From: Candidatus Methanocorpusculum faecipullorum
Lineage (GTDB): Archaea > Halobacteriota > Methanomicrobia > Methanomicrobiales > Methanocorpusculaceae
DNA: 64,000 bases
Assembly (NCBI GenBank): GCA_018883755.1
Contig: JAHLFR010000029.1
Coordinates: 1-64,000 of the forward strand
Reading direction: 5' to 3'
This document shows positions 1-64,000 of this stretch, in pieces. How positions within the stretch are numbered: position 1 is the stretch's first letter; each line of letters begins with the position of its first letter. Both the position numbers and the translations under genes were made by a program. Under the pieces are notes generated by a model. That model did not search any database. It saw only the letters and a list, made by a program, of their open reading frames with translations, and was not told the DNA's origin.

Positions 1-1
1 A

Positions 2-1381
2 CGGCTGATGCGGGTGCTCCGGCGGTTCATGGACCTCTCCCGCAGCTTCGGCACCACCGAGTTCGTCGCCATGGCAACCTCCGCCATGCGTGAGGCCGTC
101 AACGCCCAGGAGATCGTCGAACAGATCCAGACCGAACTCGGCCTGGAGATCCAGATCATCAGCGGCAAAGAAGAGGCACGGCTGATCCATCTCGGCGTCG
201 CCGCAGGTATCAGCATCGGGGACGAACAGGCACTTTTCATCGACATCGGCGGCGGATCCACGGAGCTGATCGTCGGCGGCCAGTACACGTATGCAGCACT
301 TGAAAGCATGCGGCTTGGGGCAATCCGGGTCACCAACCAGTGTATCAAACCGGGATTTTCCGGAGCCCTGCCCCCAAAACGGCAGACAAAGATGATGAAC
401 CGCATCATGACGGTGGCACTCCCCGCACTTCAGCGGATCTCCGAAATCCCCTTCACCCGCTGCATCGGCAGCTCCGGCACCATCATCAACCTGGCAGAGA
501 TCGCACAAAAACTTTACCACCCGCAGGACACCGCAGCAAAACCCGGACTCCAGACCGCAGACCTGGAGAACCTCTTCCCCTACCTTTGTTCCCTGACCCT
601 GGAAGAACGGCGGAAAGTCCCGGGCATCAACCCCGACCGTGCCGACATCATCCTTGCGGGAGCGGCGATTCTTCTCACCGTCATGAAGACCCTCAAAATA
701 CCGGCGATCGAGATCAGCGACCGGGGTCTGCGGGAAGGTATCTTAATGGACTACCTTGCCGAGATGCCCGGCACCCCGCAGTCCCAGCAGATGCCGGTAA
801 AAGAGGCAAGCATCCTCCAGCTCGGAAGATCCTGCCGTCTTGAGGAGAAACATGCAAAACAGGTGCAGGAGATAACGCTCAAACTGTTCGACTCGGCAAA
901 AGCGTGCGGTCTGCACAACTACGGGGCATGGGAACGCGAACTTCTGGCGCAGGCAGCCTGGCTGCACGACGTCGGTGACTTCATCTCCTTCGTCGGCCAC
1001 CACCAGCACGGCGAGTACATCATCCGCAACACCGAACTGCTCGGCTTTGACCGGCGGGAGATTCTGATCCTTGCAAAGGTTGTCCGCTACCACCGCAAGA
1101 AACTCCCCGGCAGAAAAGACCCGGAGTTCGGCAGTCTCTCACCCGCCGACCGTGACCGTGTGCGCACAATGGCGATTTTTCTCCGGTGCGCCGAACTTCT
1201 CAGCCGCAGTCATGCCGACGCCGTTGCCGACGCAGGCTACGTCTGCAAAAAGGGTGACGCGGTCGAACTGCACGTAGTCCCCGCACCCGGAGCAGATCTG
1301 ACGCTGGAACTGACCAGTCTGCTGCCGGAAGCAGTACTTTTTACAAAAGTGTTCGGCAGAAAACTGATCCTGCCGCACTAA
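2..1381 (+). CDS. ppx: Ppx/GppA-family exopolyphosphatase/pppGpp phosphohydrolase, 5' partial
   Basis: The frame is open to the left window edge, so the N-terminus is outside; the first in-window ATG is at 8. The visible part keeps the second ASKHA phosphate motif (IDIGGGSTELI), the GSSGTI segment, and a C-terminal HD-type domain (HDVGDF, then HHQHGEYI and VRYHRKK). These are the parts of long Ppx/GppA proteins, which hydrolyse terminal phosphates of polyphosphate or pppGpp. About 50 N-terminal residues with the first phosphate-binding loop are presumably missing. Family assignment is firm; choice between polyphosphate and pppGpp as substrate cannot be made from sequence. Confidence 0.9.
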   Translation, partial: RLMRVLRRFMDLSRSFGTTEFVAMATSAMREAVNAQEIVEQIQTELGLEIQIISGKEEARLIHLGVAAGISIGDEQALFIDIGGGSTELIVGGQYTYAALESMRLGAIRVTNQCIKPGFSGALPPKRQTKMMNRIMTVALPALQRISEIPFTRCIGSSGTIINLAEIAQKLYHPQDTAAKPGLQTADLENLFPYLCSLTLEERRKVPGINPDRADIILAGAAILLTVMKTLKIPAIEISDRGLREGILMDYLAEMPGTPQSQQMPVKEASILQLGRSCRLEEKHAKQVQEITLKLFDSAKACGLHNYGAWERELLAQAAWLHDVGDFISFVGHHQHGEYIIRNTELLGFDRREILILAKVVRYHRKKLPGRKDPEFGSLSPADRDRVRTMAIFLRCAELLSRSHADAVADAGYVCKKGDAVELHVVPAPGADLTLELTSLLPEAVLFTKVFGRKLILPH

Positions 1382-1437
1382 ATCCGCAGGACTGCATCCT
1401 CCTGTATCCGGGGATCTGTCCCATCCACAATCAGATA

Positions 1438-1447
1438 GAATATAAAC
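1438..1447 (+). promoter_or_regulatory. TATA box of PAN copy 1
   Basis: GAATATAAAC lies about 30 bp before the ATG at 1475, so transcription should start only a few bases before the start codon. No SD is present, which fits a near-leaderless mRNA. Confidence 0.55.
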
Positions 1448-1474
1448 GCCGCAATCCAACATTACAGTTAAGAA

Positions 1475-2776
1475 ATGGACGAGGAAGTTCACACAGTCAA
1501 TACCAATACTACGCGGAAAGGGTCAAAAGTCGCAGATATATCGCCGGAAGCCCTGGAATACAGCGATCTCAACGAAAAATACGCCCAGGTCTCTGAAGAG
1601 GCTCGGCTGCTTCGCAAAGAGAACGAGTTCCTCAATAAACAGATACGTGCAGCCCGTGCCGAAAACGAGTCTCTGCGGACCGACAACAACCAGATCCGCA
1701 TGGACAACGCACAGCTGAAAAAGGAAAACTCCCAGCTCAAACGCCTGCCGCTGTTCGTTGCCGTCGTACTGGAAAAACTTCCGGGACGCGAACTCTACCT
1801 GCGCCAGCAGGGCAACAACCAGGAGTATGTCACCTCCGCAAGCGAGGAGATCTATAAAGAGGTCAAGGCAGGAACAAAGGTTGCCGTAAACAACACGCTG
1901 TCGGTCGTAAAGATCCTCGGCAGCACCATCGACGCCCGGGTCAAGGTCATGGAGCTTGACACAAAGCCTGCGATCACCTTCGACGACATCGGCGGCTTAA
2001 AGGATGAGATCCTGGAGGTCCGCGAGGCGGTCGAGTTCCCGCTGACGCATCCCGAGTCCTTTGAGCGGTTCGGCGTGATTCCGCCGAAAGGTGTGCTCCT
2101 CTACGGTCCGCCGGGAACCGGTAAGACGCTGATTGCAAAGGCGGTCGCCAACAATGCAGGTGTTCCCTTCCTCCGGATGGCAGGATCCGAGCTTGTCCAC
2201 AAGTACATCGGTGAAGGCGCACAGCTGGTCCGTGACCTGTTCCAGATGGCACGCGACATGGCAGCGGCCAACGGCGGCGTTGTTGTGTTCATCGATGAGA
2301 TCGACGCCGTCGGCAGCATGCGTACCAACGACGGGACCTCAGGCTCCGCAGAGGTGCAGCGGACGCTGATGCAGCTGCTTGCGGAGATGGACGGGTTCAA
2401 CAACCGCGGAAACATCCGCATCATGGCCGCAACCAACCGTCCCGACATGCTGGACGCAGCACTCCTCCGCCCCGGACGGTTCGACCGGCTGATCAAGATC
2501 CCGGCGCCCGACGCTGATGCAAGAATGCAGGTCCTCCGCGTCCACACCCGCAAGATGGAGGAGGCAGGATCCATCTCCGGCATCGACTACGAGCTGCTCG
2601 TGCATCTGACCGAGGGTCTGACCGGTGCGGAGATCGAGGCCATCTGCCGCGAGGCGGGAATGCTTGCCATCCGCGAGGGTGCAGATGTCATCAACGAGGA
2701 CCGGTTCATCGCCGCAATCCGCAAGGTCCGCCACCAGGACAAAGATGATGAACGTGCGGACATAATGTATCTGTAA
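1475..2776 (+). CDS. pan: Proteasome-activating nucleotidase (PAN), copy 1
   Basis: This 433-residue AAA+ ATPase unfolds proteins and feeds them to the 20S proteasome. Order of parts: N-terminal coiled coil at about 30-92, OB-fold region to about 160, then the AAA+ module with Walker A GPPGTGKT (211-218), aromatic pore-loop region FLRMAGSEL, Walker B VFIDEID (271-277), and arginine-finger segment RPGRFDR. The last three residues MYL form the HbYX motif that opens the proteasome gate, so it should dock to the 20S particle. The ATG at 1475 follows a TATA box at leaderless distance. A second PAN lies at 14897-16180; the two differ in coiled coil and OB region. Confidence 0.95.
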   Translation: MDEEVHTVNTNTTRKGSKVADISPEALEYSDLNEKYAQVSEEARLLRKENEFLNKQIRAARAENESLRTDNNQIRMDNAQLKKENSQLKRLPLFVAVVLEKLPGRELYLRQQGNNQEYVTSASEEIYKEVKAGTKVAVNNTLSVVKILGSTIDARVKVMELDTKPAITFDDIGGLKDEILEVREAVEFPLTHPESFERFGVIPPKGVLLYGPPGTGKTLIAKAVANNAGVPFLRMAGSELVHKYIGEGAQLVRDLFQMARDMAAANGGVVVFIDEIDAVGSMRTNDGTSGSAEVQRTLMQLLAEMDGFNNRGNIRIMAATNRPDMLDAALLRPGRFDRLIKIPAPDADARMQVLRVHTRKMEEAGSISGIDYELLVHLTEGLTGAEIEAICREAGMLAIREGADVINEDRFIAAIRKVRHQDKDDERADIMYL

Positions 2777-2778
2777 AG

Positions 2779-3198
2779 ATGCTGTTGATCTGTATCGGAA
2801 AACCGGGCGTGGATCTCTACCGGACACTGTCCGACTCGGAGACCAGCCGTCATATTTTACGTTTTTATCACCCAAAAGAACGCAATGCGGGAATCTCGGT
2901 CGAGGTCTCGACGGTTTCAAGCGGGCTTGCACTGCTCAGCGAACTGCGCTGGTACATCATGCGTTACATGCAGGAGACCCTCATCGAGGACACCGAGCAC
3001 GGCGTATTTCTCACCCAGAAGCTCGCCCATGCAGCCTACGACTCGCGGTCCGTAACCCTTTCGCCCGCATGGGAGACGCGTTACCGGATCTGCGTCACCG
3101 ATACAGGCGAGGTACTCCGTCTGCCGGAAGGCGTTCCCGAACCGGACAACACCGAGGACACCTACGCGGTCTGGGGACTGCCCGAGGAACATCCCTGA
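2779..3198 (+). CDS. Conserved small protein of unknown function
   Basis: A 139-residue soluble protein starting two bases after the PAN stop codon, so it is almost certainly co-transcribed with PAN. It has no signal peptide, membrane segment or catalytic motif I recognise. The segment LLSELRWYIMRYM resembles an uncharacterised archaeal family (possibly DUF5804), but I am not certain. The position suggests a role tied to proteasome activity; this is only inference from neighbourhood. Confidence 0.8.
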   Translation: MLLICIGKPGVDLYRTLSDSETSRHILRFYHPKERNAGISVEVSTVSSGLALLSELRWYIMRYMQETLIEDTEHGVFLTQKLAHAAYDSRSVTLSPAWETRYRICVTDTGEVLRLPEGVPEPDNTEDTYAVWGLPEEHP

Positions 3199-3225
3199 AT
3201 CTTTTTTTCAAAAAACAGTGCCGGA

Positions 3226-3834
3226 TCAGAGTGAGTGCTGCCGCACCGCCGCAAACTCGCGTTCCAGCACGGCAAGCTCCTCACGCGTATTAATATTGAA
3301 TGCAAGACCCGGCTCGTCCAGGAGAAGACAGTACTCCTCCTGCACAGAGCCGATCAGACCGCCGGTCAGAATGTTCACCGCACACGGGGTTGCCGCAACG
3401 CCGCAGACCGTCTCCCGGTATCGCGGCTGCATCCCGAACGCCTCGCACCGGCTGACCGGCACCCAGGCTGAACAGGCCGGAAGCCCTGACTCCGCATGGG
3501 CGTCACGGATCCGGCAGATCACATCCCGCGTCAGACAGGGGATGTCGGCGGCCGAGGTAAACAGCGGGCCTTCGACACCGGTCATCTCCACCGCCTCGGT
3601 GAGGTCCTCCACATATCCGGTTCCCGCGGTGTCCAGATACTCAACCCCGTTGGCCCTGCACCAGTTCCGGGTAAACGGTGTCTTGTACGAGGTCACCACC
3701 ACCGGCTCGCACCCTGCATCACAGAACGCGTCCAGCACCCAGGCGATCATCGGCCGCTCATGCACCATCACCAGTGCCTTTTCGCCGAGCCGCAGCCGCG
3801 AGCCTTCACCGCCCGCAAGGATCAGCGCAAGCAT
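3226..3834 (-). CDS. cobY: GTP:adenosylcobinamide-phosphate guanylyltransferase
   Basis: A 202-residue nucleotidyltransferase that opens with the NTP-binding loop LILAGGEGSRL and carries SAADIPCLT, the metal/nucleotide acidic segment typical of this fold. CobY transfers GMP from GTP to adenosylcobinamide phosphate in assembly of the cobalamin nucleotide loop, replacing bacterial CobU. Identification as CobY rather than a molybdopterin guanylyltransferase-like enzyme rests on size and on the upstream overlapping cobD, the neighbouring step of the same pathway. The start codon lies 13 bases inside the end of cobD, so the two are translationally coupled. Confidence 0.85.
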   Translation of the reverse strand: MLALILAGGEGSRLRLGEKALVMVHERPMIAWVLDAFCDAGCEPVVVTSYKTPFTRNWCRANGVEYLDTAGTGYVEDLTEAVEMTGVEGPLFTSAADIPCLTRDVICRIRDAHAESGLPACSAWVPVSRCEAFGMQPRYRETVCGVAATPCAVNILTGGLIGSVQEEYCLLLDEPGLAFNINTREELAVLEREFAAVRQHSL

Positions 3835-4832
3835 GCAGCCAGCGCCTCCAGCACCCGGATGTTGCGGTCGCGGGTCTCCACCGAGACACGAATGCTCGAA
3901 GGAAGACCAAATGATGTGCAGTCCCGCACCAGAACACCCTGATCGATCATCGCACGGGTGACCACGGCTGCATCGCGGGGCAGATGAATCAGGATGTAAT
4001 TGACCGAGGACGGTTCAAAGGACAGACCCAGCTCCCGCAGACGTTCATAATACCACTCGCGTTCGGCGGCGATCTTTTGAGCAGAGTTGCGCAGTTCATG
4101 ATATTTGGCAAACGCAAGCTTTGCGTAGTACTCGGCAAACGCATTGATCGTCCACGGGCTGCGTGCCGTCTCGATTTTGCGGATCAGATCCGGCGAACCG
4201 AACCCGAACCCGAAGCGGATGCCGGGGACGGCAAACGACTTCGTCAGTGACCGCATCACAAACAGCTGATCCGATCTGACATCGGTAATGGAGTCCTCCG
4301 GTTCTGACAGATCCATAAAGGCCTCGTCCACAAACAGCTGTGTTCCCGCCGCAGAACACCGGTCAAGTTCTGCAAGCATCACCCCGCGGGGCAGCAGTCT
4401 GCCGGTCGGGTTGTTCGGGTTGCACAAGAACCGCACCGCAGGAACCCGTGCGGCAAGCTCCTCGGCACGCAGCACCTCAGCCCCTGCAAGCTGCGCCGAA
4501 AGCCCGTACTCCGCAAACGTCGGCGGGTCGATCTGCGCGACATCCCCCGGGCGAAGCATGGTATGACAGTAGACGCGGATCAGTTCGGCGGATCCGTTTC
4601 CCAGGCAGATTTCCTCAGGATCCCGCGAAAACACCCGTGCAATGCACTCTTTTAACTCGGCATAACTGTCGTCCGGATACACGGACAGGTCCGCGCAGGA
4701 GAAGTCCGCCGAAACCTGCGGCACAAACGGGTTCATGCTTGCGCTCACGTCAAGAAAGTCATGACCGAAAACACGCCTGAGCTCCTGCACCTTACCCCCG
4801 TGAACTGCCTTTTCCGGAAAATGTCCTGCCAT
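3822..4832 (-). CDS. cobD: L-threonine-O-3-phosphate decarboxylase-like PLP enzyme
   Basis: A 336-residue fold-type I aminotransferase-like protein. N-terminal HGGKV and ASMNPFVP match the CobD signature that binds substrate phosphate, NPNNPTG and FVDEAF (Asp 179) position the PLP ring, and SLTKSFAVPGIRFG holds the Schiff-base lysine (about 198). CobD makes (R)-1-amino-2-propanol phosphate for the cobalamin aminopropanol arm. I start at the ATG at 4832 because AGGAAGAAGG lies just upstream; a GTG ten codons earlier is possible but has no SD. It could be a histidinol-phosphate aminotransferase, yet the coupling to cobY favours CobD. Confidence 0.85.
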   Translation of the reverse strand: MAGHFPEKAVHGGKVQELRRVFGHDFLDVSASMNPFVPQVSADFSCADLSVYPDDSYAELKECIARVFSRDPEEICLGNGSAELIRVYCHTMLRPGDVAQIDPPTFAEYGLSAQLAGAEVLRAEELAARVPAVRFLCNPNNPTGRLLPRGVMLAELDRCSAAGTQLFVDEAFMDLSEPEDSITDVRSDQLFVMRSLTKSFAVPGIRFGFGFGSPDLIRKIETARSPWTINAFAEYYAKLAFAKYHELRNSAQKIAAEREWYYERLRELGLSFEPSSVNYILIHLPRDAAVVTRAMIDQGVLVRDCTSFGLPSSIRVSVETRDRNIRVLEALAACLR

Positions 4833-4931
4833 ACTGCCTTCTTCCTGATACCTACTATTCACACCCCGGACATAAATAAAGTGCAGAAAGGAAAGATTTC
4901 CCGGTTAACCCGAACTGCAGAGTATCCATAT

Positions 4932-4940
4932 CTATATATA
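4932..4940 (+). promoter_or_regulatory. TATA box of cdrS-ftsZ2
   Basis: CTATATATA lies about 110 bp before the cdrS ATG. The expected transcription start is near 4965, which leaves a leader of about 85 nt containing the repeat array at 4977-5040. Confidence 0.6.
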
Positions 4941-4976
4941 CCAAGAGATGCAATTATGATTTGTCCAAAATTAGGA

Positions 4977-5040
4977 CGTCAGTCGAGTGTCTTACAATTG
5001 TCAGACAAGTGTCGGACAGGTGGCTGACAATTGTCTGAAT
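4977..5040 (+). promoter_or_regulatory. Helically phased operator array, 11-bp period
   Basis: Copies of a 9-bp dyad TGTCNGACA start at 4988 (TGTCTTACA), 4999 (TGTCAGACA), 5010 (TGTCGGACA), 5021 (TGGCTGACA) and 5032 (TGTCTGAAT), every 11 bp exactly. A weaker sixth copy, CGTCAGTCG, starts at 4977 in the same phase. The last copy ends one base before the SD (GGAG, 5041-5044). The array lies downstream of the predicted transcription start, so bound protein could block the polymerase. Tandem short dyads on one helix face are typical of ribbon-helix-helix regulators, and the next gene encodes one. Confidence 0.8.
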
Positions 5041-5049
5041 GGAGTTACA

Positions 5050-5235
5050 ATGGACAGAATCACCATCCGCTTACCGCCGCAGCAGGTAGATCTGCTCGAG
5101 AAGCTCGTGGAAACAGGGGAGTTTCCCACCGTATCGGAAGCCGTCAGATATGCAGTAAGAGAGTTTCTCGCAGGAAGATCAGAGCGGATTCTTCGTGAAA
5201 GTGAACAAGTATCCACATTCGACGTACGACTCTAA
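5050..5235 (+). CDS. cdrS: CdrS-like ribbon-helix-helix regulator
   Basis: A 61-residue protein with one ribbon-helix-helix domain: strand RITIRLPP, helix [14 protein letters not shown], turn FPTVSE, helix [10 protein letters not shown]. Start at ATG 5050 because GGAG precedes it and the upstream extension to 4987 reads through the repeat array. In haloarchaea a protein of the same size and placement, CdrS, controls ftsZ2 and other division genes from a shared operon. Here ftsZ2 starts 26 bases downstream, so the arrangement is conserved. It probably binds the array immediately upstream as an autoregulator; that is inference. Confidence 0.85.
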
Positions 5236-5261
5236 AGTTAAAATTCATTGGGGTGTGAAAA

Positions 5262-6422
5262 ATGCAGAGCATCATTAACGAGGCATTAAAAAATTCAGAA
5301 CTTGAGAAGGGAATGCAGAAGACCTCCATCGTTGACGACGACGACATGCTCGGACAGCCGAGAATTGTCATTGTCGGATGCGGTGGTGCCGGAAACAACA
5401 CCATCAACCGTCTCCACAACATGAGAGTGGCAGGATCGGAGACTATCGCCATTAACACCGACAAACAGCACCTTGACATGATCCAGGCCGACAAGCGTGT
5501 TCTCATCGGCAAATCCCTGACCCGCGGATTAGGTGCCGGAGGATTCCCGGATGTCGGCCGCCGTGCAGCCGAGATGGCCCGCCCGACTCTTGAAGAGATT
5601 CTGAAAGACGCCGACCTCGTTTTCGTTACCGCCGGTATGGGCGGAGGAACCGGAACCGGATCCGCACCGGTCGTTGCCCAGATTGCAAAAGAGCATGGCG
5701 CAATTGTTGTCGCCATGGTCAGCTATCCGTTCCAGGTTGAGCGTGCAAGAATGCTCAAAGCAGAAGACGGTCTGGAAGCAATGCGCCAGGCAGCCGACTC
5801 CGTCATTGTCCTGGACAACAACAGACTCAAGAACTTCGTCCCGAACCTCCCGCTCGGCCAGGCCTTCTCCGTGATGGACCAGATCATTGCAGAAACCGTC
5901 AAAGGCATCTCCGAGACCATCACCGAACCTTCCTTGATCAACATCGACTACGCTGACGTCCGCGCCATCATGAGCAAGGGCGGCCTTGCCGTCATGCTTG
6001 TCGGCGAATCCAAACAGCAGAACAAAGCAGAGAGCGTTATCCGCGACTGTCTCGCACACCCGCTTCTTGACATCGACTTCAGAGGCGCAACCGGCGGTCT
6101 GATCCACATCACCGGCGGCAACGACTTAACGCTCCACGACGCAGAAGAGATTGCACAGCAGCTCACCTACGAGCTTGACCCGCACGCAGATGTCATCTGG
6201 GGTGCACGCGTCCGCAAGGACTTTGAGGGCAAAGTCTCCGTCATGGCAATCATGACCGGTATCCAGAGCCCGCAGATCCTCGGCGGCCACGCAGTAAACA
6301 CCGCACGATCCTCCCGCTCGGAAGGAAGCATCTACGGATTCCAGTCCTCCTCACCAGCCAGCCAGTCCTCAAACAACACCGCAACCGCCCGCAGCGGTTC
6401 ATCCTTCGACTGGATCATGTAA
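5262..6422 (+). CDS. ftsZ2: Cell division tubulin homologue FtsZ2
   Basis: A 386-residue FtsZ with nucleotide-binding VGCGGAGNN (about 38-46), the tubulin signature GGGTGTG (127-133) and T7-loop region [13 protein letters not shown]. The acidic N-terminus ending in [11 protein letters not shown] and segments such as [21 protein letters not shown] agree closely with remembered haloarchaeal FtsZ2, so I choose FtsZ2 over FtsZ1. FtsZ2 polymerises at mid-cell and drives constriction. After the core comes a Ser/Ala-rich linker and a short conserved-looking tail SFDWIM that probably binds a partner. Co-transcribed with cdrS. Confidence 0.95.
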
Positions 6423-6904
6423 GGCTGCCAGCCCATAGTTACACCGGTTTCATACATTACACCACACACAGGTTGGTCCGGGACAAAACCACACCACACT
6501 ACACCACACCAAAACTCCCGGAACCACCCCTCAGGATACAAAGAACGGACAATACCAATACAATACCAATACTCACACGGGGACGGACACAGGGCACAGA
6601 TGTCCGCCCTCAAAACCCCAACCCGCCGCAGGGTTGGAACTTGTGTCATTTGATTTTCCTCAGATTTTCGATATGTTTAAATCAGCATAGCGCTATTTAT
6701 TATAGGAAAGTCGTATATCTGCAGAGCAGAAGCAAAAGGCATACGGCAAAAAGTACAGGAGGTTGAATACCATTCGTTCGCTTGAAATTTTAGATTCGTT
6801 TTTGTCTCATTCTTCATGCAGCTTTGTATTTGATTTCGTGTCCGGTTCCGTATGCACATCCCCGCTCTGATCTGACAGACGACTACTCAGGAAAGGTAAG
6901 AACG
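6423..6904. other. 482-bp non-coding, structured intergenic region
   Basis: No convincing gene is visible. It holds an A/C-rich run (6489-6510), two perfect tandem copies of the 11-mer AATACCAATAC (6551-6572), an inverted repeat CGGACA/TGTCCG (6584-6606) and a hairpin CCAACCC/GGGTTGG with loop GCCGCA (6618-6637). AT-rich promoter-like sequence follows at 6675-6704. A strong SD, AGGAGG (6757-6762), abuts a TTG that opens a 35-codon frame ending at 6870; no ATG follows at normal spacing. Confidence 0.6.
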
Positions 6905-7786
6905 TTGACCGAAGATCTTGTCGAAAAGAGAAAAACACTCCTTGAAGAGTCCGAAGAACACAAAGCAAAACGCAACGAGTTAAACGCGCAGGCAAGCCAG
7001 TTTGCACGCGAGAGAAACGAGTTGAACAATGCAACCCGTCAGTATGTTGAGGATGCACAGAAGAACAAAGAACTTCGTGACCAGTACAACAACGACGTCC
7101 AGGCTCTGAAAGAACAGCGCAATGAGTTAAACGACAAGGCAAATGCACTCTTTGAGGAGATTGACGCACTCAGAGGCGATGCAGGTTCCGGCGCAGCCGC
7201 TGCAAGCCATGAGAAGAAGGCATCCGTAAAGGACATCCTCCGTCAGATTGAGTCTCTTGAAGAGAGACAGCAGACTGAGGTCATGACGACGGAGAAGGAG
7301 CGCGAGCTTGTTGACAAGATCAAGCAGCTCCGTGCCGAAGTCAAAGAGCAGGAAGTTGAGCACGAGCAGAACAAGGAAGTTCGCAGCCGCCTTATCGAGG
7401 CCCGCGAATACCGCAAGCAGGCATCCGCACTCCACGCAGATGTGACCGAGAAGGCAGAGCTTGCCCAGAAGCACCACGACCTGATGGTTGAGTGCTACCG
7501 CAAAGCCGACAAGTCACGCGAGGGTGCAGACGCAAAACACAAACAGTTTGTCGAGGCTCAGGAAGCAGCAGATGCAGAGCACAAAGCATTCCTTGAGTGC
7601 CAGAAGAACCTCCGCGACTACGACAAAGTCCTGACCGGCATGCGTTCCAAGCAGAAGAAGGTCAAGACCGTCAAGGAGAACAAGTCTGCACGCAAGGAAG
7701 CAGAGACCATCTTCAACGCTTTCAAGAGCGGCGAGAAGCTGACGACCGAGGACCTGTTAAAGCTCCAGCGGTCGAAGCTTATCTAA
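6905..7786 (+). CDS. Archaeal coiled-coil protein (COG1340-like)
   Basis: About 293 residues, nearly all charged heptad coiled coil: one long segment to about residue 100, a short Gly/Ala-rich break (DAGSGAAAAS), and a second coil of about 180 residues with repeated KQ/EH/AD patterns. No membrane segment, Cys pairs or enzymatic motif. Such proteins are widespread in euryarchaea and are sometimes misnamed phosphoserine phosphatases. No ATG exists at the N-terminus; I choose TTG at 6905 because AGGAAAGG lies 8 bases upstream and the protein then starts TEDLVEKRK. TTG at 6824 would add 27 residues of low resemblance. A structural or chromosome-associated role is a guess. Confidence 0.8.
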   Translation: MTEDLVEKRKTLLEESEEHKAKRNELNAQASQFARERNELNNATRQYVEDAQKNKELRDQYNNDVQALKEQRNELNDKANALFEEIDALRGDAGSGAAAASHEKKASVKDILRQIESLEERQQTEVMTTEKERELVDKIKQLRAEVKEQEVEHEQNKEVRSRLIEAREYRKQASALHADVTEKAELAQKHHDLMVECYRKADKSREGADAKHKQFVEAQEAADAEHKAFLECQKNLRDYDKVLTGMRSKQKKVKTVKENKSARKEAETIFNAFKSGEKLTTEDLLKLQRSKLI

Positions 7787-7808
7787 ATCCATATTTTTTT
7801 CTGTTTTG

Positions 7809-7825
7809 CGGGACGACCGGTCCCG
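7809..7825 (+). terminator. Hairpin after the coiled-coil gene
   Basis: CGGGAC/GTCCCG with a 5-base loop, placed 22 bases after the stop codon and preceded by a T-run at 7793-7800. The T-run alone may suffice for archaeal termination. Confidence 0.45.
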
Positions 7826-7861
7826 GTGTTACAACGCTGTTTTGTGCAAAAGTTGGGCGTA

Positions 7862-7881
7862 TGTCTGACATTTGTCTCCCA
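7862..7881 (+). promoter_or_regulatory. Two CdrS-type boxes upstream of the DUF373 promoter
   Basis: TGTCTGACA (7862-7870) is a perfect match to the dyad seen upstream of cdrS. A second partial copy, TGTCTCCCA, begins exactly 11 bp later at 7873. Both sit directly upstream of the TATA element at 7883-7891, a position from which a bound protein could activate or occlude. Confidence 0.6.
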
Positions 7882-7882
7882 C

Positions 7883-7891
7883 AGGTATATT
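7883..7891 (+). promoter_or_regulatory. TATA box of DUF373 gene
   Basis: AGGTATATTAT-type element about 30 bp before the ATG at 7919, which implies a leader of a few bases at most. Confidence 0.55.
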
Positions 7892-7918
7892 ATCAAAGAA
7901 CTCGCAAACGTATAGTCA

Positions 7919-9100
7919 ATGACTGCCGGACGGACTCTGATTCTCAGCGTTGATCGTGACGATGACATCGGATATAAAGCAGGAGTGATGAGCCCTGCCG
8001 TTGGGAGAGAGGCCTGTCTGGATGCAGCAACGCGGCTCGGAATTGCGGACCCCGAAGACTCGGACACAAACGCAATCTTCCAGGCCATCAAGACCTACGA
8101 CGAACTTGCCGCCAAAGGTGCGGACGTCGAGGTTGCGGTGATCGGCGGAAACCACATGAATATGCTGGAAGGTGACCGCAGGATTGCGGAGCTTTTGGAG
8201 AAGGTGGTTGCCGAGACCGGAGTGGAGAACTGTATTCTGATCTCGGACGGTGCGGAGGATGAGTTTATCCTGCCGATCATTCAGTCACAACTGAGAATAA
8301 CCAGTGTGGTGCGGGTGGTGATCAAGCAGCTGCCAAACATTGAGGGTACCTACTACATCATCAAGAAGCTGTTCAACGACCCGAAGGTCGCCCGCGGTGT
8401 TCTGGTGCCGATTGCACTGGCGATGATTCTGTATGTGGTCGCATCGCTTGTCTCGGATGAGGTTCCGGCAATGCTGGTTGTCATCGGCATCATCGGTGTG
8501 TATCTGCTGATCAAGGGATTCGGTCTTGACGAGTACATCGGCTACATTTACTACGGCCTTGTTGACTCCTTCCATAAAGGGCGTATATCGTTTGTAGGCT
8601 ACATCATCGCAGGAATTATGGCGATCTGCGGAGCCATCGCAGGCCTTATGAGCATCATCGTCTATTACCCGATCTCCGGGGATGCAGGACTGCTCTACAA
8701 TATTATGACGTTCCTGTACGGTGCGATCATCTGGATGATGGGCGCAGGCCTTCTTGCGGCTGCAAGTAAAATTGCGGACTGTGTGCAGAACGAGCAGAAG
8801 GCACTTGCCCGGATGTTTGTGGTGCCGTTCTTTGTGGTGGCGATCGGGCTGATCATGTACGGTGCGGTGATCTACTTCCTGTCGATCTCGCCGGTGGAGC
8901 CGTTCCCGTTCGATGTCACCGAGGGTATTGCGGCAATTATTCTGCTGACCATTGCCGGACTGATTGTGGCGTTTACGGGCATCTACTACCGGCCGGCGGT
9001 CCAGCGGTATGTGCTTGACTGGATCGAGCGCAAGATGCAGCAGGATGCGGAGGCCGAGACAAAAGGCCGTGCGCCGGTGTATAAGAAGATCAAATATTAA
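7919..9100 (+). CDS. DUF373 family integral membrane protein
   Basis: A 393-residue protein with a soluble N-terminal domain of about 160 residues (ILSVDRDDDIG near the start, then VIGGNHMNMLEGDRRIAE and ISDGAEDEFILP) followed by about six membrane helices (160-360) and a basic tail. This layout is the archaeal DUF373 family, whose function is unknown. The Asp-rich start and the DGAEDE segment suggest metal or phosphate binding by the soluble part. ATG at 7919 sits at leaderless distance from a TATA box. CdrS-type boxes lie just upstream, which may place it in the same regulon as ftsZ2. Confidence 0.85.
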   Translation: MTAGRTLILSVDRDDDIGYKAGVMSPAVGREACLDAATRLGIADPEDSDTNAIFQAIKTYDELAAKGADVEVAVIGGNHMNMLEGDRRIAELLEKVVAETGVENCILISDGAEDEFILPIIQSQLRITSVVRVVIKQLPNIEGTYYIIKKLFNDPKVARGVLVPIALAMILYVVASLVSDEVPAMLVVIGIIGVYLLIKGFGLDEYIGYIYYGLVDSFHKGRISFVGYIIAGIMAICGAIAGLMSIIVYYPISGDAGLLYNIMTFLYGAIIWMMGAGLLAAASKIADCVQNEQKALARMFVVPFFVVAIGLIMYGAVIYFLSISPVEPFPFDVTEGIAAIILLTIAGLIVAFTGIYYRPAVQRYVLDWIERKMQQDAEAETKGRAPVYKKIKY

Positions 9101-9192
9101 GCTTCTTTTTTGAAAAAATCTACAGGAAATCCCGCTGCTGTGAGGAATACTTTTTTCCAAAGAGGCAGTAATCTAACTTGGGATATCAGCAC

Positions 9193-10386
9193 ATGCTCAC
9201 CCTTGACAGAATTTACCACGCAGCATATACGCTCCGGCCGGTCATCAGAAAGACCGATATCATCTATGCGCCAAACCTCAGCAAAGATGCCTATATTTAC
9301 CTGAAAACGGAGAATCTCCAGATTACCGGGTCGTTCAAAGTCCGGGGAGCCTACTATAAGATCTCACAGCTTTCCCCGGAGGAAAAAGCACGCGGGGTTA
9401 TCGCCTGCTCGGCAGGAAACCATGCGCAGGGCGTGGCACTTGCCGCCGCAAAAAACGGAATCAACTCTCTGATCTGTATTCCCGACAACGCTCCTATCTC
9501 AAAGATTGAGGCGACCAAGTCGTACGGTGCCGAGGTGGAGCTGGTCAAAGGCGACTACGATGAGGCGTACGCCCGTGCCTGTGAGTTACAGCAGAAGGAA
9601 GGCCGGACGTTTATTCACCCGTTCGATGACGACGATGTGATCGCGGGTCAGGGGACGATCGGGCTGGAGATTTTGGATCAGCTGCCGAACGTTGACGCGG
9701 TGATTGTGCCGATCGGCGGCGGCGGGTTAATTGCCGGAATTGCGTTTGCCATCAAGCATCTGCGGCCCGAGTGTAAGGTTTACGGGGTGCAAACCGAGGG
9801 TGCACCGGCAATGAAGCAGTCCTTTGAGGCGCATCAGAAGATGCCGACATCTTCCGTCTCAACGTTTGCGGACGGTATTGCGGTGAAGTGTCCGGGCGAC
9901 ATCACGTTTGATCTCATCAGCAAATACGTGGATGAGATTGTAACGGTGACCGATGATGAGGCGGCAAGTGCGGTGCTGGAGCTGATCGAGCACCAGAAGC
10001 TGATTGCGGAAGGAGCGGGGGCTGTTGCGGTTGCGGCGGTGATGTTTGGGAAGCTGCCGCTGAACGGGAAGAATGTGGTGTGTGTGCTGTCCGGCGGCAA
10101 CATCGATGTGACGATTCTGAGCCGCGTTATCACCCGCGGTCTGCTGAAGTCCGGGCGTGTTGCAAATCTGACGATTCCGCTGATCGATAAGCCCGGCGAG
10201 TTACAGAGCATCTCTGAGATTATTGCGGCACGGGGCGGAAATGTGGTGAGTGTCCACCATGACCGGGGAGAGGCGAACTCCGCCATTAACAGCTGTATCA
10301 TTAAAATCGGAATGGAGACCCGCGATCAGCATCAGATAGATGAGATAAAGGCAGCTCTCCTTGATGCCGGATACCAGCTCATCTGA
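9193..10386 (+). CDS. ilvA: Threonine ammonia-lyase with ACT domain
   Basis: A 397-residue fold-type II PLP enzyme: GSFKVRGA with the PLP lysine (about 49), SAGNHAQGVA, the phosphate-binding IGGGGLIAG, and VLSGGNID near the end of the catalytic part. A C-terminal ACT domain (VANLTIPLIDKPGELQ onward) is the usual site of isoleucine or valine control. It deaminates threonine to 2-oxobutanoate for isoleucine synthesis or threonine breakdown. Length and single ACT domain resemble the shorter, biodegradative-like class. I use the ATG at 9193 rather than a TTG five codons upstream, as family members begin near LDRIYHA. Confidence 0.9.
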   Translation: MLTLDRIYHAAYTLRPVIRKTDIIYAPNLSKDAYIYLKTENLQITGSFKVRGAYYKISQLSPEEKARGVIACSAGNHAQGVALAAAKNGINSLICIPDNAPISKIEATKSYGAEVELVKGDYDEAYARACELQQKEGRTFIHPFDDDDVIAGQGTIGLEILDQLPNVDAVIVPIGGGGLIAGIAFAIKHLRPECKVYGVQTEGAPAMKQSFEAHQKMPTSSVSTFADGIAVKCPGDITFDLISKYVDEIVTVTDDEAASAVLELIEHQKLIAEGAGAVAVAAVMFGKLPLNGKNVVCVLSGGNIDVTILSRVITRGLLKSGRVANLTIPLIDKPGELQSISEIIAARGGNVVSVHHDRGEANSAINSCIIKIGMETRDQHQIDEIKAALLDAGYQLI

Positions 10387-10691
10387 TACTTTTTTTCCGG
10401 CGGTTCTGCGCGGGCGCGGGGGTTTGGTGATGCTGCGGTGCGGAAAAGATACGGGTATTTCTCCGCTGAAATACATTCTGATTTGAAATCCGATAGCGGT
10501 ATGCGGGAATTTGCGGACTGACACGGGATACGGGCAGATCCGTGATGATACTGCAAACGGCAAAAAAATACTCTTGCGATAGAAAAAATCTGCAAATTTT
10601 TCGGGAAAAAGTCCGATCCGTTCTGGTATCACCTAAAGACTAATATCATTACAGAATCAACGCAGTAGTACACAAGGAGTTGTGTACTTTC
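10387..10691. other. 305-bp intergenic region
   Basis: No coding potential was found on either strand. It contains a T-run after ilvA (10390-10396), GC-rich sequence, then an AT-rich promoter region with a TATA-like CTAATATCATT around 10640-10650, and the hairpin/SD element at 10667-10688. Confidence 0.5.
10667..10688 (+). promoter_or_regulatory. Perfect inverted repeat with SD in the loop
   Basis: AGTACACAA and TTGTGTACT are exactly complementary (9 bp) around a 4-base loop GGAG. The loop is the core of the only SD (AAGGAG) for the gene starting at 10692. The predicted transcription start is near 10670, so the element is at the extreme 5' end of the mRNA, or it is a DNA operator over the start site. 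Confidence 0.7.
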
Positions 10692-11213
10692 ATGGCCTCA
10701 GAGAAATCAAAAGGCGACAATAATGTCATTAAACTAAACGGCGAGAAGAAAATTGTTATTGTAACATCCTCATCGAAGGGAAAGGGCCAGAACGGCAACA
10801 GTAAACAGAAGGGAAAGGCTGCAAAGAAGGCGGCAGGGTCCCAGAAGAAGCTTGCAAAGCAGACGAAGGCTGCAAAAAAGACGCTCAAGGAGCTTAAGAA
10901 GGAAAAGCAGGCGGCAGAGATTCTGATGAACTACTGTACGTCGATGGGGAAGTACTTCGCGGATCAGAGTGCGATTGATACGCTGATGGATGTTGCCATC
11001 GATTCGCAGAACACTGTTGACGAGAAGGCCGCAGAGATCATCCCCGATCTTGCGGCAGAGGCGAGTGTTGCAACCGGCGAGACAACCGATGAGTTCCTCA
11101 AAGGGTTCCACGAGTCCGAGGAGTATGCGGCAGCACTGGTTGCATACCGCAACAGACTGGAGACGGAGAGCCGGATTCTTGAGGAAACGGATCCGGAGAC
11201 TCCGGACGAATAA
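10692..11213 (+). CDS. Lys-rich conserved hypothetical protein
   Basis: A 173-residue soluble protein. Residues 1-25 include a short strand-like segment (EKKIVIVTSS), 25-75 form a very basic stretch rich in KGK and KKA, and the C-terminal half is acidic and helical. The pattern suggests a nucleic-acid-binding tail joined to an acidic helical domain; no family is recognised. ATG 10692 is preceded by SD AAGGAG 12 bases upstream, and that SD is the loop of a 9-bp hairpin, so translation may be regulated. Confidence 0.75.
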   Translation: MASEKSKGDNNVIKLNGEKKIVIVTSSSKGKGQNGNSKQKGKAAKKAAGSQKKLAKQTKAAKKTLKELKKEKQAAEILMNYCTSMGKYFADQSAIDTLMDVAIDSQNTVDEKAAEIIPDLAAEASVATGETTDEFLKGFHESEEYAAALVAYRNRLETESRILEETDPETPDE

Positions 11214-11337
11214 TATTTTTTTACCAGGGTAAATCCTGCAGATTTGCCATTCATTCTTCCGGCGTTTTTTTTTCATCATCTCTTCTGACAGATACGAATC
11301 TGGGCAGACAACGGACTGTTACTTCGATGCACGCTTT

Positions 11338-11344
11338 GATATAG
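11338..11344 (+). promoter_or_regulatory. TATA box of amrS
   Basis: GATATAG lies about 26 bp before the ATG at 11367 with no SD in between, which indicates a leaderless transcript. Confidence 0.55.
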
Positions 11345-11366
11345 ATTCTTCCCAAAATATTTTTGC

Positions 11367-12377
11367 ATGCACGAAGCCCTGCTGTTCTCGCAATCGGATG
11401 ATGAGGCGGTGGTCTGCCGTCTGTGCCCGCGTCACTGCCGGATTGAGAGCGGAGACCGGGGATTTTGCGGCGTTCGGGAGAATGTCGCCGGCACACTGTA
11501 TGCGAACAGTTACGGAAAACTCACCGCCGCAGGTCTGGATCCCGTCGAGAAAAAGCCGCTGTATCACTATCTTCCGGGAACACAGACCTTCTCTCTCAGC
11601 AGTTACGGCTGTAACTTCACCTGCCGTCACTGCCAGAACTATACGCTGTCGCAGGTTCGGGATGTGTTCGCCTCGGTTGTCCCGCCCGGACAGCTGGTGG
11701 AGGAGATCAGAAAGACCCCGGCAAAAAGCATCTCCTTCACCTACAACGAGCCGACGCTCTCCTTTGAGTATGCACTGGATGTTCTCCGGCATGCGGACGC
11801 CGCAGGGCTCGGTTCTGCGTTCATCACCAACGGGTACATGAGTGAGGAGGCACTAAGGACGCTTGCCCCGTATCTTGGCGCCGTCCGAATCGATCTGAAG
11901 GCATTTTCGGATACGTTTTACCGGACGGTCTGCGGGGCGCATCTGGAACCGGTTCTGAAAACGATTCTTCTTGCAAAGGAGCTCGGCCTGCATCTGGAGC
12001 TGGTAACCCTGATCATTCCCGGCTACAACGACAGTACAGAAGAGATCGATGCGATGCTTTCCTGGGAGACGGAACATCTCGGAACATTGGTCCCGCACCA
12101 CTTCACCCGGTTCTCACCGATGTACCGGATGGAAAACGTCCCGTCCACTCCCAAAGATACGCTGGAGCGGGTGTTTGCGCAGGCAAAAGAGCACGGACTT
12201 GCCTATCCGTATCTCGGAAACATTATGCACGCTGCGGGATCTGAGACGCGGTGTCCAAAGTGCGGGGAACGGCTGATTCTGCGGACCGGCTATGTCACGC
12301 GGACGCCCGGCATCTCCGGCGGCAGATGTAAAAACTGCGGAAGACCGTTTGACGGCGTGTGGGATCTGGGCCGCTGA
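11367..12377 (+). CDS. amrS: AmmeMemoRadiSam-system radical SAM enzyme
   Basis: A 336-residue radical SAM protein with the cluster motif C82-x3-C86-x2-C89 in GCNFTCRHC and PflA-like features. An N-terminal Cys-rich segment (CRLCPRHCRIESGDRGFCG) and a C-terminal zinc ribbon (CPKCGERL, CKNCGRPF) flank the barrel, as in the AmrS family that accompanies AMMECR1 and Memo proteins. These partners are not in this window. The reaction has not been established to my knowledge. Transcription appears leaderless. Confidence 0.85.
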   Translation: MHEALLFSQSDDEAVVCRLCPRHCRIESGDRGFCGVRENVAGTLYANSYGKLTAAGLDPVEKKPLYHYLPGTQTFSLSSYGCNFTCRHCQNYTLSQVRDVFASVVPPGQLVEEIRKTPAKSISFTYNEPTLSFEYALDVLRHADAAGLGSAFITNGYMSEEALRTLAPYLGAVRIDLKAFSDTFYRTVCGAHLEPVLKTILLAKELGLHLELVTLIIPGYNDSTEEIDAMLSWETEHLGTLVPHHFTRFSPMYRMENVPSTPKDTLERVFAQAKEHGLAYPYLGNIMHAAGSETRCPKCGERLILRTGYVTRTPGISGGRCKNCGRPFDGVWDLGR

Positions 12378-12395
12378 ATTTTTTTTGAAAAAAAG

Positions 12396-13421
12396 TTATG
12401 CAAATGCCGGATAGACAACCTCTCCTGCGGAGACGTTGAGACCAAACCGGCTGTTGTACTCATCCAGTACGTCACGGACGCTCAGATCCGCGGTCTCTGC
12501 GGGATAGAGCATCTTTGCCACGGCAACCGCTCCTGCAAAGGTCCGGGGACCGTAGGCTATGTCGTTTCGCAGCAGGTATGTCCGGTTTTCTGTCACAGCA
12601 TGCAGATTGGAAAATCCTGCCCTGCCGGTAAATGTGCGGTACTGATCCGCAGCGGTTTCCATGTTTTTGACGGAAAGGATCTTGATCATGACGTCGGGAT
12701 CCTCGGCGATCAGCCATTCCGGCGAGACCTTCGGCGATGTTGCGCCCATCTGCTGCGTGAGTACGTTGCTGCCGCCGGCATACTCGATCAGCAGATCCAT
12801 GCCTGATCCTTTTGCCTGGCCTGAGTAGTCGGTGTATCCTTCGCAGTACACTGACGGCGAGGAGGAGACGTTTGCGGTTGCCGCTGCCACCGCGTTCATG
12901 ACACCGGTGTAAAATGTGATGAACTCCTCGGCCTTCTCCGTGTTGCCGGTCAGAGCACCGAGTGCTGCGACATCCGCCGCCATGGTGGTCGGTTTGTAGC
13001 AGTCGATGTAGCAGATGGGAATGCCTCCCGCTTCAATTGCATCGGCGTTCAGCGGTTTTGAGGTGGAGAAGGCGATCACAACATCCGGGGATAATGAGCT
13101 GATCGTCTCAATGTCCGGGACGTCCCACTTGCCGACACTGACCGCATTCGGGAACAGCGGACCGAGTTCCGCGTGATCGGCAATCGACTGCGACACACCG
13201 ACGACTTTGTCTGCGGCACCCATGACATACAGCATCTCCGCGGCATTCGAGTTCATCAGAACGATCCGTTCCGCGGTGTGATCAAGTGAAAACACCTCAC
13301 CGTTCGTCTGGTTGATCACCACTGCACCTTCGGGCACTTCGGTTGTCACACAGCCTGCCGAACAGAGAACGGCAGCACAGGCAACGAGACTGAGGAGAAG
13401 GAGAACATACTGCTTCATCAT
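12396..13421 (-). CDS. ABC transporter substrate-binding lipoprotein (BtuF/FhuD-like)
   Basis: About 341 residues with a hydrophobic signal (YVLLLLSLVACAAVL) and lipobox SAGC, so it is anchored outside the membrane by a lipidated Cys. The mature part is a type III periplasmic-binding fold: AERIVLMNSNAAEMLYVMGAADKVVGVS, then DIETISSLSPDVVIA. This class binds cobalamin, haem or ferric siderophores. It ends 18 bases from the convergent amrS. Permease and ATPase of the matching class are 7 kb away (20757-22639). Start at ATG 13421 or the adjacent ATG at 13418; an upstream GTG is less likely. Confidence 0.85.
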   Translation of the reverse strand: MMKQYVLLLLSLVACAAVLCSAGCVTTEVPEGAVVINQTNGEVFSLDHTAERIVLMNSNAAEMLYVMGAADKVVGVSQSIADHAELGPLFPNAVSVGKWDVPDIETISSLSPDVVIAFSTSKPLNADAIEAGGIPICYIDCYKPTTMAADVAALGALTGNTEKAEEFITFYTGVMNAVAAATANVSSSPSVYCEGYTDYSGQAKGSGMDLLIEYAGGSNVLTQQMGATSPKVSPEWLIAEDPDVMIKILSVKNMETAADQYRTFTGRAGFSNLHAVTENRTYLLRNDIAYGPRTFAGAVAVAKMLYPAETADLSVRDVLDEYNSRFGLNVSAGEVVYPAFA

Positions 13422-13548
13422 GCACACTCTTTGTCGTAGTACTGGAACGACACGCTATTTCAGTGTTACGAAGGATATAGCTTAGTAAGAAGTTCAGGCA
13501 TCCGCTGCTCTCATATCGTCACAAGAGCCGGGCAAAAAGAAGGAATAT

Positions 13549-14214
13549 TCAGAGAAGGGAGACCAGATCCCGCAGAACTGCTTCGGGATCCTTTGCCTTC
13601 ACCACGCTTGACGCAAGAAGGACACCGTCTGCGCCAAGAGAGATCGCTGTTTTTACACATTCACCGGACTGAATCCCCGCACCGCACAACACTTTGACAT
13701 CCGGATTCACCCGGTGGACCGCATCAACTGTACCCAAAATGATCTCCGGGTCTGCTTTTGCAACCGAGATACCGGACCCGATCAGCTCCGGCGGCTCAAC
13801 CGCGATATAGGTCGGTGCAAACGCGGCTGCTGCCGCAGACACCGCCACATTATTTGTGCAGACCACCGACTCCAGGTGATGGAACTTTGCCGCTGCCACC
13901 GTTGCCTCAATGTCGGCAATCGAGAGACGTCTCTCCGAGTGGTTGATAAGAGAGCCGGTACAGCCTGCCGCACGAACGGTGAACGCCGGGATGCGGCCGG
14001 TGAACGCACCTTCGACCGGGTCGATATGCTGGGCGTACACCGGAATCTCGTAATGTTTGCAGAACGGATGCAGTTCGGTAAACTGCGGGGCAACCCCGAT
14101 GGTCACACCGGACTCCTGCATCACAATCTCTGCCGCAGATCCGATCTGGCCTGCGTTGTTCCCGGCTCCTTCCCGGTACGACTTGAAGTTGATAAGGATA
14201 AGTGGGGATCCCAT
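13549..14214 (-). CDS. tpiA: Triosephosphate isomerase, archaeal type
   Basis: A 221-residue TIM barrel of the short archaeal kind. Catalytic residues are visible: Lys 11 in NFKSY, His 92 in NHSERR, Glu 140 in [10 protein letters not shown], followed by CGAGI for phosphate binding. It interconverts dihydroxyacetone phosphate and glyceraldehyde 3-phosphate in glycolysis/gluconeogenesis. It lies 16 bases behind mbf1 on the same strand and is probably co-transcribed. Confidence 0.95.
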
Positions 14215-14230
14215 GATTGAGCCGTCCCGC

Positions 14231-14746
14231 TTACTTGCGTTTTACCTGCAGAACGTCGCCGAACGTCGTTGCTGCAACACCGCCCTGCTGAAGCGACTCG
14301 GAGTCGCTGCCGGTGTCAAGGAGCTCGATGCCAAGCTCTGCTTCCAGCTTCTTGCGCTCAACCTCGGTTGGTTCGCGTTCTCCGCGTTCCAGCTTTTTAA
14401 TATCTCCTTCCTGCATCTTCAGAACAAAGGCAAGATCCTTCTGGGAGAATCCCTTTGCCTGACGTGCTGCGGCAATGCGTTTGGGGAAGTCCTCTACGAT
14501 GTCGCCTTCCATGTAGTCAAACATATCGCGTTTGCGTGGTGCGGAGGCGGATTGCGGCTGGGCAGGTCCTTTGCGTACAATCGTCGGCCTGCCGAATCCC
14601 GGAGATGCAGGTCTTGGTGCCTGAACCTCTGTGCCGAGTTTGGCACATTTATCGCAAACCTTCATTGGCTTGGCACCTTCGATCTGCACCATTTTTCCTT
14701 TTTTGGTGAGAGCTGCACCACATAACTCACAGTATTCTGTTTGCAT
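14231..14746 (-). CDS. Archaeal multiprotein bridging factor 1 (aMBF1)
   Basis: A 171-residue protein with an N-terminal zinc ribbon (C6, C9, C31, C34), a flexible Pro/Ala/Arg-rich linker, and a C-terminal cro-type helix-turn-helix (about 85-140: [25 protein letters not shown]). This is the aMBF1 architecture, a ribosome-associated or transcription-associated factor. It is first in an operon with tpiA. A TATA-like AAAAAATATAG is found at about 14765-14775 upstream. Confidence 0.9.
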
Positions 14747-14896
14747 GATAAATTCGCCGTACTATATTTTTTATTTCTCCCACATTAACAATTCGGATAC
14801 GGATACTTTTGGCAGGAAATTCTCAGGAACCGCGAAATCCGGCAGCCATATGAGAAGCTATTTTACCGAGATACACTGATATACCCCTAACTTGCC

Positions 14897-16180
14897 ATGT
14901 CAGAAACACCGGACATCGTTCCGCCGTGTACCGGAGATACTAATTCCGCTGATGCACCGGGGGAGAAAAAACCGCACGCAAAGGAGAATGAACTTGCCGC
15001 TCTCCGGAAGACGAACATTGCCCTGGAGAGCAGAAACTTTGAACTCCGTGAGCAGGTTCGGCAGCTCCGGCTCCAGAACGCGGCGGCCGAGTCCCAGCGT
15101 GATCAGTACAAGCGCGAAATAAAGAAACTGCGCGATGAACTCAACGATTACCGCAGTCCGCCGCTGGTTCTCGGAACGATTGAGGCGGTGATTGATGAGG
15201 GTCATGCGGTGGTCCACAGTACCACCGGTCCGCAGTTCCTCTCGCGGGTCAGTGAACATCTGGATCCCAAGGATGTGACGCCCGGGGCACTGTGTGCCAT
15301 GCATCTGCAGTCCTTTAGTATTGTGGAGATTCTGCCGCCGAAGTATGACTGCCAGGTGTGTGCAATGGAGGTCACAGAAACCCCGGACGTCACCTACGAT
15401 GATGTGGGAGGTCTTGAGGAGCAGAAGAAACTTCTCCGTGAGTCGGTGGAGCTGCCGCTTACGTCCCCGCAGCTGTTCGAGAAGGTCGGTGTTGTTCCGC
15501 CCAAAGGTGTTCTGATGTTCGGACCGCCCGGAACCGGGAAGACGCTGCTTGCCAAAGCGGTTGCCCATCACACCAAGGCGTCGTTTATTCATGTGGTCGG
15601 CTCAGAGCTTGTGCAGAAGTACATCGGGGAAGGGGCACGTATGGTGCGTGAGCTGTTCCAGATGGCCAGGGAACATGCACCGGCAATTATCTTCATCGAT
15701 GAGATCGATGCAATCGGCGGGGCACGCGGAAACGACAGTTACTCGCCAGGCGATCACGAGGTCAGCAGAACCCTGATGCAGCTGCTTGCCGAGCTGGACG
15801 GGTTTGACAACCGCGGCGATGTGAAGGTGGTGGGTGCAACGAACCGGCCCGATATTCTTGACCGGGCGCTTCTGCGGCCGGGACGGTTTGACCGCATCAT
15901 TGAGTTCCCTCTGCCGGATGAGGAGGGACGACGAACAATTCTTGCAATTCATACACGCAAAATGAATCTGCGAAAGACGGTGTCCCTGGCAGAGATTGCA
16001 AAGGAGACCGAGGGTATGAACGGCTCGGAGCTGATGGCGGTCTGTGTGGAGGCGGGAATGAACGCGATCCGCAGCAGACGGACGACGATTACGCAGGATG
16101 ACTTTGACAAGGCACTTGCAGCGGTAAAGACCGGCAGGTCCGGTGTTGTGGTTCAGGCACCGGATGCAATGTACTCCTGA
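14897..16180 (+). CDS. pan: Proteasome-activating nucleotidase (PAN), copy 2
   Basis: A 427-residue PAN paralogue of the protein at 1475-2776. Coiled coil at about 30-86, OB fold at about 88-160, Walker A GPPGTGKT (209-216), pore-loop region [17 protein letters not shown], Walker [11 protein letters not shown], and arginine-finger RPGRFDR. The C-terminus is MYS, again an HbYX motif, so this ATPase should also open the 20S gate. The pore loop is closer to standard PANs than copy 1. Having two PANs implies homo- or hetero-hexamers with different substrates; that is inference. Confidence 0.95.
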
Positions 16181-16329
16181 TTTTTGGGAGACACCAAAAA
16201 ACCCTCTGTTTTTGGGCAGGATCGGAAAAATGATTCTGTTTTGTGGGACAGCAGCGGATGCGGGAGGGGCGGATCCGGTCCAAACCCCACCTTTTCAATA
16301 GCAGAAAAACCCATACATACTACTCATCT

Positions 16330-18939
16330 ATGGTTCCCCAGAAGAAGCTCACTCCTGCAATGGAACAGGTCAGAATGTTCAAGGAACAGTATCCTGACTG
16401 TATTCTCTTTATGCGGATGGGTGACTTTTACGAAACATTCTGGGAGGACGCCGAGATCTGTGCACGCGAGCTGGATATTGTCCAGACCTCGCGGTCCAAG
16501 GATCCGGACGGCAACCCGATTCCTCTTGCAGGTATTCCCTATCATGCACTGGATCTGTATCTTCCCCGGATGATCCGCAAGGGATACAAGATTGCCATCT
16601 GTGAACAGATTGAGGATCCCAAAACAGCAAAAGGCTGTGTGAAGCGGGATGTTATCCGTGTTGTGACTCCGGGAACGGCGATTGACAGCGGTATCGTTGA
16701 CACCAGTGCGGCACATTATTTAATGGCGGTTGCGGCTGATACAAAAGGAAGAGCCGGACTTGCGTTTCTGGATATTACCACCGGCGACTTTTTCGTGGAG
16801 GATATCCCGCTGGAGGAGAACAACGCCTCGCTTGCGACCGAGATAGAACGTTACACGCCGGCGGAGATTCTGGTGCCGCAGCAGATTCCGGCAAATCTTC
16901 TCACTTTCCTTGCCGGATGCGGCCGGGTCATCACCCCCGGACGGGCTGGCCTGTTTGACGACGGAGAACAGGCGCTGTGTACTGCATTTGGCGTTGCGTC
17001 GCTTGACGGGTATGACTGTGCCGACTCTCCGCTCTGCATCAGTGCAGCAGCTGCTGCCCTCCGGTATGCAAAGGAGACACAAAAAACCGCTCTTCCGCAC
17101 ATCAGCGGATTTTTCCGCAGGCATTCAGGCGATGCAATGGTGCTGGATGCGATCACCCTGCGAAATCTTGAGATCCTCTCGCCTCTCCGGGGAGACCGGA
17201 ACGATACAACGCTGTTCGGCTTTCTGAACCGCACCAAGACACCGATGGGCAGCCGGACGCTGCGAAGTACTGTTACCGTGCCGCTGCTGGATGCGGCTGC
17301 GATCAACCGGCGGCTGGATGCGGTGGAGTTTTTCACAAACCGGCCGGTTCTGTGTAAGACTCTGGACGGGGTGCTTGCCAAAGTTGCCGACATTGAACGG
17401 ATTGCGGGAAGGATTGCCTACGGAAACGCATCTCCGCGGGATCTGCTCTCGCTTGCGGCAAGTCTTAGTATCCTGCCGGAGATCGAAAAGGAGATCGGCG
17501 ATCCCTCAGGCCTTCTGGCAGAACAGCTTGCCCGCATCCCTGATTTTTCCGAGGTTGCCGGACTGATTACCTCCGCAATCATCGAGGATCCGCCTGCGGT
17601 GTACCGCAACGGCGGCGTCATCCGTGCGGGATACAATGCAGATCTTGACGAGCTCAGGACAGTAGTTGCAACCGGACGAGACTGGATTGCAGAGCTTCAG
17701 CAGAGTGAACGCGACCGGACAGGTATCAAGTCGCTGAAGATCGCCTACAACAATGTCTTCGGCTACTACATTGAGGTGACCAAGGCGAACATCAGCAAGG
17801 TCCCTCCCGAGTACGAACGCAAACAGACCACGGTAAACGGCGAACGATTCACCCTTCCGGCACTCCGCGAGCGGGAAGCCCTGATGGCGCAGGCGGACGA
17901 CCGGATCCTTGCACTGGAGGTTGCACTGTATGAGTCGCTTCTTGCAACACTGCGTGACCATGTACCGGAACTCAAGGAGGCGGCGGAAGGAATCGGAACG
18001 ATCGACATGCTCGTCTCGTTTGCAGAGCTTGCGTCCGCAAACCGGTATGTGCGGCCAGAGTTCTCCGCGGGAGCCGATCTGCTGATCCGTGACGGCCGCC
18101 ACCCGATCGTCGAGGACTCGGTTCCGGGCGGCTACGTCCCCAACGACACCGAGATGAACGCGTCAGGGGATCAGATTCTGATTCTGACCGGCGCAAACAT
18201 GGCCGGAAAATCAACCTACATGCGAAGTGTCGCGTTAATCTGCATCATGGCGCAGATAGGATCGTTTGTTCCGGCACGTTATGCCAGGATCGGGATGGTG
18301 GATCGGATCTTCACCCGCGTCGGGGCGTCGGATGATCTTGCCGGAGGCCAGAGTACGTTCATGGTTGAGATGCTGGAGCTGGCAAACATTCTCAACAATG
18401 CAACAGACCGGAGTCTGATCCTTCTGGACGAGATCGGACGCGGCACAAGTACGGTGGACGGGTATGCGATCGCCCGTGCGGTGCTGGAGTTCCTGCATGG
18501 CAAAGGAGCATCCGGTCCCCGGACGCTGTTTGCCACCCACTTCCACCAGCTGATCGGCATGGAACAGGAGTTCCGCAGGATGAAAAACTATCACTTCGCC
18601 GTAAAGGAGGATCAGCACGACATCACGTTCCTGCGAAAGCTGATTCCGGGAGCAACGGATCGGAGTTACGGTATTCATGTGGCACGGATTGCAGGTGTTC
18701 CGAAGAAGGTGCTGACGCGGGCGGAGGCGATTTTGAATCAGGCACTCCGTGAGGATGCCGGTTCCGGCGGCAGGAAGTACTACACGCAGATGCTTCTCGT
18801 GGACACGACCGCAGAACCGCTGACGCCGGAGGTGTCCGCGGTGGAAGAGCGGGTTCGCGAGGCAAACATCAACGAGATGACGCCTATGCAGGCGCTGATG
18901 TTTATCAATGAACTCAAATCCATGCTGGAGAGGAAGTAA
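16330..18939 (+). CDS. mutS: DNA mismatch repair ATPase MutS
   Basis: An 869-residue MutS1-type protein. The N-terminal mismatch-recognition motif is present as FMRMGDFYETF (Phe-x-Glu region: FYE), followed by connector, core and clamp, then the ABC-type ATPase with Walker A GANMAGKS (621-628), signature-like STFMVEM, and Walker B LLDEIGRGTS. It recognises mispairs. ATG 16330 is chosen because it matches the family N-terminus; a longer frame from 16243 adds unrelated residues. Stop and mutL start overlap (TAATG), so they are co-translated. Bacterial-type MutS/MutL in methanogens is generally ascribed to old transfer from bacteria. Confidence 0.95.
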   Translation: MVPQKKLTPAMEQVRMFKEQYPDCILFMRMGDFYETFWEDAEICARELDIVQTSRSKDPDGNPIPLAGIPYHALDLYLPRMIRKGYKIAICEQIEDPKTAKGCVKRDVIRVVTPGTAIDSGIVDTSAAHYLMAVAADTKGRAGLAFLDITTGDFFVEDIPLEENNASLATEIERYTPAEILVPQQIPANLLTFLAGCGRVITPGRAGLFDDGEQALCTAFGVASLDGYDCADSPLCISAAAAALRYAKETQKTALPHISGFFRRHSGDAMVLDAITLRNLEILSPLRGDRNDTTLFGFLNRTKTPMGSRTLRSTVTVPLLDAAAINRRLDAVEFFTNRPVLCKTLDGVLAKVADIERIAGRIAYGNASPRDLLSLAASLSILPEIEKEIGDPSGLLAEQLARIPDFSEVAGLITSAIIEDPPAVYRNGGVIRAGYNADLDELRTVVATGRDWIAELQQSERDRTGIKSLKIAYNNVFGYYIEVTKANISKVPPEYERKQTTVNGERFTLPALREREALMAQADDRILALEVALYESLLATLRDHVPELKEAAEGIGTIDMLVSFAELASANRYVRPEFSAGADLLIRDGRHPIVEDSVPGGYVPNDTEMNASGDQILILTGANMAGKSTYMRSVALICIMAQIGSFVPARYARIGMVDRIFTRVGASDDLAGGQSTFMVEMLELANILNNATDRSLILLDEIGRGTSTVDGYAIARAVLEFLHGKGASGPRTLFATHFHQLIGMEQEFRRMKNYHFAVKEDQHDITFLRKLIPGATDRSYGIHVARIAGVPKKVLTRAEAILNQALREDAGSGGRKYYTQMLLVDTTAEPLTPEVSAVEERVREANINEMTPMQALMFINELKSMLERK

Positions 18940-20753
18940 TGGGCGTAATTACCGTTCTTGATGAGGAGACGATCAGCCACATTGCCGCAGGCGAGGTGGT
19001 GGAGCGGGCGGCGTCGGTGGTAAAGGAGCTGGTGGAGAATGCGGTTGACGCCGGAGCGAAACGGATCAAAATCGATCTTGCTGCGGACAAAACAGCGGTA
19101 ACCAGAATTGCGGTCACCGACGACGGCTGCGGAATGGATGACGAGGACGCACTGCTGGCGTTCCGCCAGCATGCAACAAGCAAGATATCGCGGCCCGAAG
19201 ACCTCGCATCCATCGGAACGCTCGGGTTCAGGGGCGAGGCAATGGCAAGTATTGCAGCGGTTGCGCAGGTGACGCTGACCACCAAAAAGCAGGGTGCAAA
19301 AACGCCGGAGGCAACCCGTGTGGTGGTGCACGGCGGCGAACTGGTCGAGCACACCGCGACCGGCGCACCGGAAGGAACGACGGTCATTGTTGAGGGACTC
19401 TTTTACAACACACCTGCACGGCGGAAGTTTCAGAAGACGGTTGCAACCGAGCTTGCCCACATCTATGATATGGTGGAACGGATGGCGCTGGCGCACCGCG
19501 ACATCTCCTTTGTGCTGTCCTATCAGGGAAAGGAACGGTTCCGCACCTTTGGCAACGGCAGTTTTGAGGATGTGATTGCAGCGGTGTTCGGGCAGTCGTT
19601 TGCCAAAGAGCTGGTGCCGGTGAAAGGAACCTACGGGATTGTAACGGTTTCTGGGTTTGTGACAAGACCAGGTTCTGAGATGAAGAGTACCCCAAGCAGA
19701 TTTTATCTTTCGATTAACCGGCGGCAGATATCCTCGCGTCCGCTGCAGTGGGCGGTGCGTGAAGGATACGGGACGCTTCTTCCAAAGGGGATGTATCCTG
19801 CGGCATTTCTGGATCTGGAGATCAACCCGTCCGATGTGGACGTGAACGTGCACCCTACCAAAAAGGAGGTGCGGCTGTCCCGCGAACGGGAGGTGCAGAC
19901 CGGTGTGCAGGATGCGGTGTACTGTGCCCTGCATGAGACGCGGGTGTTTGCAGCAGCGGATCAGCAGAGCCACACCGAACCACGGAAAGATTCCGGGAAA
20001 AATGTTGTATCAATGCTGCCGTTCTCGGTTCTGGGCGAGTCGCAGTCCCCGTACGAGCGGCGGATTACCCCGCAGAAAAAGGAGACCGCAGCACCAAAGA
20101 TTCAGGCAGCCGCACTCCGCCAGACGGACCGGCAGCTGCGGCGGACAGAGCGGTTTGATCCTCCGGAGACCGCGGAGTTCGTGCCCGAGGTTCTGGGACA
20201 GATTGCGGACACCTACATTCTTGCACGCAACGAAACCGGCGATCTGGTGGTGATCGATCAGCATGCAGCACATGAACGGGTGATGTATGATCTCCTGCTT
20301 GCCCGGCAGGAGGCAGGACTCTCCGGTCAGGAACTGCTTGTTCCCGTGCAGCTGAAACTCACAAAAAAAGAGGCGGCAGCAGTTCCGGATCTGCTTCCGG
20401 TTCTCGCGGATGCCGGATACACTCTTGAACCGTTCGGAAAGGATGTCTGGATGGTGCGTACCGTTCCGGTGGTCTCGGCATCGCTTGGTGATCCCGCGGT
20501 GATTCACGAGATCATTGCCCAGGCACTGGACAAAACGTCCTCAGGCGGCGAAGAAAGTGTCCTTGACCGTGTGTTAAAGACCGCTGCCTGCCGGGCGGTG
20601 GTGAAGGGGGCAACCCCGATGACAACCGAACAGATGCAGCGTCTGCTCCGCCAGCTGATGGCAACCCGATCTCCGTACACCTGTCCGCACGGCAGGCCGA
20701 CAACGATTGTACTGACAAAAGAACGACTTGCTGCAATGTTTCTGCGGACGTGA
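18939..20753 (+). CDS. mutL: DNA mismatch repair endonuclease MutL
   Basis: A 604-residue GHKL ATPase with ENAVDAG (33-39), DDGCGM, and TLGFRGEA. The C-terminal half carries the endonuclease metal-binding motif DQHAAHE (440-446) and CPHGRP (582-587), so this MutL should nick DNA itself, as in organisms without MutH. In the motif usually written DQHA-x2-E-x4-E, the final acidic residue is Asp 451, not Glu. It overlaps mutS by one base and is followed after three bases by the permease gene. Confidence 0.95.
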   Translation: MGVITVLDEETISHIAAGEVVERAASVVKELVENAVDAGAKRIKIDLAADKTAVTRIAVTDDGCGMDDEDALLAFRQHATSKISRPEDLASIGTLGFRGEAMASIAAVAQVTLTTKKQGAKTPEATRVVVHGGELVEHTATGAPEGTTVIVEGLFYNTPARRKFQKTVATELAHIYDMVERMALAHRDISFVLSYQGKERFRTFGNGSFEDVIAAVFGQSFAKELVPVKGTYGIVTVSGFVTRPGSEMKSTPSRFYLSINRRQISSRPLQWAVREGYGTLLPKGMYPAAFLDLEINPSDVDVNVHPTKKEVRLSREREVQTGVQDAVYCALHETRVFAAADQQSHTEPRKDSGKNVVSMLPFSVLGESQSPYERRITPQKKETAAPKIQAAALRQTDRQLRRTERFDPPETAEFVPEVLGQIADTYILARNETGDLVVIDQHAAHERVMYDLLLARQEAGLSGQELLVPVQLKLTKKEAAAVPDLLPVLADAGYTLEPFGKDVWMVRTVPVVSASLGDPAVIHEIIAQALDKTSSGGEESVLDRVLKTAACRAVVKGATPMTTEQMQRLLRQLMATRSPYTCPHGRPTTIVLTKERLAAMFLRT

Positions 20754-20756
20754 ACC

Positions 20757-21869
20757 ATGCCGGAACAAAAGATTGTCGAACTCTATCACACCGTCCAGAG
20801 GAGAAAGGTCCTTGTTTTTGGAGCACTGGTTCTTCTTCTCCTCATAACCTCTGTCCTCGCCTGCGGAATCGGAACGGTTGCCATCCCTCCAGCAGATGTA
20901 CTGGCGGCCTTCGGCCATGCGATTCTTCCCGGACTCATAGACGCACCCGCCACACCCAATGCCGAGTTCATCATCACCGGCTACCGGCTCCCCCGTATCC
21001 TGCTCGCCGTTCTTGCAGGCGTGAGTCTTGCCGTCGCAGGAGCGGTCATGCAGGGACTGCTCCGCAACCCCCTTGTCAGCCCATTCACCCTTGGTCTCTC
21101 CTCTGCTGCATCATTCGGTGCGGCGTTCATGATAGTACTCGGGCCGCTTCTCTTCGGCGCAGCATTTGCCGGAGCCGTAACCGTTGCAGGAATCAGCTTC
21201 TCCCTTGACACCGCACTTCTCATCCTCTCCGCATTTCTCTTCGGCTGGCTGAGCGTTGTACTGGTGTATCTCATCTCCCGTACAAAACAGACCTCCCAGG
21301 CCATCATGATCCTGGCAGGCGTTGTCATAGGTTATCTGTTCCAGGCAGGACTGCTTGCTTTGCAGTATGTCTCCGATGATGAGGCACTCCGCGACATCGT
21401 TACCTGGCTTATGGGCGGCATGTGGGGAGCAAACTGGCAGGCAGTACTTGTTCTTCTGCCGATTGTGCTCATCTGTATCATCCTGGTCGAACGGCGGGCA
21501 TGGGATCTCAACACCCTTTCCGGCGGCGACGATGTCGCAAAGAATCTCGGTATCAATGTCCCGCAGTTCCGGATACGCGGTCTGGTGATCGTCAGTTTTG
21601 CCGCGTCCGCCTGTCTTGCATTCACCGGCGTGATAGGGTTTATCGGTCTCATGGCCCCGCATATCTGCCGAATGATTGTGGGAAACGATTACCGGTATCT
21701 CCTTCCGGCCTCCGCAGTGATGGGAGCACTGATTCTTCTCATCTCCGACACCGCCGCCCGGAGTCTCTTCTCACCGGTTGAGATCCCCGTCGGTGTCATT
21801 ATGTACATCCTCGGCGGTCTCTTCTTCCTCTACCTGATCACACGGGGACACGGGAGGTACCTCGGATGA
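20757..21869 (+). CDS. FecCD/BtuC-type ABC permease
   Basis: A 370-residue integral membrane protein with about ten helices and the family landmarks YRLPRILLAVLAGVSLAVAG near the N-terminus and FIGLMAPHICRMIVG near the C-terminus. It is the channel of an importer for cobalamin, haem or ferric siderophore. The ATG follows mutL by three bases, and the gene overlaps the ATPase gene by four (ATGA). The lipoprotein at 12396-13421 is a candidate binding partner. Confidence 0.9.
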   Translation: MPEQKIVELYHTVQRRKVLVFGALVLLLLITSVLACGIGTVAIPPADVLAAFGHAILPGLIDAPATPNAEFIITGYRLPRILLAVLAGVSLAVAGAVMQGLLRNPLVSPFTLGLSSAASFGAAFMIVLGPLLFGAAFAGAVTVAGISFSLDTALLILSAFLFGWLSVVLVYLISRTKQTSQAIMILAGVVIGYLFQAGLLALQYVSDDEALRDIVTWLMGGMWGANWQAVLVLLPIVLICIILVERRAWDLNTLSGGDDVAKNLGINVPQFRIRGLVIVSFAASACLAFTGVIGFIGLMAPHICRMIVGNDYRYLLPASAVMGALILLISDTAARSLFSPVEIPVGVIMYILGGLFFLYLITRGHGRYLG

Positions 21870-22639
21870 GAATCGAGACCGAATCAGTCTCGCAGAAGTA
21901 CGGGAACATGCCGGTTCTGCATGACATCAGTTTCACCGCAGATGCAGGAGAGGTGGTTGCACTGCTCGGACCAAACGGCTCGGGAAAGTCAACGCTGATC
22001 AAAACCATCGCCGACATTCTACCTCCCGCATCAGGACGGGTTTTGATCGACGGGACGGATGCGTCCGCAATCGATCCGATCGATCGGGCGAAACTGATCG
22101 GCTACGTGCCGCAGTACTTCCACTACACGCCGTTCACCACAGTGCTGGACACGGTGCTGATCGGACGCCGGCCCTACATGAGCTGGTCGGTCACCGACGA
22201 AGACCTTGCGGTGGTGGACAAAAGTCTTGCAACGATGCATGTCACCGATCTTGCCGGACGGTTCGTGAACGAACTCTCCGGCGGTCAGCGGCAGCGGGTG
22301 TTCATTGCACGGACCCTTGCACAGCAGCCGGCGTTTTATCTGTTTGATGAACCAACAAGCTCCCTTGATCTCCGCCATCAGCTGGAGACGGTTGCAACGA
22401 TGCAGAACATCGTGCATGAAGAGAAATCCTGCATGATCATCGCCCTGCATGATCTCAACCTCGCACTGCGCTACACGGACAAAGTGGTGATGCTCAAGGA
22501 CGGCAGAGTGTACTCCTGCGGAACGCCGGAGAAGGTGCTGACCGAGGATGCTGTCCGGGATGTGTACGGAGTGTATGCAGAAATTGTCGAGAATGCACAC
22601 GGAAGATTCATCCTCTCATATGCACCGTCCGATGTATGA
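21866..22639 (+). CDS. ABC transporter ATPase (FecE/BtuD type)
   Basis: A 257-residue nucleotide-binding subunit with Walker A GPNGSGKS, Q-loop VPQYFHYTPF, signature LSGGQRQRV, Walker B FYLFDEPTSSLD, and switch His in ALHDLNLALRY. It powers the preceding permease. Substrate class (iron chelate or cobalamin) cannot be decided. It closes the mutS-mutL-permease-ATPase run. Confidence 0.92.
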   Translation: MRIETESVSQKYGNMPVLHDISFTADAGEVVALLGPNGSGKSTLIKTIADILPPASGRVLIDGTDASAIDPIDRAKLIGYVPQYFHYTPFTTVLDTVLIGRRPYMSWSVTDEDLAVVDKSLATMHVTDLAGRFVNELSGGQRQRVFIARTLAQQPAFYLFDEPTSSLDLRHQLETVATMQNIVHEEKSCMIIALHDLNLALRYTDKVVMLKDGRVYSCGTPEKVLTEDAVRDVYGVYAEIVENAHGRFILSYAPSDV

Positions 22640-22743
22640 CGATCGTTTCCGGGACGAATTTGTTCTCTGCGGCATACTGAATTCACTCACCATGCCGCAT
22701 TCCCACACACTAATACTCTTTCGCACCAACATCATGATAACAG

Positions 22744-24678
22744 ATGGCAGGAACGTTTGAACTCAGCTCCTCATTTGCCCCGCGGGGTTCACAGCCGGAA
22801 GCAATCGCCGAGCTGACCGCAGGCATCGAAGATGGTGAACAGTACCAGACACTGCTTGGCGTAACAGGATCCGGCAAGACCTTTACGATTGCAAACGTCA
22901 TTCAGAACGTGCAAAAGCCGACACTGGTTCTTGCCCACAATAAAACCCTCGCCGCCCAGCTGTACAATGAGTTCAAGGAGTTTTTTCCAAACAATCATGT
23001 GGAGTACTTCATCTCCTACTATGACTACTATCAGCCGGAGTCCTACATCGCCAAAAAGGATCAGTACATCGAAAAGGATGCCCAGATAAACCCGAAGATC
23101 GAGATGATGCGGCTTGCGGCGACCGCATCGATCCTCTCCCACCGTGATACCATCATCGTTGCCTCGGTCTCCTGCATCTATGGTCTCGGCAATCCGGAAA
23201 ACTTCCAGAACCTCGGATTTGAGATCCGGACAGGCCAGCAGATCTCCCGCCGCGAGATCATGGAAAAGTTGCTGGCGATTCTTTTTGAAAGAAACGATCT
23301 TGAACTGATGCCGGGACGGTTCCGGGTCAAGGGCGACACCATCGACATCATCCCTGGTTACTTCAATGACATCATCAGAATCGAGATGTTCGGCGATGAG
23401 ATCGACCGCATCGCCGAGGTTGACAAAAACACCGGCAAGGAGAAGGAACGGCTGGAGTACTTCTATGTGTATCCCGCCCGTCACTTTGTCACGCCCGAAT
23501 CAGAGATGCAGCGAAGCCTTGCGTCCATCCGTGCCGAGCTTGACGAGGTTTTGGCTGAGGGAAAGCTGGATGATCTTGCCTCCCACCGCCTGAAGCAGCG
23601 GACGCAGTATGATCTTGAGATGATCGAAGAGACCGGTTCCTGCAAGGGAATTGAGAACTACTCCCGCCACTTTGACGGGCGTGCCGCAGGGGAAAAGCCG
23701 TTCTGCCTGCTGGACTACTTCCCCGATGATTTTCTGATGGTGATTGATGAAAGCCACCAGTCTCTGCCGCAGGTTCGCGGTATGTACAATGGGGATCACT
23801 CCCGCAAGGTTTCGCTTGTGGAGTACGGGTTCAGGCTGCCGAGTGCCTTTGACAACCGGCCGCTGAAGTTCCATGAGTTCGAGAAGTACATGCACCAGGT
23901 CATCTTCGTCTCGGCAACGCCGGGCGAGTATGAACTGTCCCACTCGGACGGCGTGGTTGAACAGATTATCCGGCCGACCGGACTTGTTGATCCGGTTGTT
24001 GAGGTCAGACCGATTGCCGGGCAGACGGACGACATCATCCGCGAGATTCATGCGGTGATTGAACGCGGCGATCGGGCACTGGTCACAACGCTCACCAAAA
24101 AACTTGCCGAGGAGCTGACCGAGTACCTTGCGCAGAAGGGGATTAAGACGCGGTATCTCCACTCCGAGATTCAGGCACTGGAACGGACCGAACTAATCCG
24201 CCAGCTCCGGCTTGGTATGTTTGATGTTCTGGTCGGTATCAACCTGCTCCGGGAAGGTCTTGACATCCCGGAGGTAGGATTCATCGGTATTTTGGATGCG
24301 GACAAGGAGGGATTCCTCCGTGACTCCCGCAGTCTGATTCAGATCATCGGCCGGGCAGCACGCAACGCCGAGTCGCGGGTTGTTCTGTATGCCGACAACA
24401 TCACCGAGTCGATGCGGGTGGCAATGTCTGAAACCTCCCGCAGACGCGAGATGCAGATGGCGTTCAACGCAGAGCACGGGATTGTCCCAAAGACGATTAA
24501 AAAACCGGTCCGGGAAAAAGAGGTGGACATCAAGGACACTAAACATCTGCCAAAGTCCGAGATTCCAAATCTTATCATCGAGCTTGAGGCTGAGATGAAA
24601 GCAGCCGCAGGAGCATTGGACTTTGAACGGGCAATTGAGCTGCGGGACCGGATTAAAGAACTGCGGGACGGTCTGTAA
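22744..24678 (+). CDS. uvrB: Excinuclease ABC subunit B
   Basis: A 644-residue UvrB with Walker A GVTGSGKT (39-46), the beta-hairpin segment YYDYYQPESY that clamps DNA, helicase motif DESHQSLPQ, and motif VI region QIIGRAARN. A C-terminal UVR motif (EAEMKAAAGALDFERAIELRD) should bind UvrC. UvrB loads at damage sites during nucleotide excision repair. Like MutSL it is of bacterial type. UvrA and UvrC are not in this window. Confidence 0.96.
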   Translation: MAGTFELSSSFAPRGSQPEAIAELTAGIEDGEQYQTLLGVTGSGKTFTIANVIQNVQKPTLVLAHNKTLAAQLYNEFKEFFPNNHVEYFISYYDYYQPESYIAKKDQYIEKDAQINPKIEMMRLAATASILSHRDTIIVASVSCIYGLGNPENFQNLGFEIRTGQQISRREIMEKLLAILFERNDLELMPGRFRVKGDTIDIIPGYFNDIIRIEMFGDEIDRIAEVDKNTGKEKERLEYFYVYPARHFVTPESEMQRSLASIRAELDEVLAEGKLDDLASHRLKQRTQYDLEMIEETGSCKGIENYSRHFDGRAAGEKPFCLLDYFPDDFLMVIDESHQSLPQVRGMYNGDHSRKVSLVEYGFRLPSAFDNRPLKFHEFEKYMHQVIFVSATPGEYELSHSDGVVEQIIRPTGLVDPVVEVRPIAGQTDDIIREIHAVIERGDRALVTTLTKKLAEELTEYLAQKGIKTRYLHSEIQALERTELIRQLRLGMFDVLVGINLLREGLDIPEVGFIGILDADKEGFLRDSRSLIQIIGRAARNAESRVVLYADNITESMRVAMSETSRRREMQMAFNAEHGIVPKTIKKPVREKEVDIKDTKHLPKSEIPNLIIELEAEMKAAAGALDFERAIELRDRIKELRDGL

Positions 24679-24784
24679 CCGGGGATTTTTTTGACTGGGA
24701 AAAAACAGAAGGGGGATCGGCATCAGACGGGAAACGAAAAATCCCGAACCCTTAATTACCTTCTTCCAACCATATACATGTGTT

Positions 24785-26278
24785 ATGACTCTCGCACTCC
24801 TGTCGGTCTGGGACAAGACCGGCATCATTGATCTTGCCAAAGCCCTGGCAGCAAAAAATATCGGCATTCTCAGTTCCGGCGGAACTGCAAAGACTCTGCG
24901 GGAAGCCGGAATCCCGGTTAAGGACGTTTCAGAGTACACCGGTTTTCCCGAGATGATGGACGGCCGCGTCAAGACGCTGCACCCGAAAGTGCACGGAGGA
25001 CTGCTGGGCCGCCGCGGCATCGATGATGCCGTCATGCAGGAGCACGGCATTGAAGGTATTGACATTCTCTGTGTCAATCTGTATCCGTTTGAGGAGATGT
25101 CAAAAAAGAATCTGCCGCTTGACGAGCTGATTGAGTTTGTGGACATCGGCGGACCGGCAATGATTCGTGCTGCATCCAAGAACTTCAAGGATGTGGCAGT
25201 GGTTGTGGACCCAAGCGACTATCCGATGGTGATCGATGCGGTCAACGGCGGCGGGTTTACGTACGAGCAGAAGCTCGGCCTTGCCGCAAAGGCGTTTACG
25301 CGGACCGCAGCGTATGATGCGGCGATCTCAAACTATCTGAACAGCCTCAACTCTGAGTTCCCGTCAACCTACACGGTGCAGTTTGCCAACGGCCGCCATC
25401 TCCGGTACGGTGAAAACCCGCACCAGAAAGCGGCGGTGTACGGAACCTCAGGAATTGCCGGGCAGACCGCGTTGCAGGGCAAGGAGATGTCCTACAACAA
25501 CTATCTGGATGTGCATGCGGCCGTGAGTCTCTGCCGTGAGCTTCCATCGCCCGGAACGGTGATTGTAAAGCACAACAACCCCTGCGGTGTTGCTGTCGGT
25601 GCAACCCAGCTTGAGTCCTACATCAAGGCCCGCGAGGTGGATCCGGTCTCTGCCTACGGCTCGGTTGTTGCGATGAACAGTCCGGTCGGAAAGGATGTGG
25701 CAGAGGAGATCTGTTCCACGTTTGTGGAGGTGCTGATTGCCCCGTCCTTCACCGATGAAGCACGCGAAATTATGAAGAGAAAGGAGAACATGCGTCTCCT
25801 GATCCTTCCGCCTGAGGTTCCGGCAGATGAGCTGCGGACGATCGACGGCGGTGTTCTGGTGCAGAGAACACCGGCATATGAAGAAGGGTGGAAGGTTGTC
25901 TCCAAACGTGCACCGACCGAGGCTGAAGCGGAAGCCATGAAATTTGCCTGGAAGATTGTGAAGTATGCAAAGAGCAATGCGATTGTGTACGCAAACGCAA
26001 CCGAGCTGGTGGGTATCGGTGTCGGCCAGATGAACCGTGTGGACTCTGCAAAGATTGCGGTGATGAAGGCCGCAGAGTTTGGCAGAACAATGAAAGACAC
26101 GGTTGTGGCATCGGATGCGTTCCTGCCGTTCCCGGACACGCTGGAGGTTGCCGCGGCTGCCGGAGCAACCGCACTGATTCAGCCGGGCGGGTCGATCCGT
26201 GACGCTGAGGTTATTGCAAAGGCAGATGAGCTGGGAGTGGCCGTGGTGTTCACCGGAACCCGGCATTTCCGCCACTAA
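24785..26278 (+). CDS. purH: Bifunctional AICAR transformylase/IMP cyclohydrolase
   Basis: A 497-residue PurH. The N-terminal MGS-like cyclohydrolase domain shows [13 protein letters not shown] and [16 protein letters not shown]; the C-terminal transformylase domain shows KHNNPCGVA and VGQMNRVDS. It performs the last two steps of IMP synthesis. Many archaea use PurP and PurO instead, so the bacterial-type fused enzyme is notable but not rare among methanogens. A TATA-like CTTAATTACC lies about 30 bp before the ATG. Confidence 0.95.
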
Positions 26279-26303
26279 TTTTCTTTTTTCCGATTTACAC
26301 AAA

Positions 26304-26312
26304 CTATATATG
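26304..26312 (+). promoter_or_regulatory. TATA box of DUF4013 gene 1
   Basis: CTATATATG, about 52 bp before the ATG at 26360. The same element, and the same GAGGTG SD, precede each of the three paralogues. Confidence 0.6.
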
Positions 26313-26359
26313 CCGTTGGGAACAACTTTCGATATTCCCAAAAAGAGGTGTATACATCA

Positions 26360-27226
26360 ATGGCAATTGGTATTGTAGAAAATTTGCGTAGTTCCTATGA
26401 CTACACAAATAAGTCACTAAACTCTTTCACCGATTGGGTAATCCTGATCACCATCACCATGCTGATGCTGGCAGGTGTGGTCCTGGTGGTCCTGGGTATC
26501 CTCGGTATGGCTGTAACCTCATTCACAACGGTTACTCCGGATGCAGTAACCGTGACACAGGTTCCGCTCTTTGATCCAGTAGGAGCAACAACCGTCACTG
26601 GAACTGAAACAACAGTGTCAGGAAGTTTCCCGTTGGCTGAACTGTTCGGCGGGGCATTTTCACTGGTTGCCATGGGTATCGGAGCAGTACTTTCCCTGGT
26701 CTTTGGTATTCTCTGGACCGGATTTATCCTCCGTGTGTACCGCGGCGGTGAACTGAAGCTTGGATCCTGGGGCAGAATGTTCCTTGACGGTCTGCTCGCA
26801 ACGATCATCTCGCTTCTGTACTGTATCCCGTATGTGATCATCTGTATCCTGCTGGCGTTCGGCCCGATGACCAACCCGACGTACGCTCTTATCGCCCTGA
26901 TTGTAGAGTTTATAGTGATACTGATCACCTCCATGGTACTGCTCATGGGACTGATCCGGTTTGCAAAGGAACAGCGGTTCGGTGCAGCATTCCAGATAAA
27001 GGAGCTGTTCAGCATCATTGGCACAATCGGATGGCTGCGGTATTTAGCAAACATTATCGTGATTGGCATTATTATGCTGGTCATCAGCGTAATTCTGCTG
27101 CTGATTCTCGGAATTGGATGGGTGCTGCTGCTTGTTCTGGTACCATTCCTGAGCATCTGGGAGGCAAAGTTCTTCGCCAACCTGTATGAATCAGCACTTC
27201 CTGCACCCGCAGCTGTTGAGGAATAA
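26360..27226 (+). CDS. DUF4013 family membrane protein, paralogue 1
   Basis: A 288-residue protein with about six membrane helices and very hydrophobic Ile/Leu-rich segments. The N-terminus AIGIVENLRSSYDYT and the C-terminal ANLYESA pattern are shared with the two genes that follow. An extra Thr/Val-rich loop (about 45-90) between the first two helices is missing from paralogues 2 and 3. The ATG at 26360 lies 9 bases after GAGGTG. Function of the family is unknown. The RFAKEQRFGAAFQ loop recurs in all three copies and is the most conserved cytoplasmic piece. Confidence 0.85.
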   Translation: MAIGIVENLRSSYDYTNKSLNSFTDWVILITITMLMLAGVVLVVLGILGMAVTSFTTVTPDAVTVTQVPLFDPVGATTVTGTETTVSGSFPLAELFGGAFSLVAMGIGAVLSLVFGILWTGFILRVYRGGELKLGSWGRMFLDGLLATIISLLYCIPYVIICILLAFGPMTNPTYALIALIVEFIVILITSMVLLMGLIRFAKEQRFGAAFQIKELFSIIGTIGWLRYLANIIVIGIIMLVISVILLLILGIGWVLLLVLVPFLSIWEAKFFANLYESALPAPAAVEE

Positions 27227-27292
27227 AATCCTCATTTTTGTTTTTGGCATTTTTTGTAAAGGATTTTTGTTTACTTCCCTCTGTTGCGGTAA

Positions 27293-27301
27293 CTATATAT
27301 G
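27293..27301 (+). promoter_or_regulatory. TATA box of DUF4013 gene 2
   Basis: CTATATATG, about 50 bp before the TTG start at 27344, which shows that this paralogue has its own promoter. Confidence 0.6.
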
Positions 27302-27343
27302 TGGCACGGCAGAATGTTTTCTACGTAATCGAGGTGGATGTTT

Positions 27344-27943
27344 TTGCCGGTATCTGTAACCGAAAATCTTGGCAGGTCCTTTCAGTATGCAAAGGATACG
27401 CTGTGCAGAACTTGGATAGAGTATGTGATTGTGTTTCTGTGTGCACTGATTCCGATTGTGAATCTGCTGACACTGCCGGGGTTTGTGGTCCGTGTGTTCC
27501 GGAATGAGTTTGCCCTGGGAAACTGGCTGATGCTCGTGATCGACAGTGTGAAGGCATTGATCATCACCGTTGTGTATCTGATTATTCCTACAGTCATCTC
27601 CGTTGTATTCGGAGCCGTTCTTGGACCGCGGAATATTGTTACACTTGCCGTTTCCTTTGTGGTCTGTCTGGTGTTTGTACTGTTGCTGATTATTGCTCTT
27701 GTCCGGTTTGCAAAGGGAGAGTTTGGAGATGCGTTCCAGATTGGCAGTGTTTTTGCAAAGATCAGCGAGATTGGCTGGCCCAACTATCTGATTGCGGTTC
27801 TTCTCGCCTACCTTATCCTGTGGGTGCTTGGAGCATTGTGCGGACTGCTGGGTGCCCTTGGCTGGCTGATCATGGCACTTCTGGTACCGTTTGTGCTGAT
27901 CGGTTTTGCCAGATACTACGCAAATCTGTATGAATCAGCCTGA
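27344..27943 (+). CDS. DUF4013 family membrane protein, paralogue 2
   Basis: A 199-residue membrane protein with about five helices. I choose TTG at 27344: GAGGTG ends 7 bases before it, and the resulting N-terminus (M)PVSVTENLGRSFQY aligns position by position with AIGIVENLRSSYDY and SIGIGENVSKSFDY of its neighbours. The ATG at 27338 is only one base after the SD. Conserved loop RFAKGEFGDAFQ and C-terminal ANLYESA are present. Function unknown. Confidence 0.82.
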   Translation: MPVSVTENLGRSFQYAKDTLCRTWIEYVIVFLCALIPIVNLLTLPGFVVRVFRNEFALGNWLMLVIDSVKALIITVVYLIIPTVISVVFGAVLGPRNIVTLAVSFVVCLVFVLLLIIALVRFAKGEFGDAFQIGSVFAKISEIGWPNYLIAVLLAYLILWVLGALCGLLGALGWLIMALLVPFVLIGFARYYANLYESA

Positions 27944-27960
27944 TTTCCGGAACACTTGGA

Positions 27961-27987
27961 GGGAAAACTGTCCATACAGTTTTTCCC
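27961..27987 (+). terminator. Hairpin terminator after DUF4013 gene 2
   Basis: GGGAAAACTGT pairs with ACAGTTTTTCCC (one bulged T) around a short loop, 17 bases after the stop codon and followed by T-rich sequence. Confidence 0.65.
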
Positions 27988-28196
27988 GGTATTTTCTCTT
28001 CGCGCATTTTTACCTAAAAAACGAATAATAGTTTGTCAATTGCCGAATAATTCATCAGATTTTTTCTAATTGTTGGAAATCCGTTCAGTTAGAGAGGATT
28101 TTTTGATACATTTTTTAAAATCGAAAAATCACGAAAATATTCATTTGTTTGCAAAACTGACGGGAACCTGCCGTTTGTCTGACGAGGGTATGAGTA

Positions 28197-28208
28197 AAAT
28201 ATATATAG
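28197..28208 (+). promoter_or_regulatory. TATA box of DUF4013 gene 3
   Basis: AAATATATATAG, about 52 bp before the ATG at 28254. The spacing matches that of the two preceding paralogues. Confidence 0.6.
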
Positions 28209-28253
28209 AAAGATGCAAATGTTATCTATAACCACAAAAAGAGGTGGAAACTT

Positions 28254-28916
28254 ATGTCTATTGGTATTGGAGAAAACGTAAGTAAGTCCTTCGACTATGC
28301 GAAGAACCGCCTGTTCGGAAACTGGGTCGACTGGCTGATTCTTATCATCCTGTGTATCATTCCGATCATTGGCTGGGTACTTATGCTCGGATTTGTCGCC
28401 CGTGTATACCGCGGCGGAGAAGCAAAGCTCGGCGAATGGATCAAGATGCTGATTGATGGTATCCTGCTGTGGATTATTGGTATTATTTACAGTATTGTAC
28501 CGTTCATCGTGCTGGTAATCTTCGGTGGTGCAGCACTGCTGAATCCGTTTGTCCTGATGGACCCCAATGCAGCAGAAACCGCTTTTGCAGGCATCAGTAT
28601 CATTGGTCTGATCATTGCACTGATCGTCTCCATCATCTTTGGCATTTTCGGATCCATTGCATCTGTCCGGTTTGCAAAGGAGGAAAGTCTGGGTGCAGCA
28701 TTCCAGCTCGGCGAGATCATTAACATCATCGGCAAAATCGGATGGATTCACTACATCCTGTCCGTGATTGTTCTTGCAATCATCTTTGCGGTGATTGGTT
28801 TCATCTGCGGACTGCTGACGATCATCCTGATTGGAATCATCCTGCTCCTGATCCTTATGCCGCTCCTGCTCATCTGGTCCGCACGGTTTGTTGCAAACCT
28901 CTACGAGTCCGCATAA
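28254..28916 (+). CDS. DUF4013 family membrane protein, paralogue 3
   Basis: A 220-residue protein with about five to six helices, RVYRGGEAKLGEW between helices two and three, RFAKEESLGAAFQ, and C-terminal ANLYESA. Start ATG lies 7 bases after GAGGTG (28241-28246). The three-gene tandem family shares promoter, SD spacing and architecture. Function unknown; envelope or stress role is only a guess. Confidence 0.87.
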   Translation: MSIGIGENVSKSFDYAKNRLFGNWVDWLILIILCIIPIIGWVLMLGFVARVYRGGEAKLGEWIKMLIDGILLWIIGIIYSIVPFIVLVIFGGAALLNPFVLMDPNAAETAFAGISIIGLIIALIVSIIFGIFGSIASVRFAKEESLGAAFQLGEIINIIGKIGWIHYILSVIVLAIIFAVIGFICGLLTIILIGIILLLILMPLLLIWSARFVANLYESA

Positions 28917-28992
28917 GCAGGATTGCAAATAACCCTTTTTTCTTTCCGGTTCCCAGCGTAAATTATAAACGTGGACAGGACGATTTTAGAGT

Positions 28993-29466
28993 ATGAACTA
29001 CAAACTTGTGACCGTGTGTGTCCTGCTTCTTGCAGCTCTGGTTTTTGTAGCGGGATGTGTTGATTCCAACGACCCCTCAGAAACACCTACACCAACACCA
29101 ACGGTAACGCCGACGGTCAACCCAGACTTCAGTCTGACCCCCGGACCCACCGATGAGTTCCCGGCAGGAAAGGATGTAACAGTACAGATTGGCCGTGACT
29201 CGAACAAACCAACCATCACCGCAACCTATGCCGGTGGTAAGGGTACAAACCAGGTCAGCAGAATCGAGGTTACCCTCTACCGTGCTGATGACAGCCAGAT
29301 CATTACCCAGCAGTTTGGCAAAGAGCCAAAGATCGGAACTGAACTGGTCTTTGAGGGATCCTCCACACCCTCTACAAGCGACCGTGTAAAGGTTGTTGCC
29401 TATTACTACTCCGGCGAGGTTGTGGTTGTAAGCGATGATCTCTATACCTACAAGAACAGAACGTAA
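28993..29466 (+). CDS. Putative lipoprotein
   Basis: A 157-residue exported protein: signal helix VTVCVLLLAALVFV, lipobox VAGC, a Thr/Pro linker (ETPTPTPTVTPTV), then a domain of about 110 residues with beta-strand patterns (IEVTLYRADDSQ, VVAYYYSGEVVVVSDD). The layout is a lipid-anchored surface domain on a spacer, common in methanogens. No enzymatic motif. A TATA-like AAATTATAAAC lies about 30 bp upstream. Confidence 0.85.
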   Translation: MNYKLVTVCVLLLAALVFVAGCVDSNDPSETPTPTPTVTPTVNPDFSLTPGPTDEFPAGKDVTVQIGRDSNKPTITATYAGGKGTNQVSRIEVTLYRADDSQIITQQFGKEPKIGTELVFEGSSTPSTSDRVKVVAYYYSGEVVVVSDDLYTYKNRT

Positions 29467-29483
29467 AACAAAAAAAATTATTT

Positions 29484-30161
29484 TTATTCTTTTTTGAGCC
29501 AGGTTATCAGAAGGCCGTCATCGATTTTCTCAACATCTTTGAGAGTAAGACGGGTGAATCCTTCGCTGCGGGTAAATCCAAAGCCGTCCACAAATGTGGG
29601 GGCATCTGCACCGCCGATGATCAGTGCCCCTACATAGATGCGGATCTCATCAAAGAGCCGCTGACTGGTAAATGACCACAGAAGCGTGGCCCCGCCTTCC
29701 ACCATGAGTTTTCGAACACCCATCTCCCCGAGTTTGTCCAGAACAATGTTGAGATCCACTTTGTTGGTTCCGGCAGTAATCACGGTTGCCTTCTTTGCAA
29801 GAGCTGCGATACGATCTGCAGGTGCGGACGTTGCAACAAAAATCACCCGCTGGCCGGTCCCTTTCTTGAACATGTCCCCGTCCGGCGGCATCCGTGCCTG
29901 ACTGTCGATGACAACACGCATCGGCTGTTCCGGTTTTCCGGCAGCAGCACGCTCCGCAATCAGATCAGGATTTTTAAGACGAAGCGAGGAGTCATCAGCG
30001 AGAATGGTTCCGATACCAACCATAACTGCATCGCAGTCTGCCCTCAGACGGTCCACACGTGCAAAGTCCTGATCGCCTGAAATTTTGGTCTGCCGGTGCT
30101 CTTTGGTGGATATTTTCCCGTCAGCACTCATTGCGGCATTGATGATGACGTAGGGACGCAT
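29484..30161 (-). CDS. 2,5-diamino-6-(ribosylamino)pyrimidinone 5'-phosphate reductase
   Basis: A 225-residue RibD C-terminal-domain protein (INAAMSADGKIST, RLRADCDAVMVGIGTILADD, LMVEGGATL). In archaea this stand-alone reductase acts on the first intermediate of riboflavin synthesis, ahead of deamination, so it supports FMN/FAD and the deazaflavin F420 of methanogenesis. Length agrees with the archaeal enzyme. It faces the lipoprotein gene and is divergent from the SelB-like gene. Confidence 0.9.
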   Translation of the reverse strand: MRPYVIINAAMSADGKISTKEHRQTKISGDQDFARVDRLRADCDAVMVGIGTILADDSSLRLKNPDLIAERAAAGKPEQPMRVVIDSQARMPPDGDMFKKGTGQRVIFVATSAPADRIAALAKKATVITAGTNKVDLNIVLDKLGEMGVRKLMVEGGATLLWSFTSQRLFDEIRIYVGALIIGGADAPTFVDGFGFTRSEGFTRLTLKDVEKIDDGLLITWLKKE

Positions 30162-30343
30162 GTATGTCCCTTTGTGTTTGAGGGATATATACGTTGCAGG
30201 TTTGGGAAACTACGGGATCAAGATCGAAGAAGAGAAAAGACAAACATTCTGTACTCCGCTCTCTGTTTTAGAGAAGAGGACTCTGTTCCAACTGGACGAT
30301 CATTGAAAGAGTTAATCCCCCGCAACGTCCAATACATACGGAT

Positions 30344-31309
30344 ATGCCAAACCTGACAGTTGCAGTCCTTGCTCCCAACGGATATGCCCGGGATATCGGG
30401 AAAAAGGGAACAAGCACCGATATTACCTTCTATAACCTGAAAAAAGGACACGATACCGTTACACTGCTGGAACCAACCCGCTATCCGGACAGACTTGCCC
30501 CGCTGTTTTACGTGGTCTCCATGGCACACGAGGCAATTGTCGTCGTGGAAGAGATCAACCCCATGTTTGCGGAGTGGGTGCTGATTCTTGACTGTGCAGG
30601 TGTCTCCAAAGGGACCATCATCCTGAAAAACTACATTCAGCCCTCAGACATTGCGCCGCTGATCAAAGGTACGGTTCTTGAAGGATACGAGATCTGTGAG
30701 GAGGATTTCATTACCCTGTCCGCAAACCTTCTTGCCCGTGCAGCAGCACAGCCGGAGATCGAGCCCAAAGAGGGATCGGTCGGAACCGTACCGGTTGATC
30801 ATCACTTCAATGTGCGGGGTATCGGAACCGTCATTCTCGGCTGCGTGGCAGACGGCTGGATCAAAAAGCATGACAAAGTACGGGTTGAGCCGATCGGCAA
30901 AACCGCACAGATCCGATCAGTACAGAAACACGACGATGACTTCGCCTGGGCATACGCTGGAGACCGTGTCGGATGTGCACTGAAGGATATCGAAGCCGAG
31001 GATCTGGACCGCGGATTTGTTCTTACAACGGATCCGCAGGTGAAAAGCTCCACAACGATCACAGCACCCGCAGAGCTGGTGAAGTACTGGCCTGCAGCAG
31101 TAAAAGAGCAGATGGTCATCTCGGTTGGTCACTGGATGCAGTTCCTTGCCGCACGGGTGACCGCAGTGGACAATGGTTCTGACTGGCACAAACCAGTGCT
31201 TACCATTGAGATGGAAACCCCGCTTGTCTACAAACCGGGAGACAAGGCGGTTCTGCACTATCTGGACGGAGGAAAACTCCGGATTATGGGAACAATTATT
31301 CTTCCCTAA
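30344..31309 (+). CDS. EF-Tu/SelB-like protein lacking GTPase motifs
   Basis: A 321-residue protein. The C-terminal two thirds resemble EF-Tu domain 2 and 3 (VPVDHHFNVRGIGTVILG, VRVEPIGKTAQIRSVQKHDDD, PGDKAVLHYLDGGKLRIMG). In the N-terminal G-domain the P-loop is replaced by NGYARDIGKKGTSTD with no GHVDHGKT, and neither DxxG nor NKxD is visible. It is therefore probably not an active GTPase. Similar proteins occur in methanogens beside true SelB and EF-1A. A role in translation is inference. Confidence 0.8.
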   Translation: MPNLTVAVLAPNGYARDIGKKGTSTDITFYNLKKGHDTVTLLEPTRYPDRLAPLFYVVSMAHEAIVVVEEINPMFAEWVLILDCAGVSKGTIILKNYIQPSDIAPLIKGTVLEGYEICEEDFITLSANLLARAAAQPEIEPKEGSVGTVPVDHHFNVRGIGTVILGCVADGWIKKHDKVRVEPIGKTAQIRSVQKHDDDFAWAYAGDRVGCALKDIEAEDLDRGFVLTTDPQVKSSTTITAPAELVKYWPAAVKEQMVISVGHWMQFLAARVTAVDNGSDWHKPVLTIEMETPLVYKPGDKAVLHYLDGGKLRIMGTIILP

Positions 31310-31394
31310 CCTTTTTTTCTACTCTAAAAATAGTCGGCGTCCTCCGCACCCACACACTCATATTCTCCCGGCAACAAACTAACAGACACAACAC

Positions 31395-34211
31395 ATGTCC
31401 ACCGCCGAATACCGCTATCATCTCGCAGAATTTCCCGCGCCGAATGTTTCTGTCCGCCACATCACCCTGACCTTTGACATCACCGAAACCCAAACCCGCG
31501 TTATCGCCGAAACCACTTTTCTCTCCCTCGTAAACAGTCTTACCACCCTCACCCTCAACGCAAAAAATCTGGAGATCCTTAAAGTCCGCATCAATGGAAG
31601 AACAGCCCGTTACCGGTATGAAGGCGATATCCTTGAAGTGACGCTGCCCCATCACGCTCACCGAGGTGCACACATCACACTATGGACTGAAACCATCTGC
31701 CGTCCGACCGCCAACATCCTTGAAGGACTTTACTATGATACAACCCCAAAAGGACTTCCCAAAACCCAGATTACCCAGTGCCAGCAGTGGGGGTTCCAGC
31801 GCATTGCCCCCTGTATCGACGATATGCGGGCAAAAAGCACCTGGACCACCACCATCATCGCAGACAACCGGTACACCAACCTCATTAGCAACGGAAACAT
31901 CAAAACCCCGCGTGCCCCGTACGACAAAAACCGTGACATCATCACCTACCAAAACGATCATCCCATGCCCCCGTACCTGTTCTTCCTCGGCGTTGGCACC
32001 TGGGATACCTTCACCCGCATCCTCGAATACCCTGACGGTAAAACAGTACGTCTCGAACTCCTCGTACCCCAGGGAACTGCCCCCGAGAACGCCGCAGCAT
32101 CCCTTGAGATCCTTGCCGACAGCATTCTCTGGACATATCTTTTCACCGGCCCGGAACGTTACGAGTCCACTGACGTCAGGCTTGAGATCTACCGGCTCTG
32201 CAAAACCCGTGACAAAATTGTTGCCGACAACCCGGAGGATCCGGAAGCTGCACTGACACCCATCCGCCGCCAGATTTCCCGTCTTGCAGCGGATCTTATC
32301 TTCGGATACCAGTATCCGTATGAGGTGTACCGTGAAATCTCCATGCAGAACTCAGACTTTGGCGGCATGGAAAACACCGGCAACACCACAATTATCCAGA
32401 GCCGCATCGTTCCGGGTCCAGAGATTACCGATCCCGCGTATGAGTATCTCTTCGGGGTCAAGCAGCACGAATTTTACCACAACCTCAACGGATCCAGCGT
32501 CACCGGCGATACACCCTTCTCCATCTGGCTCAATGAGGCTGTCACGGTTATGATTGAGGATGACTATCTCTCCTTCCTTTTTGGTGCAGACTACATCCGC
32601 CTGCAAAATATCCTTCAGATCTATACCCCAGGTACCGGTACCTTTTCCCTTGATACTGGTGCTGCAGCAATGCCCATACAGCCTGAAGGGTTCAACGATC
32701 CAAACGATCTTATCACCTCCGTCACCTATGTCAAAGCCCCTGAGTTTACCCGCATGATCCAGACAATACTGGGAAAGCGTGCCTTCTCCTGGGCACTTGA
32801 TCTGTATCACCGTAAGTTTGCGGGCAGGAATGCCTCCCCGAATGACTGGCTTGAGACCATGGGGTCCATCGGAAAAATTGACTTCTCCACCATGGCAGGC
32901 CGCTGGCTCACACAGACCGGCTACCCAACCGTCACCGCAACGGCCTCATACAACCCCGAGGAACAAACTGCCGAGATTACAGTTGAACAGACCGGATTCG
33001 GGGATCAGGATCCCTGGATCTTCCCTCTCGTAGGAACCCTGCTCACCGACAAAGGAAACACCGTTGCAGAGATCTTTGAAAAAATCGACGGGGCGCACCA
33101 GACATTTTCTGTCCCGTGTGCCGGAGCTTTTGCTGCTGCATCCTGGAACCCCGGCCACGCTGCCTACATCCGCATCAACAGTACCGCATCAGACGACGAA
33201 CTGTACCTCCTGCTCAAGTATGATACAGATACCGTCAGCAGATTCCTTGCATGGCAGACACTGGTAGATCGTGAGATGTACAAACTCTGCAGCGATCCTG
33301 CGGCAGTCCCTGATCCGCGTCTTGTCAACTGGTACATTGAGACATTGACCAATAATACCAAAATGCAAAGTACCGGTGTTCTTCCCCTGACCATCTTTGA
33401 GTACACAAGCGATCCCGCCTACTCCTACTGTTATACCATCCTCCACGCAGCAAAACAGCGTATCCTACGATCGGTGTCCGAAACCCTGGGAAAGACACGC
33501 CTCAATGTACTCTACACCACCTACAACCTCCCGGAACGTCAAACCACAACACCGGTGGAACTTGCACGTATCTTCAAAGCACGGGCAGTGAAGAATCTGA
33601 TCCTTACCCATCTCGCAGCCTTTGACACACCTGATGTTCACGAGATTCTCAAAACAGCCTGCCAAACCACGACCTGCGCTACCGATCGGACGCTTTCCCT
33701 CACGCTGTACCTCTCAAGTTCCGCACCTGACAGGTTGGATCTCCTGAAGACAGAACTCACCCGGGCAAAAGCCGACCCGGTTGCCTGGGAGAACTTCCTT
33801 GCAGCCGTTGCCGCGTCCTCCTCGCCTGATACAGTACGCTATCTCAGATACATCGAACAGAGTGGAAACCTCCACATTGAACAGGCAGGAGAAAGCAGAT
33901 CCCTCTACCTCCGGTTTGCTGCAAACCGCAAGATCTCCCTTGAAACCGGTGAGGGACGCGAGTTTCTATCAGACTCTCTCACCACCCTTGCCCGGGTTAA
34001 CGAGTACATCTCAACCGGCATTCTCAACGTCTTCTCCCATCTTGACAGCTATGAAGACACCGTCCGTGATGCGTGTTTTGCCATTCTTACCAACCTGATA
34101 AACACCGTTCCCGAGACCGAGGCTCCGTCCGTCATCCGTACCGCACGCCGCATTCTTCAGAAAAGTCCGAAAGCCAAAGAAGCATATGATCAGGCGCACC
34201 GGAGTACGTAA
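31395..34211 (+). CDS. M1 family aminopeptidase
   Basis: A 938-residue gluzincin. GGMEN (323-327), which binds the free N-terminus, and zinc motif HEFYH (358-362) with Glu 381 in WLNEA give the full catalytic set. An N-terminal beta domain precedes and a long helical C-terminal domain (about 500-938) follows, as in aminopeptidase N. No signal peptide, so it is cytosolic and probably trims peptides leaving the proteasome. The HEFYHNLNG sequence departs from the common HELAHQWFG, so specificity may differ. Confidence 0.92.
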   Translation: MSTAEYRYHLAEFPAPNVSVRHITLTFDITETQTRVIAETTFLSLVNSLTTLTLNAKNLEILKVRINGRTARYRYEGDILEVTLPHHAHRGAHITLWTETICRPTANILEGLYYDTTPKGLPKTQITQCQQWGFQRIAPCIDDMRAKSTWTTTIIADNRYTNLISNGNIKTPRAPYDKNRDIITYQNDHPMPPYLFFLGVGTWDTFTRILEYPDGKTVRLELLVPQGTAPENAAASLEILADSILWTYLFTGPERYESTDVRLEIYRLCKTRDKIVADNPEDPEAALTPIRRQISRLAADLIFGYQYPYEVYREISMQNSDFGGMENTGNTTIIQSRIVPGPEITDPAYEYLFGVKQHEFYHNLNGSSVTGDTPFSIWLNEAVTVMIEDDYLSFLFGADYIRLQNILQIYTPGTGTFSLDTGAAAMPIQPEGFNDPNDLITSVTYVKAPEFTRMIQTILGKRAFSWALDLYHRKFAGRNASPNDWLETMGSIGKIDFSTMAGRWLTQTGYPTVTATASYNPEEQTAEITVEQTGFGDQDPWIFPLVGTLLTDKGNTVAEIFEKIDGAHQTFSVPCAGAFAAASWNPGHAAYIRINSTASDDELYLLLKYDTDTVSRFLAWQTLVDREMYKLCSDPAAVPDPRLVNWYIETLTNNTKMQSTGVLPLTIFEYTSDPAYSYCYTILHAAKQRILRSVSETLGKTRLNVLYTTYNLPERQTTTPVELARIFKARAVKNLILTHLAAFDTPDVHEILKTACQTTTCATDRTLSLTLYLSSSAPDRLDLLKTELTRAKADPVAWENFLAAVAASSSPDTVRYLRYIEQSGNLHIEQAGESRSLYLRFAANRKISLETGEGREFLSDSLTTLARVNEYISTGILNVFSHLDSYEDTVRDACFAILTNLINTVPETEAPSVIRTARRILQKSPKAKEAYDQAHRST

Positions 34212-34537
34212 GCAGCAGAACGCCGCATATGGCTTGCCCGTATAAATATGAAAGGGCGCAGCGTCCCTGAAAACCGTATTTTTTTATTCACGTCACATCC
34301 TGCCAATTTTGATTTTGAATGATATACTCATTTAAAATTGAAATTTATTAGTAAATAAGCAACAGAATTGAAATTTAAGCAAATAAAGTTAGTAGAAATC
34401 ATTTTTGACAATTTTACACGGATATTTTCAGCAGGTATCTTTAAATATGCTGGGGCAGACCTATTATTATCCAAAGCATCCCGGCAGGAAACTGTGTGGG
34501 TCGGAACTTTGAGAAGTATGGAGAATAGCCCTGATCT
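34212..34537. other. 326-bp AT-rich intergenic region
   Basis: A hairpin-like AGGGCGCAGCGTCCCT with a following T-run (34252-34285) may terminate the aminopeptidase mRNA. A low-GC segment with imperfect repeats of AATTGAAATTTA follows (34337-34376). A TATA-like CTTTAAATATG is at 34439-34449, and a 7-codon upstream ORF is at 34518-34541. Confidence 0.55.
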
Positions 34538-34541
34538 ATGA
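34518..34541 (+). CDS. Possible 7-residue upstream peptide (MENSPDL)
   Basis: ATG at 34518 follows GAGAAG and reads seven codons to a TGA that overlaps the ATG of the SpeD-like gene (ATGA). Such a junction would couple translation of the enzyme to the peptide. Seven codons carry little statistical weight. Confidence 0.3.
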   Translation: MENSPDL

Positions 34542-34954
34542 AACAGATGATAGCAAATGGCATGACTGACACCGAGGTCATTGCAAAGTTTAAGGAAGAG
34601 AACTGCTGGGGGCTCTGTACCTCAATCGATCTCAAGGACTGTGATCCAGCAGCGATTCGCGATGCAGACAAAATCCATCAGTTTGTCCTTGAGCTCGCAG
34701 ATGTTATCGAGATGCACCGGTTCGGCGAGCCCCAGATAATTCATTTCGGCGCCAGTGACCGCGTTGCCGGCTACTCAATGACCCAGTTAATCGAAACCTC
34801 TCTTCTCTCTGCACACTTCGTAAACGAAACCAACTCCGCATACATCGACATCTTCAGCTGCAAAGAGTATCCGCCAAGTGTTGCCGCAGAGTTCAGCAAG
34901 AAATTCTTCGGTGCAAAAGACATGAATACCACAGTATTCTTCCGCACAATCTGA
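34538..34954 (+). CDS. SpeD-family pyruvoyl-dependent decarboxylase homologue
   Basis: A 138-residue protein aligned to class 1B AdoMet decarboxylase proenzymes. With a constant offset of 25, the residues Ser 55, Ser 63, His 68 and Cys 83 that I recall for the Thermotoga enzyme map to Ser 80, Ser 88, His 93 and Cys 108. So self-cleavage before Ser 88 to form the pyruvoyl group is plausible. The adenine-stacking Trp (position 70 there) is Val 95, and the usual Glu before the cleaved Ser is Thr 87. Relatives with altered pockets act on arginine or ornithine, so AdoMet should not be assumed. Confidence 0.75.
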   Translation: MKQMIANGMTDTEVIAKFKEENCWGLCTSIDLKDCDPAAIRDADKIHQFVLELADVIEMHRFGEPQIIHFGASDRVAGYSMTQLIETSLLSAHFVNETNSAYIDIFSCKEYPPSVAAEFSKKFFGAKDMNTTVFFRTI

Positions 34955-35083
34955 TTTTCACGGGAGAATCTTTTTCTTTTTTGTACAACTGTTACAGGGG
35001 AAGCACTTTCAGACCGCATGGTCCCCGGTTTATCCCTTCACCTTGCAAAAGGGTATCTGAGTACTATGACAGAGGTGATGCGC

Positions 35084-35506
35084 ATGATACACACATATCG
35101 CCCAATGCGGGCCCGCTCCCGCAGAACCAGAAGAGTGTCCGTCTTCAGCAATGTTTACCGTCTCCCCGACGGCAGAATCATGTATATCTGGTACAACAAA
35201 AACCCGATCACAGGAACGGCACGTCCCTACATTGCAGCGGATGACGGGACAACACACCAGGCATACATACCTCCGCTGCCGGATCAGATTCGGCAGAAAT
35301 ATCCTGCTCTGAACCCTTCAGACACCCGCATGGCCGCAGCAATGCAGATCAAGCTTGCCAAACTTCTCAGACTGCCAAAGACGGATCCAGAACCAACCGC
35401 CGAGGAACGACTATCCCAGCTTGCCGACTGGTTAGCTGTTATGTACCGCCTCACGGATACAGTACCCACAGCAGCCGAACAGCAGCCAGTCAGCTATCCG
35501 AACTAA
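35084..35506 (+). CDS. Conserved hypothetical protein
   Basis: About 140 residues. Start at ATG 35084 is preferred because GAGGTG (35072-35077) is 6 bases upstream; in-frame ATGs at 35018, 35066 and 35078 are alternatives. N-terminus is strongly basic (MRARSRRTRRVS), followed by a beta-like segment (NVYRLPDGRIMYIWYNKNP) and a helical C-terminus. No family recognised. It is followed by a separate promoter region for gatC. Confidence 0.65.
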   Translation: MIHTYRPMRARSRRTRRVSVFSNVYRLPDGRIMYIWYNKNPITGTARPYIAADDGTTHQAYIPPLPDQIRQKYPALNPSDTRMAAAMQIKLAKLLRLPKTDPEPTAEERLSQLADWLAVMYRLTDTVPTAAEQQPVSYPN

Positions 35507-35668
35507 AGACCACATCCGCACTATAATAATACACCCCAACTGCTCTGCGCCGGACCAAGGATCACCGGAACTTTTTCCAAAAAATGGATCGATCCTGCCG
35601 GAAGAGTAGTAACTCTTTTTACCCAAAACAACATCATCACTAAACTACTATTCACAGGTCGCAGAAAT

Positions 35669-35938
35669 ATGGTCTCTGAAAACGATGTTCTCCATATCGC
35701 AGAACTTGCCGATATCGGTATTGCAACGTCCGAACTCGGCAAATTCACCGAACAGTTCAATGCAATTCTTGAATACTTCGATATCCTCGACACCCTTGCC
35801 GCAGAAGATGAACTTGACCGTCCGCTGGTCAATGTATTCCGCGAAGACGAGGTCAGACCCTCTCTTACACAGGAGGAGGCCCTTGCAAACTCGCACAATC
35901 CCGAGGACGGATACATCCGCGCTCCCAAGGTGATCTAA
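35669..35938 (+). CDS. gatC: Aspartyl/glutamyl-tRNA amidotransferase subunit C
   Basis: An 89-residue GatC: VLHIAELADIGIATSELGKFTEQFNAIL followed by a Leu/Asp-rich helix and the extended RPSLTQEEALANS segment that wraps GatA. It stabilises GatA in the complex that amidates mischarged Asp-tRNA(Asn) (and Glu-tRNA(Gln) where GatDE is absent). First gene of a six-gene run with junctions of zero to two bases or overlaps. Confidence 0.92.
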   Translation: MVSENDVLHIAELADIGIATSELGKFTEQFNAILEYFDILDTLAAEDELDRPLVNVFREDEVRPSLTQEEALANSHNPEDGYIRAPKVI

Positions 35939-37216
35939 ATGACCGACCCGTACAATGCATTCCTCTCAGACATCGAGATACCCTCCTCAGCCGCGGGACC
36001 ACTTGCCGGTATCCGCGTCGCTGTCAAAGATAACATCTCCACCAAAGATATCCCCACTACCTGCGCCTCCAAAATCCTTCTCGGATACATCCCGCCATAT
36101 GATGCCCATGCAGTTGAACTGCTCAAGGCGGCAGGGGCGACAATCGCAGGAAAAACCAATATGGACGAGTTCGGTATGGGAACCACCACGGAGAACAGTG
36201 CTTTCGGTCCAGCATTAAACCCTCGCGACACAACAAGAGTCACCGGAGGATCCTCCGGAGGTTCCGCAGCAGCAGTGGCCGCAGGTCTTGTTCCGATGGC
36301 ACTCGGATCAGATACCGGCGGATCAATCCGCTGCCCTGCATCCTACTGCGGTATTGTCGGCCTCAAACCCTCTTACGGCCGTGTCAGCCGCTACGGTTTG
36401 ATTGCCTATGCCAACTCCTTTGAACAGATCGGCCCGATGGCAGCAAACGTCACCGACACCGCAAAACTGTTCAGTGTCATTGCCGGCGGTGACCGCCGTG
36501 ACTCAACATCGGTTCACAAACCCTACAACTTTGCCGACCTCCACGCAGATATCAAAGGAAAGATCATTGGTGTTCCCAAGGAGTACTTCGGTGAAGGTGT
36601 GGATGCAGACGTTGCAAAGACCGTGGAAACATCCATCGGTAAACTCGAAGAGCTGGGCGCAGTCATCCACGAGGTCTCACTTCCTTCCATGCAGTATGCT
36701 CTCGCCGCTTACTACGTTACCTGCACCTGTGAGGCAAGCTCCAACCTGGACCGGTTCGACGGTGTCAGATACGGTCCCGAACCTGAGATGAACCTTCCCT
36801 GGCACGACGCCTACACCAAGGTCCGCGAAGCAGGCTTCGGCCCGGAAGTCCGCCGGAGAATTCTTCTCGGAACCTTCGCCCTTTCCGCCGGATACTACGG
36901 AAAATACTATGTTAAAGCCCAGCACGCAAAACAGCTTATCCGCCGCGACTTTGCCAGGGTACTAACGGAGTGCGACCTCCTTGCAGGACCCACCATGCCC
37001 AACGTTGCACCAAAACTCGGTGAGATGACCGCAGACCCGCTGCGGATGTACCAGACGGATATTCTTACCGTCCCGGTCAACATTGCGGGAATCCCTGCAA
37101 TCTCACTTCCCTGCGGAACCGCCCACGGCATGCCGGTCGGTCTCCAGCTCATGGGAAGAATGTTTGGTGAAGAGGCACTGCTCAATGCAGCACTCGCGTT
37201 TGAGGAGGCGGCATAA
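35939..37216 (+). CDS. gatA: Aspartyl/glutamyl-tRNA amidotransferase subunit A
   Basis: A 425-residue amidase-signature protein with the Ser-cisSer-Lys triad: Lys 30 in VAVKDNIS, Ser 105 in GGSSGGS, Ser 129 in GSDTGGSIR. It releases ammonia from glutamine and channels it to GatB. The start codon abuts the gatC stop. In euryarchaea this complex mainly makes Asn-tRNA, since GatDE makes Gln-tRNA. Confidence 0.95.
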   Translation: MTDPYNAFLSDIEIPSSAAGPLAGIRVAVKDNISTKDIPTTCASKILLGYIPPYDAHAVELLKAAGATIAGKTNMDEFGMGTTTENSAFGPALNPRDTTRVTGGSSGGSAAAVAAGLVPMALGSDTGGSIRCPASYCGIVGLKPSYGRVSRYGLIAYANSFEQIGPMAANVTDTAKLFSVIAGGDRRDSTSVHKPYNFADLHADIKGKIIGVPKEYFGEGVDADVAKTVETSIGKLEELGAVIHEVSLPSMQYALAAYYVTCTCEASSNLDRFDGVRYGPEPEMNLPWHDAYTKVREAGFGPEVRRRILLGTFALSAGYYGKYYVKAQHAKQLIRRDFARVLTECDLLAGPTMPNVAPKLGEMTADPLRMYQTDILTVPVNIAGIPAISLPCGTAHGMPVGLQLMGRMFGEEALLNAALAFEEAA

Positions 37217-38650
37217 ATGGCTGAAGAAGAGATGAAGGTCATCATCGGCCTGGAGGTACACTGTCAGCTGGATACCAAATCAAAGCTGTTCTGCGGATGT
37301 TCCGCAGACTTCCGGGCAGACGCGCCCAACACCCATGTCTGTCCGGTCTGTCTCGGACTGCCCGGCGCACTGCCGGTGTTAAACAAAAAAGCAATCGAGT
37401 ACGCCCTCAAAGTTGCAAAAGCACTCAACTGTACCATTCCAGAAGAGGGAGAGTTCTGCAGAAAGAACTACTTCTATCCTGACCTTGTCAAAGCCTACCA
37501 GATAACGATGGGTGACAATCCGCTTGCACTCGGCGGATACATTGAGATCGAAGATGATGCCGGAAACCCGAAGACTGTCAATCTGACCCGCATCCATGTC
37601 GAGGAAGACCCCGGACGTCTTGTCCATATGGGCAACAAAGAACGCGGACACTACACCCTCGTTGACTACAACCGTTCCGGTATTCCCTTAATCGAGATGG
37701 TCACCGAGCCGGAACTCTCCTCGCCCAAAGAAGCACGCCGGCTCCTGAACAAACTTCGGGCAACGCTGGAGTACCTCGATGTGTTTGATCCGGAGAAGGA
37801 GGGATCCATTCGTGTGGATGCAAACATCTCCATTCAGGGACATGAGCGTGTTGAGATCAAAAACATCTCCTCCTACAAAGGTGTTGAAAAGGCACTGACG
37901 TTTGAGATTACCCGTCAGAAGAACCTCATCCGCCGCGGCGGAACCATCGTCCGCGAAACCCGTCACTTCCAGGAAGGAAAAGGAACCACTACCAGCGCAC
38001 GGTCGAAGGAAACCGCAACCGACTACCGCTACTTCCCCGAACCCGACCTTCCGGTCATCCGTGTCGCAGACTGGGTCAAAGATATCATCCTCCCTGAACT
38101 GCCGGATGCACGCCGCGACCGGTTTATGCAGCAGTACGGTATCGCCGTCAACCATGCACGAACCCTTACCGGCGACCTGAGGCTTGCCGAGTTCTATGAA
38201 AGCGTCGCAGATGTGGGTCCCGCAATTGCCGCATCCTGGATTGCCGACATTCTGATCGGTGAGCTGAACTACCGCGACATGGCGCTTGGAACCGTTGCCT
38301 CCCACACATCCGAGTTCAAGGACCTGATCGTGCTTGTCCGCGACAAAAAGATCACCGACAAAGCAGGTGTTGAAGTCCTCCGTGTCTGGCTGGATGATCT
38401 CCACGCGGGAACCAAGAAAGAAACCCCGGCCCAGATCGTTGAACGGCTCGGTCTTGCCCGTGAATCCGGTGAGTCCTTCCGCGGCATCGTCGAGCAGATC
38501 TTAGCCGCCAACCCGCAGGCAGTTGCCGATCACAAAGCAGGAAAGAAAGGAGCTCTCAACTTCATCGTCGGACAGGTCATGAAAGAGACCAAAGGCAAAT
38601 CTGATCCGCGTGAGATTCACGCCATGATTGCAGAGCTTGTAGGAGAGTAA
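37217..38650 (+). CDS. gatB: Aspartyl/glutamyl-tRNA amidotransferase subunit B
   Basis: A 477-residue GatB: IGLEVHCQLDTKSKLFCGCS at the start, zinc-type CPVCLGLPGALP, kinase-site region HVEEDPGRLVH and DYNRSGIPLIEMVTEP, and a C-terminal helical YqeY-like tail that grips the tRNA elbow. It phosphorylates the mischarged acyl group and exchanges it with ammonia from GatA. The ATG directly follows the gatA stop. Confidence 0.96.
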   Translation: MAEEEMKVIIGLEVHCQLDTKSKLFCGCSADFRADAPNTHVCPVCLGLPGALPVLNKKAIEYALKVAKALNCTIPEEGEFCRKNYFYPDLVKAYQITMGDNPLALGGYIEIEDDAGNPKTVNLTRIHVEEDPGRLVHMGNKERGHYTLVDYNRSGIPLIEMVTEPELSSPKEARRLLNKLRATLEYLDVFDPEKEGSIRVDANISIQGHERVEIKNISSYKGVEKALTFEITRQKNLIRRGGTIVRETRHFQEGKGTTTSARSKETATDYRYFPEPDLPVIRVADWVKDIILPELPDARRDRFMQQYGIAVNHARTLTGDLRLAEFYESVADVGPAIAASWIADILIGELNYRDMALGTVASHTSEFKDLIVLVRDKKITDKAGVEVLRVWLDDLHAGTKKETPAQIVERLGLARESGESFRGIVEQILAANPQAVADHKAGKKGALNFIVGQVMKETKGKSDPREIHAMIAELVGE

Positions 38651-38652
38651 TC

Positions 38653-41463
38653 ATGCATCTCATCATCGCCGAAAAGAACCTCGTCGCAGAACGCATCGCA
38701 GCATTTCTGGCAGGAAAACAGAAAGTGCACACCAAACGCGACGGCGCCGCAACCGAGTACACCTTTGGCGATACCGTGGTGATGGGTCTTCGCGGCCATG
38801 TGGTCGAACTTGACTTCACCAAAGGCTACAGTAACTGGCGAAGCGAGGAGCACCCGCCGCGTTCCCTCATTAACGCAGGAATTGAAAAACACCCGACGGA
38901 AAAAAAGATCGTTGCTCTCATGCAGAAGCATGCAAAGAAAGCCGACCGCATCACCATTGCAACCGATTACGATACTGAAGGAGAACTCATCGGCATGGAG
39001 GCCTATGAACTCGTCCGGGCGGTGAACCAGAAGGCAACGGTTGACCGTGCCCGGTTCTCGGCAATCACAAAGGACGAGATCACCAAGGCAATTGCTGACG
39101 CAAAAGAGATCGACTTCAACCTTGCAGCAGCTGGTGAGACCCGTCAGGTCATTGACCTTGTCTGGGGAGCATCCCTGACCCGGTTCCTCTCCATTGCCGC
39201 ACACCGCGGTTCCGACAACATTCTCTCCGTCGGCCGCGTGCAGAGCCCGACGCTTGCCATGATCGTTGACCGGGAAAAAGAGATCGAGGCATTTGTACCG
39301 GAGAAGTACTGGATGCTTTTCCTCACCGCAAAGGTTGCGGGCGAGGAGATTGCAGCCCGCCATGTGCATGGGAGATTCACTGTCAAAGCAGAGGCTGATG
39401 CGGCATTTGCCGGGACACGCGATCCGGTCATCGTACGGGAGGTCATCACCGGCAAGAAAAACGACAAGGCACCAACCCCGCTTGACACCACAGCCCTTAT
39501 TGTCGGGGCAGGACGTCTTGGTCTCTCCGCTGCGTCCGCGATGAGCAAAGCAGAGGATCTTTACATGCGGGGATTTATCTCCTATCCCCGTACCGATAAC
39601 ACCGCATACCCTAAAAGCCTCAACATCCGCCAGCACCTGAAAATGTTTGCCGGCGGTGAGTTTGAACGCGATGCAAATTATGTGCTGACACATATGCGGG
39701 CAGCACCGACCCGTGGAAAGAAGGAGACCACCGACCACCCGCCAATCTATCCAACCTCCAAAGGTACCCGCGAGGAGATCGGCGATGAAGCCACCTGGAA
39801 ACTCTATGAGTTTATTGTCCGCAGATTTTTTGCAACCCTTTCCCCAGATGCCGAGTGGAAGACGCTGAAGGTAAACCTGACCGCAGACAAAGAGCCCTAT
39901 ACAATCACCGGCGGACGACTGCTTGTTCCCGGATGGCGTGCGGTGTATCCTTACAGCAAGGCTGAAGAGACAGTTCTGCCGGAGTTTTCAGTAGGAGAAC
40001 GGCTTGAGCTTGTCGATAAAAACTGTGAGGAGAAAGAGACCCAGCCTCCGGCACGCTACTCACAGAGCAGACTTATCCAGCGGATGGAAGAACTCGGCCT
40101 TGGTACCAAAAGTACACGGCATGAAGTTATCAGCAAACTGATCGGCAGAAAATATATCGAAGGCAACCCGATGAAACCGACCGTTGTCGGTCGTGCGGTT
40201 ACCGAGTCTCTGGAAAAGTTTGCGGATACCATCACCGAGCCGACGATGACTAAAACGCTGGAAGAGTCGATGGAGGACATCGCCGCAGGGAAAAAGACCA
40301 TGAATGCGGTTCTGACCGAGTCAAGGACGATGCTTTCCTCCATCTTTGATGATCTGGAAGCAAATAAAGAGGCGATTGGTCAGGACATCATGGACCGCAC
40401 ACGTGAGGAGCAGACCGTTGGTCAGTGTCCGATCTGCGGTGCACCGCTTCGGATCCGGCGTGTAGGAACCTCCCAGTTTATCGGATGTTCCAGCTATCCC
40501 GACTGTACGTTTAACACAAGCCTGCCTCCGGCAACCTGGGGGAATGCAGTGAAAATGGATGAGGTCTGTCCGATTCATCACCTCAACCATGTGCAGCTTC
40601 TCAGGAAGGGAGCACCCGCCTGGAAGATCGGCTGCCCGCTCTGTTCCCACATCAAAACAAATGCCGAGGCGTTTAGGATGCTGCCCGGCATGACCGATGC
40701 AGGAATTGAGAAACTGAACAGCGTGCACATTTATGCAATCTCCGAGCTTGCCAGCATTTCAGTAAATGATCTGATGACCAGGCTCAAGATTTCCCGGCCG
40801 GAAGCAGAGAAGATGATTGCGGACGCTGAAGATGTACTGGTTCTGCTCCGCAAAAGAACCGAACTCAAGAAGTTCATCTCCCTGCATGTTGCTCCCCGCC
40901 GGGGACGTGGTCACTCCAAGGTCAGTACTGCCCTTATCAGCAAGGGAATTGTGGACATCACAACGCTGGCAGACGCAAACAAGAGCGATGTGATGGCAGC
41001 CGGTCTCTCCGAAGCCGAGGCTGATACGCTTCTTGCCGCGGCAGCTCACGTCACCAACGTTGCAAAGATGAAACAGTACGGGGTGCCGACCATTACGCTC
41101 AAGAAGTACGTTGCCGCCGGATACGATGATCCGAAGACATTTGTTGCAGCACACCCCGCGGGTCTTTCCCTTGCAACCGGTGCATCGGTGACAACAGTCT
41201 GCCGGCATCAGAAGCTGGTGGCAGAGCAGATTGGTGCAGAACCGCCAAAGCCGCTCAGTAAAGCTGCATTCGATGAAGGTATTGCAAGTCTGACACCGCT
41301 GGAGATCGAGCCGGAACATCTGACAGCGCTTGCATTTGCCGGCGTGTACAGCTGCGCACTTCTGAAAGGTGCTGCGATTCAGACACTGTCACGCCAGACC
41401 GGCATCGACAAGGAACAGTTGACCGAATACAAAAACAAAGCAAAGAAGGTGTGTGGAAAATGA
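38653..41463 (+). CDS. topA: DNA topoisomerase I (type IA)
   Basis: A 936-residue type IA enzyme with N-terminal Toprim fold ([16 protein letters not shown], then [10 protein letters not shown]), active-site Tyr 311 in FISYPRTDN, and [18 protein letters not shown]. Then a four-Cys zinc finger (CPICGAPL to CSSYPDC) and further CPIHH and CPLCSH pairs. The last 250 residues are helix-hairpin-helix-like repeats ([27 protein letters not shown]) that should bind DNA. It relaxes negative supercoils. Two bases after gatB and overlapping the next gene. Confidence 0.95.
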
Positions 41464-42146
41464 CGAACTGGAAAGAATGGAGACATATCACCAAACTCGA
41501 TCCTGACAAGGTTCTGAGTGATGGTGCGATTGAGGAGATTGCAGCAAGCGGAACGGATGTTCTGATGCTGTCGGGAACACTGGATGTGACACCGGAGAAA
41601 CTTGCAGATCTGTATGATCAGGTTCGCGACTCCGGTCTGCCGGTGGTTGTGGAGCCGGCGGACCCCACTGGGGCACGGTTTGAGGGAATGGATCTGGTGT
41701 TTGTGCCTACCGTCTTCAATGCGGCGCACCCGATGTTTGTTACCGGCCTTCACAAAGAGTGGGTGCAGCACTTCCCGATTGCCTGGGACAAGGTTGTCGG
41801 AGAAGCCTATGTGGTGCTGAATCCTGCATCATCTGTGGGAAAGCTGACGCATGCAAAATGTGATCTCACACCGGAGGAGGTTGCGGCCTATGCCGTTGTC
41901 GCGGAGAAGTACTACCGCATGCCGGTGTTCTACATCGAGTACAGCGGAACATACGGAAACCCTGCGGTTACCAAAGCGGTCAGTGAGGCAGTTGATGACA
42001 TCGTGGTTTTCTACGGCGGCGGCATCAACAGTGCCGAAAAGGCTGCGGAGATGGGCCAGTATGCGGATGCAATTGTTGTGGGCAACGCAGTATACGATGC
42101 AGGAACTGCGGTTCTCAAAGAAACGGTGAAGGCGGTCAGACGCTAA
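41460..42146 (+). CDS. Geranylgeranylglyceryl phosphate synthase (PcrB family)
   Basis: A 228-residue TIM barrel: [11 protein letters not shown] at the start, [10 protein letters not shown] and [12 protein letters not shown] for phosphate binding, and [11 protein letters not shown]. It joins geranylgeranyl diphosphate to sn-glycerol-1-phosphate, the first committed ether bond of archaeal lipids. ATG at 41460 overlaps the topA stop (ATGA), so translation is coupled. A start three codons earlier (TTG or GTG type) is less likely. Confidence 0.93.
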
Positions 42147-42890
42147 ATGCCACAGATCGATATCGTACTTGTTGAGCCGCTGTACGAGGGAAACATCGGG
42201 TTTGCCGCACGGGTCATGAAGAACTTCGGGTTTCACCATATGGTGCTGGTAAATCCGCCGAAGCTGACGGTGGAAGCAACTGCCCGGGCATCGCATGCAA
42301 AGGATGTTCTTGAATCTGCTGAGATTCTGACGCTGGACGAGGTGTTTGCCCGCAGTAATCTTGCAGTTGCAACAACCGGCGGCCTGTCAAAGTCTGTGTC
42401 AAATCCGATGCGGATGCCCTACTACTCTCCGGCAGAGCTGCGGGAGATGATCAAGGATGTGGACGGACGGATCTCGATTCTGTTCGGGCGGGAGAACTGG
42501 GGGTTAAACAATGATGAGATTCGCCGGTGTGACATTGTTGTAACGATTCCTACCTCTCCCGAGTATCCGATTATGAACATCTCGCATGCGATCGGCGTTG
42601 TCTGTTATGAACTTGCACATCTTCCCCGCGGCGAGTACATGCTTGCCAGCCGGGTTGAGATGGATGCCCTCTACGCACACTTTGAACGGTTCCTGGAAGG
42701 CATCGGACATCCTATCGAAAAACGGGAGACGACCCTTCTTCTTGCAAAGCGGGTTTTGGGCAGAACGAATCTGACGGTCCGTGAGGCAAGTACAATTCAC
42801 GGAATTCTCCGCCGTACGGAGTGGCACCTGAAACATCCGGGCGTAGCCTACGATGACAAGGGCCGTGAGTACTGGGATGGAGAAGAATAA
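42147..42890 (+). CDS. trmJ: tRNA 2'-O-methyltransferase, TrmJ type
   Basis: A 247-residue SPOUT methyltransferase with EPLYEGNIGFAARVMKNFGF (motif 1), LFGRENWGLNNDEIRRCD (motif 2) and PTSPEYPIMNISHA (motif 3), ending in a helical C-terminal region. TrmJ methylates the ribose at position 32 of tRNA. Start abuts the upstream stop. It is the last gene of the gatC run and converges on the symporter. Confidence 0.9.
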   Translation: MPQIDIVLVEPLYEGNIGFAARVMKNFGFHHMVLVNPPKLTVEATARASHAKDVLESAEILTLDEVFARSNLAVATTGGLSKSVSNPMRMPYYSPAELREMIKDVDGRISILFGRENWGLNNDEIRRCDIVVTIPTSPEYPIMNISHAIGVVCYELAHLPRGEYMLASRVEMDALYAHFERFLEGIGHPIEKRETTLLLAKRVLGRTNLTVREASTIHGILRRTEWHLKHPGVAYDDKGREYWDGEE

Positions 42891-42921
42891 TTTTTCAGAA
42901 GAATACAATTTTTTCTTTTGA

Positions 42922-44451
42922 TCACTTCTTGGGATGCAGATACCAGCCGGTATAGGTTTTGTCCAATGCGGTATCCGAGTTCTTTTTTGTCAGAAGACTT
43001 GCGATCACCATTGCCGCAATGGAGAGTAACAATGCGTAGATGGAGAAGTGCATCGGCAGTTTTTCCACAAACTGATCATAGTAGCCAAAGCACAGTGCTG
43101 CGGCAAGTCCAAAAACCATGCTGGCCACTGCGCCTGCGGTGGTGGCACGGCGCCAGTACATCCCTGCAATCAGCGGGACCGCAAAGGATGCAAGGATCAA
43201 TCCAATGGCAAGAAAGATCAGAAACACCAGAACGTCCGGCGGATTTACTGCAAGCAGAAGGGAGATGATCACCGCGGCGAGCATTGTTATCTGACTGATG
43301 CGGATGACCTGTTTCTCCGTTGCTTTGGGATGCAAAATCACCTTGAAGATGTTCCAGGAGAACTGTGTTCCAACTGTGAGCATCAGCCGATCGGTGGTGG
43401 ACATGACCGCGGCAAGAATCATCACCGCAAACAGTCCCATGGCAAATACACTCCCTGCCGCAGCACTGATGCCGTACACAAAGGAGTAGTCGGCGGCATT
43501 GGTTACGTCAGGCAGAACAACCGTTCCCTCCTCAACCATGGTCCTGACACCCATTCCCGAGAACCGGACCAGCATGGAGATGGTGAGGTACACGGCAAAT
43601 GCAATGAGCGGTGCCCAGCGGAAAAAACGAACATCTTTGACCGCAAGGACATTGGACACCACGTGGGGAGCACAGGCAAGGCCGACCACCAGCAAAACGC
43701 CGAAGGAAAAGATGATCTCCGGAGTGATGTAGGCATATGCCGCATACCGCTCCGGGAATGCAGGCATCACAAAGTTGGGATCAATTGCAGCAAGGACGGT
43801 GTTGATGTGTTCAAGTCCTCCGGCATACATCACGATCATCGGTGCGAAGATGAGCATCCCGAAGATGAGAATCAGTCCCTGAACCATGCCTGTCCAGGAC
43901 ACGGCATAGAGGCCGCCAAGAATGGTATACGTGGTGATAATGGCAGCGGCAATCAGGAGTGCCTGCCAGTGTTCCATCCCAAACAGCCAGACAAGGACGA
44001 TGCTGATGGCGGTGTACTGACCTACCAGATACACCAGCGAAACAAGAATGCCAATGACCGCAGAGATCGTCCGGAGCTCACGATTATTTTCATATCTGAG
44101 GGAGAAGTAATCTTCCAGCGTAACAATTCCCTGTTTTTTTCCGATCAGATTCAGTTTCGATCCAAAGAATACAATACAGAACACCGCAGACAGCGGCACA
44201 AAGATCTGATCCCAGATGCTTGGCCAGCCGTAGGTGAACCCCATCCCGCTTCCGCCGATAAGGGTGACTCCGCTGCAGATGGATGTTATCAGCAGCAGGA
44301 CAAATATCCAGAACCCAAGACTTCGTCCGGCAAGGATGTAGTCCTCGGAATTTTTGATTCGCTTTGCGGCCCAGACACCGATGCCAAGCAGGAGGGCAAA
44401 GTACATCAGAATCAAAAAAAGGGCAATCCAGGTGTCAGCTGTCCAGGTCAT
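42922..44451 (-). CDS. Sodium:solute symporter family protein
   Basis: A 509-residue integral membrane protein with about 13 helices. N-terminal KNSEDYILAGRSLGFW and SICSGVTLIGGSG are typical of the SSS family, which uses the sodium gradient to import proline, pantothenate, acetate or sugars. Substrate cannot be read from sequence. The region upstream of its start carries palindromes (44479-44508) shared with the divergent gene. No regulator is adjacent. Confidence 0.9.
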   Translation of the reverse strand: MTWTADTWIALFLILMYFALLLGIGVWAAKRIKNSEDYILAGRSLGFWIFVLLLITSICSGVTLIGGSGMGFTYGWPSIWDQIFVPLSAVFCIVFFGSKLNLIGKKQGIVTLEDYFSLRYENNRELRTISAVIGILVSLVYLVGQYTAISIVLVWLFGMEHWQALLIAAAIITTYTILGGLYAVSWTGMVQGLILIFGMLIFAPMIVMYAGGLEHINTVLAAIDPNFVMPAFPERYAAYAYITPEIIFSFGVLLVVGLACAPHVVSNVLAVKDVRFFRWAPLIAFAVYLTISMLVRFSGMGVRTMVEEGTVVLPDVTNAADYSFVYGISAAAGSVFAMGLFAVMILAAVMSTTDRLMLTVGTQFSWNIFKVILHPKATEKQVIRISQITMLAAVIISLLLAVNPPDVLVFLIFLAIGLILASFAVPLIAGMYWRRATTAGAVASMVFGLAAALCFGYYDQFVEKLPMHFSIYALLLSIAAMVIASLLTKKNSDTALDKTYTGWYLHPKK

Positions 44452-44478
44452 AGCAGTCCATTTGTTGCAGAGTTTGTA

Positions 44479-44508
44479 AACGAAAATTTCGTTACCGAAT
44501 TTGTCGGT
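44479..44508 (+). promoter_or_regulatory. Tandem palindromes between divergent genes
   Basis: AACGAAAATTTCGTT (44479-44493) is an odd-centred perfect palindrome. It is followed at once by ACCGA-5 bp-TCGGT (44494-44508). They sit between the symporter start and a TATA-like TATAGATATAA (44511-44521) of the DUF126 gene. Confidence 0.55.
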
Positions 44509-44574
44509 TGTATAGATATAAGAGTGTAATGGTTTTGTGATGCTTTAATGCCGGAGAGGCACCTATATAGAGGT

Positions 44575-44967
44575 ATGATTCTGAAAGGCCGCAGCATTGC
44601 CAAAGGTACGGGATCCGGCGAGCTTCTCTATACCGATACACCCATCTCCTTCCTTGGCGGCGTTGATGCCGCAACCGGCATTATCATCGATGAAAAACAT
44701 CCGCTGCACGGACAATCCGTTGCAGGAAAGGTTCTCGCATTCCCCTATGGAAAGGGGTCCACCGTTGGCTCATACGTTATGTACGGCCTTGCAAAAAACA
44801 ACGTGGCGCCGGCTGCAATCATCAACACCGAGTGCGAGACCATCATCGCAATTGGTGCGATCATCTCCGGCATTCCGATGGTTGACCGGCTGGATGGTGA
44901 TGTATCGGCCCTCTCCGGAACGATCACCGTCAACGGCAGTACCGGTGAGGTTTCCACCGCAGAATGA
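44575..44967 (+). CDS. Aconitase X swivel domain (DUF126), phosphomevalonate dehydratase small subunit
   Basis: A 130-residue swivelling beta/alpha domain: GRSIAKGTGSGELLYTDTPISFLGG, HPLHGQSVAGKVLAFPYGKGST, and PAAIINTECETIIAIGAI. In archaea it pairs with an AcnX large subunit to dehydrate phosphomevalonate in the modified mevalonate pathway. The large subunit is not in this window. I use ATG 44575 because the family begins MILKGR; the ATG at 44548 (nine residues longer) fits a near-leaderless mRNA and cannot be excluded. It overlaps the next gene by four bases. Confidence 0.88.
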   Translation: MILKGRSIAKGTGSGELLYTDTPISFLGGVDAATGIIIDEKHPLHGQSVAGKVLAFPYGKGSTVGSYVMYGLAKNNVAPAAIINTECETIIAIGAIISGIPMVDRLDGDVSALSGTITVNGSTGEVSTAE

Positions 44968-46061
44968 AAGCGGTCTGGCGCTACATCCATGCGGCACGAA
45001 ACAGTTATGCCGCGTTGTATGCGGCGTGTGAGGCATACGGATTCATTCTTGAACCGGTGGATGCACCGGAGGGTGATGTCGTCTGCTACAGCCTCAACAG
45101 CATTGAGTTTCCGCGCTACCGTAACGAGATAGAAGCAGCAGAACAGATCACAATAGCCGGAGGACCGCACGCCTCCGCCTGCTGGGAAGAGGTCGCCGAG
45201 GTCGCAGATTATGTGATAATAGGTGAGGGGGAAAGAACCCTTCCCCGTCTTTTGTCCGCTCTCAGGAAAGGAGAGTCAGGAGCTTTGCTGCCCGGCGTTG
45301 CAACAAGAGATGGCGGCAGAAACAAAATTGATCACACCGTCCGGCTGGATGGATTCCCCTGTTTTACCCGGATGAAGGGCTATATGGAGATCTCCCGCGG
45401 CTGTCCCTTTCACTGTGGGTATTGTCAGACTCCGCGTCTCCACGGAACAAAGATGCGCCACCGCTCACGTGAAGCGATCGTGGAGGCTGCAAGTCACTAC
45501 CGCGACGCACGTTTTGTTACCCCGAATGCCTTTGCCTACGGTTCAGCCGACGGAAAAACTCCCGACGTGGAAAAACTGGAACGGCTCCTTGCCTCCATGC
45601 CCGACAACAACCTCTACTTCGGGACCTTCCCCTGCGAAGTACGGCCTGAGTTTGTCACACAGGAAACAGCGGATCTTGTGGTGCAGTACTGTGCCAACAC
45701 CAAACTTCACTTCGGTGCACAATCAGGATCAGATACCGTTCTTGCAAAAATGGGGCGCGGCCATTCCCTTGACGATGTGTACACCGCACTGGATGTCTGC
45801 CGGGGTGCAGGGCTTGAGCCGGTGGTTGATGTCATCTTTGGTTTTCCGTTTGAGACGGATGAGGACGAAGAGGCGACGCTTGCACTTGTGAAAGAGGTAG
45901 TCAGATGCGGAAAAGTACATGTCCATTACCTGATGCCGCTGCCGGGAACACCATTCTCCCATGCAGTTCCCCGCGAGGTTATCCCGGCGGTGGATCGGGA
46001 ACTTGGAAAACTTGCCCTCAGCGGACGTGTTACCGGTGCGTGGCACAACAAATTTGACTGA
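44964..46061 (+). CDS. B12-binding/radical SAM protein (TIGR04013-like)
   Basis: A 365-residue protein: an N-terminal cobalamin-binding-like domain of about 120 residues (ITIAGGPHASACWEEVAEVADYVIIGEGE), then a radical SAM barrel with cluster motif CPFHCGYC in ISRGCPFHCGYCQTPRLHG. The C-terminal part has DVIFGFPFETDEDEE, as in methylthiotransferase-like and HemN-like proteins. Substrate unknown. The ATGA overlap with the DUF126 gene indicates co-translation, but no shared pathway is known to me. Confidence 0.85.
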   Translation: MKAVWRYIHAARNSYAALYAACEAYGFILEPVDAPEGDVVCYSLNSIEFPRYRNEIEAAEQITIAGGPHASACWEEVAEVADYVIIGEGERTLPRLLSALRKGESGALLPGVATRDGGRNKIDHTVRLDGFPCFTRMKGYMEISRGCPFHCGYCQTPRLHGTKMRHRSREAIVEAASHYRDARFVTPNAFAYGSADGKTPDVEKLERLLASMPDNNLYFGTFPCEVRPEFVTQETADLVVQYCANTKLHFGAQSGSDTVLAKMGRGHSLDDVYTALDVCRGAGLEPVVDVIFGFPFETDEDEEATLALVKEVVRCGKVHVHYLMPLPGTPFSHAVPREVIPAVDRELGKLALSGRVTGAWHNKFD

Positions 46062-46116
46062 ACCGGTTTGCCCGAATACTACATTTTTATTGATTCTCCG
46101 CGCCAACTCGTAAGGC

Positions 46117-46479
46117 ATGACACTTGAACCAAAGGATGCCTTAACCCAATACCATTTTGCCGAAAGGTTAAAGCTTGACATCATGATGATTGCACATCAG
46201 TACCTCACCATTCCCTCACTCAAAAAAGAGGAAAAAGCAGGTGCAAAGCGTGTCCTCATCAATATCACCGAAGCCCTCGCCGCAGACAGCCATGCAGCCG
46301 CGGCATTTACCGGTTGCGATGATTTCAATACAGCCGCAGGTGTCCTTGATGAAGTAATGAACCTCGCCGAGTCCAACCAGTTCGGCCTCGCTTCGGAAAA
46401 AGCAGGAGAAGCCATGGTTCCGATTACCACCGCAGCCGCAGCCGCATGGGAAGTGCTCCACAACCATGGACTCCTCTGA
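46117..46479 (+). CDS. Conserved hypothetical protein
   Basis: A 120-residue Ala-rich, largely helical soluble protein (FAERLKLDIMMIAHQYL, then EVMNLAESNQFGLASEKAG). No family recognised. The pattern resembles small helical-bundle proteins. A TATA-like TTTTTATTG about 30 bp upstream suggests a leaderless start at ATG 46117. Its end overlaps the nitroreductase start by 14 bases. Confidence 0.75.
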   Translation: MTLEPKDALTQYHFAERLKLDIMMIAHQYLTIPSLKKEEKAGAKRVLINITEALAADSHAAAAFTGCDDFNTAAGVLDEVMNLAESNQFGLASEKAGEAMVPITTAAAAAWEVLHNHGLL

Positions 46480-46993
46480 ATTTCTGAACTTTCTTGCAAC
46501 CCGTGTTTCGGTTCGCGAGTATGAGGAGGGCTGTATCACCGAGGACGATGCCTCATATCTTCTGACCGCAGCATCCAAAGCGCCATCAGCCGGAAATCTG
46601 GAGGCGTGGGACGTTGTGATCGTCACCGATCCCGGACAGCTGGAGATGCTGGCTGATGCTGCCGGAAACCAGCACCAGATCAAAGATGCAGGCTGTGTGT
46701 TCTGCGTCTGTGCAAACTATGTCCGTGCCATGTCCCGGTACGGCGAGCGCGGGATCATGTTCGCGGTTGAGGATGCAACCATTGCGGCAACCTATATGAT
46801 GCTTGCCGCCCATGCACGCCGACTGCACACCTGCTGGGTTGGTGCGTTTGATGACGGCGAGGTAAAAGGTATTCTGGATCTCCCCGCACACATCCGACCG
46901 GTAGCACTGCTCTGTGTCGGCCGCGGGGAGGCTCCGTCACGCGGACCCGAACGCATGGACCCGGAAGGCCATGCTCACTATGATATCTGGTAG
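46466..46993 (+). CDS. Nitroreductase family flavoprotein
   Basis: A 175-residue FMN-dependent protein: RVSVREYEEG at the N-terminus, SKAPSAGNLEAWDVVIV for FMN phosphate, and a C-terminal PVALLCVGRG segment. Short relative to classical nitroreductases (about 210), like the minimal archaeal kind. Physiological substrate unknown. Translation is probably coupled to the preceding helical protein. Confidence 0.9.
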   Translation: MDSSEFLNFLATRVSVREYEEGCITEDDASYLLTAASKAPSAGNLEAWDVVIVTDPGQLEMLADAAGNQHQIKDAGCVFCVCANYVRAMSRYGERGIMFAVEDATIAATYMMLAAHARRLHTCWVGAFDDGEVKGILDLPAHIRPVALLCVGRGEAPSRGPERMDPEGHAHYDIW

Positions 46994-47017
46994 ACACCAA
47001 TAATACAAATAAGATAT

Positions 47018-47377
47018 ATGCCGGATTATCGTGTGACACTGGAAGCCGCATGGACGGTAAAGGACGTGGCAACAACACAGGACGCCATCGGTATTGCCGT
47101 AAGCGAGGCAGGCAAACGCCTGCACCCCTCTGCCAAGTTCGTGGATGTTGACGTAATGGTTATGCCCTGCCCCTACTGCGGAGAGGAAATCAACAGCGCA
47201 CTGGTTGTGGCCAGGACCGGTATTGTCGGACTGCTTCTGTCCATGAAAGTGTTCAATGCCGAGGGAGAGGAGCACGCAGAGCGTATCGCAAAATCCGTAA
47301 TCGGCCGGGCGGTCCGTGACATCCCGCTCGCAACCTACAGCATCACCACCTGCGAAGCCGAGGAGGAGACAGCATGA
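47018..47377 (+). CDS. UPF0212/DUF555 family protein
   Basis: A 119-residue archaeal protein: [15 protein letters not shown], a single CPYCGEE zinc-knuckle-like pair, then [26 protein letters not shown]. This matches the conserved DUF555 family of methanogens and halophiles, function unknown. It heads a four-gene run in which each junction is an overlap or a few bases. Confidence 0.88.
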
Positions 47378-48273
47378 ATGATCCAATAATTTCCGTTTGC
47401 GGTCACCTCTGCAATGACTACATCATTGCAGTAGAAGAGTATCCGGCTGTAGGAACGTCATGCCGGGTAACGGACCGGCAGAACTACTACGGCGGAGGAG
47501 CGGCAAACATCGCCGTGGGTATCGCAAAACTCGGAGGAACCGCCGAGCTGATTGCAGCGGTTGGAAGGGATTACCCGGGAAGCGCCTATGAGCAGCATCT
47601 CAAAGAGATGGGCGTTACAACCCGCCTCTTTCGTACCGACAAAGAAAACTGTTCAACCGCGTTCATGGTGAACAATGCCGCAGGGGATCAGATAACCTAT
47701 TTTGAGTGGGGTGCAAGTGCACTTTTTGCAACAGCTGATGCTCCATCTCTTTCCTTTGCACACATGGCAACTGGTGACGCAGACTTCAACGTCAAAGTTG
47801 CCCGGCAGGCGGAGTTTGCCACCTTCGATCCCGGCCAGGATGTAAAATACTATGAAGCATCCCATCTGCGAGAGATCTTTGAAAACATTGACATGCTGAT
47901 CTGCAACAACTTTGAGGCCGAGATTATGTGCGGCAAACTCGGCTGGACGGAGAAGGAATTGATTGCATCCGTCCCGGTTGCAATTCTCACAAAGGGAAAG
48001 AACGGAAGTGTTCTGTATCAAAACGGTGATGTTGTGGAAATCCCGGCATGTCCGGTGACGATGGTGGATCCGACAGGTGCGGGGGACGCATACCGTGCAG
48101 GTCTCCTTACCGCATACCGGCGCGGATACGCACTGCCTGTCTGTTGTAAGATCGGTGCGGTGACGTCGTCCTTTGCGGTGGAAAAAGTTGGTACCCAGAC
48201 AAATCTTGCCGACTGGGAACAGATGAGCGAACGGTATGCCGAGCAGTTCGGTACCCTGAAAAAGAGTGAATGA
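47374..48273 (+). CDS. PfkB-family carbohydrate/nucleoside kinase
   Basis: A 299-residue ribokinase-fold enzyme with [15 protein letters not shown] at the start, [15 protein letters not shown], and the anion hole/catalytic [13 protein letters not shown]. The closest functional precedent I can name is the Methanocaldococcus nucleoside kinase; a sugar kinase is possible. The ATG overlaps the DUF555 stop (ATGA). Confidence 0.88.
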
Positions 48274-48926
48274 CCTGGGCTGCACTGACATCCGGGGGTA
48301 AGGATTCCATTCTCGCCCTGCAAAAAGCACTTGATGCAGGGATGGATGTCTCCTACATGGTGACGGTGGTTCCGGAGAATCCCGACTCCTACATGTTTCA
48401 CTCGGCAAACTTGGCCGCTGTTCCGGTGATTGCAGAACGGTGCGGGATGACCTATGTAGGAATTCCTACGTTGGGAGAGAAGGAGGACGAGCTACAGGAT
48501 CTGGAAAAGGGTCTTGCCGCACTGCCGATCGAGGGTGTAATTGTGGGAGCGATTGAGTCCGAGTATCAGCGCAGCCGGGTTGTTGCATTGTGTGACAGGT
48601 TGGGACTTGTCATGTTTGCGCCGTTGTGGCACATGGATCCGCTAAAGCTTCTGTATGAAGTTGCAGAACGGATGGATGTGCGGATCGTGGTGACGGCTGC
48701 TGACGGGCTTGGCGAGAATGTACTTGGAAAACGGATTGATGCGGATCTAATAGATCTGTTGTGCCGCATTGCAGCAAAACGGCGGATCCATATCGCCGGT
48801 GAGGGCGGGGAGTACGAGTCGCTAACCCTGGACGCCCCGTGTTTTTCCTCGCCGATTGAGACCGAGGGGTGGACGATGACGTTTTCCTGCGGCAGAGGGG
48901 TTGCTGCAATTGAAAAGTTCTGGTGA
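48270..48926 (+). CDS. dph6: Diphthine-ammonia ligase
   Basis: A 218-residue ATP-pyrophosphatase with PP-loop SGGKDS (8-13) and C-terminal GEGGEYESLTLDAP typical of Dph6. It amidates diphthine on translation elongation factor 2, the last step of diphthamide. It overlaps the kinase gene by four bases and precedes the DUF2070 gene by eight. Confidence 0.9.
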   Translation: MTWAALTSGGKDSILALQKALDAGMDVSYMVTVVPENPDSYMFHSANLAAVPVIAERCGMTYVGIPTLGEKEDELQDLEKGLAALPIEGVIVGAIESEYQRSRVVALCDRLGLVMFAPLWHMDPLKLLYEVAERMDVRIVVTAADGLGENVLGKRIDADLIDLLCRIAAKRRIHIAGEGGEYESLTLDAPCFSSPIETEGWTMTFSCGRGVAAIEKFW

Positions 48927-48934
48927 TAGGTGTC

Positions 48935-50671
48935 ATGGCTACTGAAGCAAAAACGGAGAATCTTTCAAAGTACTTATTTTCGGCACCAGTCTGGTGGCAG
49001 TCACTGATTATTATAATCGTGCTTGGCCTCCTTGTGGACGGTGCTGTCTACGTTCTGTCCGGCGGAACCGGATCGATGATGTACGGGGTTGCATTTGCTG
49101 CGGCAGCGGTTGCTGCAATGCTTCTGACAAAACCGCTTGTGGACCTGCTCGGTACAGAAAAACTTACCTGGAACCGGTCTGCACTGGTGGCACTTGCATC
49201 CATGATCTTTTCCCTGCTCTGGATGGCAATTGGGTTTGCACTGAATGCAGCACTTGCCTATGTACTCGGCCTTGGATTTATTCTTGCCATCCGGCTGATG
49301 GTACTTACTGCTATCTGTGATTACAGAATTGGACGGATGTTTCTTCCCGCAGCGGTACAGACGGTTGCGGGCATAATCTTCGGGGTGTATCTGTTTGGAA
49401 CAGGATATCTGCTTCCGGCTGTCTTATCAATTCTTGTCTTTTCCCTTGCAATCATCACCTTCCTGCTTCTCTTCGATCGTCCGCTGCGCAAGGCACACGG
49501 GATATCTGCGATGCAGTTTATCAATGCGTTTCTTGCAAATCTGACGGATGGATCCAAAGGCCTGGAGGAGTACTTCCGGACGATTGGGGAGGCGGTGACG
49601 GTCCCTGAGACAAGTTTCTTCTTCCGGCGAGAGGGAAAAAAGGATGTCCTGTTTGTGGTGCCGAATCTGCATCCGGGCCCGCTCTCCGAGGTCGGCGGTG
49701 GAAATTATCCCAAACATCTGCATGATATGTTCTCCCCACAGGAGACAGTGTTTGTCTCACACGGCTGTGCAACACATGATTTCAACCTTGTTTCGGAGAG
49801 CGAGTGCGAAAAGATTGCAGAAGCAATTGATGAAACACGGGCGGATCTTTCCTATACACCTCTTGCAGGCAGACCGATGCGGAACAGATTTGGAACCGTT
49901 TCTGTTCTGTCACAACGGTTTGGTAGATCGATTCTGCTGGTGACGACGCGGTCCCCGGAGATGACAGAGGATCTCGATTATGCGGTCGGGGCAATCGTAA
50001 TGGCTGAAGGTCACCGCTGGTATGAGAATGTCGGGTTTGTAGATGCGCATAACTGTATGGTCGAGGTAACATCAGTCGTGCTGCCGGCATCACATACCGG
50101 AAGCGAGTACATCCGTGCGTCCACAGAGGCGATGGAGCAGCAGGCGGATGCAGAGCTCTCAGAATTTTCCATCGGTGTTTCCCAGAAAGTTCTGCCGTTT
50201 TCCCGTGAACAGGGTTTCGGCGACATGGGCGTTCAGGTACTGGTGACGGAGGTTGCCGGAACAAAAACAGCCTACGTACTTTTCGACGGAAACAATGTGC
50301 ACATGGGTGTGCGTGAGGTTCTGCGGGATGCAGTTATTGCAGCAGGTGTTACCGATGCAGAGATTCTGACAACCGATTCGCATGTGGTAAACACCATATC
50401 CGGAAGAAATCCTGTGGGCATGGCGGTTCCCGCAGAGGAGATCCTTCCCTATTTGCTTGATGCGGTCGCGGAGGCGGTTGCGGATCTGTCACCAGCACAT
50501 GTTGCTTCCGCAACCGGGATGTGCCGCGATGTGGTGGTGTTTGGGCCAAGCAGGACGGTGCAGCTGTCTGCAACGGTAAATGCGATGGTGATCAATCTTC
50601 TGCCGCTTTCGGTTCTTCTGCTGCTGGCATCCATCCTCATAACACTGCTGATCTTTCTGTTCTTCAGCTGA
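48935..50671 (+). CDS. DUF2070 family membrane protein
   Basis: A 578-residue protein with about six N-terminal helices (to about 185), a large hydrophilic domain with a His-Pro-Gly signature (PNLHPGPLSEVGGGNYPKHL) and DSHVVNT, and one C-terminal anchor helix pair. This is the archaeal DUF2070 family of unknown function; the His/Asp motifs suggest metal binding, perhaps an enzyme. ATG 48935 follows GGTGATAGGTG, a good archaeal SD; a GTG four codons earlier lies inside it. Confidence 0.85.
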   Translation: MATEAKTENLSKYLFSAPVWWQSLIIIIVLGLLVDGAVYVLSGGTGSMMYGVAFAAAAVAAMLLTKPLVDLLGTEKLTWNRSALVALASMIFSLLWMAIGFALNAALAYVLGLGFILAIRLMVLTAICDYRIGRMFLPAAVQTVAGIIFGVYLFGTGYLLPAVLSILVFSLAIITFLLLFDRPLRKAHGISAMQFINAFLANLTDGSKGLEEYFRTIGEAVTVPETSFFFRREGKKDVLFVVPNLHPGPLSEVGGGNYPKHLHDMFSPQETVFVSHGCATHDFNLVSESECEKIAEAIDETRADLSYTPLAGRPMRNRFGTVSVLSQRFGRSILLVTTRSPEMTEDLDYAVGAIVMAEGHRWYENVGFVDAHNCMVEVTSVVLPASHTGSEYIRASTEAMEQQADAELSEFSIGVSQKVLPFSREQGFGDMGVQVLVTEVAGTKTAYVLFDGNNVHMGVREVLRDAVIAAGVTDAEILTTDSHVVNTISGRNPVGMAVPAEEILPYLLDAVAEAVADLSPAHVASATGMCRDVVVFGPSRTVQLSATVNAMVINLLPLSVLLLLASILITLLIFLFFS

Positions 50672-50779
50672 GTTCGGGGATAACCCGATCTCTCATTAGT
50701 TTTCGGGAGCTGTGTTCCCGACAAAAAACGAAAAATGATCCTGCATGATACTGCAGGAGTGCCTGGTGTTTTTTTCTCT

Positions 50780-51001
50780 TTAGTCTCGATGTACCTCTAT
50801 GGCACAACTGCTCCGGCGCACCCTCGGCAGGACTGCAAGTTTGTTTTCGTACTGTTCGCAGGTAAATCCCTCTTTGGGCATGGGGTCAGGTGTGGAAATC
50901 CCACGGCTACAGGTTATATGATATTCATAGAAACCGGTTGCCTGATTGAGGGTGTACTCGTGTTTATCAAGTGCAGTACAGGTGAGACAGGGAACTACCA
51001 T
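50780..51001 (-). CDS. Small Cys-containing hypothetical protein
   Basis: A 73-residue frame with a CLTC pair at 5-8 and two further Cys (about 32 and 48), an HEYTLNQATGFYEYHITC segment and a basic C-terminus. The composition looks protein-like and could bind zinc. I start at ATG 51001; the frame extends further upstream to 51139 without good character. The opposite strand frame (50735-51010) looks random. No homologue known to me. Confidence 0.5.
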   Translation of the reverse strand: MVVPCLTCTALDKHEYTLNQATGFYEYHITCSRGISTPDPMPKEGFTCEQYENKLAVLPRVRRSSCAIEVHRD

Positions 51002-51172
51002 GATACATAGATGTACTGCGGAGCGTATGAAGATAACGAAGTGTTTTTTTCTTGTGGATTTCCGAAAAGCGTGAACAGGATTCTTTGTGTGCGATCGGGT
51101 GTGCAGTATGACAAAAAAACACGGACCATACAGAAACAAAAATCCAAAAAAGATTCTGAAAAAAGAAAAGAA

Positions 51173-51781
51173 TTATTTTCTCTCCTCAAGGAGTTTGCGG
51201 ATTGCCGCAACCTCTGTAAGGAGGGCTTTGATATCTGCATCTCCAGACACTGCCCGAGTCTTTTCCGCAACATCAACGCCGGTTGCCGCAACACCCGCAG
51301 AACCGCTGCGGACAAAGTCCATAATCAGGGCACGGAGGGGTTCCGGTTCTTCGATTCCTTCGAGGGCAATCTCCGCGGATCCGTTACCACCTGAGTAGCC
51401 TGCCGTCTGGATTTTGAGGTTGGAGATACCAAAGAGGCGCATCACCGGACCCTGAACGATATCAACATTGGTGATTCGGTTGTAGGGAACAATTCCCGTC
51501 TTGCGGAACCACACCCCGCGTTTCCAGGTCATCTCGGTTGCATTGAGATGATACACGACGGACTTGTAGTACAGCACCGTCCAGAGGAGAACGAACAGCA
51601 GACAGATGACAAGGACAGCGATGATCGCAACAACGATCGTCTGGGGAATATCTGTTTCGCCGAGGAAGACCATCCAGCCGAAACAGGCTGCCCAGATAAT
51701 GGCAACTACCACCATTGTGTAGATGGCAAGATACGGCTTGTATTTCAGAGCCGGTTTGAAATCTTCACCTAATGTGATCAT
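51173..51781 (-). CDS. bPH2 (YdbS/YdbT-like) membrane protein
   Basis: About 202 residues: LGEDFKPALKYKPY at the N-terminus, two adjacent membrane helices (about 20-80), a bacterial PH domain 2 (VVYHLNATEMTWKRGVWFRKTGIVPYNRITNVDIVQGP), and a C-terminal coiled tail (DIKALLTEVAAIRKLLEE). Family function is unknown; bacterial relatives affect membrane stress. Start at ATG 51781 aligns with the family; ATG 51805 and TTG 51826 are longer alternatives. Confidence 0.85.
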   Translation of the reverse strand: MITLGEDFKPALKYKPYLAIYTMVVVAIIWAACFGWMVFLGETDIPQTIVVAIIAVLVICLLFVLLWTVLYYKSVVYHLNATEMTWKRGVWFRKTGIVPYNRITNVDIVQGPVMRLFGISNLKIQTAGYSGGNGSAEIALEGIEEPEPLRALIMDFVRSGSAGVAATGVDVAEKTRAVSGDADIKALLTEVAAIRKLLEERK

Positions 51782-51879
51782 TGCTGAGTAACATCTCACT
51801 GTCATAAGAAAAACTTTCTTCCTCAAGCATAGTCTCCTTAATCTATAACCTCTCGCACAACCAATACTACATCACATCT

Positions 51880-54237
51880 ATGCCTTCTGTTCCCGAACTC
51901 CTCGCACCCGCCGGATCCCCTGAAGCTCTCAAAGCAGCAGTTGCCGCAGGGGCTGATGCGGTCTATCTCGGAGGAAAGTCGTTTGGCGCCCGCCGGTATG
52001 CTGCAAACTTTGATCGCGAGGAGCTCGGTCAGGCCGTTCTCTACGCACACAAAAACGGTGTTAAGGTCTATGTCACCGTCAACACCCTTGCAACCGACAG
52101 TGAACTTCCGGGGATCACCGAATATCTCATCTTCCTCTCTGAAATCGGCGTGGACGCAGTCCTCATTCAGGACCAGGGGATCCTCAGCATTGCCCGCGAG
52201 GTTACTCCAGACCTGCCGCTGCATGCCTCCACCCAGATGACCATTCACAACACCGCAGGCATCCGGTTCGCTGCTGAGCACGGAATCTCCCGCGTGGTTC
52301 TCGCCCGTGAACTTCCTCTTGAAGATGTTGCGGCAATCGGAGAGGTTGCAAAAGAGTATGGGATTGAACTTGAGGTCTTCTGTCACGGGGCAATCTGTTA
52401 CGCATACTCCGGTCAGTGTCTCCTCTCCTCCGTTATCGGCGGCAGAAGCGGTAACCGGGGCATGTGTGCCCAGCCGTGCAGAAAACCCTACACGCTTCTT
52501 GCTGACGGCGAAGTTGTTCCCACCCAGGGAAACTATCCGCTTTCCCCCCGCGATCTCTGTCTCTACCCGTACCTCAAGGAGATCTGTGCCGCTCCTATTG
52601 CCGCATTAAAGATCGAGGGCCGCATGAAAACCCCAGAGTATGTTGCAATTGTCACTGATGCTTACCGCCGGGCACTTGATGCAATTGCTGCGGGAGAGGA
52701 CTGGGAGCCGGAAACGGAAACCATGGAGGATCTTGCCTTTGCCTTCAACCGCGGATTCACCAAAGGCTATCTTCTCGGGGATCGCGGAACAACTCTCATC
52801 AACACCAAAAAGCCTGACAACCGCGGCGTCTATGCAGGGGTTGTCAGCGGTGTTGACGACAGGCGCGGAAAGGTTATTGTAAAGATCGACGGCCCGATAC
52901 CGGACACCGGTGACGGTCTTGTCTTCCGACTTGCGGGCCGCGAAGTAGGATATGCCCTCAACAAAGAGCCATATCTGTTCCCAGAAGGAGATGCGTACAA
53001 AATTCCCGCACCACAGGAGGTACTCGTCGGCAGCGAACTCTGGATTACCCGCAGGATGAAGACCGAACGAAAAGCCGCATCCATCCTCTCACGGACCCCC
53101 AAAGGAAAAATTCCGCTTGATATTACCGTTGGCGTAAACGAAAACGGTCATCTCGCAGTTATCGGGAATGGGGCAGCTGCTGTCAGTGAGAGTCCGATGC
53201 AGAACGCACAGACCCGACCTGTTACCAGAGAGGCACTTGAGGCACAGCTTCGTAAAACAGGCGGCACCCCGTTTGTGATCCGCAGTATTGTAATGAACTA
53301 CGACGGAACCAAATTCCTGCCGATGGGGGTCATCAATGATCTCCGGCGAAGGTTCCTTGCTGCATGCAGTGATGCGTTAACCGTCCCGCCGGTACGAACA
53401 CACCGGCCTTTCAGTGAAAAGGGTACTGCGACTCCAGAGCCGGCGAAGCCGGTCATTCAGGTTTATACTGACTCCATCGTTGCGGCAAAAGCGGCAAGTA
53501 CTGCCGGAGCCGGACAGGTTGTCTATGAAGGAACCGACGAGATTTACGATCATGCAATCATCTACAAACTCCCGCGGATTCTTCACGAGGAGGAGCTTGC
53601 CAAAACACTTGCCAGACTCCCGGCATCTGCTGCGGGAGTCATGGTGGACGGCGTGGGGGTTGCAGAAGAGATCAAAGGCATTCCAAAGTACGGCGGTTCT
53701 GGTCTCAACATCACCAATGCCAGATCTGCTGTAGTGTACGGCAAAACATGCCGGCAGGTCTGTCTTTCGCCGGAGCTTTCCGGAAAGCAGATCAAAGTAC
53801 TCATGAACCATCTTGCAGCATACGCTCATCCGCCAAAGATTGAGGTCATCGTGCAGGGAAGTCTTGAGGTTATGATAACCCGCAACTGTATTCCTGCAAC
53901 TGCACTCGGCTGCCGGAGCTGTAACCAGCCGTGGGCACTTAAGGATGCAACCGGCAGAATATTCCGGGTTAGAACAGATGCCAACTGCTGTAGCCATATC
54001 CTCAATGCAGCAGAGATCTGTCTGATCGAACACGTTCAGACCCTTGCCGCAACTGGCGTGTCCGTACTTTCCATTGATGCCCGCGGCAGATCGCCTGAGT
54101 ATGTCCGCAGAATGATAGCCCTCTATACCGCAGCTCTTGAAGGAGAAAACGCCAAAGAGCTCAAGGAACAGGTACGTGACCTTGCTTCAGGCGGTGTAAC
54201 CGCAGCCCACTATCTCCGCGGTGTGGAAAAAGAGTAA
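51880..54237 (+). CDS. U32 family peptidase/collagenase-like protein
   Basis: A 785-residue protein: an N-terminal U32 domain (ELLAPAGSPEALKAAVAAGADAVYLGG, LHASTQMTIHN, and CHGAICYAYSGQC then GMCAQPCR), a middle DUF3656-like part, and a second U32-like Cys-rich part (VMITRNCIPATALGCRSC, CCSHILNAAEICLIEH). Relatives include RlhA and UbiU/V, which hydroxylate RNA or quinones with an Fe-S cluster, so peptidase action is doubtful. The Cys set here could hold a cluster. Confidence 0.88.
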   Translation: MPSVPELLAPAGSPEALKAAVAAGADAVYLGGKSFGARRYAANFDREELGQAVLYAHKNGVKVYVTVNTLATDSELPGITEYLIFLSEIGVDAVLIQDQGILSIAREVTPDLPLHASTQMTIHNTAGIRFAAEHGISRVVLARELPLEDVAAIGEVAKEYGIELEVFCHGAICYAYSGQCLLSSVIGGRSGNRGMCAQPCRKPYTLLADGEVVPTQGNYPLSPRDLCLYPYLKEICAAPIAALKIEGRMKTPEYVAIVTDAYRRALDAIAAGEDWEPETETMEDLAFAFNRGFTKGYLLGDRGTTLINTKKPDNRGVYAGVVSGVDDRRGKVIVKIDGPIPDTGDGLVFRLAGREVGYALNKEPYLFPEGDAYKIPAPQEVLVGSELWITRRMKTERKAASILSRTPKGKIPLDITVGVNENGHLAVIGNGAAAVSESPMQNAQTRPVTREALEAQLRKTGGTPFVIRSIVMNYDGTKFLPMGVINDLRRRFLAACSDALTVPPVRTHRPFSEKGTATPEPAKPVIQVYTDSIVAAKAASTAGAGQVVYEGTDEIYDHAIIYKLPRILHEEELAKTLARLPASAAGVMVDGVGVAEEIKGIPKYGGSGLNITNARSAVVYGKTCRQVCLSPELSGKQIKVLMNHLAAYAHPPKIEVIVQGSLEVMITRNCIPATALGCRSCNQPWALKDATGRIFRVRTDANCCSHILNAAEICLIEHVQTLAATGVSVLSIDARGRSPEYVRRMIALYTAALEGENAKELKEQVRDLASGGVTAAHYLRGVEKE

Positions 54238-54392
54238 AAAACCGATTTCTGGTTCAAAATAACCATCTCAACCAATATTAGAGAGAACATTTTTTATAGT
54301 GGTAGCAACTACACAATATATCTGTTAGTATCATGGACTAATATCTTATTCTGTCCCATTACGTGGGTATTTCCGTGGTGCTAGACTCTACG

Positions 54393-54470
54393 CTTACTAA
54401 CCGTAAGACCAAAATTTGGGTCTCGAGGACTTTTTCACAATGAACGAAAAGTTTCAGTAACGACGGTTAG
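54393..54470 (+). promoter_or_regulatory. Attenuator-like leader of the MFS pump gene
   Basis: Three pairings can be drawn: CTTAC/GTAAG (54393-54407), AGACC/GGTCT (54406-54423), and a long-range CTAACCGT/ACGGTTAG (54397-54404 with 54463-54470). The first and third use the same bases and exclude each other. The third ends in the SD of the pump gene (AGGAG, 54469-54473). A short leader ORF lies between. Confidence 0.55.
54440..54460 (+). CDS. Possible 6-residue leader peptide (MNEKFQ)
   Basis: ATG at 54440 lies 12 bases after GAGG and reads six codons to TAA at 54458-54460, immediately before the 3' arm ACGGTTAG of the long-range hairpin. A ribosome there would disrupt that pairing and expose the pump SD. 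Inferred from layout only. Confidence 0.35.
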   Translation: MNEKFQ

Positions 54471-54491
54471 GAGTAATTGGAATGGGATTTT

Positions 54492-55880
54492 ATGAACAAC
54501 AATCAACATTATACGGGAAGCAAGTTGCTCGTAATTCTTCTCGCTGCGACGCTTGCATCATTTTTAACTCCCTTTTACACCTCAATGGTGAATATTGCAA
54601 TACCTGCAATTGGTGAAAGTTTTACAGTCCCCGCAGAAACGCTTGCAATGCTCTCAACAGTGTACCTAATAAGTTCCGTGATCTTTCTTGTACCTGCAGC
54701 ACGGATTGCCGATATCTTTGGTTTGAGAAAAGTATTTGTGGGTGGTCTCTGTACATCAGCTTTTGCTTCGTTTGTTGCACCATTCTCAATCTCAATTGGA
54801 ATGTTGCTTGCCTGTCAAGCAGTAGCGGGTATTGGATTCGCCTGCGTTATCAGTAATGCAATTGCACTACTATCAATTGTGTATCCCCCATCACGACGTG
54901 GTGCAGCCATTGGGATTGCTGTTGCAGGTGTATACCTGGGATTAACTGCTGGTCCTCTTATTGGAGGGGCACTAACATCTGTCTTCGGTTGGTCAAGTAT
55001 CTACCTCTTTGTATTGCTACTGTGTCTTATAACTGCCATAATGGTTAGACTATCGATAAGTACTGAATTGTTTACCACCCCCGATCAACCATTTGATCTT
55101 CGTGGATCGGTCCTTTATGGCGTGGTAGTGTTATTCCTAATGCTTGGTTTAATCAACTTACCGGATCCATTTGCTGTAGCTGGTCTCATTTTTGGAATAA
55201 TTCTCCTGGTACTTTTCATCAGGTTTGAGACAAAGATCCAATACCCAGTGTTCCCAGTCCGGCTCTTTGCCGAAAATCAGGTGTTTGCCCGCGCCAACAT
55301 AACGACAATGATCAACTACGGTGCAACATTTGCAGTCAGTTTCTTCATGAGCCTATACCTTCAGGTGATTGGTACGCTGACTCCAATGGAAGCAGGTGTT
55401 GTTATGATTGCCATGCCAGTTATACAAATGATATTCTCCCCAATTGCAGGACGACTCTCGGATAAAATCGGAGGTAGAGTCCTCATGGTTGCTGGACTTT
55501 TCGTAACGGGTATTGGTATGGCACTGTTCGGGTTCATTGGAACTGAGTATAATCAGACCGCAATTATTCTCAATCTCACAGTAGTTGGATTCGGTATTGC
55601 ACTATTCGGTGCTCCAAACACCAATCTTGTTCTTGGATCAGTAGATTTCCGTGACAATGGCAGTGCCAACAGCATTCTCGCAACAATGAGGCAGATGGGA
55701 ATGGTCATCTCTATGGCTGTTGCAACCTGTTGTGTCATGCTCTTTACCAGTACAGAAGCTGAACTTGGAATCAATGCTTCGGGTCTTGTCTCTGCAATGC
55801 ACCTGACTTTTGCTCTTGGGGCAATCCTGTCTTTCCTCGGTGCATTCCTCGGCTGGACTGCTGTTCCGAAAAAAGAATAA
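54492..55880 (+). CDS. MFS transporter, DHA2 (14-helix) drug-efflux type, copy 1
   Basis: A 462-residue permease with 14 likely helices. PAARIADIFGLRKVF carries the loop 2-3 motif A, and SNAIALLSIVYPPSRRGAAIG and YLGLTAGPLIGGAL carry motif C of antiporters. It probably exports drugs or metabolites against protons. Codons are visibly more AT-ending than in the neighbours, including its paralogue downstream, which suggests a different history. Start ATG 54492; a TTG at 54477 is closer to the SD and possible. The leader shows attenuator-like structure. Confidence 0.9.
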   Translation: MNNNQHYTGSKLLVILLAATLASFLTPFYTSMVNIAIPAIGESFTVPAETLAMLSTVYLISSVIFLVPAARIADIFGLRKVFVGGLCTSAFASFVAPFSISIGMLLACQAVAGIGFACVISNAIALLSIVYPPSRRGAAIGIAVAGVYLGLTAGPLIGGALTSVFGWSSIYLFVLLLCLITAIMVRLSISTELFTTPDQPFDLRGSVLYGVVVLFLMLGLINLPDPFAVAGLIFGIILLVLFIRFETKIQYPVFPVRLFAENQVFARANITTMINYGATFAVSFFMSLYLQVIGTLTPMEAGVVMIAMPVIQMIFSPIAGRLSDKIGGRVLMVAGLFVTGIGMALFGFIGTEYNQTAIILNLTVVGFGIALFGAPNTNLVLGSVDFRDNGSANSILATMRQMGMVISMAVATCCVMLFTSTEAELGINASGLVSAMHLTFALGAILSFLGAFLGWTAVPKKE

Positions 55881-55912
55881 TATTATTATCACATCAAACC
55901 GACAAAGAACAT

Positions 55913-57328
55913 ATGACAACGGGATACCAGTACACAATACGCGAAATGCAGATGGTACTGGTTGCAGCCGCCCTTGCTTCCTTTTTAAGTCCTTTCCTTG
56001 GATCCATGGTAAACGTGGCAATACCGGCCATTGGCGAAGCCTATGTTGCAACCGCCGAGTCGCTTGCAATGCTTTCTACAGCCTATCTGATAAGTTCGGT
56101 GATGTTCATGGTGCCTGCCGCACGAATTGCCGACATCTTAGGCAGGAAAAAAATATTTCTGGCAGGAATTTTTCTTCTTGCAGTCTCATCCATTCTTGCG
56201 CCGTTCTCACCATCAATTGAGATATTAATCCTCTGCAGAATTATTGAGGGAGTCGGTGTTGCAGCAATTACGAGCAACTCGATTGCACTTCTCTCAGCAG
56301 TTTATCCTCCGCAGAAGCGGGGGGCAGTCATCGGGTATGCGGTATCTGCGGTGTTTCTCGGCCTGTCGGCAGGTCCGGTTCTTGGTGGAGTCCTGACGCA
56401 GATACTTGGATGGGAGAGCATCTTCTACTTTGTTGTGGTGCTGGCGGTGTTTACATTTGCTGCAATATGGTTCTCCATCTCGCACGACATCCGGGAAAAC
56501 GAGGGAGAACCGTACGACTACATCGGAACATGTGTGTACATGCTTCTCATTCTTACGCTTGTTCTTGGTCTCATTGACCTTCCTGAACCCTGGGCCGTAG
56601 GCCTGCTTGCTGTAGGATGTGTGGTGCTGCTTCCGCTGTTTGTTTTCGTTGAAAAACGCACTCAGTATCCGGTGTTTGCACTCCGGCTCTTTTCCGGAAA
56701 CCGCGTGTTTACCCGCGGAAACCTTGCAACAGTGATCAACTTCGGGGCAACATATGCGATCAGTTTCTTCCTGAGTCTGTATCTGCAGGTTGCAGGAATG
56801 CTTACACCGATGGAGGCAGGGGTGGTCCTGGTTGCCATGCCGTTTACCCAGATGATCTTCTCCCCTCTGGCCGGCAGAATCTCGGATAAAATCGATCCAC
56901 GCTACCTGACCACTGCCGGTATGCTGCTGATGGCAGGGGGACTGACCGTTCTTCTGCAGCTGGGTGCTGTGCTGGATCTTCCGATGCTCCTTGCAACCCT
57001 TGTACTGATGGGCTTTGCTGTGGCACTGTTTGCCTCACCAAACAACAACCTGATTCTCGGGTCAGTGCAGCGCCGCGAGTACGGCAGCGCAAACAGCATT
57101 ATTGGTACGATGCGGCAGATGGGTATGGTACTTTCGATGGGGCTTGCAACCTGTTTCATCTCAATCTTCCTTGGCACCACCACAGAGATGGCAGAAAATC
57201 TGGATGCATTTCTTTCCGCCATGCATCTGTCATTCGCCTGCGGAGTAGTGTTCTGCCTGATTGCAGCAGTGCTCTCCTTCTCTTCCAAACCCCTCTTAAC
57301 AGCAGACATTCAGAGAAATACCAGGTAA
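55913..57328 (+). CDS. MFS transporter, DHA2 type, copy 2
   Basis: A 471-residue paralogue of the preceding gene, with the same motif order: MVNVAIPAIGEAYV, PAARIADILGRKKIF, SNSIALLSAVYPPQKRGAVIG, FLGLSAGPVLGGVL, and YGSANSIIGTMRQMGMVLSMG near the end. Codon use matches the rest of the window. It starts 32 bases after copy 1, so they may share a transcript. Substrate unknown. Confidence 0.9.
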   Translation: MTTGYQYTIREMQMVLVAAALASFLSPFLGSMVNVAIPAIGEAYVATAESLAMLSTAYLISSVMFMVPAARIADILGRKKIFLAGIFLLAVSSILAPFSPSIEILILCRIIEGVGVAAITSNSIALLSAVYPPQKRGAVIGYAVSAVFLGLSAGPVLGGVLTQILGWESIFYFVVVLAVFTFAAIWFSISHDIRENEGEPYDYIGTCVYMLLILTLVLGLIDLPEPWAVGLLAVGCVVLLPLFVFVEKRTQYPVFALRLFSGNRVFTRGNLATVINFGATYAISFFLSLYLQVAGMLTPMEAGVVLVAMPFTQMIFSPLAGRISDKIDPRYLTTAGMLLMAGGLTVLLQLGAVLDLPMLLATLVLMGFAVALFASPNNNLILGSVQRREYGSANSIIGTMRQMGMVLSMGLATCFISIFLGTTTEMAENLDAFLSAMHLSFACGVVFCLIAAVLSFSSKPLLTADIQRNTR

Positions 57329-57424
57329 AAATCCGCAAAGCGGATCAAACTCCAGTCTATTTTTGCAGATGATACAGACATCACATAACATCTGAACGAA
57401 TTGTACAAGACAAAAAAACAGCTA

Positions 57425-57496
57425 CGTCCCGGCTGGGACTTGAACCCAGGTCAAAAGCTCCGCAGGCTTCTAGGATATCCTCTACCCTACCGGGAC
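57425..57496 (-). tRNA. tRNA-Arg (anticodon GCG)
   Basis: Acceptor arms GTCCCGG and CCGGGAC pair over 7 bp. The D arm contains GGGT and ATCC; the anticodon stem GAAGC/GCTTT holds loop CTGCGGA with anticodon GCG; the T arm CTGGG/CCCAG closes a TTCAAGT loop. No intron is seen and CCA is not encoded. GCG reads arginine CGC/CGT codons. A T7 run (57411-57417) on the transcript's 3' side likely terminates it. Confidence 0.93.
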
Positions 57497-57570
57497 TAAA
57501 CGCACCTATGTGCTCTAATACATTGGATATGGATTGATATAAACCCACCGTTTCATATTTTTCAAAAAAA

Positions 57571-58980
57571 TCAGAGGCCGAGGAGAATGCTCTTCGGTTC
57601 CGTGTATTCATAGATGAACTCTCGTCCGTTTTCTCGTCCGTATCCGGAATTTCCGGTACCTCCGAAGGGAATTTCCGGCGGCAGAATCAGATGCCGGTTT
57701 ACCCACACAACACCGGATCTGATCTGATCGGCAACGGTGTATGCCGTCTTCAGGTTCTTTGTCCAGACAGACGCGCCAAGACCATACGGCGTACCGTTTG
57801 CGATCTCGACCGCTTCATCAAGCGTCGTAAACGGGATCACCGGCATGACCGGCCCAAAGATCTCCTCGGACACAGCGTCAGGAGAGACATCAGCAAGCAG
57901 AGTCGGCGCATAAAAGTTTCCTGCCCCTTCCTTCTTTTTCCCACCACATATGATTTTTCCGCAGTCTTCGCTGACAATCCGGTCAACAGCTGCTGCAACT
58001 GCATCACGCTGACCGGGATTGTTCAGCGGTCCCATGTTGACCTTTTCAAGGCCGCTGCCGACAACAAGTTTCTCGATTGCATCCTTGGCCTTTCTTACAA
58101 ACTCATCAGCACAGACTGCATCCACCAGGATTCGTTTTGCTGAGGTACATACCTGGCCGCAGTTATAGAACCGGTTTCTCACCGCCCCCGCAACAGCCGC
58201 ATCGATGTCTGCATCCGCTGTCACAATGAACGCATCGTTTCCACCGAGTTCAAGCGTGAGCTTTTTCAGTGTAGGTGCTGCCGCAAGAGCTACAGACCGG
58301 CCGGTTGCAACCGAACCGGTAAATGAAACATGGCGGATACCAGTACTCCGTACGATCGCATCGCCCGCAACAGTACCACTTCCGGTAACAACGTTCATGG
58401 CACCTCCCGGAACACCGGCTTTTACAAGAAGTTCCGCCAGACGGAGAACAGTCAGGGGTGCTGTTTCCGACGGCTTTGCAATAACTGCGTTTCCGCAGGC
58501 AAGCGCTGCGCCCGCTTTCCATCCAAAAATAATTGCAGGCATGTTCCATGGCACAATGGCTCCGCAGACACCAAGCGGTTTTCTGACAACGTTCATGTAT
58601 CCGTACTTCGGCAAAACAGCTGCATCTCCCTGGAGGGTTCCGGTCATTGAAGCATAAAACTCAAAGACGTGGGCTGTTCCCAGAATTTCATCTTTTGCCT
58701 CGCGAAACGGCTTTCCCTGTTCGGTGGTCAGAAGCGTTGCCAAAGCATCCGCCTCGCTGCGGATAAGTGCCCCCGCTGCGATCAGAATACGGGATTTGTC
58801 TGCCGGACTTACCTGTTCCCACTTCTTCTGGGCAATCTCCGCTGCTGTGACCGCTGCTGCGACATCATCCGCATTCCCAGCAGGAACGGTATCAATCACT
58901 TCCCCTGTTGCCGGATTATAGACAGGAATCGAACTTCCGGAAAGGCTGTCATGACCGGTCCCATCAAGAAACATCTGCAT
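57571..58980 (-). CDS. NAD(P)-dependent aldehyde dehydrogenase
   Basis: A 469-residue ALDH-superfamily enzyme: VPWNMPAIIF, KPSETAPLTVL, FTGSVATGR, catalytic Glu in LELGGNDAF and nucleophile Cys in GQVCTSAKR, then EEIFGPVMPV. Closest in style to succinate-semialdehyde or lactaldehyde dehydrogenases; exact aldehyde unknown. No other pathway gene is next to it. ATG 58980 shows no SD, and a second in-frame ATG is two codons later. Confidence 0.92.
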   Translation of the reverse strand: MQMFLDGTGHDSLSGSSIPVYNPATGEVIDTVPAGNADDVAAAVTAAEIAQKKWEQVSPADKSRILIAAGALIRSEADALATLLTTEQGKPFREAKDEILGTAHVFEFYASMTGTLQGDAAVLPKYGYMNVVRKPLGVCGAIVPWNMPAIIFGWKAGAALACGNAVIAKPSETAPLTVLRLAELLVKAGVPGGAMNVVTGSGTVAGDAIVRSTGIRHVSFTGSVATGRSVALAAAPTLKKLTLELGGNDAFIVTADADIDAAVAGAVRNRFYNCGQVCTSAKRILVDAVCADEFVRKAKDAIEKLVVGSGLEKVNMGPLNNPGQRDAVAAAVDRIVSEDCGKIICGGKKKEGAGNFYAPTLLADVSPDAVSEEIFGPVMPVIPFTTLDEAVEIANGTPYGLGASVWTKNLKTAYTVADQIRSGVVWVNRHLILPPEIPFGGTGNSGYGRENGREFIYEYTEPKSILLGL

Positions 58981-59050
58981 AGATGTTGTATTTGATCGAA
59001 AAGTGTTTAGAGATGATCATCACGGCAGAATTTTCCGTTCAAAAAAAAGA

Positions 59051-59578
59051 TTAGTAGTAGCCGAATCCGCGCTCGATTACGCGGGTGTTATTGTAGGTTT
59101 TGGTAAACGATGCAGTGAAGGTAATCTGCGGGATCGTGATCGCAAACTCCTGTTCCGGATACCAGTAGGTATTGTCTCCATAGCTCATTGCGGCATTTGA
59201 GACCGAGATGATCGCCTGATCATTATCCACATACTGGAACACGATCTCCTGCGTCTGACCATTACTTGGGGCAGGAGGGTTGATGATTTTGAGCAGACGG
59301 TTCTTCAGATCCTGTTTTCCAAGAAGAAATACCAGAAACGCGATCCACGGATCAATTGAGTAGTTTACAGTATATATGGCATTTACCCCGTTCAGCTCTA
59401 CATCCACGGAATCAACGGTAATGTAGCCATAGTGGTTTGACATCTCCGGACTTTGGAACAGGACCACACGCTGCAGAGTCTCCGTAGTGGAATCCGCAGC
59501 AGCTGCAGCTCCTGCCAATGCAGGCAGAAGAACAAATGCCGCCGCAAGAATGATGGCAATATTCCGCTGTAGCTTCAT
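59051..59578 (-). CDS. Exported protein of unknown function
   Basis: A 175-residue protein with a clear signal (RNIAIILAAAFVLLPALAGAAAAADS), predicted to be cleaved near AAAADS. The mature part has beta-rich segments and a conserved-looking DNTYWYPEQEF and a Tyr/Gly C-terminus. A hydrophobic WIAFLVFLLG stretch might be a membrane contact. No family recognised. Confidence 0.78.
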   Translation of the reverse strand: MKLQRNIAIILAAAFVLLPALAGAAAAADSTTETLQRVVLFQSPEMSNHYGYITVDSVDVELNGVNAIYTVNYSIDPWIAFLVFLLGKQDLKNRLLKIINPPAPSNGQTQEIVFQYVDNDQAIISVSNAAMSYGDNTYWYPEQEFAITIPQITFTASFTKTYNNTRVIERGFGYY

Positions 59579-59632
59579 CGTACTAATCAGTATTGCTGTT
59601 CTTCCTCAATATCCTTTCCTGTTGGAGAAAAA

Positions 59633-61240
59633 TCAGTGAAAGAGAGGGACGGTTTCAAACGCATCCACGTCAAAAAGACCCCGCGGCGTTAGCTTCAGAT
59701 GCGGGATTACCGTCAACGACAGGAAGGAGAGATGGCCAAAGGTCTGTCTGCATGCACCGGTTCGCTTGAGATGTGCGGATAATGTATCCAGCCCTCTCAG
59801 CAGGGAGTCAGCCGGCTCATAGGTCATGAGACCCCCAATGGGAAGAGAAAGCAGTGTAATCTCTTTCCCAGTGACAACTGCAAGACCCCCTCCTGCATCA
59901 GCGACTGCACGGATTGCAGTCAAAATCTCTTCATCGGTTTTGCCGGTTGCAATGATATTGTGGGCATCGTGGGCAATTGAGGAGGCAACAGCCCCTGTCT
60001 GCATCCCAAAACCTTTCACAAGACCAATGGCAAAACCCCCTGCATGGTAGCGGTCAACAGAGAGGAGTTTCTGCACTCCGTCTGCATCAGGTCTGGCAGG
60101 AATATTCTCTGTTACCAGTTCCCCGGGAATAATACCGATGACCCGGGCGATACTGTTCTCAGGCAGAGAAAGATCTGTTTGGGTTGGGAACCTGCATGAA
60201 AACGGAGGAACCTGATAGGGTGTCTGCTTGGCAGAAACAGGGATCTCATCGGCAGGGATACCGTTTTTGTAGACCTTTTGTATTGTAAAGATCTCTGTAT
60301 CTGCAAGAATACAGAAGTCAGCAACACGCCCCGGTGCAATCACACCCCGGTCAGTGAGACCAAAACACTCCGCAGCAGACAGGGTTGCCATCCGGAGTGC
60401 GAGATTCTCCGGCATGCCTGCGGCGATTGCAGTACGAATACAGTGGTCGATGGATCCTTCGCGGACAAGCGTGTCAACATGCCGATCGTCTGTACAGAAA
60501 CAGCAGCGTGAGACGGTACTTGCATCAACAATCGAAGAAAGGGCATCAACATCCCGTGCGGCCTCACCCTCTCGCAACAGAATATACATACCGCACCGGA
60601 GTTTTTCCCTGGCCTCCTCTGCCGAGGTGCATTCGTGATCCGTCTTGATCCCGTGGGCCGCATACCGGCAGAGATCAGTTCCAATCAGACCAGGAGCATG
60701 TCCATCCACATGGGAAAACAGAGAAAGTTTTGTAAGAACCTCAGGGTCATCGGCGAGAACTCCCGGGAAGTTCATCATTTCCCCAAGGCCCAGTACCCGA
60801 GGATTATCAGAATATTTTGCAAGATCAGCCGCGGTAAGAACAGCACCTCCAACATCCTCGGCAGTTGCAGGCACGCACGAGGGAAGCATAAAGAAAATAT
60901 CGTTTGGTGCGCATAGTGCATCCTGAAGCATGAAATCGATTCCGGCAGTCCCGGCCACATTGGCAATTTCATGGGGATCAGCGATTGCGGTGGTAACACC
61001 GTGCGCAAGAGCAACCCTACCAAACTCCTGCGGTACCAGAAATGTACTTTCAATATGCAGGTGGGTATCGATCAGTCCGGGGATGACACGTGATCCCCCA
61101 AGATCGGTGATCTGATCCCCAGTCAGACTGTGATTTGCACCAATTGCAGCAACAATACCATTTTCCACGGAAAAAGAAGTTAGTAGCCATTCTCCGGTAC
61201 ACGGATTGAAGAGAAAGGCATTGTCAAAGACATGGATCAT
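59633..61240 (-). CDS. ade: Adenine deaminase
   Basis: A 535-residue amidohydrolase: metal-binding GLIDTHLHIES, GVTTAIADPHEIANV, then SHVDGHAPG and DHECTSAEEA, followed by CFCTDDRHVD, and a C-terminal domain with SIAHDAHNI. It converts adenine to hypoxanthine for purine salvage. It overlaps the upstream membrane-protein gene by four bases, as the last member of a three-gene operon. Confidence 0.95.
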   Translation of the reverse strand: MIHVFDNAFLFNPCTGEWLLTSFSVENGIVAAIGANHSLTGDQITDLGGSRVIPGLIDTHLHIESTFLVPQEFGRVALAHGVTTAIADPHEIANVAGTAGIDFMLQDALCAPNDIFFMLPSCVPATAEDVGGAVLTAADLAKYSDNPRVLGLGEMMNFPGVLADDPEVLTKLSLFSHVDGHAPGLIGTDLCRYAAHGIKTDHECTSAEEAREKLRCGMYILLREGEAARDVDALSSIVDASTVSRCCFCTDDRHVDTLVREGSIDHCIRTAIAAGMPENLALRMATLSAAECFGLTDRGVIAPGRVADFCILADTEIFTIQKVYKNGIPADEIPVSAKQTPYQVPPFSCRFPTQTDLSLPENSIARVIGIIPGELVTENIPARPDADGVQKLLSVDRYHAGGFAIGLVKGFGMQTGAVASSIAHDAHNIIATGKTDEEILTAIRAVADAGGGLAVVTGKEITLLSLPIGGLMTYEPADSLLRGLDTLSAHLKRTGACRQTFGHLSFLSLTVIPHLKLTPRGLFDVDAFETVPLFH

Positions 61241-61647
61241 ACTATCTCAAAATTTTTAATGAACGCCGCAATCCGTACAGCTCCTTCATCCCGCTCCCGG
61301 ATATAGATCCGTACTTTATAGGTTCCCGGTTCCAGTTCTATCGGGAACTCACAGATATTTCTGCCGGAGGTAAATGTTGGTGCATTTGTCATAAGACCGC
61401 CTACCTGTTCCTCGGCAAAGAGATCGTCCACTCGGGAGATCGTACACTGCACCCACACATCACGCGGCTCTCCGTTGTACTCGAATGCAGTAACAAGTTT
61501 TCCGTTGATATATACAGGATCGTCTGCATCAATCGAGGTAGCCCCTACCGTCAAGACAATTGCCAAGGTAAGAACTGCAATGATTCCTATCAGGACCAGC
61601 ACCATCCGTTTTATGGTAACCGCCTGACCAGCTTTTTTATTCATCAT
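61237..61647 (-). CDS. Single-pass membrane protein of unknown function
   Basis: A 136-residue protein with a short basic start (NKKAGQAVTIKR), one membrane helix (MVLVLIGIIAVLTLAIVLTVGA) and an outer domain of about 100 residues with beta-strand pattern (PREDIC-like FPIELEPGTYKVRIYIRERDEG). This resembles secreted small beta-sandwich domains. Its start overlaps the stop of the 59-residue gene by one base (TAATG) and its end overlaps ade by four. Confidence 0.82.
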   Translation of the reverse strand: MMNKKAGQAVTIKRMVLVLIGIIAVLTLAIVLTVGATSIDADDPVYINGKLVTAFEYNGEPRDVWVQCTISRVDDLFAEEQVGGLMTNAPTFTSGRNICEFPIELEPGTYKVRIYIRERDEGAVRIAAFIKNFEIV

Positions 61648-61826
61648 TATTCATCAGCACGCTCTACGATTACACGGATTTTATCGCCGTTTTTCAGGCC
61701 GTGACCTTTGGGGACATCAATGTTAAACCAGAGCTCTCCCTGCTGGGACATCAGACAGTCTTTTGCCCCTTCAATATCTGCAACAAACTCTATGGTTTCG
61801 ACGATTTCAGCAATCCTTTTTCCCAT
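61647..61826 (-). CDS. 59-residue conserved-looking protein
   Basis: A short gene reading (M)GKRIAEIVETIEFVADIE, then GAKDCLMSQQGELWFNIDV, then PKGHGLKNGDKIRVIVERAD. The alternation of strands and the GLKNGDKIRVIVE ending look like a small beta-barrel of AbrB or OB type, but I recognise no family. ATG 61826; stop shares one base with the next start. Upstream TATA-like TTTAATAAATAATCC suggests a leaderless or short-leader transcript. Too short for many gene finders. Confidence 0.7.
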   Translation of the reverse strand: MGKRIAEIVETIEFVADIEGAKDCLMSQQGELWFNIDVPKGHGLKNGDKIRVIVERADE

Positions 61827-61986
61827 AGATAAAAATGAGGCAGGGATTATTTATTAAAGTAACGTTCGTATCGGATTTACTGCAAAGCGTACATCCAGTT
61901 CCAAAAATTGGGCGGGTTGGGATGTTGTATCAAAAACAAAAGAGTATTCTAAATGTGTCGCACAAAGGAGCTCGTATTTTTCCGGA

Positions 61987-62256
61987 TTAACTGTTCACGA
62001 GCGTTCTGAGTTTTACCATCCAGGTGGTACTGGTCGAGTAACCCCACTGCACAATCTCAAACTCCAGACATTTTTCAGCAAGGAGAGCAAGATTTGTACC
62101 GACTGCCCGAGAAGAGATACCAAGCTCTTTTGCAATGTATTTTGCTTTGAAGAACCGGGTGCCTGATGCAACACCTGCTTTCAGATAATTGAGAATCCGC
62201 TGCTGAGTTGAGTTGTACTGCGGGACCTGAACTTGAAGCTCCTTTTCACTTACCAT
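61987..62256 (-). CDS. Winged-helix protein, DUF7123-like, paralogue 1
   Basis: An 89-residue protein with a helix-turn-helix pattern: STQQRILNYLKAGVASG, RFFKAKYIAKELGISSRAVGTNLALL, and YSTSTTWMV. I choose ATG 62256 because the TATA box (62273-62288) is about 25 bp upstream, which gives a leaderless mRNA; the ATG at 62271 would lie too near the TATA. Sequence-specific DNA binding is likely. Closely related to the gene at 62423. Confidence 0.8.
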   Translation of the reverse strand: MVSEKELQVQVPQYNSTQQRILNYLKAGVASGTRFFKAKYIAKELGISSRAVGTNLALLAEKCLEFEIVQWGYSTSTTWMVKLRTLVNS

Positions 62257-62272
62257 AAGTAAATGTTTCATT

Positions 62273-62288
62273 TTATAATATATATACT
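62273..62288 (-). promoter_or_regulatory. TATA box of winged-helix gene 1
   Basis: The minus strand reads ATATATATTATAAAA about 25 bp before ATG 62256. This supports the shorter start. Confidence 0.55.
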
Positions 62289-62422
62289 TCCTCTTTGACT
62301 CCTAAAATGATACAGTTGGAACAAAGGCAAAATACCGCAGAGATAGACAATCGCGCAGAGAATATGTTGCTGATATTGGTTACAATGCGTAAGGGAGCAA
62401 AAAAGAAAGAGGGGTGAAGTAT

Positions 62423-62677
62423 TTATGCTATTGTTTTGCTCGTTACCATCCAGGTGGTGCTGTTGGAGTAACTCCAGCGCTGGATGTCCAGTTCATCACA
62501 GATCTCGGAAAGGATGGCAAGGTTTGTTCCAACCTCTTTGGAGGAAAGACCAAGATCTTTGGCAATGTACTTTGCCTTGAAGAAACGGCTTCCTTTTGCC
62601 ACTCCTGCCTTCAGATAGCCAAGGATCCGAGACTGGGTGTCGTTATATCTTTCACGAATTGTTTTAGGTTCGGTCAT
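62423..62677 (-). CDS. Winged-helix protein, DUF7123-like, paralogue 2
   Basis: An 84-residue paralogue of the preceding protein: TQSRILGYLKAGVAKGSRFF, KAKYIAKDLGLSSKEVGTNL, and YSNSTTWMV are shared. The linker of EICDELDIQRW differs from EKCLEFEIVQW. It could form homo- or heterodimers with paralogue 1. Short 5' region with TACTTACAAGAGG on the transcript strand just before the ATG supplies an SD. Confidence 0.8.
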   Translation of the reverse strand: MTEPKTIRERYNDTQSRILGYLKAGVAKGSRFFKAKYIAKDLGLSSKEVGTNLAILSEICDELDIQRWSYSNSTTWMVTSKTIA

Positions 62678-62772
62678 AATGACTTACCTCTTGTAAGTAT
62701 AGGATGTTTTACATTATAAAGATAGTGCTTGACATACAGGCTTGATAATGAATTCAGCGGAAACGACCGCTG

Positions 62773-62834
62773 TTATGAAAAAAATCCACATAACCAAAGG
62801 TTGTGGATTACCTCGGAGTCTCTTCGGCTCCGAG
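62773..62834 (-). terminator. Double-hairpin terminator of the DHH gene
   Basis: On the minus strand CTCGGAGCC/GGCTCCGAG-type stem (62812-62834, 9 bp including wobble) is followed by CCACAACC-TTT-GGTTATGTGG, then a run of seven T. The arrangement is that of an intrinsic terminator. Confidence 0.7.
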
Positions 62835-62852
62835 ACAGGCAGTTGAACAGAA

Positions 62853-64000
62853 TCAGGCTGTGTCGACTGGGAACTCGGAGATCTTTTCGATCATCTTTGC
62901 AATAACCTCAGACCGCATTCCCTCAACAAACTTGATGCTACCAACAACCAGATGACCGCCGCCTGAAATTCCTGCTCCCGGCATCTCATCGCGCATGGCA
63001 CGAACCATCTGGGGGATGTTCATCTTCACACCGCGGGAACGGATAACCGCAAAGTCCGGACCAAGGCCAAGGGTTACGACCGGCTGATTCTCATAACGCT
63101 TGCAGAGAATATCATGGACCTCACCGGAGGATTTTCCCGGCGGCGGGAAGGTGAAGCGGTGGGCAAACATCTCAACATCGGCAAGGAAGAGGTTGGCCCC
63201 TGATGCCAGAATCTTATCTTTGACATGCGGCATCATCGTGTTCATCTGATCCTCAATTGCTGCATTTGCTTCGGTTACGAGAAGCGCAACCAGCCGGTTG
63301 TGACGGTCTGGTGCATTGTTGAGGTTTAAGATGTCTTTTACAATTTCACGGCCGTCATTGAACCTGAGCCAGTACTGCTCGTAGTCCAGTGCAAGTGCCA
63401 TATCCTTACACTCATCCCGGCTGTACTTACCTTCAATGAGTGCCAGATATGCATCAAGCTCGGGAGCCTCACTGCGGTCTGCAACACCGGCAACCGAGGG
63501 GAAGTGAAGGATCCGTGCTTCAACAGCCGGATTGATCAGGCGGGCAATTTCAGTTCCAAGCATTCCTGCAGTGACACCAAAGTCACCGCCAACATGATAG
63601 GGGTTGACATGGGCAAGCAGATATTTGTCAATGGTTTCATCCGGATGGTGGTGATCGGCGACAACGACATCAAGCTGATACACCTCGGTCATCTTGTAGG
63701 AGGGCATATCCTCCTCGGTTGAACCGTTGTCCATCAGAAGAATCAACGGTAATTTTTGGCCAAACCGGACGTTATCCTTTAACATCATGTCAAGATCGCG
63801 GGTTACGTCCTCAATCTCATAGAACGGGGCTTTGGATGGGGATCTGCGGAAAAGGAAGTTGTCCTGATCCGGATCGCCGCCAGTGTCACGGATTAACTGA
63901 AGAACTGCCGTCTCAACAGCAACAGCAGCACAGATACCGTCAGCATCCGCATGGTGACGGAGAATGATCGGCTGCTGGGTCAGCACCGCACGGCGGACTA
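62853..64000 (-). CDS. DHH-family RecJ-like phosphoesterase, 5' partial
   Basis: The frame is open to the right window edge; the in-window part is 382 codons and the first candidate start (GTG at 63986) is not convincing. HHADADGICAA is the DHH metal motif, followed by LMDNGSTEED and ADHHHPDE, and DHHA1 in GAGISGGGHLVVGSIKF. Archaeal RecJ-like/GAN proteins act with the replisome as 5'-3' or 3'-5' exonucleases. Larger forms carry an N-terminal OB-like domain, which would be outside the window. Confidence 0.88.
   Translation of the reverse strand, partial: VRRAVLTQQPIILRHHADADGICAAVAVETAVLQLIRDTGGDPDQDNFLFRRSPSKAPFYEIEDVTRDLDMMLKDNVRFGQKLPLILLMDNGSTEEDMPSYKMTEVYQLDVVVADHHHPDETIDKYLLAHVNPYHVGGDFGVTAGMLGTEIARLINPAVEARILHFPSVAGVADRSEAPELDAYLALIEGKYSRDECKDMALALDYEQYWLRFNDGREIVKDILNLNNAPDRHNRLVALLVTEANAAIEDQMNTMMPHVKDKILASGANLFLADVEMFAHRFTFPPPGKSSGEVHDILCKRYENQPVVTLGLGPDFAVIRSRGVKMNIPQMVRAMRDEMPGAGISGGGHLVVGSIKFVEGMRSEVIAKMIEKISEFPVDTA

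Follow-up and report, generated by a model that had tools for sequence, protein, structure and literature searches.

A phased array of TGTCWGACA boxes as a probable CdrS operator in front of cdrS-ftsZ2 of methanogenic archaea

The leader of cdrS in Candidatus Methanocorpusculum faecipullorum carries six TGTCWGACA-like dyads built on TGTCNGACA, which follow one another at exactly 11 bp throughout. This array is probably a multi-dimer operator of CdrS, a ribbon-helix-helix (RHH) protein, and would serve the negative autoregulation of cdrS-ftsZ2. It lies in a window of 64,000 nucleotides (contig JAHLFR010000029.1, positions 1 to 64,000), the window being the whole stretch of DNA that was analyzed. 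How the amounts of division proteins are controlled in FtsZ archaea is poorly known; the array represents a defined, testable candidate for a DNA switch before ftsZ2, is common to methanogens and anaerobic methane oxidisers, and provides the letters and the geometry of a putative CdrS site. A published description of this operator was not found in the literature on CdrS, FtsZ2, and RHH tandem operators, the coverage of which was incomplete.

Architecture of the array and its promoter

By direct reading, the dyads start at 4977, 4988, 4999, 5010, 5021, and 5032. They are scored by matches to the eight fixed bases of the box, and the elements of the control region and the operon are the following:

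4932..4940, + strand: TATA box CTATATATA, centre at about 4937, direct reading
4962..4970, + strand: box-like element TGTCCAAAA at the predicted transcription start site (TSS), out of register, 6/8
4977..4985, no strand assigned: array box 1, weak, CGTCAGTCG, 5/8, in the 11-bp register
4988..4996, no strand assigned: array box 2, TGTCTTACA, 7/8
4999..5007, no strand assigned: array box 3, perfect, TGTCAGACA, 8/8
5010..5018, no strand assigned: array box 4, perfect, TGTCGGACA, 8/8
5021..5029, no strand assigned: array box 5, TGGCTGACA, 7/8
5032..5040, no strand assigned: array box 6, abutting the Shine-Dalgarno (SD) sequence, TGTCTGAAT, 6/8
5041..5044, + strand: SD sequence GGAG of cdrS, direct reading
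5050..5235, + strand: cdrS, 61-aa RHH protein and proposed ligand of the array (PF01402 RHH_1, E 6.8e-8)
5262..6422, + strand: ftsZ2, second gene of the operon (PF00091, E 1.9e-45; PF12327, E 1.1e-31)

An earlier note, made from the sequence alone, had proposed five (perhaps six) boxes at exact 11-bp steps. Six are found, and the five-box chain scores 36/40, with 26 being the top score of 20,000 dinucleotide shuffles of the 400 bp upstream of cdrS. The box at 4977, which had been regarded as a possible sixth, is in register, and its counterpart (box −6 when numbered from cdrS) is kept across Methanomicrobiales. Two boxes are perfect as described; those at 4988 and 5021 have one change each, the one at 5032 has two, and the one at 4977 has three. 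The single 9-mer is not enriched in the window, with 32 matches at up to one mismatch compared with 29 expected. Hence, the signal is the phased arrangement. A pattern search of the window's own genome gave no further tandem pair above chance. A second tandem site in the window at 7862-7881, a two-mismatch pair upstream of a DUF373 gene, is not conserved: it is absent from the relatives where the DUF373 gene was found and is thus taken as chance. Tandem matches with up to one mismatch elsewhere in the phylum and away from cdrS (e.g., L181, L194, L219, L221, and L223) occur near the expected chance rate, and those that were inspected sit within coding sequence or at unrelated positions.

The TSS is predicted near 4963 by the usual offset of ~26 bp from the TATA box. 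The array, therefore, extends downstream of the TATA box from about +14 relative to this predicted TSS to the SD sequence, which suits a negative autoregulatory operator, whose site lies at the regulator's own promoter or downstream of it. From the TATA centre to the ATG of cdrS, the window measures 113 bp, which is also the median in Methanomicrobiales (10-90%: 110-117); this near constancy indicates that the length of the whole control region is held. The first box follows the TATA centre at a median of 39 bp, which likewise places the array downstream of the predicted start. The start of the out-of-register element TGTCCAAAA precedes that of array box 1 by 15 bp. At the predicted TSS, TTTGTCC (window 4960-4967) is kept in the leaders of the genus, outside the 11-bp register.

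The product of ftsZ2 is an FtsZ with an FtsZ_C domain and shares 63-93% identity with FtsZ2 of relatives. Behind cdrS-ftsZ2 (window 6824-9100) lie a gene for a DUF7121 coiled-coil protein and then one for a DUF373 membrane protein; the order cdrS-ftsZ2-DUF7121-DUF373 is kept in most sampled Methanomicrobiales. A stretch 3' of ftsZ2 (window 6440-6590) resembles simple repeats (ACCACACCACAC, ACAATACCAATACAATACC).

Conservation of the array and its linkage to cdrS

The array was found in all 88 Methanomicrobiales examined, each locus lying above the 99% shuffle level. Box spacings in the 88 cdrS leaders peak at 11, 22, 33, 44, and 55 bp, with 189, 184, 146, 70, and 53 pairs, respectively; shuffled leaders yield 0.4 pairs at 11 bp. 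A lack of the 11-bp period in relatives had been named beforehand as refuting the proposal; this period is dominant in 88/88 Methanomicrobiales leaders as well as in most other non-halophilic Halobacteriota. Six in-register boxes are present in 53 of the 88 leaders and seven in nine. The order-wide profile is the symmetric TGTCWGACA, joined by 2-bp spacers that lean toward A/T. Even the strength of the individual boxes is conserved across the order, with −1, −4, and −6 being strong and −5 weak (numbered from cdrS). GTC of the last box is conserved to 98-100%, and TGGC is a frequent variant at boxes −2/−3, which is relevant to box 5 of the window. In two genomes of the order with a stated completeness of 98% and 95% (G002 and G089), no cdrS and no strong match to FtsZ2 was seen, owing to either loss or an assembly gap. 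As a further CdrS target in this order, ftsZ1 was considered and rejected, with boxes in 0/9 promoters examined.

Given that the array lies inside the predicted transcript, the boxes might form 5'-leader hairpins through which translation or decay is controlled. The RNA of the array indeed folds better than shuffled sequence does (mean z −3.8), which is expected of palindromes in a row. However, changes on both sides of neighbouring boxes stay at the level of independence (100 vs 100.4; 69 vs 80), meaning that no compensatory change between neighbouring boxes was found. Moreover, the spacing is fixed at one helical turn of DNA, and haloarchaeal ftsZ1 has the same box and spacing upstream of its TATA box, presumably untranscribed from that promoter. 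An RNA element is, thus, highly improbable.

Beyond the order, the 99% shuffle level is exceeded by 7/7 loci of ANME-2, 8/8 of ANME-3, 27/27 of Methanoperedenaceae, 3/3 of Methanosarcinaceae with cdrS, 5/5 of a peat lineage, 3/3 of Methanocellales, and 9/9 of Archaeoglobus-like genomes. Loci of related genomes do not count as independent trials, yet the pattern extends over many families. The longest of these arrays, with nine boxes of which the first lies right behind the TATA box, belong to ANME-2 and ANME-3. About eight boxes each are found in the three Methanosarcinaceae and the peat lineage and about five in Methanoperedenaceae. Rows are shorter in Methanocellales and also in Archaeoglobus-like genomes; the latter often have three boxes, spaced 11 and 10 bp apart. 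One family (f18) is irregular, with one of two loci passing and the other scoring at chance level.

The array is absent from 12/12 ftsZ2 loci without cdrS, which belong to Methanosarcinaceae and Methanotrichaceae-like families (family names partly inferred). The same is seen within a single genus (g48), where G208 has neither cdrS nor array, whereas G257, G261, and G333 have cdrS together with an eight-box array. Hence, the array travels with cdrS and not with ftsZ2. At the level of genome comparison, this linkage is the strongest comparative evidence for CdrS as the putative ligand.

Halobacterial sites and the sign of regulation

In Halobacteria, cdrS promoters carry no such array, the row being above shuffle level in 0/17. 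Instead of the TGTCNGACA row, 15 of 20 upstream regions (L150-L169) contain GTAAGAC-n-GTCTTAC near the promoter, the halves of which are often 11-12 bp apart. For the RHH protein CdrL, ChIP-seq in Halobacterium salinarum showed binding only in front of cdrS-ftsZ2, and CdrL is reported absent outside Halobacteria (PMC7439475). GTAAGAC-n-GTCTTAC is, thus, a candidate CdrL operator.

This precedent of another RHH protein before cdrS-ftsZ2 raises the question of whether the array is bound by a DNA-binding protein other than CdrS. Such a ligand is very unlikely, considering the confinement of CdrL to Halobacteria, the small number of further RHH genes per genome, and the lack of the array in ftsZ2 genomes that lack cdrS.

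The TGTCWGACA-type box reappears at another gene. In 11/11 Halobacteria, the ftsZ1 promoter contains two [CT]GTCNGAC[AG]-like boxes exactly 11 bp apart, and this pair ends 10-14 bp before a TATA-like sequence. The pairs score at least 14/16, which shuffles reach in 0.4%. For Haloferax, CdrS ChIP-seq revealed a site 50 nt upstream of the ftsZ1 TSS that has "notable symmetry"; the promoter of cdrS itself is not listed, and ftsZ1 falls upon CdrS depletion (PMC8406309). Haloarchaeal CdrS, hence, seems to activate ftsZ1. A scan of six Halobacteria genomes with the 20-bp pair returned 7-12 sites each, with none in the reversed control. One of them precedes dacZ, another ChIP target in Haloferax; the position of this pair is identical in the 5/13 genomes whose dacZ promoters carry it. 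The proteasome genes, also Haloferax CdrS targets, were rejected as conserved targets, with a tandem box in 0/30 loci of 13 Halobacteria genomes. Tandem YGTCNGACR pairs in Halobacteria are furthermore located near cetZ, a bactofilin gene, an RPA-like gene (no Pfam hit), and three DUF7139 membrane-protein genes (loci L255, L256, L259, L253, L176, and L254). Altogether, this suggests that the target of CdrS has changed, from its own operon in most Halobacteriota to ftsZ1 and further genes in Halobacteria, with cdrS-ftsZ2 of the latter being controlled by CdrL. The haloarchaeal arrangement, which the earlier note had drawn on as a parallel, holds for the protein and the gene pair but not for the promoter, the haloarchaeal box being at ftsZ1 and not at cdrS-ftsZ2.

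Because the Haloferax ChIP-seq does not include the cdrS promoter and ftsZ1 appears to be activated, homology does not settle whether CdrS activates or represses here. CdrS might bind the array but activate its own operon, as it seemingly does at ftsZ1, in agreement with the matching box and spacing and with the depletion effect on ftsZ1. Positive autoregulation is nevertheless unlikely: the array reaches from downstream of the TATA box through the leader, which is unusual for an archaeal activator, and the ftsZ1 pair lies upstream of the TATA box. In archaea, sites located at a promoter or downstream of it are usually repressive (PMC8406309), and repression by the RHH proteins of archaeal viruses involves spreading across the TSS and promoter (PMC5569661). 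These two observations combined point to cooperative autorepression of cdrS-ftsZ2.

CdrS, its proposed mode of action, and known systems

CdrS of the window is a single-domain RHH protein of 61 aa, within the CdrS size limit of 70 aa. Its gene directly precedes ftsZ2, and ftsZ is located downstream of every cdrS homologue in loci L130-L149. R3, T5, and R7 are invariant in an alignment of 16 Methanomicrobiales sequences; these base-facing residues 3, 5, and 7 read R-T-R in both methanogens and Halobacteria, and Archaeoglobus-like forms have K/R-S/T-R instead. The AlphaFold monomer (mean pLDDT 79.6) consists of two helices and no strand, which can be expected of such a model since the RHH strand pairs only in the dimer. 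Among solved structures, ParD antitoxins have the closest fold (best E 6.7e-3). Past the RHH core, a C-terminal tail (window 5182-5232) is conserved within clades: 71 of 78 distinct Methanomicrobiales CdrS sequences contain a [DE]Q[IV]S-like motif ([DE]Q[IV]S-F-like), most Halobacteria contain WAKV, and Archaeoglobus-like forms end in -FT, -FV, or -YS. The tail looks like a partner-binding motif.

RHH dimers contact the major groove via a two-stranded sheet. In the array, one CdrS dimer would do so at each TGTCWGACA dyad, and owing to the spacing of one helical turn, five to nine dimers would be aligned on one face of the DNA. Neighbouring dimers probably touch and bind cooperatively, as suggested by the phasing only. 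The row covers the leader approximately from the predicted TSS up to the SD sequence; hence, a filled array would keep RNA polymerase from initiating or escaping, leading to less transcription of cdrS-ftsZ2 and presumably keeping CdrS and FtsZ2 in a narrow range. In short, we infer that CdrS binds the array cooperatively, represses its operon, and affects the dose of FtsZ2.

Arc and MetJ dimers likewise occupy tandem sites next to one another. Subsites of Arc are ~11 bp apart, and its operator comprises two sites; MetJ boxes measure 8 bp. With its 11-bp register in 88/88 leaders and its symmetric profile, the array shares the Arc-like arrangement of dyads about one helical turn apart but differs from both systems by having up to nine sites at one turn each. 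Both had been put forward as parallels; the Arc-type spacing of 11 bp and plasmid partition iterons come closer to the array than MetJ does. SSV1 F55, SvtR, and AvtR are archaeal viral RHH repressors, the sites of F55 being two tandem repeats of ATAGATAGAGT (PMC5569661). They resemble the proposed system in autorepression and in spreading along tandem sites over the TSS or promoter but are viral and have another sequence, fewer repeats, and no cell-division target.

In the partition cassettes parMRC and tubZRC, iterons precede the gene of a small DNA-binding protein that represses its own synthesis, and a filament gene lies next to it (PMC5016525). The order of array, DNA-binding gene, and filament gene is the same here, and in particular that of tubC-tubR-tubZ; parC, moreover, consists of tandem repeats bound by the RHH protein ParR, also a repressor (PMC5016525). 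Together with the clade-conserved tail of CdrS, this would allow for a segrosome-like site, in which rows of CdrS form a scaffold recognised by FtsZ2 filaments, much as ParR on parC is by ParM or TubR on tubC by TubZ, and autorepression is a second function. This is the least probable of the readings. The filament protein is the division protein FtsZ2 and neither ParM nor TubZ, the cassettes are plasmid-borne with ParM or TubZ as motors, and cdrS-ftsZ2 has no known partition role. Furthermore, Halobacteria have kept CdrS and FtsZ2 but not the array, and their CdrS works at dispersed promoters. Scarcely more probable is a chromosomal, segrosome-like scaffold of CdrS rows that contacts FtsZ2 via the conserved tail and couples the division filament to one fixed place on the chromosome, autorepression being a by-product.

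Two haloarchaeal systems are also close to the proposed CdrS operator. The site of CdrL in Halobacterium salinarum (PMC7439475) is similar in that an RHH protein is bound in front of cdrS-ftsZ2 but differs in that CdrL is restricted to Halobacteria, most of whose cdrS promoters have GTAAGAC-n-GTCTTAC in place of the array. Haloferax volcanii (PMC8406309) has an orthologous RHH protein encoded upstream of ftsZ2, and the haloarchaeal ftsZ1 promoter shares the GTC-N-GAC box in an 11-bp pair. There, the pair is found upstream of the ftsZ1 TATA box and at other genes, in the position of an activator, with none at cdrS, whereas the present array comprises five to nine boxes downstream of the TATA box at cdrS itself.
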